This document shows, piece by piece, positions 1-64,000 of a stretch of 64,000 nucleotides of DNA. How positions within the stretch are numbered: the first letter of the stretch is position 1; each line of letters opens with the position of its first letter. Position numbers and translations under genes: made by a program. The DNA is from Heliocybe sulcata (Eukaryota > Basidiomycota > Agaricomycetes > Gloeophyllales > Gloeophyllaceae). The stretch covers positions 2,032,894 to 2,096,893 of the forward strand of contig ML213504.1 in NCBI GenBank assembly GCA_004369045.1. Reading direction: 5' to 3'. The notes under the pieces are model-generated. The model was not told the DNA's origin. It was given only the letters and a program-made list of their open reading frames with translations, and searched no databases.

Positions 1-945
1 ACATTCGAGCGGGTCATCGAGTTGCGGAGAGTTGTGGAGAGCGAAGGGAATCTGGCAAGGAAGAGGGCGTTGATCTTGAGAGGGCACGATGGCGTGGGGG
101 CGATGGTGACGCAGATGCTTGCCAGGCGAGGAGTCGATGTGTCGGTCTTCGTGCCAGGGGCGGTGATTGACGTCGGCGACCGTCAGGGAGAAGTGGACTT
201 GAATGAGAGTGTGGAGGAGAAGATGCTTGAGATAGAGAAGCGTTTACGCGGTTGGGGCGCCGAGGAGATCCTCTGGGGTACTGCCACAAGGGGGGATGGG
301 AGGGACCGGGATGAAGTACTGGAAGTTGTCCAGCGGCTTGCCGAGGGCGGAGAGGAATTTGACATGGTGCTCGATACCATCGGCGGCCGGGATGTCTGGA
401 TGGCGTGCAAGACGATCCTTGGCGGTGGCGCGGGTTTGTCCGCGAGCCAATTCACGACGCTCGTGGGCGACCTTATCGAGCGCGTCGTACCGACGGCCCA
501 GGATCACTTCTGGGCTGGTTTGAGAAGCATGGGACTCAGCCGTGGTGGGAGCGTTAAGAAGAAGGGACAAGCTGGTGAGAAGGTGGCCGCCGCACTTGTC
601 GGCGGGAGCCCCAGCATCAGCACCAAGGGCAGCGGGAAGAGTAGCGGGAAAGGCAGCGTGAGGGAGAAGCCCAAGGAGAAGAAGGAGATTGGATACGCGT
701 GGGTGAGCGTGTCTGCCGACGTCGACATGGAAGGGGAGGACGTCGCGGACACGATGAACGCTTTGCTCCGAATGATCAAAGGTTCGGATATCCGCCCCTG
801 GGCTGGTCAGACGGATGTCGACGCCTACGACGAGACGAGTCTCGAGAACAAGAAGGTGCTGCCGTTCGAGAGGGCCCCGGAGTTGTTCAGCTCGGGCAGT
901 TCGCTGAGGGATGGTGGTACAGCGGTCGTGAAGATAGCTGCGTGA
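1..945 (+). CDS. MDR-superfamily zinc-binding dehydrogenase-like protein, 3' part
   Basis: The reading frame is open from the first base, so the 5' end lies outside the window. About 314 residues are visible. A Rossmann glycine motif (GHDGVGAMVTQ) follows an RALILRG beta strand, and further on FDMVLDTIGG matches the cofactor-domain strand of medium-chain quinone-oxidoreductase or alcohol-dehydrogenase relatives. This suggests an NAD(P)-dependent oxidoreductase, but the catalytic half is missing. Odd points: a Gly/Ser/Lys-rich low-complexity insert at about window 590-690, and a Glu-rich loop between the glycine motif and the DTIGG strand. The end is DGGTAVVKIAA then TGA. It is convergent with the GTPase downstream. 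The family is fairly sure; the substrate is unknown. Confidence 0.7.
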   Translation, partial: TFERVIELRRVVESEGNLARKRALILRGHDGVGAMVTQMLARRGVDVSVFVPGAVIDVGDRQGEVDLNESVEEKMLEIEKRLRGWGAEEILWGTATRGDGRDRDEVLEVVQRLAEGGEEFDMVLDTIGGRDVWMACKTILGGGAGLSASQFTTLVGDLIERVVPTAQDHFWAGLRSMGLSRGGSVKKKGQAGEKVAAALVGGSPSISTKGSGKSSGKGSVREKPKEKKEIGYAWVSVSADVDMEGEDVADTMNALLRMIKGSDIRPWAGQTDVDAYDETSLENKKVLPFERAPELFSSGSSLRDGGTAVVKIAA

Positions 946-1202
946 AGAATGGTGTTCGTTCTTGGATTGATTTTTCCTGCTGGCATGAATTATCGGGGTC
1001 TATATACGCTACTTGCACATATGTCTTATATCTATAGCCTGTTAGACTAAGGAAGTCGCTCTTGTATTTGTCGCGCATCGCATCCGCATTACCCTCCTGT
1101 AGTATTTGTAGTGTTTAACGCAATATCACGCTCATTGTGCAGATGGAAGGCTAACAAGATAAATACGCATGTACACAGCAAGGAAGTACACGACCTGCAT
1201 CG

Positions 1203-3365
1203 CTATCTTTTCTTTCTGGGCGCAGGCTTTGGCTTCCCGGGTGATTTTTGGGTCGTCGGCGCAGACACGGCTCTCCGTGCCTGCTTCGACTCCTTGGGAA
1301 GAGGGGCAAATGAGATCTTCTTCGTTGGCGGAGCTTTCCTGGTGGACGCCTTCTCTGTCCGCTTCCGCTTGCCAGGGGCCGGCGCAGGGATCTCTTCGTC
1401 ATCATCCTCGTCCTCGTCGCCGCCGGACAACTCTTCCACGTCGCTGTCAACTTCTTCGTCCTCCTCCACCAACTCATCCTCCTCCGCTTCTTCATCCTCC
1501 TCGTCCTCCTCTTCACCCTCTTCTCCGATCCAATTCTCCTCTAGCACAGGCATTCTATCTTCCATGGCCCCAGGAATCATCTTCACTAAGGAGACACTCT
1601 TCACCAGCTCCTTTCTGGTCTTCAGCGTATCTAGCACGTGCTTGAAATCGTCCACATGCTGCTCTTGCTCGGCGTGGGAGGAGGGCGGGTTGGTGTACCT
1701 CGCGAATTTGCCGGTGCTCCAGTCGCGCAGGACCGTGCGTGCAGCTGTAGCGTGGTCAATCACGCCTGCCTGAAAACCGGAAGATGTTTTGTTAGTATAT
1801 AGGACAGCCGACACGAGGGACTAGGCACTGTACCTTTTTCACGAGACCGTTTACTCGCGCGACGCCGGCCAGGAAGCCCTTGGTGTCTCCGCGAATGAAG
1901 GCAGGGAGGTTGTACGAGAGCATCAGATCTTCATGCTCGGCATGCTTCACGATATATTCAACTTCAGAGGAGACTGAGCACGACGTGATATAAGTAGCTC
2001 GGGTCTAACGCACCTGCAGGTTCCGGATCCTTCAGCTTGTCGATTCGTCCTCTGGACCGTAACAGAATATCTGTAATCCTGCGCTCTTCGGAGTCTGCAC
2101 TACCTGACTCCCATGCCAACCCAGGGGTATCGATGAAGCGGATTTTCTTTTCGCCTGCCGAGGGAGTAAGCTCTTGGGCGTAGGTCGTCGTGGTTGGTCC
2201 TTGAGGAGGTGCGGATAATGAAGGGAGTTTGTAAACGGGGAAGGCAGCAGACTTGGCGAGAGTATTGATCATAGCGCTCTTGCCCGCCTGTAGATACAAT
2301 AGTGAACAGCGCGCATGGTGGTATGAGAGTTGCATGCTTACGTTCGCGAGACCCACGACAGCAACGACAAGCGGCTCATCTCCGCTGCGGTCACTAGCGA
2401 GCCTGCCGAGATGCTCGAGGAGCGCATCCGCACCTACGCCGTCGTCGACCGGAGGTTTTGTTTTGCCACTGCTTGCAGCAAGACTCGGATTTGAAGGTAG
2501 GAATGCTGAGGCGGAGCGGAGGAGGAAGGTAGGATGATCGGCACGTACGTGCTTGGCCCAGGAAGACACGGACTCTCGTGGAACAGTGTCTGAGACCAGG
2601 TAAGTTTTGCATTGACCGGATGAACTGAGGAATGCGGCGTACCAATTTTGTTAAGGACCATGATGATCCTCTTTTCGCTACTTCCCTCTTTCACCAACGT
2701 TTCCAGGCGCTCGCTTCGGAATGGTAGAGGGTCCCTCACATCCAGGACTTCCAGTACCACATCCGCCTTGTCCAGGACCGACTTGAGATTGGGTAGGTCA
2801 CGGTTAATCAAAACAGGCACGTCATCGTCGTCGTCCACGGTCTGAGCTACTGTCTTCTTGGCCTTAGCAGTCGTAGCAGACGCCTTGAGAGTATTGACGG
2901 CATCGAATCCTGACTCGGATCCTTCTGCCTCGTCCTGCTCAGTGGATGCCGCTACCTTCGCCGCCTTTCTTGCATCTTTCTGCTTTTGCTTGGCTTCCTC
3001 TGCCTGCGCTTGCTTTATCAATAACTGCAGGACTCAATGAACACGACTGAAACGCACTTCTCTCCGGTTTTTCTCGATTTCAGCCAATATCTGGTCCTTG
3101 TACGGGAAGTTATTTGGAATGCCAGGGTCCTTCGGGTTCTCTGAAACAACCGTCAGTATTTTGTATAAGATATAATGTTTCAGGCGCACTGGTTTTCCAT
3201 GTAACGTCTTTCTTTCCCGCCTTCTTCGCCTTTCGCCTCGTCTCGGATACCTTTCGCTTGATCTTCTCCCGCTGGTGGGTCGTACCCCGCTTGCTAGTCC
3301 CTAACAATAATAAGCACAGTATGCAACGTAGGTCAGGGACACTCACTCTTTCTTATGCGCGGCAT
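1203..3365 (-). CDS. Nucleolar circularly permuted GTPase, GNL3/Grn1/Nug1 family
   Basis: Multi-exon gene. Exon 1 (3365-3347) encodes MPRIRK and ends at a GTGAGT donor. The next exons give the Lys/Arg-rich Grn1 N-domain, including KDPGIPNNFPYKDQIL, a hallmark of this family. The GTPase domain is circularly permuted: G4 (VLNKIG, near 2650) comes before G1 (GLAN then GKSAMINTL, interrupted by an intron near 2290-2340), followed by G3 DTPGL. The C-terminus has a long acidic Glu/Asp run (about 1385-1530) and a basic tail ending APRKKR. Family members act in nucleolar maturation and export of the large ribosomal subunit. The acidic run has a long Ser-rich antisense frame that is only a shadow. Confidence 0.9.
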
Positions 3366-3745
3366 GGTGCAGTGGAAGAAGGCAGTAATATGTTTTTCTC
3401 GGAAGTATTCCCTATATGGATGTGAAGAGTGCGTCCCTGGATGTGACGGGTTTTGTGTTATGTAAGCCGGCGCCGACGCTGTGCATCGAGACGTCGGCAG
3501 TCGCCCAGGTCGGCCATTTCATTTGTCCTTTGTCTCCTCCCTCGCGCTTGACTGCCTGCGACGGCTTTGCTGTATCGTCTATTCGCTCTTTACCACCACG
3601 CTCGTTCACCACGCTCTTTAACCCACCGACCGCCGTCGTCTGTCTTGTCTTCGCTGGTCAGGCTTATAGGCATCTGTTCTCTTCTGGAAAGACCCGAGAC
3701 CCTAAGCTCTGTAATAACCTCAAGAGCCCTCTATAGGATTTGTTT
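3366..3745. promoter_or_regulatory. Divergent intergenic region between GTPase and membrane-protein genes
   Basis: The 380-bp gap separates two head-to-head start codons and should hold both promoters and 5' leaders. It is pyrimidine-rich on the plus strand before the downstream ATG. Open frames here lack codon or splice support. No specific operator is recognised. Confidence 0.4.
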
Positions 3746-4376
3746 ATGGCTGCTCGCTCCCCTCGCGGTATGTCAGTCTGTCTCAATTAGAATTGCATTG
3801 TCTCATCAAACGCTGCCGCCACAGCTCCTCGGATCCACAGGCTGCCCCAGCGACTGGATTACGCCTTGATCCCAGCCCCGTTGGGTAGGTTAAATAATGC
3901 TTCCTGCTACGTGCCATACTGACGTCCGTGCAGATCTTACGCTTCCTGTGGCCAGCGAGAAGTCTCCCTTGCCCGCGATCATCGTTACGCCCTCATCACC
4001 TTCGTCCACTCACGACTTCTCGATCGCCTTTCTCGCGCCGCCTCGCAAGCCCTCGATCCGCGAACGAATATCCGAATATCTGTCTCAGTCGCACAAGCAG
4101 CATCTGCAATGCAAAGCGCGCTGGACCGTGATCCTCACCGTTCTGCTCTTCATCATGGCTTGCCACGTGCTCGCGCACCGACTGGCCATCGTCCGGCCGC
4201 ATCTCCAGTTTGACGCCGCTGTCCACGAGGGTGTTGAGCTGGACGCCACCGCTGCGGCAAAGTCGCAGCCTCTATCCGGTTGGCTTGATCTCCAGTGGTT
4301 GCTGGCGGCAAGTCCCGCGGAATCTGACGAAAAGCGTGAATTTATTGTCCGAGAATTCACGCAACGGAACTACTGA
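3746..4376 (+). CDS. Small single-pass membrane protein of unknown function
   Basis: Three exons (3746-3767, 3825-3884, 3934-4376) join in frame at consensus GTATGT/ACAG and GTAGGT/GCAG sites and encode 174 residues. The protein has a Pro/Ser-rich N-terminal half (PLPAIIVTPSSPSS), a basic juxtamembrane segment, and one hydrophobic helix at about residues 91-110 (WTVILTVLLFIMACHVLA). The rest is polar and ends FTQRNY. There is no cleavable signal peptide, so a signal-anchor or internal membrane anchor is likely. No family is recognised. The ATG was chosen because the frame extends through two well-formed short introns. It could be an organelle or ER accessory protein; that is open. Confidence 0.6.
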
Positions 4377-4792
4377 TCGTCGGGTCGCCGCATAGCCGGC
4401 CGCAGGCTATTGGACATCATGGTGCATCTTGCTCTATTTATTTGCTATCGCCATCTCTCGCACAACCAATCTATAGAGACGGTGTCCAACGGAACTCACG
4501 GTTGTTTTAATGGGTGTACGTTGGAACTGGGTTCGGGTTTATCAGTCCATATACCTTCATCGGAGTCGTGTTGTTATTTCTCGGGGGAATGTCATCGTTC
4601 TGTGTGGATACCTTGCGTTTGTGATACTTATCTGCTACATTTCTCAGTCATCCCTATTGTTATCCACCGTTTATTTGCCACATACACCTCTTCTGCCTAC
4701 CGCGCAGCCGAAGTTCGTTGTGTCTTCTCTCTAGCAGAGCTCAAGCATTACTGGAAATAGAGGACGCCGGCGCCTTCGGTCAATTGCTTTTC
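4377..4792. other. Intergenic, no gene recognised
   Basis: The 416-bp stretch holds the 3' flank of the membrane-protein gene and the 3' flank of the minus-strand exons at 4793. Short open frames have no splice or compositional support. Confidence 0.4.
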
Positions 4793-5030
4793 TTACGACA
4801 AATGAACGTTCGGCAGCATGATTATGAATGCAATGCGATCAGCTGGAGGATCCGCCGATGCGCCACACTCGAGAAGCGCCTCAGCAACTCTATCATTGAC
4901 GGCACCGAGATTGACTGGTACTGACTCCTCTTTGCGTGTGAAGAGCGGGACATACGCACTGAGTTAACATCGAGTCCGTTATACCAACAGTAGGACAACG
5001 AGGCTGGCGATTACCGTATAAGATTAGAAG
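4793..5030 (-). CDS. Possible 3' exons of an unknown gene
   Basis: Two exons are suggested. 5030-5015 lies after a pyrimidine-rich TTTCTAG acceptor, and 4958-4793 after a TTAACTCAG acceptor; the 56-nt intron between them starts GTAATC. Together they read LIRAYVPLFTRKEESV, then a Leu/Ala helix-like stretch (DRVAEALLECGASA), ending at TAA. The composition looks like real protein and the junction keeps the frame, but the upstream exon is not clear. It may be a read-on of the gene at 5144-5752 or a separate small gene. No family is recognised. Confidence 0.3.
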
Positions 5031-5143
5031 CTAGAAAGAATATGGTGGGAGGGCCCTTTCAGTACTACAATGGCCGCGGACGAACCCAGCGTGGCCTATT
5101 TTACACGAACAACGGGCAGTTTTGTTTTGGTACAACGGACCGG

Positions 5144-5752
5144 TCAGGCAAGAAGATCCACCTCGAGGTTTTGTTTGGGAGCTTGACACTGAATAGGCTT
5201 GCCGCGCAGCCTCTGGCACCTCGCTTTGAATTGAGATACCAGGTCCTTGACGTACAACACGTACGCGTCAGCGTGCTGCCCCGCGTCCCGACTTCGTAAT
5301 GGGTCGGCTTACCTCCAAGAAGATGCACAACCGCAAACGTTTGCGCTGTGGGGGAGACTTCGGAGCCTCTTCCGCGAAGATTGTGACGCCGCCTGTCCAC
5401 TCCGGCTCGTCTTCCTCGTCAATGTCAGAGATAGTGGGCTGCAAGAGTCAGATGAGGAGCCGCGACGACTAGGGTCAATCTTACCGCACAAAGGTCAGGC
5501 GAGAAGCGAGGGGAGTTATATCTATAATCCACGGTCATCTAAGAGGTGTAAGCAACGTGAAGATGGTGCAGACGGTACGGAGCGGCGTACCATGAGTGGA
5601 TCGACTTTGCTAAAGCGGGGAGCGGGGGAGAAGTAGTCATCGTCAAGAGAGCGGCGGGGAACTGAAGGTTGGTGGTAATATCGGGACTGAGTTAATACAA
5701 AAGTGAACGAGGGAAAGATAGGAGTCGCAGGACGCATGTAAGGAGAGGACAT
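5144..5752 (-). CDS. Unknown small four-exon protein with acidic patch
   Basis: Exons 5752-5591, 5538-5485, 5438-5313 and 5275-5144 join at phase 0 through introns of 52, 46 and 37 nt and give 157 residues. The sequence has a Pro/Ser/Tyr-rich start (RYYHQPSVPRRSLDDDYF), an acidic patch (PTISDIDEEDEPEWTGG), a basic stretch (PPQRKRLRL) that could be a nuclear signal, and a helical C-terminus (ADAYVLYVKDLVSQFKARC). None of the exons exceeds 165 nt. The phase-perfect joins and protein-like composition are the evidence. No known family is recognised; it could be a lineage-specific nuclear protein. Confidence 0.5.
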
Positions 5753-7830
5753 CCAGGGAAACTGGTCGGACGGAAAGCAGAAAACCGAAAAAGAATAGCC
5801 TGGTGAACGTCGAAGGAGAGACCGAAAGGCGTTATCGACACAGCACGAGGCCTATGCGGTTATATAGGGCGCAGGATCCGGCGGGACAATGCCATAATGC
5901 GCGCATTCATGCGGATATTAAGGCGAGGAACTTCCTCTTTCGGCACCACGGGGATCACCACCTACGCTGTGTTGCTGTCTCTTGCGAAGACAGGCCTTCG
6001 AGAATCCTGGCGTGCTGCGTTGCGGGTCCAACGCCCTCGGAGGCCCGAGCTAGAAGAATATGGCAGGAGGCGGTGATCCAAGTGACGACAGCCACGATGC
6101 CTAAGGGGTATCCCAAGGGCTCCAGTCTTCACCCTGGAGTAGTGACACCAGGAGGGCGAATTTGTAGTCAAGGACGCCCTTTGGTACCGAAATGAAAGAT
6201 CGAAGGTCAGTATAGCTTATAACCTGTCTTCCAGTAGTCAAAGATCAGGTAAGCAACTATATTCAACAACTCCATCTGTCGCTGCAGAAGTCTCAGCCAA
6301 TAACGTCAGATGCACCTCGTGTATGTTGGTAGCACCTTCATAACCATGGGCGATCAATGAGAGCCCAGAGCTATGCAGGTATTACTGAACAGAGTTGCTC
6401 TATACGTTCGTAGGGGGTAGAGAGCCCTATGGTCGAGATCCGCCGCCCACGTTCAGGTTATGGATGCTCCTAATCGGAACATACACTTGTACGGGACCAA
6501 AATGGTTCCGTCGACGGGGTTCCCAAGCTCTGCCACGCGCACCGCAGCAGCCCTCGCCGTGACCTAGGGGCAGAACAAGGCCACAGCATTGACGAGTCCT
6601 CTTGAGACTACCTGCACCGCGCTCCCAAACAAATTTTGCCGTCAATAGAACAGCAAACGTAGCGTCAGCCCTTCTGAAACCCCGTCTATACACTCGGTGT
6701 CTGCGTTTCTAAATCATCAGAGTATAGCCGCGGATTCAGACGGAAGAACATTTGGACAAATTTAAGGACCACGGACGAAAACACCCCACCCGCCGGAGCA
6801 GACATGGAGCAGCGCATACTAACGTGATGTGGCAAACAAAGGGAGTGACTTACCCCATGAAGCTCGCTCTCTCGCAAGCGCATTTGTCGGCTATGGTACT
6901 TGATCAAAAGAAGAGAACACCAGCGCATCAGTCGTCAAGCAGAAAGCCTTAGGGAGAGACAGAGTTTAGCCAAGCGCAGCGGGAGAAGACCCAGCACAAG
7001 AGGCAAGATTGACGGCAGCCTTCGGTGAAGAGAGATCACGGTTCCGCCAACCTAAGGGGTCCAGGGACATTCCTCCACAGGAAAGTTGCGGTCCTTAGTC
7101 GTTCACTCCGAAGACAGGCAGACTAGGATAGGGGGAAACGACGCTACATTTTGCATGCACCATCGGCCACGCCTTTTGGTTCTGTAATGCGCCTGACAAT
7201 GCATTTAACGATACATCAGCTTTGTCTTACATTCTGCAGCTTGGCTGAGTCCGACGGCAATAACAAGTCTGGCGTGAACAACTGGGATCCAACCGTTGGC
7301 AAAATTGAGCAGACGAGTCGAGCACAAAGAGTTACAGTAAAAGCAAAGCTTGTCAAAGCAGAACTTATACGGCCAAAGGACGGGCAAAGCCGATATTGCA
7401 GCCGACCACTGCATCATACCTTTACCTCGCTGTTTTTCGTTCTTTAGATCGGTTCTTTAAATCCGTTCTTTAGATTGCAGAGCCTCGACTCTACAGTTTC
7501 AAGACCCAAGATACATACCCCTCTGAGGTTGCGTTCATCTCGCATATCGGCAGGTGGAGACTCTGCTGAGTTTGCTCTCCTTTCACACTATCTGTGCGCC
7601 CTACAGGCTATCCGTATTTCCTCGACTATCTGCTAGTTCTTGGAAGCTTCCTAGCTGTATATTTCAAGCGTACTCATTCGGCATCAAAATGCGATGTACA
7701 AGCTGTCTAAACCGATCCAGTCCGAGCCCAGGTATGTATGGTAAAGCTAAGCGTGTCCGGATGAATTCCATGATGGAGGTACAAAAGTATGGGGAAATTG
7801 CACTATAGGACGAAATACAAACTGAACTGA
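5753..7830. other. 2-kb intergenic region, no convincing gene
   Basis: No recognisable protein, RNA gene or transposon terminus was found. The best open frame is a minus-strand 80-codon stretch at 6928-6686 ending SDDLETQTPSV. It contains a hydrophobic-aromatic run (SSVVLKFVQMFFRL), but no splice or family support was found. Confidence 0.4.
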
Positions 7831-10800
7831 CTACTGAGAGAAGGCCAAGAACAGCGCCATTACAAGAATGACCAGCCCAAACCTCTGCGCCGAATTCTTC
7901 CTCTCCTCCCTCTGCGGACCACTGCCCGCTCTGCCAGTGAACCAGTCAAACCGTTTTCCCAGGAGCAGCACTTCCCCTCTCTCCAGTAATCCCATGACCC
8001 TTCCGCCCTCACTGCCCATCCGGATAAGAGAACTCTCGAGGACGGCTATAACCCACCGGATGCCGGAGACCGTGGTTTCCATGGTCTTGGTCCTCGTCGA
8101 ATCTCTGAAGAGATGTCGATATGCATCGTGCATCACGTTGGATACGATCACAGCGCAAGCAAACTCGACGGAGAGCGCTAAAATGATCCAGGAACCCCCA
8201 ATCAAAGCCTGGAAGCCTCCTATGATAGAAAAGACGCTGGCGAGCAGAAGCATCTCCCCGCTATTGGGCGCTGCATCCCGGTACGTGTACTCAGGATAGA
8301 GCTTGACTAGCCCTCCGTCTCCCTTGGACCACATGTAAAATCTCCAGTACGACCTTCGACCATTATTCCACCACGGGTGTGTCACGACCACATTAGGGGC
8401 AGCCCGGAACCCCTCTCCTCCATGATCAATCGAGAAGTTCCTCTTCTTCCTACAGAAGTCGATATCCTCTCCGCCGCCGGTCTTTGGGAACTGCAAGTCG
8501 TACTCCACTCCGTCCTTTATATTACGCCGCGCTATCAGGTTGGCGGTGACACCCCACGGCATGTCTTCCTCCATCTTGGTTGCGATGTCCCAGAAGTACG
8601 TTACCCCGGCCAGATGCACAGCTGCTGTGAAGATGCTGTCAGCGGAAGGGAACTGCGCGTTTCCGATGAAGCCAGCTGCTCTGGGATGTTCACGAATGCA
8701 CTTCTCAGCCTCGATGAGAAGATTGGGATGTGGAGAGACGTCATCGTCTAAGAAGTGGATCCACTCGGCTGCGGATTCCTTCATACCCCTGTTACGCGAG
8801 GCTGAGGCCCCCATATTATTTTCGTTGACCCTGATGCGCACGTCTGGTCGGTGGGCGAACTTGCGTTCCAGCTCGGCGATGCTTGGGGAACTGGGATTGT
8901 CCACGATAATAATGAACATGACGGAGCAAGTTGAATTACTCTTGAGCTGCAGCATTGGCTCTAGGAATTTTAGCTGCACGCGGTAGCACGGTATCACGAC
9001 GTCTAATGTGAGCTTCCGCTCGGCCTGTGATCCCTGTTTCTTGAGCCAGTCCTCAACCTTCGTAGTCGCATCGTCGAGCGTGCTAAACGTCCAGTCTACA
9101 GCATGCTGTTTCTGATACCGCGCCTGGTCACTTCCCCCAACTTTGTTTGAGATACGGCTGGCGAACATGGCAGAGCAACCCCACCTGCGATACAGTTGGT
9201 ACAGGTAGGGGTCACCGTCTTGGTTGACGAATATGTCAGGTACGACTTCCCCATCGAACATATCCAAATGCGACCTGTGGATAATTGGGAAGGTCGGCAT
9301 CCCGGGGAAGGTGACATCGGTGAAGGCGACACAGCCGAAGCCATACGGGACGTGCTCTCGTTCCGCCATGTGGTTGAATTCTGCCACGGTATCCCGCATC
9401 CAGCCCTCGTCCATTAGCACGACATCGTCGCCCATCAGGACATAGTAGTCGCATTTGTCCTCCCAAGCGCGTCGGGCAAGGGCTCTCCATAGGTCACAGA
9501 CATGCCCGCGCGGGAAGTTGCAAATAACAGTCTGGACGTTTTTCATGCCTTCATCACGGAGCGTAGCAGCGGCTCTGTTATCAGTTCCTGCGCCGAGAAG
9601 GAAGTTATCGTCGTGGTCGACGGCGAGATAAACGCGGACGTTGTAGCGGTCTCCGCCGAGGCTGTGTCGGTCCCGCCAAGTGGTCTTCTGGAGCGAAGCA
9701 GCGAATTCGCGTAGGTCGTCCAGACAGTCTCCCGGAGACGCCGATCCTCGGGAAGTAATTGGGAGAAGGATGGCGAAGGTATGCCCTGAGGATCGTAGGT
9801 CGACCACTTGGCTGCGCTGGAACTTCTGGAGGAGGGAGCGTCTCTCGTTAGGGTCAGAACCTTGCAACAGCTTCAGCATCTCGTCTTCCATCCATTCTCC
9901 TGTGCGTCTCATACCCTCTTCCAGGCTGATATGAGGGACCCAGTTCAGTTCGCGACGGACGAAGTCGTTGTTGGAGTTACGAGCGGCGACTCCGACGGGC
10001 TTGCTCGTGTCGTGCAGGAAAAGCACATGTTCCCTGTCGACGCCAACGGCTCCCAGTGCAATCTGTGCTAGTTCTTGCATCGTGACCGATGTATCCGTAC
10101 CTATATTTACGGGTGTGGCGCAGTTAGATTTGAGAAGAGAGCAAACGGCGTCGACGCAGTCCTCAATATAGAGGAAGCTACGACGCTGCGTGCCGTCTCC
10201 CCAAATCTCGAACTGGGAGGGCGCAGTGCCTAGGAACTTTCCTGCAAGGGCCTTGCGCAGGAAGGCTGCTGGCACTTTTTCCCTGCCGTTGTACCAAGCA
10301 CCGCGAGGTCCATACACGTTATGGAAACGAGCGATACGCACGTCGATCTGTCCGCTGTATTGAGCCAGAAGGAGCTCGGTGTTTAGCTTCTCTAGCCCAT
10401 ATAATCCTTGAGGGCGAGGGGGCGGATTGAACCAGACGTCGCTCTCGCGAAGTGAGACGTCGGTATTGCCCGGTCCTTGCAGGCTCTCTGGATAGACACA
10501 TGCGGAGGACGCGTAGAAGAAACGCTGTACTCCTGCCTCGACGGCGGCGGACAGCAAGTTTGTAGTCATTGTATGATTCTCGCTGTAGATGATGAAGTCG
10601 TTTTCGGCGTGGATAGTACCCATCCCTCCCATGGTAGCGGCGAAGTGCAATATGGTGTCGATACCTTGGACGACGCGAAGGCCAAAGTCCGCGTCGCAGA
10701 GGTTTCCTATGGCAGTCTCCGTGCAGATGGGCTCCGAGAATGGAGAGCACGCCTCAATGTCAGCTATCCGGACATGGTTACCCTCCTCGTGCAACCTCCT

Positions 10801-10931
10801 AGCGACATGGGATCCCTATGACTCCGTCAGGATACGACTTCACATGGGTCATGGATGAGCGTAGTGCTTACGATGAACCCATGGCCGCCAGTCACTAGGA
10901 TGGCCTTCTTGTTCTGGGATTGCCGTTGCAT
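7831..10931 (-). CDS. GDP-mannose 3,5-epimerase fused to two glycosyltransferase domains and membrane segments
   Basis: Two exons (10931-10872, 10815-7831) split by a 56-nt intron encode 1014 residues. Residues 1-340 are an extended SDR closely resembling plant GDP-mannose 3,5-epimerase: TGGHGFIGSH cofactor loop, AATMGGMG, SSAC (Cys126), YGLEK (Tyr159, Lys163) and GREK (Lys200). These match the four catalytic residues known from the Arabidopsis enzyme. Residues about 355-610 form a GT-A-like domain with LMGDDV (482-486). Residues about 622-860 form a GT2 domain with VVIPCY, FLDDDVSP (710-712) and GGGEDIDF. Hydrophobic segments follow at about 875-915 and at the extreme C-terminus (999-1014), suggesting membrane attachment. 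Inferred role: make GDP-L-galactose or GDP-L-gulose and transfer it on the same polypeptide. The 2985-nt uninterrupted exon is unlike neighbouring genes and may indicate transfer. Confidence 0.88.
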
Positions 10932-12055
10932 GATAGACGAGTGCGGTATGATGCAGCTTCTGGACTTGGTGGAGCTTATATAGGAGTCCCAAGCGCACTG
11001 CTGAAGCTAGACGAATTTTCGAGACGTTAGAAGGAGCTGTGCACACGCAGTGTTGATCTCCGATCGCAGGAATACGCCACTGCGGACGTTATTCGCAGTT
11101 CCTCGTTTAGGTGGGCATACAAGGACCCTTCGGGCGACCAATCAATATACAGTAAGTACCTGTACCTGGGATGCTTGAACAGCATCTTAATCCCGAAACC
11201 CGACGTGACCCATTGTCTGATGCGAGGCCATGTAGGAAGAACAGCGCTCGTCGACGTTTCAACGCTTGAAAGCTGGATCATCGGCGGGAAGGAAAGTTAC
11301 TGTACCTTGTCTAGTTCCCTGGGCGCTAGGGACCTCCTAGGTTAGCGAGCGTCTACAGACTACGCCTGGCTGTCACAAGCACCACGGCAGGACGCTCACA
11401 GGGAGACCGACACAGCAGTCCCATGCGCCCGTTTATTGCACCGCAGAGTCATTTCCTCGTCGCAGCTATGTAGAGGCTACATGGCGGGCTTACGGCCAAC
11501 TGTCAACCAAGAGTCAAGCTTGTTCAGGAAGCCCAACGGCGTGGGACCATGTTATGGCACTGTCATGGACGCCTGCAACTGATGTAGCGACGAAGATATT
11601 GAGCTGAATAGCCAACCCCACACGCAATTCGCGCCGTTGTCGAATAGGGCCATCGATATCACTCAGTGATTTGTAGAATGATGGTTGTACCGCATCGGTA
11701 TATCCGCAAAGGGAATAGCATAAGAACGAGGAGCCAGGCGAGCTACATGCGCAAGCAACGCCAGGAGCCACAGTCCATGGCACAGGTTCAAGGTTTCGTG
11801 ACTGCACGAATAACAATGAAGACTCCATCATTCGACTGAGGACGGGTACTCACTGTCCTCGGGAGCGCGGCTTTCATTCGCATCGTTCGACTTCGAATCA
11901 GCTCGCGACGAGCCCCTAGATATCAGGCGTTTATTACCCACAGCTTCTCTTCTTCACATCGACGGTCCTGCTCCAGTTTGATTAGGCTAGAACTGTCATT
12001 AGCGGGTTGTCCTCAGAGCTTCTAGGCAATCGACTTACACTGCTGATGATCGAAG
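10932..12055. other. Divergent intergenic region upstream of the epimerase-glycosyltransferase gene
   Basis: This stretch should hold the promoter of the minus-strand fusion gene. Two minus-strand open stretches look mildly protein-like. 11281-11027 has PRYRYLLYIDWSPEGSL. 11831-11514 is Cys/Ser-rich, begins MMESSLLFVQSRN and ends SHAVGLPEQA. A third frame near 11935-11840 (ADSKSNDANESRAPEDSE) looks like fungal low complexity. None joins into a convincing gene, so these may be exons of an unresolved gene or chance frames. Confidence 0.35.
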
Positions 12056-12850
12056 TCAGACTAGACTCGGCTTCCGATGAAACTGTCTTAGCGGTATGGC
12101 TGGGCAAATTACATCACAAGCCTCTGACAAGGAAGGCATCATTCCAGGGGCTTGCAATGAGTCTGAGTCCACGGCATACCCTGTGTCATTAGTGAACTGC
12201 TTGTCAGCTTGCGACGGCGAGTCAAAAGAATAGGCAAAGGGATTGAGGCGCATGGACCATTGACGCATAATAAGTACTATCTGTAGTATTCCTGTAGTCC
12301 AAATGTCCTGCAACAGCCAAGATAATGGAGGAGTTTCCTGCCCATGAATCAAGAAATTGCGTGCACTATCCTCGTCACGGTCGTGTTATCGATAGCCTCA
12401 AAATCAGCGATGTGGTAACCACTGCACATAGCAGAGATAAGGTGAATGGTCCTTCATAGAAGAGCATGGCAAGGCGACATACCGCGCAGAAAGCGAAGTT
12501 CCGAGCTAGAGTGATTATCACCGCGCAGATTATTTCCGAGATAATGGACACCGACCGCGCTGCGCTCTAATGGGCGATTGACATTCCCTTCGGATCCTGG
12601 AGAGGGCACGCACACGTACCTGCAGTAATCGGAGCATAGACATCCCCGTATGTCACACAGAAGAGTCCTGCTGTCTAACACGGGAGCCTCCGCAAAGGAG
12701 TCGAGTATAAATGCAGCCCTAGGCTGCGTCAGACCTCCAGCAGAGACACCCGGTTCAATCTTTCGAACAACACGCACCACGGACCAAAGAAGCAGAAGAC
12801 AGGTGAGATACTGCAGTGCCCTACATGGTCCTGATTATGGATAATAATGA
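12056..12850 (-). CDS. Unresolved multi-exon gene or remnant between the two sugar-gene fusions
   Basis: Several minus-strand stretches look coding but were not joined with certainty. Near 12840-12620: a hydrophobic helix (YLTCLLLLWSVVRVV) then basic residues and AAFILDSFAEAPVLDS, as in a type II membrane anchor. Near 12520-12380: a small exon pair with a GTATGT donor and TGTGCAG acceptor giving GYHIADFEAIDNTTVTRIV. Near 12350-12056: a polar exon ending PLRQFHRKPSLV. No ATG was found upstream in the first frame. It could be a short membrane protein linked to the flanking glycosyltransferase genes, or a decayed gene. No family is recognised. Confidence 0.3.
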
Positions 12851-12856
12851 GTATCC

Positions 12857-14500
12857 TTGAATGCCACCAGAGTTAAAATGATGGAAAACCCGACATCGTC
12901 CGTCCAGAGCGACTACACGTTCACTCCGTCTCAAGACTGGTTTACCTTTAATATTGATACGTGGAGGACTCTGTTTAATTTAGTGAAGCCTTCCCCGCGT
13001 ATATTGGAGATAGGTTCCTGGGAGGGGCGCTCCGCCGTCTTCCTACTGAAAGAACTTTGCGCCGACGGGGGCGAGGTCGTTTGCCTTGACCATTTCGACC
13101 TCATGGCGACGGCCGCAGGAAGGGAGCGATACCGAAAGCTCGAGCATAACTTGACGTTGACAGGCAAGAAGTTCAGTATCATCGATGAATTCTCGGTGCC
13201 GGGCCTCATGAGGCTCCTCCACGAACATATCCAGTCCAAGAGCAGCGGCTTCGACTGGGTGTACGTGGATGGCTCTCATGAGGCGGACGATACATTCTTG
13301 GACGGCGAGCTTGCTTGGCGCTTGGCCAACAAGGGAGCCGTTATCATTTTTGATGATTACCATTGGGACGTGGAGGACGAGGAGAGCATCCATCATCCTA
13401 AACGTGGGATAGATGCTTTCCTCGCCTTGCACGATGGGGAGTACGAAAGACTCTCCAGTCCCTCCCAGTATCAGTTGATACTCCAGAAGAAATCCGATAT
13501 GCGTATCGGCTTTCTTCTGAAGGATGTTCAGGAAGTCCAGGTAGACGATGACGCATTTGGGTATAGCATGAACATAGCACTTACCATCAATGAAGACTAT
13601 GCCATGCCGGCAGCGGTGACAGTCCAAGGACTGGTGGACCATAACGAAGGAAAACTGAGGATCTATATTCTCGACTGCGGCATATCCGAGAGCAGTAGGA
13701 AGAAGCTAGCATCAGCAGCTGCGGAGAGGCAGGGCGTGAGCATGCTATTCCTAGAGCTACCAAAGGATAGCTTGACAGCGGAACATGGAGCGGTGTGGGC
13801 GAAATTAGACATGCTCCGCGTATTGCCTGTGGAACGTGTTCTGTATCTGGATGGCGATACTTTGATTCGGAAACCGATCATGGACCTGTGGAGGACCGAT
13901 TTACAGGGAAAATCTTGTGCCGCTGCTCTTGATGTGGGCTTCCCTATGGCCCATGAGGGCATAGAGAGAAAGCCCTATTTCAACGCAGGCGTGATGTTGC
14001 TAGACCTGGCTAAAATCCGTCTGAGTATCGATAAACTCTTCGGCCTAGCTAAGGACAAGGGCATTTCCAAATTCACCTTCAAGGATCAGGATGTGTTGAA
14101 CGAGCACTTCAACGGAGACTGGATTAAGATCAGCCTTACCTGGAATGCCACAGGACTGGGAACGTACGCAGACTTGCCCTCCCATGACCGCCTGGCAATC
14201 GATTTTGAGGAGTTGAAGGATCCTGCCATCATCCACTTCACGGGGCCGGTGCATCCTGACGCCGCGGTGGTATTGAACCCCTGGGTTCAACCATACACAG
14301 CGAAGCCCTGGGGTTACGCCGGATCTCCCAAGCACCCGTTCCAGGCTCAGTGGTGGGCGACGCTGGAAAGAACCGCCTGGCAAGGATACCGCCAGTCTGC
14401 GGAGTACAAAGAAATGATGATAGAACAGAAAGAGAAAGCTATACAGTCTGCTATCCGCGCGATGGAGAACCGCTTGGCTGAAGTAAACGCGGACACTTGA
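12857..14500 (+). CDS. SAM-dependent methyltransferase fused to GT8-family glycosyltransferase
   Basis: Single-exon frame of 547 codons; an ATG at 12878 (MMENPTSS) is an alternative start. Residues about 25-210 form a class I methyltransferase of the Methyltransf_24 type: LEIGSWEGRSA is the SAM loop, VYVDGSHEADD follows, then VIIFDDYHW. Residues about 234-510 form a GT8 domain: NIALTINEDYAMPA at its start, YLDGDTLIRKP (the DGD at 332-334 binds metal and sugar nucleotide), NAGVMLLD, and HFTG with KPW near the end. The C-terminus is a charged helix. There is no signal peptide or membrane helix, so a cytosolic or peripheral enzyme is likely. Inferred role: glycosylate and methylate the same acceptor as the divergent epimerase fusion. 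Lack of introns is unusual here. Confidence 0.85.
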   Translation: MNATRVKMMENPTSSVQSDYTFTPSQDWFTFNIDTWRTLFNLVKPSPRILEIGSWEGRSAVFLLKELCADGGEVVCLDHFDLMATAAGRERYRKLEHNLTLTGKKFSIIDEFSVPGLMRLLHEHIQSKSSGFDWVYVDGSHEADDTFLDGELAWRLANKGAVIIFDDYHWDVEDEESIHHPKRGIDAFLALHDGEYERLSSPSQYQLILQKKSDMRIGFLLKDVQEVQVDDDAFGYSMNIALTINEDYAMPAAVTVQGLVDHNEGKLRIYILDCGISESSRKKLASAAAERQGVSMLFLELPKDSLTAEHGAVWAKLDMLRVLPVERVLYLDGDTLIRKPIMDLWRTDLQGKSCAAALDVGFPMAHEGIERKPYFNAGVMLLDLAKIRLSIDKLFGLAKDKGISKFTFKDQDVLNEHFNGDWIKISLTWNATGLGTYADLPSHDRLAIDFEELKDPAIIHFTGPVHPDAAVVLNPWVQPYTAKPWGYAGSPKHPFQAQWWATLERTAWQGYRQSAEYKEMMIEQKEKAIQSAIRAMENRLAEVNADT

Positions 14501-14867
14501 AGCTTCGAGGGCAGTCACTGCAAGCGGCGCGTTCAACCGTGCACACTGCATCACCCGCAGTTGATCCTGAATGGGACAATAATAGGTTACCCTCTGTGCA
14601 GCGTCGTTTCTCTTCATCCATATATCATTAGCATTCCCTGGACATTCCACATTGTACAAACATAATAGGGAGGGAAAATATATCAGCTCGTGACAGTCGT
14701 ATACCGAAAACAGAAGGACTACATGTGAATAGGTATGCAAGGCGAGGTTCTAGAAATGATATCGTAAAAGGACAAGGGTATGCGAATAAAAACAATATTT
14801 TCGAGATAGACGTACGGTATATGAAAGCGACCCAGTTGCACCAAAGAAAGATAAGTCACTTGTCTTG
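14501..14867. other. Convergent intergenic region (3' flanks)
   Basis: The gap lies between two stop codons facing each other. It is A/T-rich around 14640-14830, as expected for 3' untranslated and polyadenylation regions. No gene was seen. Confidence 0.5.
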
Positions 14868-17800
14868 TCAAGATGGCAGACGAGTGGGATCAAGTTTGGT
14901 CGTCCATGACTGCAGTTCCTTGAGGTTAGGAGCAGAGAGCGCGTACGAGTTCGATGAAGTAAAGAGCGTGAACGAAAATGGTCTCTGCGGAGATGGTCAG
15001 TAAGATGGTTTCCGCCCGAAGAAAAGATGGGCTTACCCCTAGCAAAGTTCCCATGTCCGGGTTACTCTCCACATTGACGCCACTGAGACTGACAACGCCG
15101 AGTTCCTCCAACTCATTGGAGTTTGAATACATGTGGAGGTAAGGCCTAGCAAGTTCTAAGAGGAGGCACCATAGGCGACATGGGAGTAGACATACCTTCT
15201 GAGGACGAACCACCGTTTCTCCCAGATATTCTGGCTAGCGTCTGCGAGGATCATTAAATGCCCCTTCTTAGTCGGCGTATCGCTAACGGCGTCATATTCA
15301 GTATATGGAAGCATATCATATCGTATGCGACGTACCTGCGAGGTACCAGCTTCGCATTGCCGATAAGTTTCAAAGACTCCAGTGACTCTGAGTCAGGAGT
15401 TCGCACGCCAGGGGACGAGACAGAGGCATCCGATGGTTCCTGACTGATGACAATCTGAAAGCAAGTGGTTAGAACGTTAAATCCAGAGCAAGAACATTTA
15501 CTTACCTCGCCCTGGTGGCCAAACTTCTTTTGCCATAACTCCACCGATTTTCGTAGCAAGTCTTCCGATCCCCACGTCCCAAGGCCTTCCGGAGCTGGCT
15601 TCTGGGCGGTGGTAGTCAGGATAACGCGAACAGCCTGGACATCCGCCGCACGGCGTTCAGTTTGGACTAATCTCGAGTAGTCCTCCACGACAGATATACC
15701 GCGTGGCTTCCACGTAGAAAGCGTCTCCTCTCCTCGCACATAGACTTCAGACGTATCCAATCGCCATAGCTCCTTGGGCGAGCGAGTCAAGGGAGGAGTC
15801 AGGCGTACGTTAAAGACCGTGCTAGTCCTCGTCAAAATTTTCGTCGTGCCCAAGAGAGACATTAATTTCGAGGGCGGCCTGGCATCACGGGTCCGAATTG
15901 TCACAGCGAGGTCCATATTGAACGGGATAGGGTCGCTGCATGTCTCTACCGCGACCGATAGGCTAAGTTGGACCAGAACGCGTTGGTTCGCGGCTGTGAC
16001 TCTGTTCAACAGCACCGAGTCGTGAACGCTAGAGTCCCACAGAGCATCTGCGCTAAGCAGACCACTTCCGTCGGGTTTGAATTCCACCTTCTGATCCTTC
16101 AACAACGGCAGAGTAATCAGTGCTTTCGACGTGGACTCGTGCACCCGGCCCTTCGCGTCCAGTAATCGCACATTTCCCAGCCGTACTTTCGTGATTTCCA
16201 GCCACGGCAGTTGACGGCCGGAGCTTGAACTGAGGGTGATAGCAAGCCGGCGCTGCAATCCTTGGTGCAAGGTGAATGAACCAGGATCCAGATGTCCTTG
16301 AGAGAGAACAGGTACAGGACTGTATTCGGCGTTGGGAGCCAGCTCACAGACCTGCGTCCACATGACAGCGTCGTGAATCTGTTCAACGACGAAGTCCGTT
16401 TCAGAGCGGCGCATAGTGGGCTGGGGTACACTCGATGGAATTTCTCGCCCCAGAGGCGTACTCGAGGAGTGTGGGAAGTATCCTTTTTGTTCCCTCATTT
16501 CATCCCACCGTTCCAGACGCTCCAGATACGTCGGCCGAACGGAAGCAAAGAATTCAATGGGTGCGTAGCCTTGGCGGAGGTGTGCAAGGACTTTGGACGT
16601 GGCTGCTATTGAGAAGGCACGGCGGAACTTCAGCTCCGATAAGGAGGAGGCATCCATGTCTATAGTTGTGGATGGGAAGACTTCTTCCGCAATGATAGTC
16701 GGCCCGACAAAGGAAGAAAGTCGTACTTGAAGGTGCACAGACGAGAAATCATGTGACGAGAGACCCTTGATGGAGTCGACAGTGAGGAAGAAACTGAGTT
16801 TGCTTCCTGGCGGAACGGCTCCTGGGACAGGCGACGATGAACGAGTAGAGGATGTAGAAGCCGCCTGGTATTTCTGTGAAGGTACAACGTTGACGATCTT
16901 GATATCAATCCGACATGAACCGATAGCTTCTGCGGTGTATCTGCAGAAGATGGGTACCACAGAAGTAGACGAGAGGCGGCGATAAAGTGGAGCCAGAGAG
17001 ATCAAAGCGTTGCCGATGAAAGAGTACTCGGGCGGAGGAGAGTCGTAGAAAGCATCTTCGGACGAGAAATGGCGGGAATACGACGGCCGATCAATGAAGG
17101 TCGTCAGATTACGCATCCGCTGGATCTGTTGCTGCAAGCGATCCAGAGACCAGACGTAGATTGCATTGTGGCGCTTATCGAGCACCTTGACAGCAACTGA
17201 AGGCTGCGTCGCTGACGCCAGAGCACGGTCAGCGACATCACCAAATTCGTCCAGACCTGCGATCGTATCGACCGCCGAGGTCGGTCTAGCCAGCGATCCT
17301 CCAGCTGCGACGGTAAAATTATAGATAACATCTTTCTCAAGTTCCTTGCTGTAAGCAAGGAAGTGAAATGAGGATATCATAACCTTGAGAGTATGCCACG
17401 ACTAACCTGATGACATTTGCCTCCTTCACAAGAACAGCATTTGATAGTACAAGTTCCGCCATCGAGAAAGACCTATGGGACCGCCACTTGTCGAGGACCT
17501 TCCGTATGAGTCGAAGCTGCTTCGCGGTGTAGAAGACCGGCTCTATAGGTTCCACTTCCACGTCCTCTCCCCGTGCACGAGCGTCTAACAGCCGCTTCAT
17601 CTGACTCTTGACGAGCTGCAACTGATGCTCCATCTGCTCCTTCTCAACCTTCAGATCCTCGGCCTCGGACGACTCCGTTATGGCCGCAAGGCGCGACTCG
17701 AACTCGACGCGCTGCGTCTCCAGCTGACTCTGCACCTCCTTCCCGATATCAGGACTGCTATGATTGGTCCAGACATCCACACTTGTATCATCCGTGAATG

Positions 17801-20769
17801 CGTCGCTGGCAAGGGGTCTACCCGACTCGCTCCAGATGTCATCTGCTTGACTGAGACTACTCTCTGGTCGCGACTTCGCATGGTGGTCACGCATCGTCTT
17901 CACCTTAGCGATCTTCTCGAAAAGCTTGTTCAAGTCTTCGTCCGGTAGGTTGTCCAGAGCGGGGTCCAAGCCCAGCTTGAAGAACGCCGCTTCCCTCTTC
18001 GCGAATGTCCAATCGACATCCTCAGGATCCGCAGATGTCTCCGTCTCCTCGTTTGTATGTAGGGCAGGGGAGGATTCTCCATCACCAGCGGCTTCAAGCT
18101 CAGCAGCGGACATGCTCATAGATAACTTGGACTTCGCCCGGTCTCGCTGCTTACGCACTTCCTCGGGGTTATTGAATCGGAATACGTGGTGCTCGCCTGC
18201 ATAGTTGAACAAGATCAGCATGGAGCCACGTTATTGAGAACTCATGATACACACCCATGATGATACGGAAACCTGACTTCAGCTTGTACGACTAAAAGAT
18301 AATGTCAGTAACCCATAAATGATACCCGCAGCAGAACGTAGCCTACTTGACCAGGAGTGATTTGCCGACCGTTCAAGAACTAGCGTCGGGTCATGAGTAC
18401 TCTGACAGTCTAAGAGATATGCTACTCCACGTACTGTGACAGCGTTGGGGTGACCATGGAGCGTCACCTTACCGTCGGCGTTGTCGAAGTAGCAGTGCTC
18501 CTCCAAGATATTCTCACCACTAAGCCTGATAGCAGCAGGCTTACTACTGTCCATGCGACCGACCTACGAGCATTCAGAATAAGCTCATAAGGCATCTATG
18601 CCAGCCGTCCTCACCGTGGTCTGACCAAGTTTCAACTGGTAGATCAAGCATTCACTCATAAGGGGATCTGACCATGCGTATTAGATACATCAAGACAACA
18701 GAAGGAATGGCCGTCACCTTCGTTCTGTGATCATTTTTGTTACGGGAAGTGAGCAGAGCGAATGTGTCCCAAGAACCAGGGCTTACCAAGTTGACCAAGT
18801 GGGGCATCTAGTTATCACTATCAGCATCGTCAGAGAAAGCATGAACAAGGAATCCCCACCTTCTTCGGCGTATGCACACCGACGTTATTCTTCTCAACTG
18901 TAATACCCAACTCCTCGAGTGCCTTCTCCCGCTCCTTCTGCACCTCCTGCGTCTTGATCATCTTCTCCTCCCACGTCTCATTCAAGCTCTGCATCAGCTT
19001 CTCGCTCTGTTCCAGGTGCTCTTGCAGCTCTGCCTTCGTCACCGTCTTCAACGTACCGTCCTTAGCCTGGTACGTTACCTTCTGCTTCTCCGCCGGGATC
19101 TTCGGGTCGTACGTCTCCTCTGCACTCGAACCTGAAACGCGCGCTCGGAGCATCTCGAGCTCCTCCTTCAGCTCGCGCACCATTTTCGCGTTCGGGTCTT
19201 CATTGATCACGGCTTTATTCCTGATCTTCTTGGCCTGGTCAGCGTAGCGGAGGGTGCTCAGTGTCTCGTCGTAATCGGCAGGCGAGATAGCCGCAATCAT
19301 GGCTGTCTTTGAGTTACCACCCAGACTGTCCTTTAGCAGCCAGGTCAAGACCTACGCGGCGAAAAATCCAACGATAAGAACCCAAGAAGCGAATCATATC
19401 GAATGCGGTATTGACATACTGAATCACGGTAGGGCACGAACTCCTCAGCTCCCTTCTTCTTTTTCTTGGTATCCGCTTGACTAGCCACAGCCAGAGCTGA
19501 GATAACCTTCCCGAGTGTGGTAAGGGACTTGTTGATGTTAGCACCCTCCTTCAATCGCTGACCCGTTGCTCCAGTAGAATTCGCACGTTCCGACCCAGCC
19601 AGATCGACCAAGCTGACACAAGTCAGACAATACCGGACACTGAAATGAAGACAAACGTACTTGATACGGGAGACCTTCTCTGTATCGAGATTGGTGTCGA
19701 CATCATGTCGCTTCATCGTCAACAGGAGCGTGAACACGGCATGTGAACGGGATGACGTCTCGTTCATGTTGGTGGCTGCGACCGTACGGGCCTTGTTACC
19801 CTCGTCCATTAACGTCATCATCTCGTCGAAGCTGCTCACTACGAGCTTCGACAAATCCTCGACGTATGGACCCAGACTTGGGTGCTCTCGCACCCTCAGG
19901 TTCCCAGAGTTCTTTGGGTTCAGCAGATCGCGTACTTTCTCGTTGTAAATCTGGGGAGGGAGGCATAAGGAATCTAGAGTAAAACGGGCACAGGGGTGCG
20001 AACCTCGATGTACGAGACTTCAACTTGGAAGTTGATGTTCGCATCTGCAGCCTTCCTCTGCTCTACACGGTTGAACAATTCACAACATGTCAAAGGGATG
20101 ATTCCCTTGTCGGCACCATCTGCAGGCAGGGGTTAGGGTCTCGACTACATCCCAGGAATTCGGCTACGTACATCCCATCATACTACGTCGCGTGGAGTTA
20201 GAAAAACACATCAAGCAGAGACGCTGAAAGCTCACCTATACGACTTCCCGGACCCTTTCCATCATACTCGTTAGCGCCCGCCGCATACCGCCGTCAATTC
20301 AGCACATACCCGTTTGTCCATCTTGAACCATAGATCAGAACGAGGAAAACGACACCACGGCACTACTCACATGCGAAGATGCAAGCATTGAAACCCGAGA
20401 ATGCATGCTCCAAGAGCTCCGTCCCTAGATCCTCATACAGCGTCTGCTGCGATGCATAACCAGGCTCATCCTTGTGACAGGCAGACCAATAACTCTTGTC
20501 AAACGCGAATGCTAGCGTCTTTCGTTCTGACGCGCGTCCTGATCCTGCCTGCGTAGAGCCGGCTTCGGGTGGGTCGAGGAAGGTCTGGTTGCCTTGCATT
20601 CGAATGAGAGGCTTGGCGCCCTTTCCGAGCTCTGCATTTCGACGGGCACAACATGAGCGCGTCAAGTACACCTCTCAATACCGCAGAAGTTGCGCAGCTT
20701 ACCGCGCGAGTTGAGGGGCCGGCATCGCACAACCACTTTGATGTTGCCAGATTCACCGGCATCGCCCAT
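14868..20769 (-). CDS. Kinesin-3 motor (Unc104/KIF1 family)
   Basis: Many short exons. The start [20 protein letters not shown] matches the kinesin motor N-terminus. The P-loop (GQTGSGKSYSMMG) is assembled over several exons near 20345-20180. Switch I is NETSSRSH, switch II is [10 protein letters not shown], then [10 protein letters not shown] ends the motor. A neck/coiled-coil region follows, then an FHA domain (about 18660-18160), the KIF1-type stalk region and a long C-terminal domain. Final exons near 15290-14868 give a PH domain ([20 protein letters not shown]; ending [18 protein letters not shown]). Family role: plus-end transport of early endosomes and vesicles on microtubules in hyphae, bound to membranes through the PH domain. 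The order is the full-length family layout. Confidence 0.93.
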
Positions 20770-21013
20770 CTTCTAGTCTGTCTAGTGTTCCGTCCAAGAG
20801 AATGTATGATTTTGGGTATAATGTATAGGTCGTTGTCGCGGTCGTCACAGAATTGAGCGGGTAAGAATAATTATAAGGGACAGGGAAGTTGAAGGAGGAG
20901 GGCAACCCGGGCTGGGGCGCGTGAAAGTGCGCGTTCCGCGTGGTGCACTAATTAGGCACGATCCAGTTTTCAGACATTGTTTGAATTTGATCTCAGCCGC
21001 ACCTCCGCATACA
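20770..21013. promoter_or_regulatory. Divergent promoter region, kinesin-3 / IMP3
   Basis: The 244-bp gap between head-to-head start codons must carry both promoters. No specific element was recognised. Confidence 0.5.
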
Positions 21014-21821
21014 ATGGTCAGACAGTTCAAGCACCACGAGCAGAAGTTGCTCAAGAAGGTCGATTTCCTTAACGTGAGTAAAGGTTGCCGATGGTGAAAG
21101 GTCTGTTACTGAGCTCAATAGTGGAAACAAGATGCAGGCCACCGGGAAATTAAGGTAATGCGGCGGTATCACATCCAGGATCGAGAAGACTACCACAAGT
21201 ACGCAAACGTTAATCCTCATGCAACTGACTCAGTAAACTGACTACTACTCTCAGATACAACAAGCTATGTGGCTCCTTACGATCCCTGGCCCACCGCATC
21301 TCCAACCTTCCCGCGCAAGACCCGTTCCGCTCGAAGATGGAGGGTCAACTGTTGTCAAAACTCTACGACATGGGCGTTCTGAACTCAACAGCAAAGCTCA
21401 GCGATGTGGAGAACAAGCTCACAGTGGCGAGCTTCTGTCGGAGACGGCTGGCGGTGATCATGTGCATGTCCAAGATGGCGGAGACTGTTAGCGCGGTGCG
21501 TTTAGTCTGAGGCTTGGAATGGACCTAGCAGCTAAATATACATGAAGGCCGTAAAGTTCATCGAACAGGGACACGTCCGGGTGGGTCCCGATACGGTCAC
21601 TGATCCCGCATACCTCGTCACCCGGTAGGATTTCGCTGCTACGGCCTCGTATATCAACTCATGTGATTCATTCAGGCACATGGAGGACTTCGTAACATGG
21701 GTGGACACATCCAAGATGAAGAGGACAATTATGAGATACAACGACGAGGTATGCCCATTGTTTCGCAACTGGGATTACGTATTGACTAGGATCCCAGCTC
21801 GACGACTTCGACCTGCTTTGA
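21014..21821 (+). CDS. IMP3: U3 snoRNP protein IMP3
   Basis: Several short exons starting [20 protein letters not shown], the conserved opening of Imp3. Later exons give [36 protein letters not shown], then the S4 RNA-binding core ([20 protein letters not shown]) and the C-terminus [20 protein letters not shown]. The final small exon reads LDDFDLL. Length is about 180 residues, as in the family. Imp3 works with Imp4 and Mpp10 in the U3 processome, helping U3 snoRNA pair with pre-18S rRNA in the nucleolus. The gene converges on ICP55. Confidence 0.95.
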
Positions 21822-22104
21822 GGGAAGGAGAATATACGTTTGGATGTGTCCGGTTGCTCGCCACTACCATATTGTACTACTGGCGGAGCTTGGTGGATCT
21901 GGTCATGCATCTTCCATCACTTCGTTTTGTGTCTGGCCAGTTCTCTCGTATCGATGGTGTTGCCCAGCACATACCACCGAAGATTATCCTCGGACCAGAT
22001 CGAGCACGCCAGGAGGAGCGGACGGCAGAGGAGTTGGGATATGTGCACTGTGGAAGCGTAGTCTACCGCGCTTATGCGAGAATGATACGATGAACTCTTG
22101 CTAT

Positions 22105-24467
22105 CTAATAAGGTTCCAAACCAAGCGTCCCCTGGCAAGCTCCCTCGACGTCGACAATCTACACAAGAGTTTAAGTTCAGCTGCGACTGGCCGATACGGT
22201 ATCATTCACAACGTACCTCTTTTGGCGCGCTGACACTAAGAATGGTGGGTTCTTCCTCTCCTATTAGCACTTCATCCTAAGGACGGGATGAGTGGATGAG
22301 CGGATATACTGAAAGGACGAGGAGATCGAGTACCTCAATGCGGATAGCCATGCCGTGGAAGTGCTTCGGGAAGACCGGGGAAGGTGGCACGTACACTCCT
22401 AGGATGGTAATTAGCCATTTTTGATGCGTCGGATAGCATGAGTGGGAAACAGAAGGGCTATCTTACCTGGTTCGATAGTGATGACCATCCCAGGGCGCAA
22501 CCTAGCCACGCCCGATTAATATTGTGGCAGACCACGTAGACCACATTCGACGTACGCTTCCTCCCTGTCATTATATGCGCTCTCGTGCAAATCTGCATAC
22601 CCAAACATCAGCCCACCATCCAGTTCCCCCATACAAGGGAGGCACTCACCAATCCCAATAGGATGACTCAAATAATGCGGATACAGCTCCCTCTCCAAGT
22701 CGCCCGCCTGCAATCCGAACCCGAGCTGGTTCAGCTCCTGGCGCAGCAGGCGACAGCTCTCGTAATGCAGCGAGTTCAGCGATGGCATAGTGTAGGTGTT
22801 TTGACGGGAGGTGAGAGCGCAGGCTTTTATGAGAGACGTCTGGACGTTTAGGACGGCTTGGTAGAGGTCTTTCTGAGCGGAGGTGAAGGTGCCTGACACT
22901 GGGAATGTACGTGCTGAAGGTATGAATCAGCAAGCAGCACTTATGGAAGCCATTGACAGATATGTGGAACAGATCCATACTGATATCTGAGGCGTATCCG
23001 CTGCAATTTGGCGTCAGCTCTAATTCTGCAGCAGATCGAAACTAGCACAGACTTATACTCGCAGCCAGCATCTACTAGCACCATCTCACCATCCCTGACG
23101 ATATGGTCGTTGGTGGTGTAATGGATGATCAAGCCATTTGCTCTAAGTGGGTTGTATCGATGAGAGGATGCCTGAAATGGAATAGAAAATATGTACCCTG
23201 AAGCAACTACCGGAACGTACGCCGGCCTCTGCGCTCCTGAGAGGGCACAGAGGTATTCAAAATGAGCTCCTATGGAACGTTCTGGCATATCGGGTTGTGC
23301 GAAACGCATGGTCTATAGGCATTCGCTTAGTCATATAGTATCAAGCAACCCACCGTCTTTCGTGCTATCCTGAGCAGGTTAGGTATAACAAACTCCCGAG
23401 CTCACCTTGGCATGCGCTCTGGCACTAATATCCGCAGCCTCTCGCATCACACCTTGCTCCCAGCTGCTCTTCACACTCCTCAACTTCGCAACCTCCTGCG
23501 CAAGTGGCTGCCTCTTACTCCCACTGATCCCCTCCACGACCGACTCAAGCTCACTCTTGGGTCCAAGACCGGGCGCCAGGTACTTCAGCAGAGCCTTACT
23601 CGCAGCTACAGGAGTCGATGTCAAAGAAGAAGAGCGGCGGCGAGACGGGGGAGGTGGAGGCGGAAGGTCGACATAGACGTGCGAATACAAACGGAGGAGG
23701 GATTTGAGCATGGAGGGGAAAGAGGATATGTGGAGGGCCTCATCAGCGCGAAAGTGGCTGGCGGCAGCCTCCAGGGAGGTTCGGGCACCTTCCCACTTCT
23801 CCTTAGCGGAGTCTTTGCCGGAGCAGAATAAGGTCATACTGTAGCCCTTAGAGGTGGAAGTCTTCTCTATCACGCAATGAAATCATTCGTACAATCCTTA
23901 AGCAGGGTATCTCCGCTGCTTACCAAGAATTACCGCTGCATCAGGCTCTTCGAAACCAGTGAGATACCAGAAATCGGAAGCTTGGCGAAACTTGTAGCTG
24001 CAGACGTCAGTCCAACAGGACGCGATGTCGTCAAGCTATTCCTTACAAAATTTCTTATTACCGCATAAGTAGATATTTTCGACAGAAGTAATGACATAGC
24101 TTACGTCCACTCATGTATTTTACGGGCGCTGCAACAGATACAACGATACTGTTATCCGGCAAGCTGTCCATGAGCTCCTTCCGTCTCCGTTTATATTCAT
24201 GTGCCGGTATACCAGGCGTCAGCTCGATGGCTTTCACTAGTGCGACAATGAGATCACCCCCCACAGACTTGCATTGTGAGCCAGACAAGACAAACCTAAG
24301 TGCGGGTGCGACTCAAATAATGGCTGGCCATATTCCGATGGTTTTGAAGGATGGAGTCGATACTCAAATTCAGTGGCATATCCTCTTCTTATAGAGTTTG
24401 GGAGGGACCTTGTGCATGGCCGTGGCAACGTCCTCGAGCACGCTGTCAGCAGAGCAGACACCGACAT
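22105..24467 (-). CDS. ICP55: Intermediate cleaving peptidase 55 (mitochondrial Xaa-Pro aminopeptidase)
   Basis: Multi-exon M24-family peptidase. The first exon is a mitochondrial presequence rich in Arg/Ser (MSVSALLTACSRTLPRPCTR), followed by GQPLFESHPHL and LTPGIPAHEYKRRR, typical of the XPNPEP3/Icp55 N-domain. Metal-site segments are in order: LVDAGCEY, GYASDITRTFPVSG (split by an intron), HPIGIDLHES, MVITIEPGVYVPP and a late IEDEV. The final exons read ILSVSAPKE then VDVEGACQGTLGLEPY. The enzyme trims one residue after the mitochondrial processing peptidase and so stabilises imported proteins. All five expected metal-ligand motifs are visible. Confidence 0.92.
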
Positions 24468-24719
24468 GAGAGTTTGTCCAGGGGACGGCTTGCCGGGTTA
24501 GGGTCAGGTCAAATCGCGCAGCCGACTACGCAGTGTCCGGCTAGCACCGGAGCGGAGCCGGCAAGCGATCACAAATGAAGCCGGATGTGGCTGTGCACTT
24601 CACGTGGCTCTGGGAAAATCATATGCAAGCGAGCCTCGTTGCGAAGCGAAAGCAACCCCGGCCGAGCTCTTTAGTATGTTTCTCCAGCATTCCATCTCTC
24701 GCTCCAGCCGCACTCTGCC
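24468..24719. promoter_or_regulatory. Divergent promoter region, ICP55 / lipase
   Basis: The 252-bp gap between two head-to-head start codons serves both genes. No specific operator was recognised. Confidence 0.45.
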
Positions 24720-27326
24720 ATGGCTTCAAACTGGGATAGATACTCAAGATTTGGCATAGATGCGGCGTCAAGTGCGGCCTCACTAGGCTTTGGTGCTGCA
24801 AAAATGAGCACAAAACTCGGCGTGAGTCAATGTTGATCCGGAAATGTGCATTCGGATGATTGATGTCGGACGTAGTTCTCCATAACCCGAGGAATAGCAT
24901 CAACAGCTGCCCAGGTTACTGGGACTGTTGTCGACTATACGTTGTTCGGCGGCAGGACTGGCGCGGGCCAGATGCTAGGTGGAGCAGTGGCTTCCGTCAT
25001 CTCTCTCGTTGAGCAGATTGCCCTCGCACCTATCGTGCTAGGCGAGACCATCACATCGACATCTGTCATTGCCGCACACTCGTCCATCAATGTGTTGTCT
25101 GCCATATTCCCCGGGAGTGATGAAGCCTCCTTCTCGTTAGCCAGCTTCGTCGAACTTGTCCGACGGGAATGGAATGACCCGCTTCTCCTCGAGTACCTCC
25201 CTGAAGAGAAGTATGGTGTTACTGACGTTGCAAAGGCTCTTGTTGCTTGGGGTGCCCTACAAGGCGTGACAGAAGAATGGCAAGAGAAGCGCTGGTTCAA
25301 ATATCTGCGCGAAATCGATCCTGTAGACGAGGAGCCAGTGTACGAAAGGTCTCGTCGCGACTCTCGCGTCACCGTAGCGAAAGATATCATCTACCCTGGC
25401 CAGCGAGGCCAGATTATCACCGCCGACATCATCGAAGTCGAGCCAACCTCGTCCCCATCTTCCTCGAGGTCCTCTCGTCACCTCCAGGTACCGCAACTTC
25501 CACACATCAACCCTCTTGCTCCCCGACAAGCGTCCAACGCTGAGCTCAAAGCCACGCTGCGCCGTCTCTCAAAGCTCGTGCTGGCTGGCTACGGCGGCGC
25601 GAGTCTCCTCTTCTTCGGTGTCTCGCTCGACCCATCCGAGATAGCTCCGTCCAACTCCCCTGACATATCCTCCGCTGGATTCACAAGTAACTCGCAGAAA
25701 GCCTCTGAAGAAGCGAAGCTCACCAACGCCGTCAATGCGTCCGAGGCCGAAGCCTCTTCCGCTCCCGCCGTCCCTATGTCGTCCAAGTCTCCAAGCACCC
25801 CTACCACAGGGTCGTCTTACGCGTGGTGGAATGTATTGCTCGGCAACCACGACAGGGAGATCTTTACAAAGTTTGCTGAGCACGCATCATCCGAGCAAGA
25901 GAAGAAGGAGCAGAAGGCTGCGGTGCAGCGCGAGATGGTCGAAGAGCGCAAGCGCAAGATTAGTGCCGTTATCGGGAATGAGAGGCTGATGCCGAGGTTC
26001 TGGGTGTTGAGAGATCACGGGAGGAAGCAAGTTGTCCTTATTTTGCGAGGTAAGCATCCCATCGTACCTTCATGCCGACTATGTTATACTATTAAACAGG
26101 CACTATGTCTCTCAACGAGCTTGCTGTCGACCTTACATGCGATCCCGAAGAGTTCGAGCCCGCCAGTACCGCCCGTGGTGACGACATTCAAGAGGAAGGC
26201 GAAATCCCTGGATCGTTCCCGATAGACGTGCAGATGCACTCCTTCCGCGCCCAACAGCGCCGGCAGAGGACTATATCTACCACTTCGACCTTGGGAGGGA
26301 ATAAGTATCAAGTTCATGGCGGGATGCTGAGGATGGCGAGGGCGATGGGTGGGAAGGGGAAGCCCGTGCATGTGGCTGTTAAGGATGCGTTAAAGCGGAA
26401 TCCCGGGTATGGTGAGTGGCCCTGTGTTGTAGCTCGTGCGTAGTAGTATGCTGACTTCGTGTCAGAGCTTGTGCTGTCCGGGCATAGCTTAGGAGCTGGA
26501 GTCGCTGCTTTGCTCGCAATGGTTTATAGCAGTCTCTTATGCACTTGTATCCCGTGCTGATACATTGTTAACAGCTCTGGGCAGATCCAAAAACATGCCT
26601 AACAGTCCATGGAAGCGGTTTGCCGGCCGGTCGCCGTGTGTCCGCCTACTGCTTCGCACCGCCGTACGTCCTTCCCTTCTTCTCGCACCAACCATCTTCG
26701 ACCTGACATCAATCTTCCGTTGCTCAGTTGTGTAGCTGATGCAGCCCTCTCCCGCCTCTGCTCTTCACTCATCACATCTTTTGTCTACTCCAACGACGTC
26801 GTCGCACGACTCTCTCTCGGTACTGTGCGGGATATTACGCGGGCCGCCGCCTGGCTCTGTGAGTCGAACGCCAAGCTCAAGGACGACGGGTACGCGAGCG
26901 TGACGAAACGTGCGTTGAAGAGGAAGACAGGTTTCGGTAGCGAGGATGATATTGAATGGGCAAGTCCTTGTTTTATTCGCCTCTCCGCTTGTAGCTTCAT
27001 GGCATGCCTTTGCATAGTTCCTGTCCATACGCAAGACGCTCGAGGCGAACATGCAAATGGCGAACCAGTATCCGCCTGGTCGAATATGGTGGGCAATGCG
27101 CGACTCCGATCTTCATCCTTCCAATCGACGGTACTCTGGCAAATCAGGAAAAGCACGATTGTTCGAGGTGGTAGACGTGGAGGGCGCGTTCAATCAGATT
27201 ATCTTCGCGAGAGATATGCTGAGGTATGTTCCCTGGGTAATGCTGTGTGACATCGAGAAGTGACTGACTGGAACCCGCAGTTCACATTTGCCGCATCAGT
27301 ACGACAGGGTATTACACGACATTTGA
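24720..27326 (+). CDS. Class 3 lipase, sn1-diacylglycerol-lipase-like
   Basis: Exon 1 begins MASNWDRYSRFGIDAASSAA. The second exon adds FSITRGIASTAAQ and a long 5' region with hydrophobic stretches (GGAVASVISLVEQIALAPIVLG). The catalytic half follows: FWVLRDHGRKQVVLILRG, then TMSLNELAVDL, then GHSLGAGVAALLA with the nucleophile Ser of the GxSxG elbow, then GRRVSAYCFAPP. Further exons give LYPPGRIWWAMRD and the final SSHLPHQYDRVLHDI, whose terminal His region is typical. This is the layout of fungal and animal DAGL-like lipases, which act on diacylglycerols at membranes. A Ser/Pro-rich insert lies near 25440-25520 and another near 25690-25810. The substrate is inferred from the family. Confidence 0.88.
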
Positions 27327-27995
27327 TGATTTACGACCATAGATTTGGGGCTGTAAGTGAGTATAGACAGGGTAATGACGATTTGATACGCCTAGCGACT
27401 CTCAGATGGACACTGCGGTCAGAAGATTTACAACTCTGAATGAATACCTTCGATATGTATAACTCCGACGCTGCATTCATCTGTCTTTCTCAGCTACGAT
27501 CTCGTTTGAAGCTGACTGCTTCTGATTAAGCCCAGTGTGATCCGGACGTCGAGAAGGCCCATGTAATGAAAGCATTCCAGGATGCCCCGGTGAGTCCGTC
27601 CTGACTACTCGGGTGAGATCCCGCGCTAACTATCCTAATCCAATGTAACAGAAGTTCAGTTGTTGATTATCCCTCAGATCGCTGATTGCGTCTTCTCGGA
27701 GGCTATCCCAGCCTTGCGGATGCATGCCATAGATGGCGTGACTGTACAGCACGGAGTGGACCTCTGGACAGTGATCCGTCGAGTGATCGGGGAAGGAGCT
27801 GACGAGGACAACGCAGATCCATCGGCACTTGAATCTATACTCTCTAACTATAGGCGCAAGTCCTGCATGCTCAGCCTCCACAGAAGTCAGAAAAGTTTTG
27901 TCAGCTCGGACGCTGGCCGACAGGGTTCCTGATGCGAAGATTTGTCAGACTTCCCAAGAGTCGGTTGGTGCAGGTTACCCAATATCACCTGTTCC
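27327..27995. other. Intergenic, possible small exons
   Basis: On the plus strand a stretch near 27530-27595 reads CDPDVEKAHVMKAFQDAP up to a GTGAGT donor. A following frame near 27650-27860 contains IADCVFSEAIPALRMHA, but the join does not keep one clear frame. There may be an unresolved small gene or a remnant. Nothing is recognised. Confidence 0.3.
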
Positions 27996-28672
27996 CTATA
28001 CCATCCCGAGATGCTGCAGCATAGCAGGAATGACCTCAGCCGGCGGAAGCTGCGGAAACAGAATCTCGTTTCCTAGGAATTGGCGAGCAAGGTCATAGCC
28101 ATGTGATACTTCCGATGCCGCATATTCCAAGCGTTCTCGCGTAGGCAGGGAAGCGCTGTCAAGAGCTAGCGCCCGGAGGTATGTCGGGACCGCATGGCTA
28201 TTGCAGCATAGGTCTGCATTGAGGCTGCACTAACGTTAACAGGTGCACGCTATACTGTGGTCATGTCAGCACTGGCGCAGCAGAGCGGATCAGTGTTGCG
28301 ACCATGACGCGGATATCGCCTTCATGAGAAGGTCTCATCACCGCGATAGTGCGATACTGCTGGCGTCAATTCCGCGGCTCTGCTATTCTTGTACGTTCCT
28401 TCTGGCAATGGACGTGAAGAATGGACCTGAACCTTCGACCCATATGCCATGTAGTTCCAGTATGTCCATTGTGTCATTGTGGTGTAGGTAACATCTTACT
28501 GGTTGGAAGTGGACGGTGTCCCATGCTGTGCAACCGACCTGGCGCAGTTCGAATCCGGCTCGTATTCTCATATCCTCTACGTTCAACTCTACCGAACTGG
28601 ACTCATTGCACTGCCATCTGAGTTTAGGCGCGCGCTATTCATGCTACCTCGGGCAACATCATCTCTCAACAT
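27996..28672 (-). CDS. Unknown multi-exon protein
   Basis: The gene is best supported in its last exons. SGPFFTSIARRN joins YRTIAVMRPSHEGDIRVM over a 38-nt intron. That exon ends SAAP at a GTGCTG donor, and a 43-nt intron leads to CSLNADLCCNSHAVPTY. The reading then runs to LFPQLPPAEVIPAMLQHLGMV and a TAG stop. The upstream part (MLRDDVARGSMNSARLNSDG, then GCTAWDTVHFQP) is tentative. Helical, charged C-terminal composition argues for real coding. No family is recognised. It is divergent to the kinase-like gene, so the two may share a promoter. Confidence 0.45.
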
Positions 28673-28754
28673 TGTAATCCGCGAAACGGAGGCAATATAC
28701 CCGACACTTGCAGAAGCACAGCCACTTCAAGCGACCCAGCGGGATGGCGCAGAT

Positions 28755-30052
28755 ATGAACTACCTAGTGCTTGTTGTACTCTCCCTACAGCATAAAACAA
28801 GTGGTTCGAAACTGCGATGGTCATCGGCTTCTCCATCGTCTCGACCGAGCATTGGTACTCGCTGGAAACAACTTACACCTTGTCATGCAGGTTCGTGGGC
28901 CGTACACGCTGCCAGTCTTGCGGGAAGTATCGGTTGCTTAATGATCAACAGTTACAGATCGCATTGGAAAGCGACAAGGTGCTCGTATCGCACGGCCCAG
29001 ATATCAATTTTGACTTGTTGAAGACGAGGACGTTCAGCCAACATGGATCAGAGGTAATGGGTGCTCGTTAATACATAGCTGAGATGCTTGGCTGACTTCG
29101 AATAGGTTGCCATGAAACGCTTTCGCTCCGGCTTAGATGATACGGATACTCGCAAGCATCGGGCTTCCTTAGTAGGGGGACAACTCCATCCTCACCTCTT
29201 CCTTCCGATTAACTGATGCGATGCGATCCTTAGTTCAACCACTTAGTGGAGCAATGGCAATCTCTGAAGCATCCCAACATATATCCAGTTCACGGGATTT
29301 ATGGAGCAGATTCTCCAGAGCTCTCTATTATCATGCCTTTCTCTCAGGAAGGCAACATCCTCAAGTACCTCTCTACACAGCCCTCCGCAGACAAGTTCCG
29401 GCTGGTGAGACTGACTATCAATATGACGCTGATGCATACTCTGAGCCTCTCCCGTATCCCACCAGGTCCAGGATTTTGCTATGGGCCTGGCTTATATTCA
29501 CTCCCGATGTATTGCCCACGGTAATGTCAGACCGGTACGTACTCAGTGTCCTGAGTATAGCGTCCCATAGCATGACCACGGTATTAGGAAAATGTTCTCA
29601 TATACAGAGGGAGAGCTTGTATTACCGATATCTGCATCTCAGCGAGCCTACAACTGGCAGTGCTCCAGGAGAGCAATCGCGTGACAATACCGGACGGATG
29701 GGCATATAAGCCTTTAGAGGAACTAACTGCGGTAGACGCAGGTGGCACTCTGGCTCCTACTCAAGCCCGAGATGTCTTTCCTTTCGCGCACAGCGTGTAT
29801 CACGTTCGTGCCCGTTCTCCTAGAATGCTGATTTGGAACTCAACATTAATGACCTCTCAGATTTATACTGGACGGCCATTCTGGGATCCGAAGCGTCTCA
29901 CAGCGCGACTCTTGAGCCAGCCAGGAGCGGAGAACATGAGTCAGTATCCTAGGCCTGACGATATCCCCGCCCATGTCTGGTCGGTTCTGCAGCGTTGTTG
30001 GTCTCAGAACATCACTATGGACAAGGTGGTCCGCAAATTGCAGGATAGTTAG
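28755..30052 (+). CDS. Protein-kinase-like protein (TKL type) with altered catalytic loop
   Basis: Multi-exon; the start codon is uncertain. Exons read KQVVRNCDGHRLLHRLDRAL, then LQIALESDKVLVSHGPDINF, then VAMKRF with the ATP-binding Lys, HPNIYPVHGIYGADSP, LSIIMPFSQEGNILKYL, then GLAYIHSRCIAHGNVRPENV. The last segment is the catalytic loop, in which the usual HRD is HGN, so the catalytic Asp is replaced. The DFG position reads TDI. The C-lobe ends IYTGRPFWD, ARLLSQPG and VWSVLQRCWSQN. The order and spacing match the protein-kinase fold common among mushroom TKL-like kinases; loss of the HRD Asp suggests a pseudokinase or divergent enzyme. The exact role is unknown. Confidence 0.65.
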
Positions 30053-31803
30053 GTGGGAGCGGCAAGAGGCTCATGGACTTGTATGATTAGAGGGACTATA
30101 TTCAGGGCAACCAATGTATTACCGTCTGGGCACGTTTGTAAATCATTTGGTCAGGTTTGACACTCCTCGTACTGATGTTCAAACGTCCATACGTATGACT
30201 CGACGACTTCCTACGCAAGTGAAGCAGCTGTCGACGTCTTAGCTTGTTTTGGAACCGTCATCAGAATATTAATATTGTCTGTTACGATCATCGATGCTGT
30301 CGTCTGCGAGATCAAATTTGATCTCGCACACGAGAGAATCGATGATCGCAGCACATAGCGTTCAAAGAGTACTGCGTCCTGTTCGATCTCAAGGCAACAC
30401 GCTTCGGTCGCCGATCTGTCTCAAGGACAAAGCGGTGGCGGGTCTTGCAGTGAAGTAACTGTGGCCACTTTGGATGACATCTCTCACAGTCTCAGTGACA
30501 ATGGAGAGCCGAGGAAAGCATGTTACAGATAGCACACATTCTATGCACCGCACCTTGGTTCCAAACTTATTGTCAGACGTTCAAGGATATCCACAGCCTC
30601 CGAATTCGTCGCCAGAAGGGATACAAGGCAGACTTGAAAGCGGGCGATCGATAGTCCTTCAGGCCAAGATCCACTCAAGGACTGCGGTCTCTTGCCCGGA
30701 TAACCGCTCTATCCAAGTCACCCCCTGGCGAGCGTACCGACCCATGTACGAGCGATAATTTTGTCATTCCATACTAAAAGTCATTCTCAGCGTCCCACCT
30801 AACCAGGAGAATGGAGGCAGTGTCGGGAACAGCTACTGCATGGTCGCTTGAGCTTCGCCGGTTCCGCAGGAGTTTGGGTAACTGTGAGTGATCGCCGCCT
30901 TCCCTACTGGCGTTCTGTCTAATATGGAGTGCTACAGATCGTGCACCAGCGATTTTCCTGGTTTACGGATATGCTTTTATATGGGTGACTGCCTTATGCA
31001 AAGGAAGTGGACAGGACGTACTTTTGATCTTCATTGCCACTGTCCTCGGGGGATTCGTGCAGTCATATCATATGCACAATATGTTTGTATTGTGAGTTCA
31101 GATATATTTGTTGGTTGCCGGAAAATCGGGCGTGGTACGTCCGGAAATAAACAGCTTGTTACCGCGCCGTGATCGTTCCATTGGGGAGACGACTTCTGTG
31201 AGAACAGCATGAACGTCTTGTGCAGTGCTCTGCATAAGGCAGCGCTTGGCCTTCCCTATGTCGCCCCAGAGCAACGCTGAATGAAGCACTGCAATCGGCG
31301 AAGTCTGACAGTCCACCGGAAGAGGTCGGACTGCGGGGTCGTCCAACCAGAGCAGCGGCATTGTGGGTACCGGTCACGTGACGGCATCGAGGCCTTCTCC
31401 GAAGCCCTCCCGGAATATTTTGCCCGACGAATGCGCTCCTTGACGTCGGTGTTAAGTAATTCTAGCGTTTAAGGCCAGGTCGAGAGGCAGCTTCAACGGG
31501 AACGAACGGCCTGGTGTGAATTTAGTGTCGGTAAAGAACCAGATATAGGGGAGTCAAGACGGAAAGCATCCATACCAAGCATCCCGGCAATCTTCCATTG
31601 CTTGACGGTGAGTAGTGGATTCCCTTCGCCACAAGTCTACCGCGCTGATCTCCACTGTCTTGTCAATCTGTTCAGGTCGGCACCCTCTACGCAAACCTGG
31701 GAGCTAAAGGTTATTTTAGCTATCTGCCCCTCACCTGTTATCTACCCCGCACCTGTGCATTTGTCCAGCAACAAGACCCGACGCTTCGCCTAGATCCCTT
31801 ACC
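30053..31803. other. 1.75-kb intergenic region with a palindrome, no sure gene
   Basis: No recognisable product. A near-perfect 62-bp palindrome sits at 30286-30347 (listed separately). Open frames such as minus 31361-31098 (MPLLWLDDPAVRPLPVD) and plus 31281-31472 overlap each other on opposite strands and have no family or splice support. The last 200 bp upstream of 31804 should be the protoglobin promoter. Confidence 0.4.
30286..30347. repeat. 62-bp near-perfect palindrome
   Basis: A 24-bp perfect palindrome (30305-30328, TGCGAGATCAAA and its complement) is nested in a second inverted pair, GATCATCGAT (30286-30295) and ATCGATGATC (30338-30347), with the same centre. The 9-bp segments between match at six of nine positions. 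It can form a long hairpin or cruciform. It lies 234 bp after the kinase-like stop codon. Confidence 0.85.
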
Positions 31804-32617
31804 ATGTCGAAGATTACTCACATCGACCCTCGCTCCCTCAGCGACCTGACCGCCCGGGTTCACTACCTGAAGTCGTTCATCCAGTTCACGGATGAGGACG
31901 GTGCGGCCGTCCAGGCTGCAGGGCCCCTCCTCAGTCAGCTGTTGCCCGCGATTCTTGACGCTGTCTACTCTCACCTTCTCTCTTTCGATATCACCGCCAA
32001 GGCCTTCCTCCCGAAACAGCCTGAACAGGACGCCGCCGGTGCAGGTGCTCAGAAAGTGGAAGAGCTCTCGCTAGAGCACCCGAATATCAAGCACCGCAAA
32101 GACTTCCTCGGGCAGTATTTCGTCAAGCTGGTGAGCAACAAGGATTGGAGCGATGCTAGTCCCTTCTGGCGCTATCTGGACCTGGTCGGTGTCATGCACA
32201 CCGGCGAGCCAGGGTTCAAGCACCGCGCGAAAAGACCTGAGTTGCGGGTCGAGTTCATCCACATGGGATTGCTGCTGGGCTGGGTGGAGGATCTGGTCGC
32301 GAAGACCGTGCTGGAGGAGGAAAGCCTGGATCTGCCGACGAAGACGAAGGTTATCCGGGCGTTCAACAAGCTTTTGTGGATCCAGAATGACCTGTTCGCA
32401 AGACACTACGTCGTTGACCCCGCTACGGGAACACTCCCGAAGGGTTCGCAAGCTAGCAAGGTGCGCCTCCGATGTCCGGACTTCAGAGAGGGAGAGACGT
32501 TACTGATGGACCCTCGCGTAGCTCTTGCTTGCAACATCCTCAAACTCGACATATGCTATCGCTGGCTCCGTGGCACTGGCTGTTGGCGCAACCGTGTTGT
32601 TACTTCGTTGCCTGTAG
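31804..32617 (+). CDS. Tail-anchored protoglobin / globin-sensor-domain protein
   Basis: Two exons, 31804-32460 and 32522-32617, split by a 61-nt intron, encode 250 residues. Residues 1-205 match the protoglobin (globin-coupled sensor) fold: HIDPRSLSDLTARVHYLKSF, FTDEDGAAVQAAGPLLSQLL, HPNIKHRKDFLGQYFVKLV, YLDLVGVMHTGEPGFKHRAK, VEFIHMGLLLGWVEDL. The His in VEFIHMG fits the proximal heme ligand. Exon 2 changes frame from the read-through and supplies a hydrophobic tail (YAIAGSVALAVGATVLLL) ending RCL, a C-terminal membrane anchor. Known protoglobins bind O2, CO and NO; this one is inferred to be a heme sensor or scavenger on a membrane. Confidence 0.85.
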
Positions 32618-33173
32618 ACTCGGTGTCGTAGTAAAATACCAGGTGGTACTGTATATTATCCGGTTGCAATCTTGGTCTGCATTATCTGATAATACTCCCG
32701 CATCTTCTGTCCATGTGACTAGCTGCCTCTGCGGTGGAAGTAACAGACGATAAACGTCCTGAATGTTCCTCTGCCCTTCCCTTCGTCCGTTCCCGGGTTG
32801 ACTAGTAAGAGTCAATGCGCATAACCCAGGCTCGGGGCCGCAACGCAGCTGCCTTCTGGGACGAAACTTGAGTACTCCGCCGAAAACAACAGTTCGGGAT
32901 AATAGGAAACCAGAGAACGGAGTTGTCGACTTGTTCCTGCAGAAGAAGTAAGCCCAGCGAGATATTTAAGACTCGATGTCTGCGTAGCAGGACAGCGGAG
33001 GACAAGATTGACCCGCCTAAATTGAGGAATCTCGGAAAAGATACACCGCGATAAACAAACGCTGAGTTCAGCCACACTCCCCGGGACCGCTACCTCTGCC
33101 CCCGTATATAAGAGTCGCCGACTCCCTAGTCGCTCTCGTCGCTCCCGTCGCTCCCAGGCTAAAATCGTGAAAA
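32618..33173. other. Upstream region of the eIF5B gene
   Basis: The 556-bp gap contains the 3' flank of the protoglobin gene and the eIF5B promoter and leader. A pyrimidine-rich stretch with repeated TCGTCGCTCC-like units (33130-33155) precedes the eIF5B ATG, as often seen for translation-factor genes. No gene was seen. Confidence 0.4.
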
Positions 33174-36100
33174 ATGGCGCCAAAAAATAAGGGAAAGAAG
33201 GGCAAGAAGCAGGACGATGATGATTTCTGGTGAGTCTGTCCCGCTCGGAGTGCCGATTCGGGCGTGCGTGACTTATGCTTGCGGTAGGGAACAGGCTGGT
33301 GTCTCCGTAGCGAACAACAACGTCGAGGGAGATGCGTCCGATGGGGAGGTTGCTGGGAGATCCGGCAAGAAGGGTGGATTCAGTGGATTTGCGTCGTTCG
33401 CAGCGGACGTAGAGGATCCGCCCGAGATCCCGGGTGAGGATGAGGACTTCGGTGGTCTGATGGTACGTGTTTACATACATTATTTCATCCTGTAATATAA
33501 CATTCTCACTTTCCCAGTCTACCCTGAAAGCATCCTCGAAGAAGAAGGATAAGAAGAAGAACAAGAGAGTCGAGGAGGACTTCGAAGACCTCAACGGGGA
33601 TGCTGCGGAAGATGCTGCGCCAAAAGCTGCTCCTAAGGAAGTTACGGCTGAGGAGTTGGCAGACGAGGAGTGGGGCCCGGTAAAGGAGAAGGGAGGCAAG
33701 AAGGGGAAGAAGGGCAAGGGTAAAAAGGGCAAGGCCGCCGAAGAGGAGGAGGCTGATGAAGAGGCTCCTGGTGCGTATTACTCCTCATTTCTAGCGAATA
33801 TATATGAACCTCCGTATCTCAGCTGGACCTGCACCGGCGGCGGCTTCCCCTGCAGCGCCATCACCTGCTCCCAAGGATGAGGATGAAGCGGACGAGGCTG
33901 ATGGAGGACCGAAAATACTGTCCAAGAAGGAGAAGGAAAAGCTGAAGAAGGAGCGAGAGAAGGTATGTCCTACAACGCACGCGATGACGTGCTACTCTAA
34001 CTAAGCTCTGCGTATAGGCCAAGAAGAAGGCTCAGGCAGCTGCCAAGAAGACTGGAACGGGAGATACGGCACCGGTGGAGAAGACGCCAGAGCCCGAAGC
34101 GCCAGCGCCTCCTCCGGCTGCTGAGAAAGACGAGGAGGATGAGGATGAGGAAGGCGGCGCTGGGGGTGACGCTGCGAAGAAGAAGAAGAAAAAGAAGAAG
34201 GCAGCGAAGAAGGAGGAGGAGCCTGCTCCCGCTACGAAGAAGAAGGGACCGGCGGGTATCAGCGCCCTGAAGGCGATCATGGAGGAGAAGAAGCGTATAG
34301 AGGAAGAGGCTCGTCGTCGTGAGGAAGAGGAGCGCAAGCGGATTGAGGAGGAGGAACGGTTAGCCGCAGAGGAGGAACGCAGGAAGGAGGAGGAGAAGCA
34401 GCGCAAGAAGGAGAAAGAGAAAGCCAAGAAGGAGCAGGCGAAGAAAGAGGGGCGACTCCTCACCAAAAAGCAGAAAGAGGAGCGGGCGGCGGCGGAGAGG
34501 CGGAAGCAAGCTTTGCTGGCGAGTGGTGTGCAGATTGAGGGGCTACAGCAGCCCAGTGGTGGTGCGTCGAAGAAGGTGGTGTATGATAATAGGAAGAAGA
34601 AGGGACCTGCCGCTGCCGTGAGGACCAGAGACTCTACGCCTGCGCCAGAGACCAAACCCAATACTCCTGAGCCGGCGACGCCTATCGAGCCTGAAGAGGT
34701 GAAGGAAAAAGCAGACGGCGCGAAGAGCGATTGGGATGCGTCGACTGACGAGGAGAAGGAGAAGACAACGGCGAAGGCCGACGATGTTAAGAGTGATTGG
34801 GATGCCAGTAGCGACGAAGAGGCAGAAGACAAGAAGCCTAGCGCTCCTACTCCAGCGAAAGGTATGGGACCGTATCGTTTCTTGAGACTAGGCCATGGAC
34901 TGACGGATGGTTCTAGCTAATGGTGCTGCCAACGGTACTGTTAAGGCTGCTCCCGCGACGAAGGGAGCAGAACCGGCGAAAAATATTCCGGCCAAACCTG
35001 CTGCTCCAGCCAAAGCCGCGCCTGCGAAACCTGCTGCGAAACCCGCCAATGGAGCCGCAAAGAAGGCCGTACCAGAGTCAGAATCTGAAGAGGAATCCGA
35101 CGAAGAGAGCGACTCGGATGAAGATTCGTCCGAAGAGGAGTCGTCGTCTGATGAATCCGAGGACATGACTCAGGCCCAACGGTTGGCTGCACAGAAGAAG
35201 GCTGAGGCGGCCGCAAGGAAAGCCAAGGCCCACGAAGAAGCATTGAAGAACCGGAATAAGGACGACTTGCGCAGTCCCATTTGCTGTATTCTTGGGCACG
35301 TCGATACTGGCAAGACGAAGTTGCTGGATAAGGTATGTTACGACGTCGGTAGTGACGGATGGCGTGCACTGACGGAACTGTGAAGATCCGACAAACGAAC
35401 GTGCAAGAGGGTGAAGCGGGCGGTATTACGCAGCAGATCGGTGCTACGTACTTCCCAATCGACGCTATCAAGCAGAAGACGGCTGTCATGAACAAAGATG
35501 GGAAGATAGAATACAAGATTCCGGGTCTTCTCATCATTGATACGCCCGGCCACGAATCTTTCACGAACTTGCGTTCAAGAGGTAGTTCGTTGTGTAACAT
35601 TGCCATTCTCGTGGTCGACATCATGGTATGTCAATATGTGATATGGCGAGCCTGTTTAATATCTGATTTGTTGCATCTAGCACGGCCTGGAACCTCAAAC
35701 CCTCGAGTCGCTGCGATTACTCCGTGACAGGAAGACGCCTTTCATCGTTGCGCTCAATAAGGTGTGTTTATTTTCCTTCGTAAGCTGCCGCTGGGGTTAA
35801 TCATCGTGTAGATCGACCGTATGTACGGCTGGGAAGCCACGCCGGACGGCGCATTCCGGGAGTCCCTGGCCAAGCAACAACGCTCCGTACAACGGGAGTT
35901 TGAAGACCGCGTTCAGAAGACGATCATTGCCTTCGCTGAGCAAGGTCTCAATGCCGTTCTGTACTACGATAACAAGAACTTCGCCCGGAATGTCTCCCTC
36001 GTGCCGACGTCCGCCATCACTGGTGAAGGTATCCCGGACATGATCGCGCTTCTAGTCAATCTCACGCAGCAGCGTATGTCTGAGCGCCTGATGTACCTGT

Positions 36101-37488
36101 CCCAGCTTGAGTGTACGGTGCTTGAGGTCAAGGTCATCGAAGGCCTTGGTACCACCATTGATGTCGTGTTGGTCAATGGCTACCTTCGAGAGGGTGATAA
36201 GATTGTCGTATGCGGTTTGAATGGGCCAATCGTCACGCAAGTGCGAGCGTTGCTAACACCACAACCGCTTCGGGAGCTTCGTATCAAGGTGTGTCCTCTT
36301 TGGCTTAGAGAAGGACCCACCATCTCACCACAAATTCTAGTCTCAATATGTACATCACAAAGAAGTCAAGGCAGCGTTGGGTGTGAAGATTGCTGCTCCG
36401 GATCTTGACAAAGCCATTGCCGGTTCTCGCCTGTTGGTCGTCGGTCCCGACGACGATGAGGACGAGCTTATGGAGGAGGTCATGTCGGACCTGACGTCCT
36501 TGCTCAACAACATCGACAAGTCGGGCCGTGGTGTCTGTGTTCAGGCTTCGACGCTTGGTTCCTTGGAAGCCCTGCTCGACTTCTTGAAGGTCAGCAAGAT
36601 TCCAGTCTCCGGTATCAATATCGGTCCGGTGCACAAGCGGGATGTCATGCGCGCGGCCACTATGTTGGAGAAGCAGCGGGAGCTTGCTTGTATTCTCTGT
36701 TTCGACGTGCCTGTTGACTCTGAAGCTGAGCGGCTGGCGGAGGAAATGGGTATTCGACTGTTTAAGGGTACGCCGAATTTCTTTACTCGTCCAAGACCGG
36801 AACTGACTGTAGTATAGCCGACATTATTTACCACTTGTTCGACGCTTTCACTGCGTACAATAACGAGATCGTGGAGGCTAAGCGGAGGGATGCGGCGCCT
36901 CAGGCTGTCTGGCCATGCCGTCTCAAGATCATTGCCGCCTTCGCCAAGCGGGACCCGATCATTCTTGGTGTGGACATTATCGATGGCACTTTGCGCGTGG
37001 GTACGCCTCTATGTGTGGTCAAGCAGGACCCCGTCACGAAGAAGAAGGAAATCGTCGTCTTGGGCAAGATGTGAGTAGGCTCATCTCGCCACAATTTCTT
37101 GCCACCTGACAATTCGCTAGTACATCGCTTGAGATTAACCACAAGTCTCAAGAGGTTGTGAAGAAGTCGCAAGCGGGAGGTGGTGTGGCTGTCAAGATTG
37201 AGCACGCTGTCTACCAGACGGCGAAGATGTTCGGACGTCACTTTGATGAGAAGGATGAGATAGTCAGCCACATCTCACGGCAGAGTATTGACGTGCTCAA
37301 GGTAATCCTTTGCCAGTTTCTCATCGAGCTCGTATTCTGATTTTACCTCTTTTCTAGACGCACTTCAGGGCGGACGTGAGTAACGAGGAATGGCTCCTCA
37401 TCAAGGGTTTGAAGTCGGTGAGTCCGGCCAGTTATCTATCACCCCTACGTGCTCTGACCGCTTTTCATAGCTGCTTGACGTTTCTTGA
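33174..37488 (+). CDS. FUN12: Eukaryotic translation initiation factor 5B
   Basis: Many exons. The N-terminus ([19 protein letters not shown]) leads into a long Lys/Glu-rich region (about 33530-35200) with acidic, Ala/Pro and Ser/Asp runs typical of eIF5B. The GTPase domain follows: [15 protein letters not shown] (G1), [14 protein letters not shown] (G2), IDTPGHESF (G3), NKID (G4). Domain II has [17 protein letters not shown]; domain III includes [20 protein letters not shown]; domain IV includes [12 protein letters not shown]. The end reads [15 protein letters not shown] then SLLDVS. eIF5B drives 60S subunit joining and positions initiator tRNA. The layout and length match the family. Confidence 0.97.
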
Positions 37489-37667
37489 GAAAATCACGAC
37501 GACCTCCTGCATTGGTGCCTGGATCTTGTTCCGCTATCTCCCATCTTCTGCCTGCACTAAGCATCTTACATAAGCACATGTATTTATACTCTTACGCCCG
37601 CATTTTGTGCGATTAGCATTTCCTGTATCCTCACCCTTGCTTCTGTATTGCATCTCTGGATTCAGCT

Positions 37668-40044
37668 ATGTCTTCCGCGTCTGCCGACAGCAAGAGTGAC
37701 CGCGAGGTCGAAGCAGCGTCGACTGTGGATCAAGACGAGCTACAGCTGGTAAAAATTCTACGGGATGAGCTGGGGAGGACCTAGCGGGGAATGAGGCTGA
37801 ACTAGACATTACTGCTCATTGGTAACGTCAGTTTCTAGTGGACACTGGAATGGCTGCGGGTATCCCTGTCTTCGAGTTGTTCTCCCCGTCTTACCTGCTG
37901 TCGGACATGGCAGTGGGTTCGGCAATGGGGAGGCGGCGAGGGACATGGGGTTGAGATTACACCGTTAGAACCTGATCAGCGCTCAGACCTGCGTAGGGAA
38001 AGCCCCAGTGTATCTTCTAATGTTTCGCTTCCTCCTTGGAGGAAGCCATAGCAGAGCTTACTGACGTGTTTACCTTGCATCCTTCAGCAAAAGCTTGGGT
38101 ACAAGCAGGTAATGCGGCTTTGGACTGACCCATACGCAGACTCTGATACCTTTATCCTTTGATAATAGCAATTACATCGAACATGGCATTTGTTTGAAAG
38201 CTTCGCGGCCAGCTTCGCCGCACTGAACTTCATCGGTGGAGTGAGGTGCGCAAGCCATACATCATCATGGGATACATGACCATCATATCGGTTTATAATT
38301 AGGTCTGCACTATTCCTGGGACTCCTCGCGGGTGGACCTGCTGCTGTATGGTCTTCCTACGTCGTCACTTTGGTCTTCATGTGGATCACGGCCGCCGTCC
38401 TGGCGGAGATCTGCTCGGCGCTTCCCCTCAGCGGTTCCATTTACATCTGGACCGCTGAAAGTGCGGGGCCCAAGTACGCTCGGTTCTTTGGCTTCATCGT
38501 CGCCTGGTGGTCATGCACTGCTTGGATGACGTTCGCCGCTGGAAACAGCCAGGTAAGCCAATTGGTCGATGCACCCTCGTTCATACGATGCTGACCCCAG
38601 CACGCAGACGACTGCCAATTACGTCGTGTCGCAGCTTGCCGTATGGAATGTCGACTTTCCTGGCGGCGTCGGGAACGACAACATCCGCTGGCGCGCGCTC
38701 ATCTGGGCCATTTCAGAAGGCATGTTCTTTGTCGCCATTGCCTTGAACTACATGCCGCCAAAATGGTACTCGCGCTTGTTCAAGTTCTCGGTTGGGTTGA
38801 TGATGCTCGATTTCTTACTATGCCTGATTTGGCTCCCGATCGGTGCTTCACGGACTTATGGTCTGAGGACAGCCAAGGCAGTGTTCACTCAGACTTGTAA
38901 GTTTCTTGAATACATCCAATAAGCGATGTACTGATCGATGATGCATAGACAATGGAACGGGAGCTCCTCCCGGATGGAACTGGATCCTGTCATAGTGCGT
39001 CTGAATGCTTGACCCCTCCAGCATATCTATATATCTCAATACTCCCTATAGCCTCTTCACGGCTGGTACCTTGGTCGGCTTCGATGCCTCAGGTCACATC
39101 GCGGAGGAAACCAAAAACGCGAGCGTTGTTGCCGCTCGCGGTATCCTGAGCAGCGCATTTGCCACTGGTGTCCTCGGATTCGCAACGACCATCTTGTTCC
39201 TGTTTTGTATTCCGGACCTGGACTCCGTCTTCGCATTGGATGCACCCCAGCCGTTCGTGCAGATCTATGCGCTCGCACTTGGCAAAGGCCCGAGTATCTT
39301 CATGACTATACTGGCAATTATCGGCCTAGTGCTCGTAAGTTTCCGAGGGCGCTGTTCATTAATCCCTTGCTCATGGTAGCGACACATAGAATACAAGCGT
39401 AGCAGTCGTCGCCGCATCCCGGCTCGTCTTCGCCGTTGCTCGCGACGGCGTCCTCCCGCTTTCCTCCTGGATCGGACAAGTCACGCCCGACGGCCAACCG
39501 CGCAACGCCGTGACTGTCATGTTCGTCTTCGGTGCGGTCATCCTGTGCAGCATCCTCCCTAGTCAGGTCGCGTTCACGAGTCTGGTGTCCGCTGGGGGAG
39601 TGCCGACTGTGGCGGCGTACGGGTTGATTGCGCTGTTGAGGCTGACGATGACGCCGAATGAGTTCAAGGGGAGTAAGTACCATCTGGGGAGGTGGGCGAA
39701 GCCGTTCTATTTGGCGACGGTGTTGTTCAGCGGGTTGATTGTGGCTGTGAGTGGTTCTCGGGCGCGCAAACGTATCTTTAGGTTTTCTGATTTTGTTGTA
39801 GGTCCAACTCTCGCCGTTCACCTTCCCGGTTAGCGCCGACACGTTCAATTTCGTACGTCTATATTCACACCTTCCATCGTGCTATTGCTTAGACATGGGT
39901 TTATAGGCCGTTGTAATCTTCGGCTCAGTCACCCTCTTCGCCATTTTTACTTGGTATTTCACTCCCGAGGACAAGTGGTTGAGGCGGGAGCAGGTGCTGC
40001 AGGCTTTGGCTACTGTCGACGAGCCGGAGACTGAGCATGAGTAG
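37668..40044 (+). CDS. Amino-acid / GABA permease (APC superfamily)
   Basis: Exon 1 is 37668-37748 (MSSASADSKSDREVE to DELQL). A 339-nt intron leads to a 21-nt microexon at 38088-38108 encoding QKLGYKQ, which restores the LGYKQ-L-R signature that starts the core of fungal GABA/choline-type permeases (next exon: QLHRTWHLFESFA). About 12 transmembrane segments follow, including GLLAGGPAAVW, AEICSALPLSGSIYIWTAES, GFDASGHIAEETKNA and SRLVFAVARDGVLPLSSW. The C-terminus is short and charged, ending ETEHE. It probably imports amino acids, GABA or related amines across the plasma or vacuolar membrane; substrate cannot be told. It starts 180 bp after eIF5B on the same strand. Confidence 0.92.
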
Positions 40045-40486
40045 ATATGGATGAGGAACGGATACGGAGGCTTTGTGGGAATGGCGCAACTGGATGTGAA
40101 GTTTTGAAAGCTTGGGTGATGAAGGTCGCTGTGAGGAACGTATGCTTGTCGAGTAGTAGACTGGCTTTGCTGGATTTGCGGGTAGAAATAATTGTTCATT
40201 CCAGAAGCGAACTGATGGCACTGAGAGTCAAAGGACAAGCGACTATATCCGCTGGTAACGTGAAGCAATCCTGCCCGCTACGAGACATAGTGAGTGACTT
40301 CAAGCAGCTTGTAATTACCTACTCGTACGTCCTGTAGAACAGTCATTAGGGCATAATGTCGGTAGAGCGTTCGAGAGGGTAGTTATGAGCCCTACCTACT
40401 TACATACAACTATGCGAACAACATCCTCAGACGTCGGGATTATACACTGCCATCGGCTGCGACAACGACCGCAGAGGGTTCACTCT
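40045..40486. other. Intergenic, convergent 3' flanks
   Basis: The 442-bp stretch follows the permease stop and precedes the stop of the small minus-strand gene. No gene or repeat was recognised. Confidence 0.4.
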
Positions 40487-40755
40487 TTCTTGGTCGTGCC
40501 TTCCGCTCCCGAGCGTAGGTCCTCGAGAAGATCCCGCAAGCGTTTGCGAAGCTTCGTGACGAGCTCGTCTTCGTCCGCTTCTGGCATTGGCTGGAGAGAG
40601 ATGGTCAGGTCGAAGTCACTTACGCAGAAATGTTGGCAGCACCATCTGGTCTAGGAGGTACTGGTGGAATAGGTTAAGCCCGTGCGTGGTCTTGGGAGAT
40701 TAAGTATCGGTACGGACCTCTGCCTCGTCAATGGTCTGTTAAGATACCTTATCAG
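40487..40755 (-). CDS. Short unknown helical protein, 3' exons
   Basis: Two exons join in phase at a 52-nt intron ending CTCTCTCCAG. The upstream exon reads HGLNLFHQYLLDQM. The downstream exon reads PMPEADEDELVTKLRKRLRD, then LLEDLRSGAEGTTKKE and TGA. The charged, strongly helical composition indicates real coding and perhaps a coiled coil. A further upstream piece (TIDEAE) is separated by only 27 nt and is doubtful; the 5' end is not resolved, and a stretch around 40800 may hold more. No family is recognised. It could be a small subunit of a larger complex. Confidence 0.45.
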
Positions 40756-41957
40756 ACATGTCTGCTGGGACATTATCAAGAAGAGGAGACCTACCAAGAT
40801 AATAGGTCCCCTGCAGCTCGTACAGTAATATTAGTCGAGCAATATACGAGCTGTTTCAGCGATATTATCTCTCGCACCTATTCATATTGCTCGATCTGGG
40901 GAAGAGACACACGGGACGCAAACAAGCAGAGGAAAGGATTACGAGTCCTGAGGTACGAAGGAGGAGTCCTTACGTGCAAAAGTACAGCGGTTTACCGAAC
41001 AGCAGCAGCGTGGGAATCCAATGCCGAGAATCGTGGGATTATTTTTGTGTAGTGTCGACTAGTAAAATGAAAGTCCGCTTTGATGTCCGTCTGTAGTCCT
41101 GACTACAAAATGACTACAAATTGGGATTTGTAGTGTCCCTTTGCTTTCGTTTGTCCCTCGTCGTTCAGATTTTCCCGTATCCTCCCGAGAATTTATATAT
41201 AAAATCGTCAATATTTAAAGTACATTCCTGAATATCCTTGTGAATTATCGTATGTGTGGTGATTTTCTATGTGGTCATCTTGCTTTGGATCCTTTCTTAC
41301 CGTGGGAATCAACTACAACACGCATTTGAAGTGGACTTGGTCGCGAGATCCGGGCTTCGAACAGTAATATACTACATCTCTACATATATCAGAAACATAA
41401 CCCAAGTTTAAGAATGCACTTCATTAATAATGCATTACTAAATAGTAGCCGAACCTCAGGCCTCAGGACTCGTAAAATGCCATGCAACGCAATGGCCCGC
41501 TTCCCCCAAGTTTAGTCAGCTCGGCAATGTGCGATCAAATCTTGCAGCTGTAATCCCGTTGCTGTACCCGGAGAGCTTTATTCAGAAAATCCTGCTATAT
41601 GAGATATGGATAGCTGGAGCCATTATAATATTTGCCTAGCTAGCCAGAAAGCCAAGTCTAAGCAAATGTTGAAAATCTCATTTCTGCCACATAAGATGGC
41701 TGGTCCAACGGGTCTACGGTCCTTAGCACTAGTCCGCAACGGACCAACCCTACCCCCCGGAAGCATCTGAGATCTACCCCAGACTTCGGAACTTGTTCGT
41801 TCACCCGGTCACTTCACCCGGTCACTTCATATTCCAAACCGCCATCCTCTCGCAAACGAAGACTCAGTACTCAGTGAGTATCCCGCTAGCTAGGTTCCAA
41901 TACTGCATTGCAGAGGATATCTGACGGTATCTTGCAACAGGAAATCGACAAGTACTC
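40756..41957. other. A/T-rich intergenic region
   Basis: No gene was recognised. The region holds a hairpin with a TAATATTAC loop (listed separately), a cluster of GACTACAAA-type short repeats at 41095-41135, an A/T-rich block at 41190-41400, and a direct repeat of CACCCGGTCACTT near 41803-41828. It may contain remnants of a small non-autonomous element, but no termini were defined. The last part should carry the glutaryl-CoA dehydrogenase promoter and leader, with a CAACAG acceptor-like site at 41935-41940. Confidence 0.4.
40814..40853. repeat. Hairpin with 9-bp perfect stem and TAATATTAC in the loop
   Basis: CAGCTCGTA (40814-40822) is perfectly complementary to TACGAGCTG (40845-40853). The 22-nt loop holds GTAATATTA at 40825-40833, which is TAATATTAC on the minus strand. 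That nonanucleotide in a stem-loop is the hallmark of rolling-circle origins of geminivirus-type replicons. No replication gene was seen nearby, so coincidence is quite possible. Confidence 0.5.
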
Positions 41958-44176
41958 ATGCATGCGGCCAAGCTGGCTCATCTTCGCGCAGGGCACCGCT
42001 CCGTTCGCTCTTTAATGCATCATGCCCGCTTCACTTCAGGGAGCGCTTCAAGCAGTGAGTGTAACCGAGTACTCCTGTTTATGCATGGCGCAAGAGAGAT
42101 GATGCATTTTATCGTTCATAGAGTTCGCGAAATTCGATTGGGAGGTGCGCGACTTCGTTCTGTCACTTTAGCCCTATCACGCTGTCCCTGGCGACTAAGA
42201 GCTCTCTGTGGCCTTGACTGACTTCGACGCTTCTTCTCCGAACAGGACCCCCTTAATCTTGAATCTTTACTAACCGAAGAGGAGATTGCTATTCAGTCTG
42301 TCTTCGTGCCACTCTAAACGTAGCTGACTCATTTACCGACAATAATGCCGCAGGGACATGGCTCGAGACTACTGCCAGGCAAGTTGTGTGGCCCGTATCT
42401 CTAATGCTTGTGATAAATATGCCCATAACCTACGTACAGGAAAAGCTCATGCCCCGGGTCCTTGAGGGCTACCGCACTGAAAGCGAGTTCATTTCAGACC
42501 CCACTAGTCTTCGTATTGACAACTGACACTCTTTGATGATACTAGCTCTTGATACCTCCATTCTGAAGGAAATGGGTAGCCTCGGTCTCCTTGGCGCGAC
42601 AATTCAGGGTTACGGCTGTGCAGGTGCTAGCAGTGTCGCGTATGGCTTGATTGCACGCGAGATTGAAAGGCAAGCCCACCTTTTCATGGCAAGCGTCCAC
42701 ATGAAGCGCACGTTAGCTAACATTTCTCCTTCTTTGAAGAGTCGACTCGGGATATCGCTCGACTTCGTCTGTGCAGTCCTCGCTCGTTATGCATCCTATC
42801 CACGCCTTTGGAACAGATGCACAGAAAGACAAGTGGTTACCAGCTCTTGGTATGTACTGCTCTACGAAATGCGGATTCCACTGCGCGAGATATTGACTCA
42901 ATGCTGACTATCCTCCGAATCCAGCCAAAGGAGAACTTATCGGGTGCTTTGTATGTCATGGCGCCTGGATGTTTGCTCCTTTCTCTTATCTCTCTCACTT
43001 CGGCTATAGGGTCTCACCGAACCTAACCATGGATCTGACCCGGGTTCAATGGAGACAACGGCAGAAGAAGCATCAGGCGGTGGCGGCTTCGTCCTCAATG
43101 GGGCGAAGACATGGATCAGCAATGCACCTGTCGCGTAGGTTACTACATGTCTAGTGCTATACCCACATGTCTTATTCGGCCGGAGATAGGGATGTCTTCG
43201 TCATCTGGGCACGGTGTAAGTGGGACAACAAAGTCCGTGGGTTCGTGGTGGAGAAGGTGCGTCCCGTCTTCTCTCCATACCCTCGTTCTGTTTGTGGATA
43301 GGTGCATAGGGAAGTGAGGGTCTATCAGCCCCAGCAATCAAGAACAAGCTCGCTTTGCGCGCATCGCTCACGGGTTCGGTATTCCTGGACAACGTCAAGG
43401 TATCGCAGGAAGCACTGTTGCCCGGGACGAAGAACCTCGGTTCGGCGTTCAGCTGTCTGAACAATGCAAGGTACGCACACGTTTACTCGGCCCAATTGCT
43501 CCTCTCGGCTAAACCAATCTCAGATACGGCATCTCTTGGGGTGTGCTTGGTGCTCTCGAGGACTGCATAAGCCGCACCCGAGCATATGCGCTGGAGAGAC
43601 ACCAGTTCGGTCGCCCGCTTGCTTCATTCCAGCTTATCCAAAAGAAGCTCGTGGATGCACAGACCGAAGTAACCACGGGTTTGCTTGCGAGCTTGCAGGT
43701 GCGTTCATATGTACCCACTCCACATGGATGATCTATACTTTTTCTGTTTTTGCAGGTTGGCCGTTTGAAGGATGCAGGCAAGGTGGCCCCCGAGATGATC
43801 AGCTTGGTGAAGCGCAACAACTGCGGCAAGGCACTTGAGCACGCTCGTCGGGTACTCGACATACTTGGTGGTAATGCATGCGCAGACGAGTGAGTCTGCA
43901 TAACAAGTTCATATGCTGTTCCTTTAACGATACCCCTTCTAGATATCACGTTGGTAGGCACGTCGCTAACCTGCAAGTGACAAATACGTACGAAGGTACG
44001 TTCTCGAGTCAACATATCGCGAACTGGCTAGCTGACTCCATTCTACCCGACAGGCACTCATGTAAGCGCCCAAATGATATGCCACACTCCAGCGCTCTTC
44101 TGATGATGGTTTTCAGGACATCCACGCATTGATTCTGGGCAAGGCGATGACTGGCATTCAGGCTTTTGCTAACTGA
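41958..44176 (+). CDS. GCDH: Glutaryl-CoA dehydrogenase, mitochondrial
   Basis: Multi-exon acyl-CoA dehydrogenase. Exon 1 is a mitochondrial presequence ([20 protein letters not shown]). Core segments: [188 protein letters not shown] contains the catalytic Glu. These match human GCDH closely. The enzyme oxidises and decarboxylates glutaryl-CoA to crotonyl-CoA in lysine, tryptophan and hydroxylysine breakdown. At least two introns start GC rather than GT (42379 and about 42671), and a third is likely. Confidence 0.95.
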
Positions 44177-44777
44177 TCTTTATGGACGGATGGATCATGG
44201 CTTATCTCGTGTTGCATCTTGACTATCTACATAACATTAAGGGAAGTTACAATGATTGGAAGAAATCTGCTTTCAACACTCCAGACAGACAGACTTTACC
44301 TCTCTGAGGCATTTCGAAAGAAAGGAGGCGTGTTATCAGCAGGAGCGCCTGTCGAGCAGCGAAAATCAGACTCACATGCGGTAGGAAGAGGAAGGATGAC
44401 CGGCGCGCACCTGAGATGGTTTATGGTTTATAGTCAATATCGCCTCGGCATCTTGAGGCACCCGGATTGGTGCTGCTGCCGCTGGCGACTGGACGTCAGA
44501 GGCTGAGTACTGAGCGCTGAGGCCGCATCCCAGTTTCGTGAGTCCCTTCAGGATGCCACACACTATGCGTTTGAAGTGGTGGCAGCGTAGTACGCTGCCG
44601 ATCGGACCGGAGGAAGAGCATTGGCTGATGCGCATGGTCCGGAGTTTGCCGAAGCACGGTTTAATCGGTGATAAGAAACTCGAACCTCGTTGTTCCTCTT
44701 CTTGTCGCAATACGATCCTGTCCCGTCCAAACGACCAATAGACGGCTTCCACATTATACTCAACGACAGGAGACAAG
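44177..44777. other. Intergenic, upstream flank of the first duplicated gene
   Basis: No gene was seen in the first 440 bp. From 44623 on, the sequence belongs to the duplicated unit and should contain the promoter of copy A. Confidence 0.4.
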
Positions 44778-46380
44778 ATGTCGACGGGCTTAGAGCCCCT
44801 TCGGATGCACAAAACCAATGCCACAGGGATCAGCGCACTCACGAAGACACCCTCAGCCGTGTACGGCGTGCTGGGCTATCCTAGCTCTCAGCAGCACTCT
44901 ATCAAGGGACAGGTGAGGCACTGCTCCAAAGCCGATGGACACATCTAAATAGTCGGTTATTAGATGCATCTTTCAGAACAGCAAATAACTGACCAGACTG
45001 GAGCGTCTCAGACGAGACCCGAGGCATATGGGGCTATGGAGGCCCAGAACGGACGGCGACCGGCCCATACGAGATATGGTGCCCCCGGCAGGAGGCAGCG
45101 TGAGCATATACCGCGGTTCATACCACCGAGGATGCTGCGTCTACAGCGACAGCAGATATCAGGCTGTCCGGGGCCCAAAGACGGTGCTCCTCTATCTTTC
45201 CTGGGGGCCCCCGATCAGGTCGTCGCTAGCCATGTTCATTCACTGCAGAGCGCAGCCCATCATCCCAGCGCATGGTCGCTGCATCAGTATCTTCAGTCGA
45301 TCCCGGCGGTGACAATGGACCCTGTGGCTGCACAATCTGGGCAGCTCGGGGTGCCACACCAAGGACGTTCGCGACCTTGCTACTGTCAGCAATACGCTGT
45401 GCCGGCGACGTTCACCACGCAAAGAGATCCAAACGGGTATTCGGTCCCCGAGCCTACCTGGTCTGCCCCCTTGCAGCCCGTGCCACAGGTGTCTGCGCCA
45501 CATGCTACTATTCGCGTTCCGGCAACAATAAACCCTCGAAACTCAAGCAAGCGTCGCTCCAATTCAAACTGTGCGCCTGTCAAAATTGGTCAACAAGGCA
45601 CTCCGCAGAGATCGGACGACATTTTGACCCACCGCAGTCAAAGCCCAGAGTATGGATTGCTTACCTACCGGCCTCCTCGGCTTCATACAAGGCATGCCAC
45701 GATGTTCGATCCATTCGGAGATCGCTCCGAAGAGGAGTGGCTTGCTACCGCCATCCTCGCGGCCCACGAGCACTTCTTACATCCGGAATCTTCAGCACTG
45801 TCCGCCATGTCGTCTGGCAGCGAAGCCGCCTCGATTTTTAGCAATGTGGCAGCTTCGGCTTCGACGCGCAACGTCGAGAGTTCACCATCAGCCATGCCCC
45901 GAGATATTGGACGTGGCCAGCAGACATATGGTCTCGCTTTGTTCCCAACCAGCATCTGGGGAACGGACGGGTTGGATCGCGCTGACATGATGCGCGCGGG
46001 GCTGCAGCACCGTCATTACTGACAGTGACGCCATGAACAATGTCGTCCGAAAGGAACACAGGACCCGTGTGGCCAAGAGCACCGGAACAAGATAGATGCC
46101 TCGGACAGGGAGTGTTCAAGTCGTCGCAGGGTAATATCGAGCCACGTTAGAGCCGCGCACCAAGCGGGACGATAGCATAAGCGGAGGTGGTATTGAGGCT
46201 GCTGTTGTATTATCTTGCTTTGCTAACATAGTTTTGCTTGTTGTATGGGCGTTTTCTTTACGAGCGTCGGATAGATGGTCTGTAAACAATGCGAAGTCTG
46301 TTTTCTTAGACTTGCAAGCATTTTCCGATAGCATCCGAAGGTGATCTGCATTTCAGCAACTAGCAGCTCGTGTCCCGTAT
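44623..46380 (+). repeat. Tandem duplication, unit A
   Basis: This 1.76-kb segment resembles 46426-48140 throughout, from GGCTGATGCGCATGGTCCGG at the left to CAGCTCGTGTCCCGTA at the right, with many substitutions and small indels. It covers upstream flank, exon 1, intron, exon 2 and 3' flank of one gene, so a whole gene was duplicated in direct orientation. Confidence 0.85.
44778..46022 (+). CDS. Unknown protein, tandem copy A
   Basis: Exon 1 (44778-44912) encodes MSTGLEPLRMHKTNATGISA and ends QQHSIKGQ at a GTGAGG donor; exon 2 (44982-46022) begins QITDQTGASQT after an AACAG acceptor. Together they give 391 residues. The sequence is rich in Gln, Pro, Arg and Ser with little hydrophobic content, so it is probably largely disordered. 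Segments best kept between copies are REHIPRFIPPRMLRLQ, the SSKRR-NSNCAPVK region with GQQGTP, FDPFGDRSEEEWLATAILAA, and QTYGLALFPTSIWG. No family or catalytic motif is recognised. It could be a regulatory or lineage-specific protein. Confidence 0.65.
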
Positions 46381-46581
46381 GCTGGAGAGACATGCGACGC
46401 ACAGTATGTTGTCGATAGGGGGTATCGGCTGGTGCGCATGATCCGGAGTTTGCCGAAGCAATGTTTAATCAGTGATAACAAACTTGAACCTCGTTGTTCC
46501 TCTTCTTGTCGCGACACAATCCCGCTCCGTCAAAACCATCGACAAGCAGCTTCTGCATTATAGTCGACGACAGGGGACAAG
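46023..46581. other. Spacer between duplicated genes
   Basis: The spacer holds the 3' flank of copy A (to about 46380), about 45 bp of unmatched sequence and the upstream flank of copy B (from about 46426). No further gene. Confidence 0.5.
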
Positions 46582-48140
46582 ATGTCGACGGGCGTGGGGC
46601 CCTCTTGGATGCGCACGACCAATGCTATGGGCGGCGATACACTCACGAAGGCACCTGCAGCCGTGTACGGCATGCTGGGCTATCCCAGCTCTCAGCAGCA
46701 CGCTGTCAAGGAAGGGGTGAGACACACTGATCTAAAGTCTATGTACACATCTAAAGGCTCAATTATTAGATGCACCCTTCAATGAATCCAATAACTGACC
46801 AGACTGGAGCGTCTCGGATGGAACCCGAGGCATACGGGACTATCCATGCTGAGAACGGATGGCAAGCGGCCCATAAGAGATATGGTGCACGCGGTAGGAG
46901 GCCGCGTGAGCATATACCGCGGTTCATACCGCCGAGGATGCTACGTCTGCAGCAGCAGGCCACTCTATCTTTCCTGGGGGCCACCAATCAGGTTCTTGCT
47001 AGCCGTGCTCATTCGCAGCAGAGCACAGCCCATCAGTCTAGCGGATCGTCGTTGGATCAGTATCTTCAGTCGATCCCGGCGGCGGCAGTGGACACCGTTA
47101 CCGCACAGTCTCGGGTGTCAGAGCAAAAACGTTCTCTACCTCGCTACAGTGAGCACTACGTTGCGGCAGCAGCACTCACCACACAAGGCCCAAACGGATC
47201 TGCGGTCCCCGAGCCGACCTGGTCTGTCTCCCGGCAGCCCATGCCACAGGTATTTGCGCCACATGATGCTGTTCACGTTTCGTCAACAGTAGCACCTCGG
47301 AATTCAAGCAAGCGCCGCCCCGATTCAAACTGTGCGCCTGTCAAGCTCGGTCAACAGGGCACTCCGCGGAGATCGCACTGCACTCTGGCCCATCGCAGCC
47401 AAAGCCCGGAGCATGGATTGTTTACCTGCTGGCCTCCGCAGCTTCATGCAAGGCATGCCACGATATTCGATCCATTCGGAGATCGCTCCGAAGCGGAGTG
47501 GCTTGCTACCGCCATCCTCGCCGCCGCCCATGAGCGATCCTCGCACCCGGAAGCTTCCGTGCAGTCGGCCATGTCACGTTCTAGCACTGAGGAGATATCG
47601 CCCGCTAGCAATATAGCAGCTTCAGCTTCGGCGCGCAATGTCAAGGTTTCACCATTGGCCATGGCTCCAGATGTCAGACTGGGCCAGCGGACGTACGGTC
47701 TCGCTTTGTTCCCAACCAGTATCTGGGGAATGGACGGCTTAGAACATGCCGACACGCGTGAGCTATTTATCATAAATGGCGGCGACGCCATGGACGATGT
47801 CCTGCAAAAGAAAACACAGGGGCCCTGTGGCAGCAAGCAGGCAGCTTGGGGCATCCATCGACAAGAGCAGCGAGGAGGAGATAGGCGGGCCCAGACAGGG
47901 CGTGCTTAAGTCGCCACAGGGACACGTCAAGCCGCGTTAGAGCGGGACGAAAGGAATAGGTGGAAGCGGTAGCAAAGCTGCTGCGGAATGACCTTGTGTT
48001 ACTAACTTAGTTTTGCTTGTTGTATGGATGCCTTCGCTACGCGTGTCGGAAAGATGGTCTGTAAACAATGAAAAGCTTATTCTCCCAAACCCGCAGGCAA
48101 AATCCAGTAGCATTCGCAACCAGCAGCCCGCACCCCGTAC
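46426..48140 (+). repeat. Tandem duplication, unit B
   Basis: Second, direct copy of 44623-46380; see that entry. Both flanks match, including the stretch with TTAGTTTTGCTTGTTGTATGG downstream of the genes. Confidence 0.85.
46582..47909 (+). CDS. Unknown protein, tandem copy B
   Basis: Exon 1 (46582-46716) encodes MSTGVGPSWMRTTNAMGGDT and ends VKEG at a GTGAGA donor. Compared with copy A, the acceptor CAG before exon 2 has been replaced (CAATGAATCC in place of CAGAACAGCAAA), so normal splicing to the same point looks lost. The main frame can instead start at the ATG at 46770 (MHPSMNPITDQTGAS) and runs 379 codons. Conserved segments: REHIPRFIPPRMLRLQ, GDRSEAEWLATAILAA, QRTYGLALFPTSIWG. After SIWGMDGL the frame departs from copy A and ends later (RRAQTGRA). 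The main frame stays fully open, so the copy is probably still constrained or recent. Function is unknown. Confidence 0.6.
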
Positions 48141-48493
48141 GGCACTACGTAGTAAGCGCCCGCCTGTTAGCGCACATCGGGTGGGACCGGCATTAGCCGA
48201 AACGCAAAGCCTAACCACGTCGGTGGCACGCATCTTGTTCCTCCCTTTCGACTGCCATCTTCAGTGGCAGTGGTCCAGACGTCTTGCTGAAGCAAAGCGA
48301 CAGTCCGGAGACACCAAGGGCACAGTCTTGACAGCGCTTATCGATATCCGGTCTCTAAGAGAACCGCTCAGCCACTGAGCCACTCGCATCTGGTGCGTAC
48401 TGAGGAACTTTCTCGGAACAAGGACGTATAGCATTGGTCGACAAGTTCCTGGCAGAGATAACCGGGACGCTCGTGGACCGGTACGCGCCGAGG
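47910..48493. other. Intergenic, 3' flank of copy B
   Basis: The first 230 bp are the right part of duplication unit B. The remaining 350 bp show no gene. Confidence 0.4.
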
Positions 48494-49595
48494 TTACGCT
48501 GAACAGCGGCCGTGGATATCGCTGCTTCGTCTCGAACCCTTCAAGTTTCCTGCAGCGTCAGTGCGGATTGCGTACGTCCGGCTGTCAAATGGACACCTCC
48601 AAAGAAAGTGAAGTCCTCCATAACTTGGTATATGACGGTCATCTCCATCCAGACTTGGGAAACACCAGATACGTGACCATCCGAGACCAAGGGTGCCGGT
48701 CCGCAAGCTGGAGCTCGCTCATAATCAAACAGGACGTATCTTCGCCTTGAACGAGGTTAGAACTGGCCCGGAGGGCTCTCATGATCGGTGAGTAGTGGGA
48801 CGGGCATTCCAGAGATGATGAGGCCAAAGAGGACTGAGTTGTAGGGGAAATCGTGGTGCGTGATAGCATGATACTGCCCGCAGTTGATAGCTGATATTGC
48901 ACGATTGTCCTAGGTTCCGTCTGAGCCTGAGCAGGCCCAAGCGCCAGGTCAGGACTGATACCCCCGTACGGCCCGCACCAATTCAGTGGTAAATGTTGTC
49001 CAATCCGTTCTGCGAGCACCAGCGATGCAGTAGCATCTCCCTTCAACGCTGCATCAATCCGACTATGCCCGACTGAAGCATTAGGGGTGCCCAGTCCTCC
49101 ATGGATAGAGGAGCCATAAGCCTTCCACGTGGCGATGAGGTGCGAGTACTCTGACCAGCTTCAAGTACTTCGATGGTAGCAATGAAGAATATTTCCTGAA
49201 GTCTCGATCTCATGTACCTCTGCTCTCTATCGGTGAGTAGCAGTTATCACAAAGTTGCTGCGTGGGCATGATACTGCCGTTGGGTCCCGGACCTCAAACT
49301 CGATAAGTGCACGGGTCGCGGGTCGAACAGGTGGGAATACCTTTTGTTCACATCCTCCAGAATTACGAACGCTGGACGCCACTGTGGCAAGGACTGCCGA
49401 TGGTAAACAACGTTCTGGGCGTCGCTTCACGGTTGCTTCTGGCGCTGGCGGGTCTTATTACTGCAGTCCCAACCCGCTAACGCCACAGGCCCCTTGTACT
49501 TCTGACGCCTTCGGCAAACGAGAGGGGTACTTTCCAGCTGAAGAGACCAGGAGAAACAGAAAGGATATACGTCTGAAATGCCAAAGATTCATCAT
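48494..49595 (-). CDS. Unresolved multi-exon secreted-type protein
   Basis: The start at 49595 gives a signal-peptide-like N-terminus (MMNLWHFRRISFLFLLVSSA). Later stretches in open frames look coding: CLPSAVLATVASSVRNSGGC, RALIEFEVRDPTAVSC, EYSHLIATWKAYGSSIHGGL, DATASLVLAERIGQHLPLNW, then HPWSRMVTYLVF, and a last frame with FPSLDGDDRHIPSYGGLHFL ending HGRCSA. A 42-nt intron joining the first two pieces keeps the frame, but other joins are not certain. It could be one secreted protein of 300 or more residues or two genes. No family is recognised. Confidence 0.35.
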
Positions 49596-50249
49596 GTATC
49601 AAACGCGGTAAGATTGTGGCTTATTTGGCCCTTTGGCGGTTCTCGGGTGTGGCGCGTGATGTGGCGCACGGACGAAACTATACAGTCCACCGAAGAAATT
49701 GCGTCTATCACGACTACTGGGCGAGACAGGGTACGTGGTATCGACTACAGGGCGCACCAGCATTACTACCGAAACCCTTCATATATTCTCTTCCAGGCAA
49801 TCGACAATCGGTGGGGGAGTACTCCACCCACGCGGGTACGATAGCAGCTTCTACCCGCCAATGTAGTGCAGGGCATATTGCGAGCTGCTGTACCGGCGAT
49901 GTATGACACCAGAATCAACGTCCGCGGACTGCGCCTGCACCCGTACGTAAGGTCTGACAGCATTCTTCCTTCGCCTAAAAAAGGGCCTGTCGCACAGCGG
50001 CGATGCATATGCATAGTCGCAACAAGAGATGGAGAAGCCAGGACCAAGGCTCTAGATCAAGGAATAAGCAACAGGCTCAAGAGGGTGGGGACGGAGGGGT
50101 CCGCCTAAAGGGTCGGATGATGTTACGACTGACGAAATCCACGAGATGTCGCAAGACAGGCCGGGACAGATACATCGACAGCGGAATTAATGCGTGTCGG
50201 TGCAATGGCCTGTAAAAACCGAAGAACTGATAAATATCTGCTCCCGATC
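49596..50249. other. Intergenic, no convincing gene
   Basis: Open frames on both strands overlap. A plus-strand stretch near 49660-49730 (WRTDETIQSTEEIAS) has a plausible composition but no confirmed junctions. Confidence 0.3.
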
Positions 50250-50648
50250 TCATTTAAGGCTGCCATTTAATACCTTGGTAAGACCATAAGCAACGATAGC
50301 GTTCGCGACGTCGCCCGCAATCCCGCCGCACACTGGTGCTGTGCTTTGGCACCGTCTTCGAAAGCAGAAGGTATAGGATCCCTTCTCAAATCCAGCAACT
50401 CCGTACCGCCTGCCCACTTTCCCTGCCCATACTTCGCCTGCGGTAATCCAGGTCTTCCATGGCCCCTTCATCCAACCTTCGAGAGACCACTGACATGCCC
50501 GAGATGGTAAATTCGTCTGCACTGCTTGAACTAGATGATTTCCAATGGCGAGGGCGCATAGGATATGCCTATAATGGATGCGACAGCAGTAACTTCGTGC
50601 AGGACAACAATTGAGAAGAGAAGAGACGGTAGCACGGTCCCATTTCAA
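50250..50648 (-). CDS. Possible small unknown protein
   Basis: An open frame of 132 codons. Its second half reads like real protein: LEGWMKGPWKTWITAGEVWA, GRRYGVAGFEKGSYTFCFRR, then GGIAGDVANAIVAYGLTKVL and NGSLK before the stop. The first half (LNCCPARSYCCRIHYRHILC) is Cys-rich and less convincing; real exons may begin near YRHILCALAIGNHLVQAVQ. No family is recognised. Aromatic and Gly content would fit a secreted or membrane-associated protein. Confidence 0.35.
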   Translation of the reverse strand: MKWDRATVSSLLNCCPARSYCCRIHYRHILCALAIGNHLVQAVQTNLPSRACQWSLEGWMKGPWKTWITAGEVWAGKVGRRYGVAGFEKGSYTFCFRRRCQSTAPVCGGIAGDVANAIVAYGLTKVLNGSLK

Positions 50649-50929
50649 GCAGACAGTTCCTCAAATTCCCCCTATATCGCCCAGTAGAACTGCCATTGGG
50701 TGTATGCGTGTTCTGCTCGGCTACGAGTAGACAAAGTGAAGTGGCCCATGGTAATAGCGAAAGGACGGAGAAACATCGTTACGTTATTCCCACGGTAACT
50801 AAAGCTCAAATATTTGAATACGTCACTCATCCAATCAGTGCTGATCTGAGTCCGAGTCCCACTCACAGACCCCATCGCCCAAATGCAGTCCTCGCCGTCC
50901 TCGATTCTTTCTCGACACATTTCCCAACG

Positions 50930-52417
50930 ATGACCCCCGCGCCCGTCTTTAAGATTCTGCCATCCACACAGAAGTATGACTGGGGAAAGAAGGGATTGTC
51001 TTCCAAGGTCGCGCAGTTCGCGGCCGCCTCGAAGATCCCTGGTTTCGAGCTGGATCAGAGCACGCCGTACGCCGAGGTACGCAGCATAACAAATCAGATA
51101 TTATACTTTGGTTGAGAGCCGCGGATGTTAGCTCTGGATGGGCACACACCCAAGCGGCCCTTCGCGCGTTCTCGACACCAACGAGCTCTTGTCCGAGCAT
51201 CTGGCAAAGAACCCGGATCTGATGGGCACGCAAGTCCTAAACAAGTTCGATAATGCCAAACACGGAAACATCCCGTTCCTCTTCAAGGTCCTCGCTATCG
51301 AGAAGGCGCTCAGTATCCAGACCCATCCCGACAAGGAGACTGCAAAGATCTTGCACAAGGAGAAGCCAGATATTTACAAGGGTGAGCCTACCGGAATTCA
51401 CTGGACACAGTGTTGATGGCGCCCAGACGACAACCACAAACCTGAAATGGCACTGGCCATCTCACCCTTCACAGCCCTTTGCGGTTTCCTCCCTCTCCCC
51501 AAGCTCGCCACCTACATCTCCTCTGTCCCCGAATTCTCCGCCCTCATCCCCTCCGCCATCTCCTCCGCCTTCCTTTCCCAAGTCTCATCTTCCCCAGACC
51601 CAGCCTCCCCGGACGTCAAAGCCTCCCTGCGCGACGTCTTCTCCGCGGTCATGACCGCCTCCGAGTCGCTCTTCAAGTCTGAGCTGACCAAGTTAGTCAA
51701 GAGGTACGCGAATGGTGAGGTGAAGGAAGACGAGGGGGACGTGAAGGACTTAGTGTTGCAGCTGGAGAGTCAGTTCCCGGGCGACATCGGCGTGTTCTGC
51801 GCGTTCATGCTCAACTACGTGAAGCTCCAACCCGGTGAGGCCATCTTCCTCGCCGCCGGAGAGCCGCACGCGTACGTATCCGGAGGTGCGCTGCATTCCC
51901 ACCTCTCCGAACCACGTACTCACCTCGCCCAGACATCATGGAATGCATGGCCACCTCCGACAACGTCATCCGCGCCGGGCTGACCCCCAAGCTGCGCGAC
52001 ATCCCGAACCTCGTCGCCGGGCTCACCTATACCTCCGCCGCCCCCTCCAAACACCTCATCAAGCCCGCGCCCTTTGTCCGCGCCGAGACGTTTGCGACTA
52101 CCGTGGAGCTGTACGACCCGCCCGTGCCCGAGTTCAGCGTGCTGCAGATCAAGGTGCCGCCTACCAGCGGGAAGAGCGAGACCGATAAGCCAGAGGAGGG
52201 CGTGGTGGCGGAGGCGGCGAAGGTGGAAACGCTTGCCCCGATTTCGGGGCCGAGTATCGCGATCGTGACGAGCGGAGGGGGAAGGGTGGCGTGGGCGAAG
52301 CAGGCGGGTGGGTTGGAGCTGGGGACTGGAGATGTGGTTTTTGTGGGAGCGGGGACGGAGGTGGAGGTGCTGGGCGGAGGGGAGGGGATGGTGGTGTATT
52401 GGGCGTTTGTTGAGTAA
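50930..52417 (+). CDS. PMI40: Mannose-6-phosphate isomerase (type I)
   Basis: Multi-exon. It begins MTPAPVFKILPSTQKYDWGK. Core motifs: ELWMGTHPSGPS, NIPFLFKVLAIEKALSIQTH with the QTHPDK zinc-binding segment, DNHKPEMALAISPFTALCGF (catalytic and zinc ligands), EAIFLAAGEPHAYVSG-DIME with NVIRAGLTPK, and a C-terminal cupin ending GEGMVVYWAFVE. Exons are separated by short introns near 51075-51135, 51380-51430 and 51885-51935. The enzyme interconverts fructose-6-phosphate and mannose-6-phosphate, feeding GDP-mannose synthesis for cell wall and glycoproteins. GDP-mannose is the expected substrate of the epimerase fusion at 7.8-10.9 kb, though 40 kb separates them. C-terminal GC content and Glu/Gly runs are high (52190-52400). 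Confidence 0.95.
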
Positions 52418-53658
52418 GAGAAATGGTTTGTTTGTCCCAGCGACAATGGAGAAATCAGAATGAATGAATGTAATCGTAGGACACCCATAGATGTGAAAGA
52501 CGCAGCTTCCTGTGTTCCGAAACGGAACTCGAAAACCGATGGTTGTGTTGGGACTATCGTGCCAAGGAAGCTGTCAGGGAAATCCCAAGCCATCCCAGAT
52601 GCTCATGGAAGTCCACGAAAATTCGTGCTAGTTCCTAGAGCAAATGTGTAATGCGCACCTGCCATGACTGTATCCTACCACTACCTCGCAATTCATTGAA
52701 CAGCCCGAGAGCATGCTCGCAACACCTGGATCGAAATAGCACGAACTGCTACTATGTCGCTGGGCATGTGGGCATGCTGTCGAGCTGGTTAAATATGACG
52801 TTCCTCGTCAAGCTGTAGCAGAGAGGTCTCGTATTCAAGGTTGCACGAAGTCTGTCGTGGGTTCGTCAGCGGACGCGTTTTTGACAGACAGAGCAGCTTG
52901 GAGGAGCAATTTCTGTTACATAGGAAATGAAGCAGGCATGCGGAGCCTAGAGCGTGAACGCGACGCACGTACAATTAGTCAATATCCAGGATCTCTCGCA
53001 CACTGGACGTTTGTCTTTCTTCAACGCCAACGTAGCATAGGACGAACCTCGATGACTCGAGGAGTTCCCGATACTCAAGCTCATCTCAGGAGAGAAAGAG
53101 CAATTGAGTGAAGATGGATTCTGCGCGAGGGCGCATAGGATTGCAGAGCCATGCGGTAGATCGCCAGTTTCGTCAGGTAACTTCACAGTCATGATTCATT
53201 CTATTCCTTTGACCTTCATGGACAAGTCATAGTCTTGGTTGTGGCTCCCTCTTCGCTCTGCGTTGGGTCCGGTATCCGTGAATCCGTCCGCTTGATATGG
53301 ACGTGGTCATCTCGATAATGTCGCAGCAATAGAGCTCGTCTGCGCCTCTTTAAAAAGACTAGAGTACGCGCGGCGCCAGCAAGGGTGGCCGCGAGGAACG
53401 AGAGACAGCAACATGCATTGCCTGCGCCACTTCTCGAAGCCTCCTATACTTATGAATATTGTCGCAGCAATATAATTCTCACGCCATTTACTCTGGGCCT
53501 ATTGACGCGTTCAACTTGAAGCTTAAGGTGCTCGACGAGTACTCTAGAGTTCCTGGTCCATCCTTCTCCCTGCCACAATTAAAAACTCTCAAGCTTGATC
53601 AGTTCATTAGCGGCGCTGTATAGGCGTGCTTTGAGGTAGCAGAGACACTCGAAGCAGC
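52418..53658. other. 1.2-kb intergenic region
   Basis: No firm gene. A minus-strand frame at 53192-52947 (KLPDETGDLPHGSAIL, then SSHRGSSYATLALKKDK) has a plausible composition but no supported junctions. TGTCGCAGCAATA occurs twice (53319-53331 and about 53460). The last 100 bp should be the promoter of the MYND gene. Confidence 0.35.
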
Positions 53659-56026
53659 ATGTCTAGAAGAGGGACCGACACAACTCAGGCTGATAAGGAT
53701 GCAATCTTGGCCCAACTGTTCGCCTTCTATGAATCATCCGAATACAAATGCACACCAGCGAAGCCGTCAGATGCGGAGCTCATAAGAGATAGATTACGGC
53801 GTCACCTGAAAACGAAGGAATGGCTCTCATCGCTGCGTGTTCTTTGCGAGTACTATAATATACCAGGTACGTTCGTTCAATCACTCGTGATACAGCCGCC
53901 CGAACGTACAGGAGTTTACGTGACCTTTAGATCTCACCCACAGGAGCGGTCTCAAGCAAGTTTGCAATGATTTCGATGCCATCTGGCAGCGACTGTCCAC
54001 AGCCTTTGAGAGAAACCAGGGAGACAAAGCGATCATGACTTCTCTGGGGGTCATCTATACGGCCATATGCGCAGACACACTACTGTGCGATAAGGCATTC
54101 CAAGCGGGTGAGTTAGGTGCAACAATATCTTTCGTAGTGATATGACGATAGTTCAGGACTACTTGACCAATTCGTCGTACTTCTTGTCGATGAGTCCTGC
54201 CAGAACATGGCGCTCCATGGTTTATTAGCCAGCATAAGCAATAGCAGCGAGGAAGTCAGGGTCAAAGTCGCTAAGAAAAGTCCCATTCTGCTCGATATTC
54301 TTGACGAGCATTCGGGTGACGAAAGCACGGCAGACATCGCTATAAGCATCATTCTCTCCGCAATACAACCAATTCTCCAAGGCCGTGATGATCCTGATCC
54401 CATTCTTCTCGATGCAATTTGCTTGCCTCGGATTCTACGGGCAATCCTTCGCGAGATGCGGAAGCGTACCATATCTTCATCGAATGTTGGAATGTGGTTC
54501 GGTCTGGTTGGCTCCATCGGCAGCCATTGCCCAAGTGACTTGAAGGGGTGTCCCTCGGCATTGGAGCTACTTGTCGGAAGCTTCAGCAGCAAAGACATGA
54601 GGCTTCGCTACCAGAGTATTGGCGCCCTCGGTGGGTACTGTGCTGCCTTCGCGGAGCAGGACGACCATAGTATCAGTCCAAGGAAGTTGCTTGAAAGGGT
54701 TCGGACTGGGTTTCCTGATCATCTGAATGCCATACTTGATCGGTATGGCCGGCAGCAATGCGAGTCGTATCAGATCTTTACCTGCCAGGTGATATATGGT
54801 GAGGCCATGCTGCGGAACGCTCAAGACCGGGACTTCTATGCGTTGGGAAAGGTCTTGTCCCGCTTGATGCAGAATACCAGGGCACATATGTGGGACGGAG
54901 AGTTTCGTGCAGACCATGGCATACCAATGGACTCCGGACTGCCCTACGTGCGTTGGGTAGACGCGATACCACACTGCGCTGAAGCTCTGCGCAGCAAGGG
55001 CGATATCGCCCTAGCCAACATCGTCATGCTCGAGTATCTCGTAATGAACAAACAGATAACTCTTGCCCACGACCTCGCAGAGAAAGCGATGAAGCGCAGC
55101 CCTGAGGTGGCCTACTTCCACTTCATAGCTGTACATACAGCGGATAACGCCCGCACGCGCTTGCTGCTTGCGAAGAAAGGTTTGCGTGCCAAGCACACCA
55201 CACCGTTTCTTCAGTTTGCTCTGCTGGAGTATGCTATCGAACAGGCCATTGATCTCCAAATGCAGCTGCTCAGTTCGGAGACACTTATATGTGACAGCGA
55301 GAAAAGATGGAGTCTGGCCGTCGCTCTGTTAAATGATGCGCTGGCTGATGCGGAAACATACATTACAACTGCTCCACCCGATTCGAGTCTTATGAAGACA
55401 ATACTCAACATCTATATCGTATGGACCTTGGTCGTCAAAGGTCTGGACGTATTTGTTGAGAAACTTGAATCTTATGTGCGTACCTGCCTTAACGCCTCCG
55501 AGTATACGTCTGGAGATTGCTCACATGTTGCCCTCCAGGATCTGCTCCAGAGAGCCCAGTCCGCCGAGGAGTTTAGCACCTTGTGCGGCTCTACAGTGCG
55601 CAATACAGATATGCGCTTCGTCCGTCAAGCGATCATATCCATGTACCCCTCAGCTGTCAAGGAGTGGCGTGATCTGGTCAGCCGCTTCGACAGCGAGACC
55701 GACAGATTTCAACCAACGAAAGAAGATGTGGACAGTGGCCTCCTTGAGCGTCTCGAGGGACTGTCTTTTTCTAATACAGACCCTGCAGCTAAGCGGAAAT
55801 GGGGACGCCCTGGAATATGTATAAGCACCGCGAGTCTGTATCGTTGCTCGGCATGTGGCATAACGAGCGCGATGCTGCGTAAATGTTCCAGATGCGGGAA
55901 GGCCTGGTATGTCCATCAGCTACCATATCCTTGCTGAGGGTATTATTTGATTCCGACGTTGGCAGGTACTGTGGCAAGGACTGCCAGCGGTCTCATTGGT
56001 CCGCGCACAAGGCGGAATGTCGCTAG
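53659..56026 (+). CDS. MYND zinc-finger protein with helical-repeat body
   Basis: Exon 1 (53659-53866) encodes MSRRGTDTTQADKDAILAQL and ends YNIPD across a GTACGT intron; exon 2 starts at 53931 (LTHRSGLKQVCNDFDAIW). A long exon follows (54150-55910) with many amphipathic helices (LHGLLASISNSSEEVRVKVA, ALELLVGSFSSKDMRLRYQS), likely ARM/HEAT- and TPR-like. The C-terminus is a MYND finger split by an intron: YRCSACGITSAMLRKCSRCG then YCGKDCQRSHWSAHKAECR. All zinc-binding Cys/His positions are visible. MYND fingers bind proline-rich partners; mushroom genomes have many such proteins, mostly of unknown role. Total is about 740 residues. Confidence 0.85.
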
Positions 56027-56468
56027 TCTGAGGCAGTTGTATGCCGCACCAGAGCCCGATGCTCTAATCATCAGAGTGTTCCAGCATACACGCACCTGTG
56101 CTGTGTCATTCAATGTCCATGTATCGATACCGATTCTTTGAACATCATAGGATCAAAGGCCCCTGAGCCACAGTTATTGACGCTGTCCGGGACCGGTTAC
56201 TTGAGACAAAGCAGAGTACCGTCAGATTTTGCGTCAATAGAGACTCATGAGCAGCAGAGCAGCTCAAGCCAGAATGCAAGTCCTGGGTTTGAAATTCGAG
56301 CAAATGAGAGACACATGTGATTACCCCGGATTCACCCCGGGCGTGGGGGAGCAGCCGGACCATGATTAGTATTTAACAGCAAAGTACTGGGCGCTAAGTC
56401 CTGCGTCTGCACCGCTTGCTCGCACTCTTGCTTCTTCCCCTGCTCTTCCTGCTTAAGTTCTTGGTACT
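56027..56468. other. Intergenic, promoter of ACADSB-like gene
   Basis: The 442-bp gap after the MYND stop shows no gene. The region just before 56469 is rich in CTTGCTC/TTCTTCC pyrimidine tracts, as is common for 5' leaders here. Confidence 0.4.
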
Positions 56469-58062
56469 ATGTCTACGCCTCTCCGCTCCTTGAAGTTAGC
56501 CAGTCGGACTACCCGACAGTGCAGGCTCTCTTCGAGGGCCTTCTCCTGTTCGGCCAGACGAGGGTCAGAAGTGAACTCGCTACACACCTTCACAGACGAG
56601 GAGAACATGCTGCGGGAATCTGGTAGGCATATCACCAATGGCTGAAACTTTGACGTTTCTGAGGCACGGATAGTCCAGCGGTTTGCACAGGACGTAGTCG
56701 CACCGAAGGTCAGAGAGATGGACGAGGCTGAGAGGATGGATCCTGAAATCATTAAGAGTCTCTTCGAACAAGGGGTACGTTCATTGGGACTCGTAACTCA
56801 TATCACATATAACTGACGTGCTAAGTTGCCCTAGCTCATGGGCATCGAGACAAGTGCGGACCACGGCGGTGCCGAGTCCTCCTTCACCTCCGCCATCATT
56901 GTCATCGAAGAGCTCGCCAAAATTGACCCGTCCGTCTCGGTGCTATGTGACGTCCATAATACTCTTGTCAATACCATCTTCCGGAAATATGCTACGAAGG
57001 AGCAGCAGGACAAGTGGTTACCCCAACTGGCCGAATCGAAGGTGAGTGCCCATCAAAACTGGATACGTGTCCACTGTAAAATTCATGATACTGTACAGCT
57101 TGGCTCATTCTGCTTGTCCGAGCCTGCATCCGGGTCAGACGCATTTGCCCTCCAAACACGAGCAAAGAAGGACGGGAGCCACTGGATAATCAATGGCTCG
57201 AAGATGTGGATCACGAACTCGTACGAGGCTGAGATCTTCCTTATCTTCGCCAACGTATGTGGCCAGCATGCTCACAGGCAGGTGTCTGAGGCTGATCGCA
57301 CTGTTCCTCAAAGGTCGACCCGAGTAAAGGTTACAAAGGCATCACCTGCTTCGTCGCCACCAAGGACATGGGCATCCAGATCGCGAAGAAGGAGCAGAAA
57401 CTCGGCATCCGGGCGTCGTCGACGTGTACTCTCAACTTTGACGACCTCAAGGTGCCAGAGGAGAACGTTATCGGGGAAGTCGGACAGGGGTACAAGATCG
57501 CCATCGAGATTCTGAATGAGGGTGAGTGCCTATTGAATGGCATGAGATGGAACGGTATCCAACCCACACCTCTTATAGGTCGTGTTGGAATTGCCGCGCA
57601 GATGGTCGGCCTCGCTCAAGGCGCGTTCGCGAAATCCGTCCCCTACACGTACGAGCGGAAACAATTCGGCCAGCCCATCGGTACTTTCCAAGGCATGGCC
57701 CACCAAATCGCGCAAGCGGCAGTCGAGATCGAGGCCGCCCGACTCCTCACGTACAACGCGGCAAGAACAAAGGAGGAGGGTAAGAGCTTCGTGAAGGAGG
57801 CGGCAATGGCCAAGTACTACTCCAGCGTGGTTGCGCAGAAGGTTGCTGGGAGCGCGATTGAGTGGGCGGGAGGAGTGGGCTTCACGAGGGAGACTGGGAT
57901 CGAGAAGTACTGGAGGGATTCGAAGATCGTGAGTGCTGTCCTTGAGCTCCAATCCAGAACATTGCTAACTAGTATCATACCCTGCAGGGAGCTATCTATG
58001 AGGGCACCTCGAATATCCAGCTTAACACTATTGCTAAATTTATCCAGAAGGAATACTCATAA
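56469..58062 (+). CDS. ACADSB: Short/branched-chain acyl-CoA dehydrogenase, mitochondrial
   Basis: Multi-exon. It begins MSTPLRSLKLASRTTRQCRL, an Arg/Ser-rich mitochondrial presequence. Core: EENMLRES, MDPEIIKSLFEQG, LMGIETSADHGGAESSFTSA, VLCDVHNTLVNTIFRKYAT, SFCLSEPASGSDAFALQT, WIINGSKMWITNSYEAE, GIRASSTCTLNFDDLKVPEE, RKQFGQPIGTFQGMAHQIA, SAIEWAGGVGFTRETGIEKY, then GAIYEGTSNIQLNTIAKFI with the catalytic Glu. The closest family is short/branched-chain acyl-CoA dehydrogenase, which oxidises 2-methylbutyryl- and isobutyryl-CoA from isoleucine and valine in the mitochondrial matrix. It is convergent with the Hem25 gene, with only about 110 bp between stops. Confidence 0.92.
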
Positions 58063-58172
58063 CGGACAGACACTCACCTCGCATACTCATATGGCCTACT
58101 ATATATCTGACATTAGCAATGTAACAATACGACAAGAACAGGGCATCACTGTGCGTCCAGGGCCTGAAGATG

Positions 58173-59487
58173 TCAGGGTTGTTTTTGAGACGCTGCGAAC
58201 ATCAAGACTGCTTCATAGATCGTCCATCCAATAGCGGAGCTCAAGACTTTGCGTCCTATCCGAAGGGAGACGCCATCGAGAAATCCGGCAACGCCGCGTT
58301 GCTAGAATAGCAATATTACACCCCTAGACTTCAGCGCGGTGACAAAGGTTGCTACTTACTGCAAGGATGGTTTTGATGGTGCTCAGCATTCCGCGGTATC
58401 GCACTTCAGAGCGGACTTGCACCTTAGTCTGTGTACTCGTAAACGTCAACAATAGGGTGAAATAGGATGGGAGAGAATGACCTTGATAACATCAAATGGG
58501 TGCGTGCTGAGGGTGGCAAAAGCGCTTGCGGAAGCTGCTGCTGCACTGTGCATCAGCGAGGAGCTGCCGGCGGACGCTGATGGCATAGCTCGTGCTGCGA
58601 AACCACGTCAGTTGCGAATTGTACCAAGTAGACGAGGATGGTACTAGGCAGGACTTACTCATTTCTCGCTTGAGTCCCTCGTAGGAGAGCACGAACAAAC
58701 CTGCATAGGGTGCATCCCTGAGTGCGGAAGCTGTGAACCCGCGCAGGAGTTCGGATGGTCCTGAGCGGAAGATGGAGCCGACGGAGCCTAAGAAACTGTC
58801 ATATTTGTATATCCCACTCTAGAGCAACATGGAAAAGAATTAGCCCTAGATGTACGTAGATAATGAGAAAAGACTCTAACTTCGAATCGAGCCTTGAGCA
58901 CTGAGAATGGATTCAAGATGAATCCGGCGGCGACTCGGGTTGTCGCGCCAGCCAGGAGGTTCCCTTGGCTGTTGAGTTTTGGCAAGACGGAGCCCCTACT
59001 TTGTCCTGACTGTGGGCTTGAGGCAGAAAAGTAGGGCACCTTGGCAAGAGCAGTGCGGACTGCGTTCAGGCCGGTCATGTATATGGCAATCCCGGGAACA
59101 TTGCTGCAATTTGGGCAAGTTAGATGGAGTAAGTGGTAAAACAAGGACTATGCGTATACCGTGCTAGTGTAGCAGTAGTGCCTCGCCAAAGGCCTAGAGG
59201 ACCTTCTGAGGCTACGACATTGCGCGCCACGTACAGGATCCTGGGTCTATTCCGGCTTAGGCCAGTCAAATTCAGAGCAAGCGCAGCAAAACTTCTGACC
59301 TCTTATCTGGAACATGGTCACCTTGTTGTAATCGTGTCTTCAGCAAGTCAACTTCGGAGAGCGCGCAGGAATCGCTTCAGTTCAGGTCACATACGCGGCT
59401 GGTTCAAGAGAGCGTACGTGGTTGGAGACAAATGCTTGAGGCGAAACCCGATAATGCACCTTCAAACAAAATGTTCTTAGGACTCAT
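58173..59487 (-). CDS. HEM25: Mitochondrial glycine carrier Hem25 / SLC25A38
   Basis: Multi-exon member of the mitochondrial carrier family with three repeats. Signatures: QPLDLLKTRLQ (split by an intron), NPFSVLKARFE and HPFDVIKTKVQVR. Diagnostic segments for the SLC25A38 branch: EGALSGFASSICLQP near the start, LGLWRGTTATLARNVPGIAI, LLRGFTASALRDAPYAGLFV and a last exon reading GVAGFLDGVSLRIGRKVLSS. The start MSPKNILFEGALSG was taken because it leads directly into helix 1. The carrier brings glycine into mitochondria for the first step of heme synthesis. Length is about 330 residues, usual for the family. Confidence 0.92.
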
Positions 59488-60058
59488 ACATAATAGTCCG
59501 TAGAGATTCTCACCAGAGAGCAGATGCAGCCCGACATCGCCCATAGGAAGTTGTACGAAAGTGTCCGAAGGCGGACGTTGAAAAGTCACCAACGCGATCG
59601 GACCAATCACGCTACGAAATACAGTCACGCGACGCCTTTGTCACGGTAGGAGAACGTCTGGTCGACTGGGAAGTTCGTCCACTCACTTCAGCCGTTCGCT
59701 AACGCATCAGGAGAAAGCAACATCCACTGAATACAACTCTACTCGAGATACTAGTCAGCAGAGACTTGGGTTCATAGCATTGGTCGCAAGAGGTATACCA
59801 TGGTGCTGCAGAGTGAATATTATTGAGGACTGCGGTAGGAGACTCGGAAACTTGTAGCACGTCATGAAGACACCCGCGAAGAACTAGAGGTCATGCAAAT
59901 GGATAAAAGTCTGTCTGAAACCCATGCATTACGAGTCCGATCAGTCTATTGATAATCCCTGGGGTCATCAGAAATAAATACTGATATTGGAGCAGTAATA
60001 CGGGAAATCAGGTGCTATGTAACACAGGTATATTATGTTTACAGTTCTTAATCATACA

Positions 60059-60168
60059 TGGTCGCCGTCGTGAAGCTGTTAAGACGTCCTTTGGGAGTCC
60101 GACTCCCAGGGCGCATAGTTGTAGCGGTGAGGTCGGGTGTTCGAACCCGGGTAGGCAACCTTCCTTTT
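60059..60168 (+). repeat. tRNA-like repeat, left copy
   Basis: It starts GGTCGCCGTCGTGAAGC and ends GGTAGGCAACC followed by TTCCTTTT, a Pol III-type terminator. It has a B-box-like GTTCGAACC and the near-complementary ends GGTCGCC/GGCAACC of an acceptor stem. An internal hairpin (TGGGAGT, ACTCCCA) sits where the anticodon arm would be. The T-arm does not pair well and no clear anticodon can be assigned, so a tRNA pseudogene or SINE-like sequence is more likely than a working tRNA. Confidence 0.55.
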
Positions 60169-60379
60169 GTCCTCGACATTTGTGGCGCTAAAGTTTCGGG
60201 CGACTGGAACTGGAGGATATTTTACCGTATCGTCAAATATACGTATAATATTGTTGCATGCTCACTCGCTCCTTCCAATGCAGTGGACCTAACGAAATTA
60301 AAAATGGACATCAGAAATGAGGTGAAGGACGGAAGAATCCACTGAACTAAGCATGCTTTAACTTTAACTTGCAGACTCA

Positions 60380-60489
60380 AAAGAAAGTCGCCTACGCGGG
60401 TTCGAACCCCCGACCCTCCCGTTACAACTATGCGCCCTGGGAGTTGGACTCCCAAAGGACGTCTTAACAGCTTCACGACGGCGACCATG
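60380..60489 (-). repeat. tRNA-like repeat, right inverted copy
   Basis: About 90 percent identical, by eye, to the left copy in opposite orientation, with GGTTCGAACCC and ends GTCGCC/GGCGAC that pair better, followed on its own strand by TTTCTTTT. Together with the left copy it encloses 211 bp and could fold as one large hairpin. Confidence 0.55.
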
Positions 60490-61046
60490 CTTGCTTCGCA
60501 ATTCCAACACCTATATTACCCCAGGCGGCACCTGATGCCTGATGCCTGGTACCACAGCTCCCTCGCGAGAGTTGTCGGTAGAGGGATCACACTCCTGTAC
60601 ATATTTTCGGACAGTCCTCCATTTTCGCCACCACTGTGACTGGTTTCTCGGGGGTGCCTTAATGGCACGGACGATATCAATCCTCCTTCACTCCGCAGTA
60701 CCATGCACCTCTCGCTACCAATGTCATAGACCCAAGTCTCTGCACCTGGTATCTCTAGCTGCAACGCTCTTGCGGCACGCAGTGACGTTGACCATGTAAT
60801 AATGCCACATCAGTCGCATGATGAAGCCTTGAGGCTTCGAGGGGATGAACGGCGAACGCGAACGAACCTCCCGGTCCAGCCAATTCCCCTCCCTGCACGG
60901 CACGATCGTCCGCGAATACCGGAAAGAACTACAATACACTAGTAGCGAGCCCTTCATTTATGATATTGATACAACAGAGACAATTCTTGCATGTCCGACA
61001 GCAATACGACCCGAGTAATCATTTGTCTTCCGCAAAGCAGCAGCAA

Positions 61047-64000
<2,954 letters not shown>

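Follow-up and report, generated by a model that had tools for sequence, protein, structure and literature searches.

A gene on the minus strand of the window (the whole 64,000-nucleotide stretch of DNA analysed here) was found to encode, in a single frame, a GDP-mannose 3,5-epimerase (GME) with intact active-site residues and a family 2 glycosyltransferase (GT2), followed by a hydrophobic tail; a head-to-head neighbour carries methyltransferase and family 8 glycosyltransferase (GT8) domains. The fusion, composed of known families and one unclassified domain, is real and unusual, and is new as far as searched. Read in the simplest way, its sequence suggests that a sugar donor would be made and used on one chain.

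A two-exon gene with one open frame

The fusion gene and its parts were delimited as follows.

7831-10931, minus strand: fusion gene, two exons, product of 1014 residues in a single frame
10872-10931, minus strand: exon 1, residues 1-20, ATG at 10931
10816-10871, minus strand: intron, 56 nt, GT..AG
7831-10815, minus strand: exon 2, 994 codons, stop at 7831 included
9871-10815, minus strand: remainder of the GME domain, residues 21 to about 335, from homology and the structural model (whole domain about residues 8-335)
9025-9783, minus strand: unclassified middle domain, residues 365-617, with VLMGDDV at 479-485
8266-9024, minus strand: GT2 glycosyltransferase domain, residues about 618-870, Pfam PF00535
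8131-8253, minus strand: two hydrophobic, probably membrane-spanning segments by hydropathy, residues 875-893 and 897-915
7837-7893, minus strand: C-terminal hydrophobic segment by hydropathy, tail-anchor-like, residues 995-1013

Exon 1 encodes most of the NAD glycine motif (GGHGFI/G), and the splice restores the in-frame GxxGxxG motif, which supports the exon 1/exon 2 junction; the AG of the intron is preceded by a branch-point-like box, CTGAC, as read from the sequence. Exon 2 is the sole long frame in 7831-10815, the other five frames holding 19 to 46 stops each and stop-free runs of at most 186 codons. The G+C content of third codon positions was 0.64 in the epimerase part, 0.66 in the middle part and 0.67 in the C-terminal part. 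That the GME, the middle domain, the GT2 and the tail form one coding frame is confirmed. A sequence-only reading of this DNA had given the same coordinates, strand and length of 1014 residues, all of which proved correct (ATG at 10931, intron from 10871 to 10816, stop at 7831), and had rightly placed epimerase, GT2 and membrane segments on one chain, since the same open frame contains the domains and the segments flagged by hydropathy. Run-together genes are rejected on the 994 stop-free codons that span all domains and on the similar codon-position composition along the frame; with these two features of the genomic sequence against it, an artefact of gene modelling or assembly in which separate genes were joined is extremely improbable.

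The N-terminal domain and its active site

In a search of the PDB, the best solved match of the exon-2 protein was the Arabidopsis GME at E 5e-74, far beyond chance, followed by GDP-L-fucose synthase as the next family (E 4e-21) and by the best UDP-glucose 4-epimerase entry (6e-17). An identity as an ordinary UDP-glucose epimerase or GDP-L-fucose synthase is rejected on these values, which also answers in the negative the question, raised by the sequence-only reading, of whether this part is an ordinary UDP-glucose epimerase. The domain matched PF01370 with 145 bits, and the GxxGxxG NAD motif of extended SDR enzymes is present as GGHGFIG at residues 15-21. The four motifs on which the epimerase had been recognised were all located within this part: AATMGGMG at residues 79-86, SSAC at 123-126, YGLEK at 159-163 and GREKVPAAF at 197-205. 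Judged by its sequence, the N-terminal domain is a GME.

Passages of the GME review PMC8787198 single out S143, C145, Y174, K178, N203, K217, R243 and R306 as key residues of the Arabidopsis enzyme. In the alignment all eight were kept, in the same order, as S124, C126, Y159, K163, N186, K200, R232 and R299, and the earlier claim that the catalytic residues are conserved holds for each of them. The catalytic triad S...YxxxK is thereby represented by S124, Y159 and K163, and the Cys/Lys acid-base pair by C126 and K200, while R299 stands for the arginine that acidifies the cysteine (R306), R232 for the diphosphate arginine (R243) and N186 for the asparagine (N203). The acid-base residue is a lysine in GME versus a histidine in GDP-L-fucose synthase, and Lys200 and Arg299 are the features by which the two enzymes are separated in the same passages (PMC8787198). 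An AlphaFold model based on a 42-row alignment gave 10-residue block means of 74-98 over exon-2 residues 1-330, with 29 of 33 blocks above 80, its high confidence being limited to the GME domain.

Conservation reaches 95% or more across 166 other rows in 78 alignment columns, and the GME part deviated at 10 of these, compared with 7 for the next highest row and 5 for Arabidopsis, a count biased against the GME of the window by the selection of the columns from the other rows. The changed columns include the D of AADMGG, present in 97.6% of the other rows and replaced here by T81, and two that adjoin key arginines, R231 before R232 and A298 before R299.

Phylogenetic placement and distribution

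Two trees were compared, one of 167 rows (164 of the 166 fetched loci, two plant sequences and the window) and a careful tree of 47 hand-picked rows. The GME of the window fell into a clade of seven rows, the others being the two plant GMEs and four sequences from Bacteroidota, with an SH-aLRT support of 97 in the 167-row tree and support of 100/97 in the 47-row tree. A grouping of the window with the plants alone, as the label 'plant-type' of the sequence-only reading would imply, was neither favoured nor rejected (p-AU 0.22, in a sampling with two rows from plants and none from algae or other fungi). In each of the two trees this GME had the longest end branch of all (4.1 and 4.7), and its placement is unsure because the branch is so long. 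The substrate or product of this GME may have shifted, as suggested by the 10 changed columns of 78 together with this branch. In the four Bacteroidota loci, whose GMEs are the bacterial ones closest to that of the window in both trees, a NUDIX domain lies N-terminal to the GME in one frame of 526-538 residues (L007:4413-5993, L020:4380-5993, L025:4413-5993 and L050:4416-5993).

Relatives of the GME were encoded by at least 564 of at least 591 candidate stretches in genome_contigs and numbered at least 582 in viral_contigs, and are common in bacteria and cyanophages. The sequence-only reading had listed plants, algae and some bacteria as sources of the enzyme, a range that is too narrow given these numbers. 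A single-protein scan of genome_contigs had found nothing, and that scan mode is taken to be insensitive because the later search of the same collection recovered so many relatives. In 296 genomes of the phylum of a Chryseobacterium locus, with two candidates scored per genome, 20 genomes gave a best match at E 1.3e-44 or below, followed by a gap to 1.9e-29, where a weaker group without family labels begins. GME-like genes are frequent on viral contigs, those of cyanophages among them (L001-L003 and many of L087-L166), and go under varied epimerase names in phage records. The PHROGs family phrog_540, which matches the GME of the exon-2 protein, is 715 positions long and was matched at 305-612 only, so that additional domains are possible in some of its phage members.

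The fusion itself was not recovered in these collections. None of 80 of the at least 564 relatives in genome_contigs, and none of 80 of the at least 582 in viral_contigs, matched past query residue 361, and among the matches listed for the 296 genomes none extended past residue 356. In the 132 phage records with a match and in 994 plasmid records, no single region extended over 80% of the query. As far as searched, the GME-GT2 fusion is without counterpart in prokaryotic, phage, plasmid and viral DNA.

The middle domain, the GT2 domain and the membrane segments

The middle domain (residues 365-617) had no significant Pfam match (one at E 0.16) and chance-level matches only in the PDB. No relatives of it were found in phages, in the 166 fetched loci, or, by searches run without a positive control, in 201 genomes of the phylum of L010 (Chloroflexi) and 398 genomes of the phylum of L035 (Proteobacteria); plasmid matches reached E 0.5 only, and a motif scan of viral_contigs returned 4 loci with a best tblastn E of 0.096. 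When the part C-terminal to the GME was used, a related-locus search of viral_contigs found nothing, and 12 genomes were matched through the GT2 half only. The hhalign score of the middle domain against the GT2 profile was reached by 7 of 60 shuffles. A single-sequence model of the domain had a mean pLDDT of 41, which makes its PDB matches meaningless, and the alignment-based model lay mostly below 50 in this region. Both low-confidence models alternate strands and helices, and a GDD motif is present at 482-484; the motif and this modelled pattern are compatible with a GT-A domain without establishing one.

Residues 618-870, approximately, are by homology a family 2 glycosyltransferase, matching PF00535 (Glycos_transf_2) with 57.9 bits against a cut-off of 23.3, far beyond chance. 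It contains FLDDDV at 708-713 (DxD-type) and GGEDIDFC at 801-808, and its best solved matches were weak and general, the best being chondroitin synthase at E 9e-7. Of the two glycosyltransferases proposed in the sequence-only reading, the GT2 is upheld by the Pfam score; the GT-A assignment of the middle domain found no significant match in Pfam or the PDB. QxxRW is the motif of processive GT2 synthases of the chitin, cellulose and hyaluronan type. It is absent from the entire 1014-residue protein, which favours the addition of single sugars.

Hydropathy bears out the membrane segments claimed earlier, with three C-terminal hydrophobic segments in frame. Residues 640-658, within the GT2 domain, are marginally hydrophobic (1.21), and we take them for a buried strand. 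No hydrophobic segment above the cut-off was detected before residue 640, so a cytosolic N-terminus is likely, and by this hydropathy-based topology the catalytic parts are probably cytosolic.

The divergent neighbour and the remainder of the window

Upstream of the fusion gene, the following features were recognised.

10932-12877, no strand: intergenic region between the head-to-head genes, 1946 bases
12878-14500, plus strand: divergent neighbour, a methyltransferase-GT8 fusion, 540 residues from its ATG in one open frame

The neighbour, which was absent from the sequence-only reading of the locus, contains a SAM methyltransferase domain (PF13578, 64.3 bits against a cut-off of 26.3) and a GT8 glycosyltransferase domain (PF01501, 98.7 bits against 24.3), the best solved match of the latter being the galactosyltransferase LgtC. 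On the minus strand, TATATAA lies 51 nt before the ATG of the fusion gene; on the plus strand, TATAAAT precedes the ATG of the neighbour by 172 nt. Phage and plasmid records contained no region extending over 80% of the methyltransferase-GT8 protein. Since the two genes are adjacent and divergent and each fuses glycan enzymes, a shared product is plausible; on position and kind, the neighbour is a plausible partner of the GME fusion.

The gene beyond the neighbour encodes a kinesin-3 type motor. This motor and the intron of the fusion gene mark the window as eukaryotic, and the shortness of the intron and its CTGAC box are in keeping with a fungus, the probable host. Elsewhere in the window, a 303-residue frame at 31720-32628 on the plus strand contains a Protoglobin domain (PF11563, E 9e-40), with no PDB match at E 0.01. 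Scans of the window detected no tRNA and no Rfam family at cut-off (no rRNA), and PADLOC returned no match.

Proposed function

We give about an even chance to the gene being a fusion that makes and uses a sugar donor, the product of the GME being passed to its own GT2. From the domains described above we infer activity, donor sharing, acceptor, topology and the partnership with the neighbour along the following lines. The GME part would convert GDP-mannose to GDP-L-galactose (or the gulose or altrose product). The GT2 on the same chain, anchored in the membrane by the C-terminal segments and with its active site at the cytosolic face, would move the GME-made sugar to a membrane-bound acceptor, probably one residue at a time. 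The middle domain would perhaps act as another transferase, or else as a module that binds the acceptor, and the head-to-head gene would probably extend this glycan by one more sugar and O-methylate it. Taken together, the two genes may form a cassette, probably a fungal one, for an O-methylated glycan of L-galactose (alternatively of L-gulose or D-altrose), a reading that is put forward tentatively. The GDP-L-sugar would then be made and transferred at the cytosolic membrane face, possibly with two transferase modules, the head-to-head gene would contribute its GT8 transferase and methyltransferase, and neither a dedicated transporter nor a pool of free donor would be required.

The epimerase might instead act on another nucleotide sugar, or be a single 5- or 3-epimerase, giving a glycan with L-gulose, D-altrose or another sugar. 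The changes at 10 of 78 conserved columns, including T81, R231 and A298 (a count biased against the window), and the very long branch are consistent with this, and single 3- or 5-epimerases are considered possible in passages of PMC8787198; with all eight of the catalytic and GDP-sugar-binding residues checked unchanged, however, we consider it unlikely. It is also conceivable that the parts are fused for co-regulation or as a scaffold and nothing more, with the GT2 (and the middle domain) drawing on other donors and the product of the GME going elsewhere or not being made. In line with this, the searches found no homology between the GT2 and a transferase for GDP-L-galactose, and the chondroitin synthase was the best of its weak, general solved matches, but an intact GME active site on a transferase chain most simply points to donor supply, and the neighbour is likewise a glycan gene, so that mere scaffolding appears quite unlikely. 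If the GME does supply its own GT2, the intact GME and the membrane GT2 on one chain predict a glycan containing an L-sugar.

Comparison with known systems

Should the cassette reading hold, we know of no earlier example of an L-hexose-donor epimerase sharing its chain with a glycosyltransferase, the search having covered prokaryotic, phage, plasmid and viral DNA; the same GME-GT2 fusion may well sit unremarked in fungal genomes. Among the papers listed, which come mostly from outside the subscription journals, no title or opening of an abstract described a GME-glycosyltransferase fusion, fungal or other, and none of those on fungal or basidiomycete L-galactose reported an L-sugar glycan. In passages of PMC8787198 and PMC6678494, GME is dealt with in plants, as an enzyme of ascorbate and of the cell wall, and in bacteria; the main texts of both papers contain no word beginning with 'fung'. 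Table 1 of PMC3220709 counts 2 fungal, 43 bacterial and 53 Viridiplantae sequences as close homologues of plant GME. The sequence-only reading had known of no described fungal case, which agrees with the titles and abstracts as regards a fusion with a glycosyltransferase and has to be qualified for GME itself by the two fungal homologues, counted though undescribed, in that table (PMC3220709).

The GME of the window is 45-46% identical to plant GME (Arabidopsis, PDB 2C54/2C59/2C5A/2C5E; and 8SG0, taken as a plant enzyme on its 93% identity to Arabidopsis GME) and shares with it the eight key residues and the Rossmann glycine motif, but differs at 10 otherwise conserved positions. The solved plant chains have 379 and 409 residues, whereas the GME of the window is fused to the middle domain, the GT2 and the membrane tail. 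The Nudix-GME proteins of the Bacteroidota (L007, L020, L025 and L050), from the same seven-row clade, are natural fusions like that of the window, but their partner is an N-terminal NUDIX domain, without a glycosyltransferase. The methyltransferase-GT8 neighbour resembles Chlorella virus A064R, a multi-domain glycosyltransferase-methyltransferase on one chain, which is not known to carry an epimerase and belongs to different families. In the dTDP-glucose 4,6-dehydratase/GlcNAc-1-P uridyltransferase of Chrysochromulina ericina virus, an extended-SDR sugar enzyme is fused to a second sugar-nucleotide enzyme; it is not named GME, and its partner produces a donor instead of using one.

Donor supply on one chain is known from plant RHM, a bifunctional nucleotide-sugar enzyme with several donor-supply steps per chain (described in part of PMC3220709), and from FKP, a bifunctional fucokinase/GDP-fucose pyrophosphorylase (described in part of PMC12732313). 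In both of these all parts make the donor and neither carries a transferase that uses it, whereas the protein of the window has a GT2. Glycosyltransferases that use GME products for glycoside production are anticipated in a passage of PMC8787198, and the fusion would be a natural donor-transferase pair of this kind.
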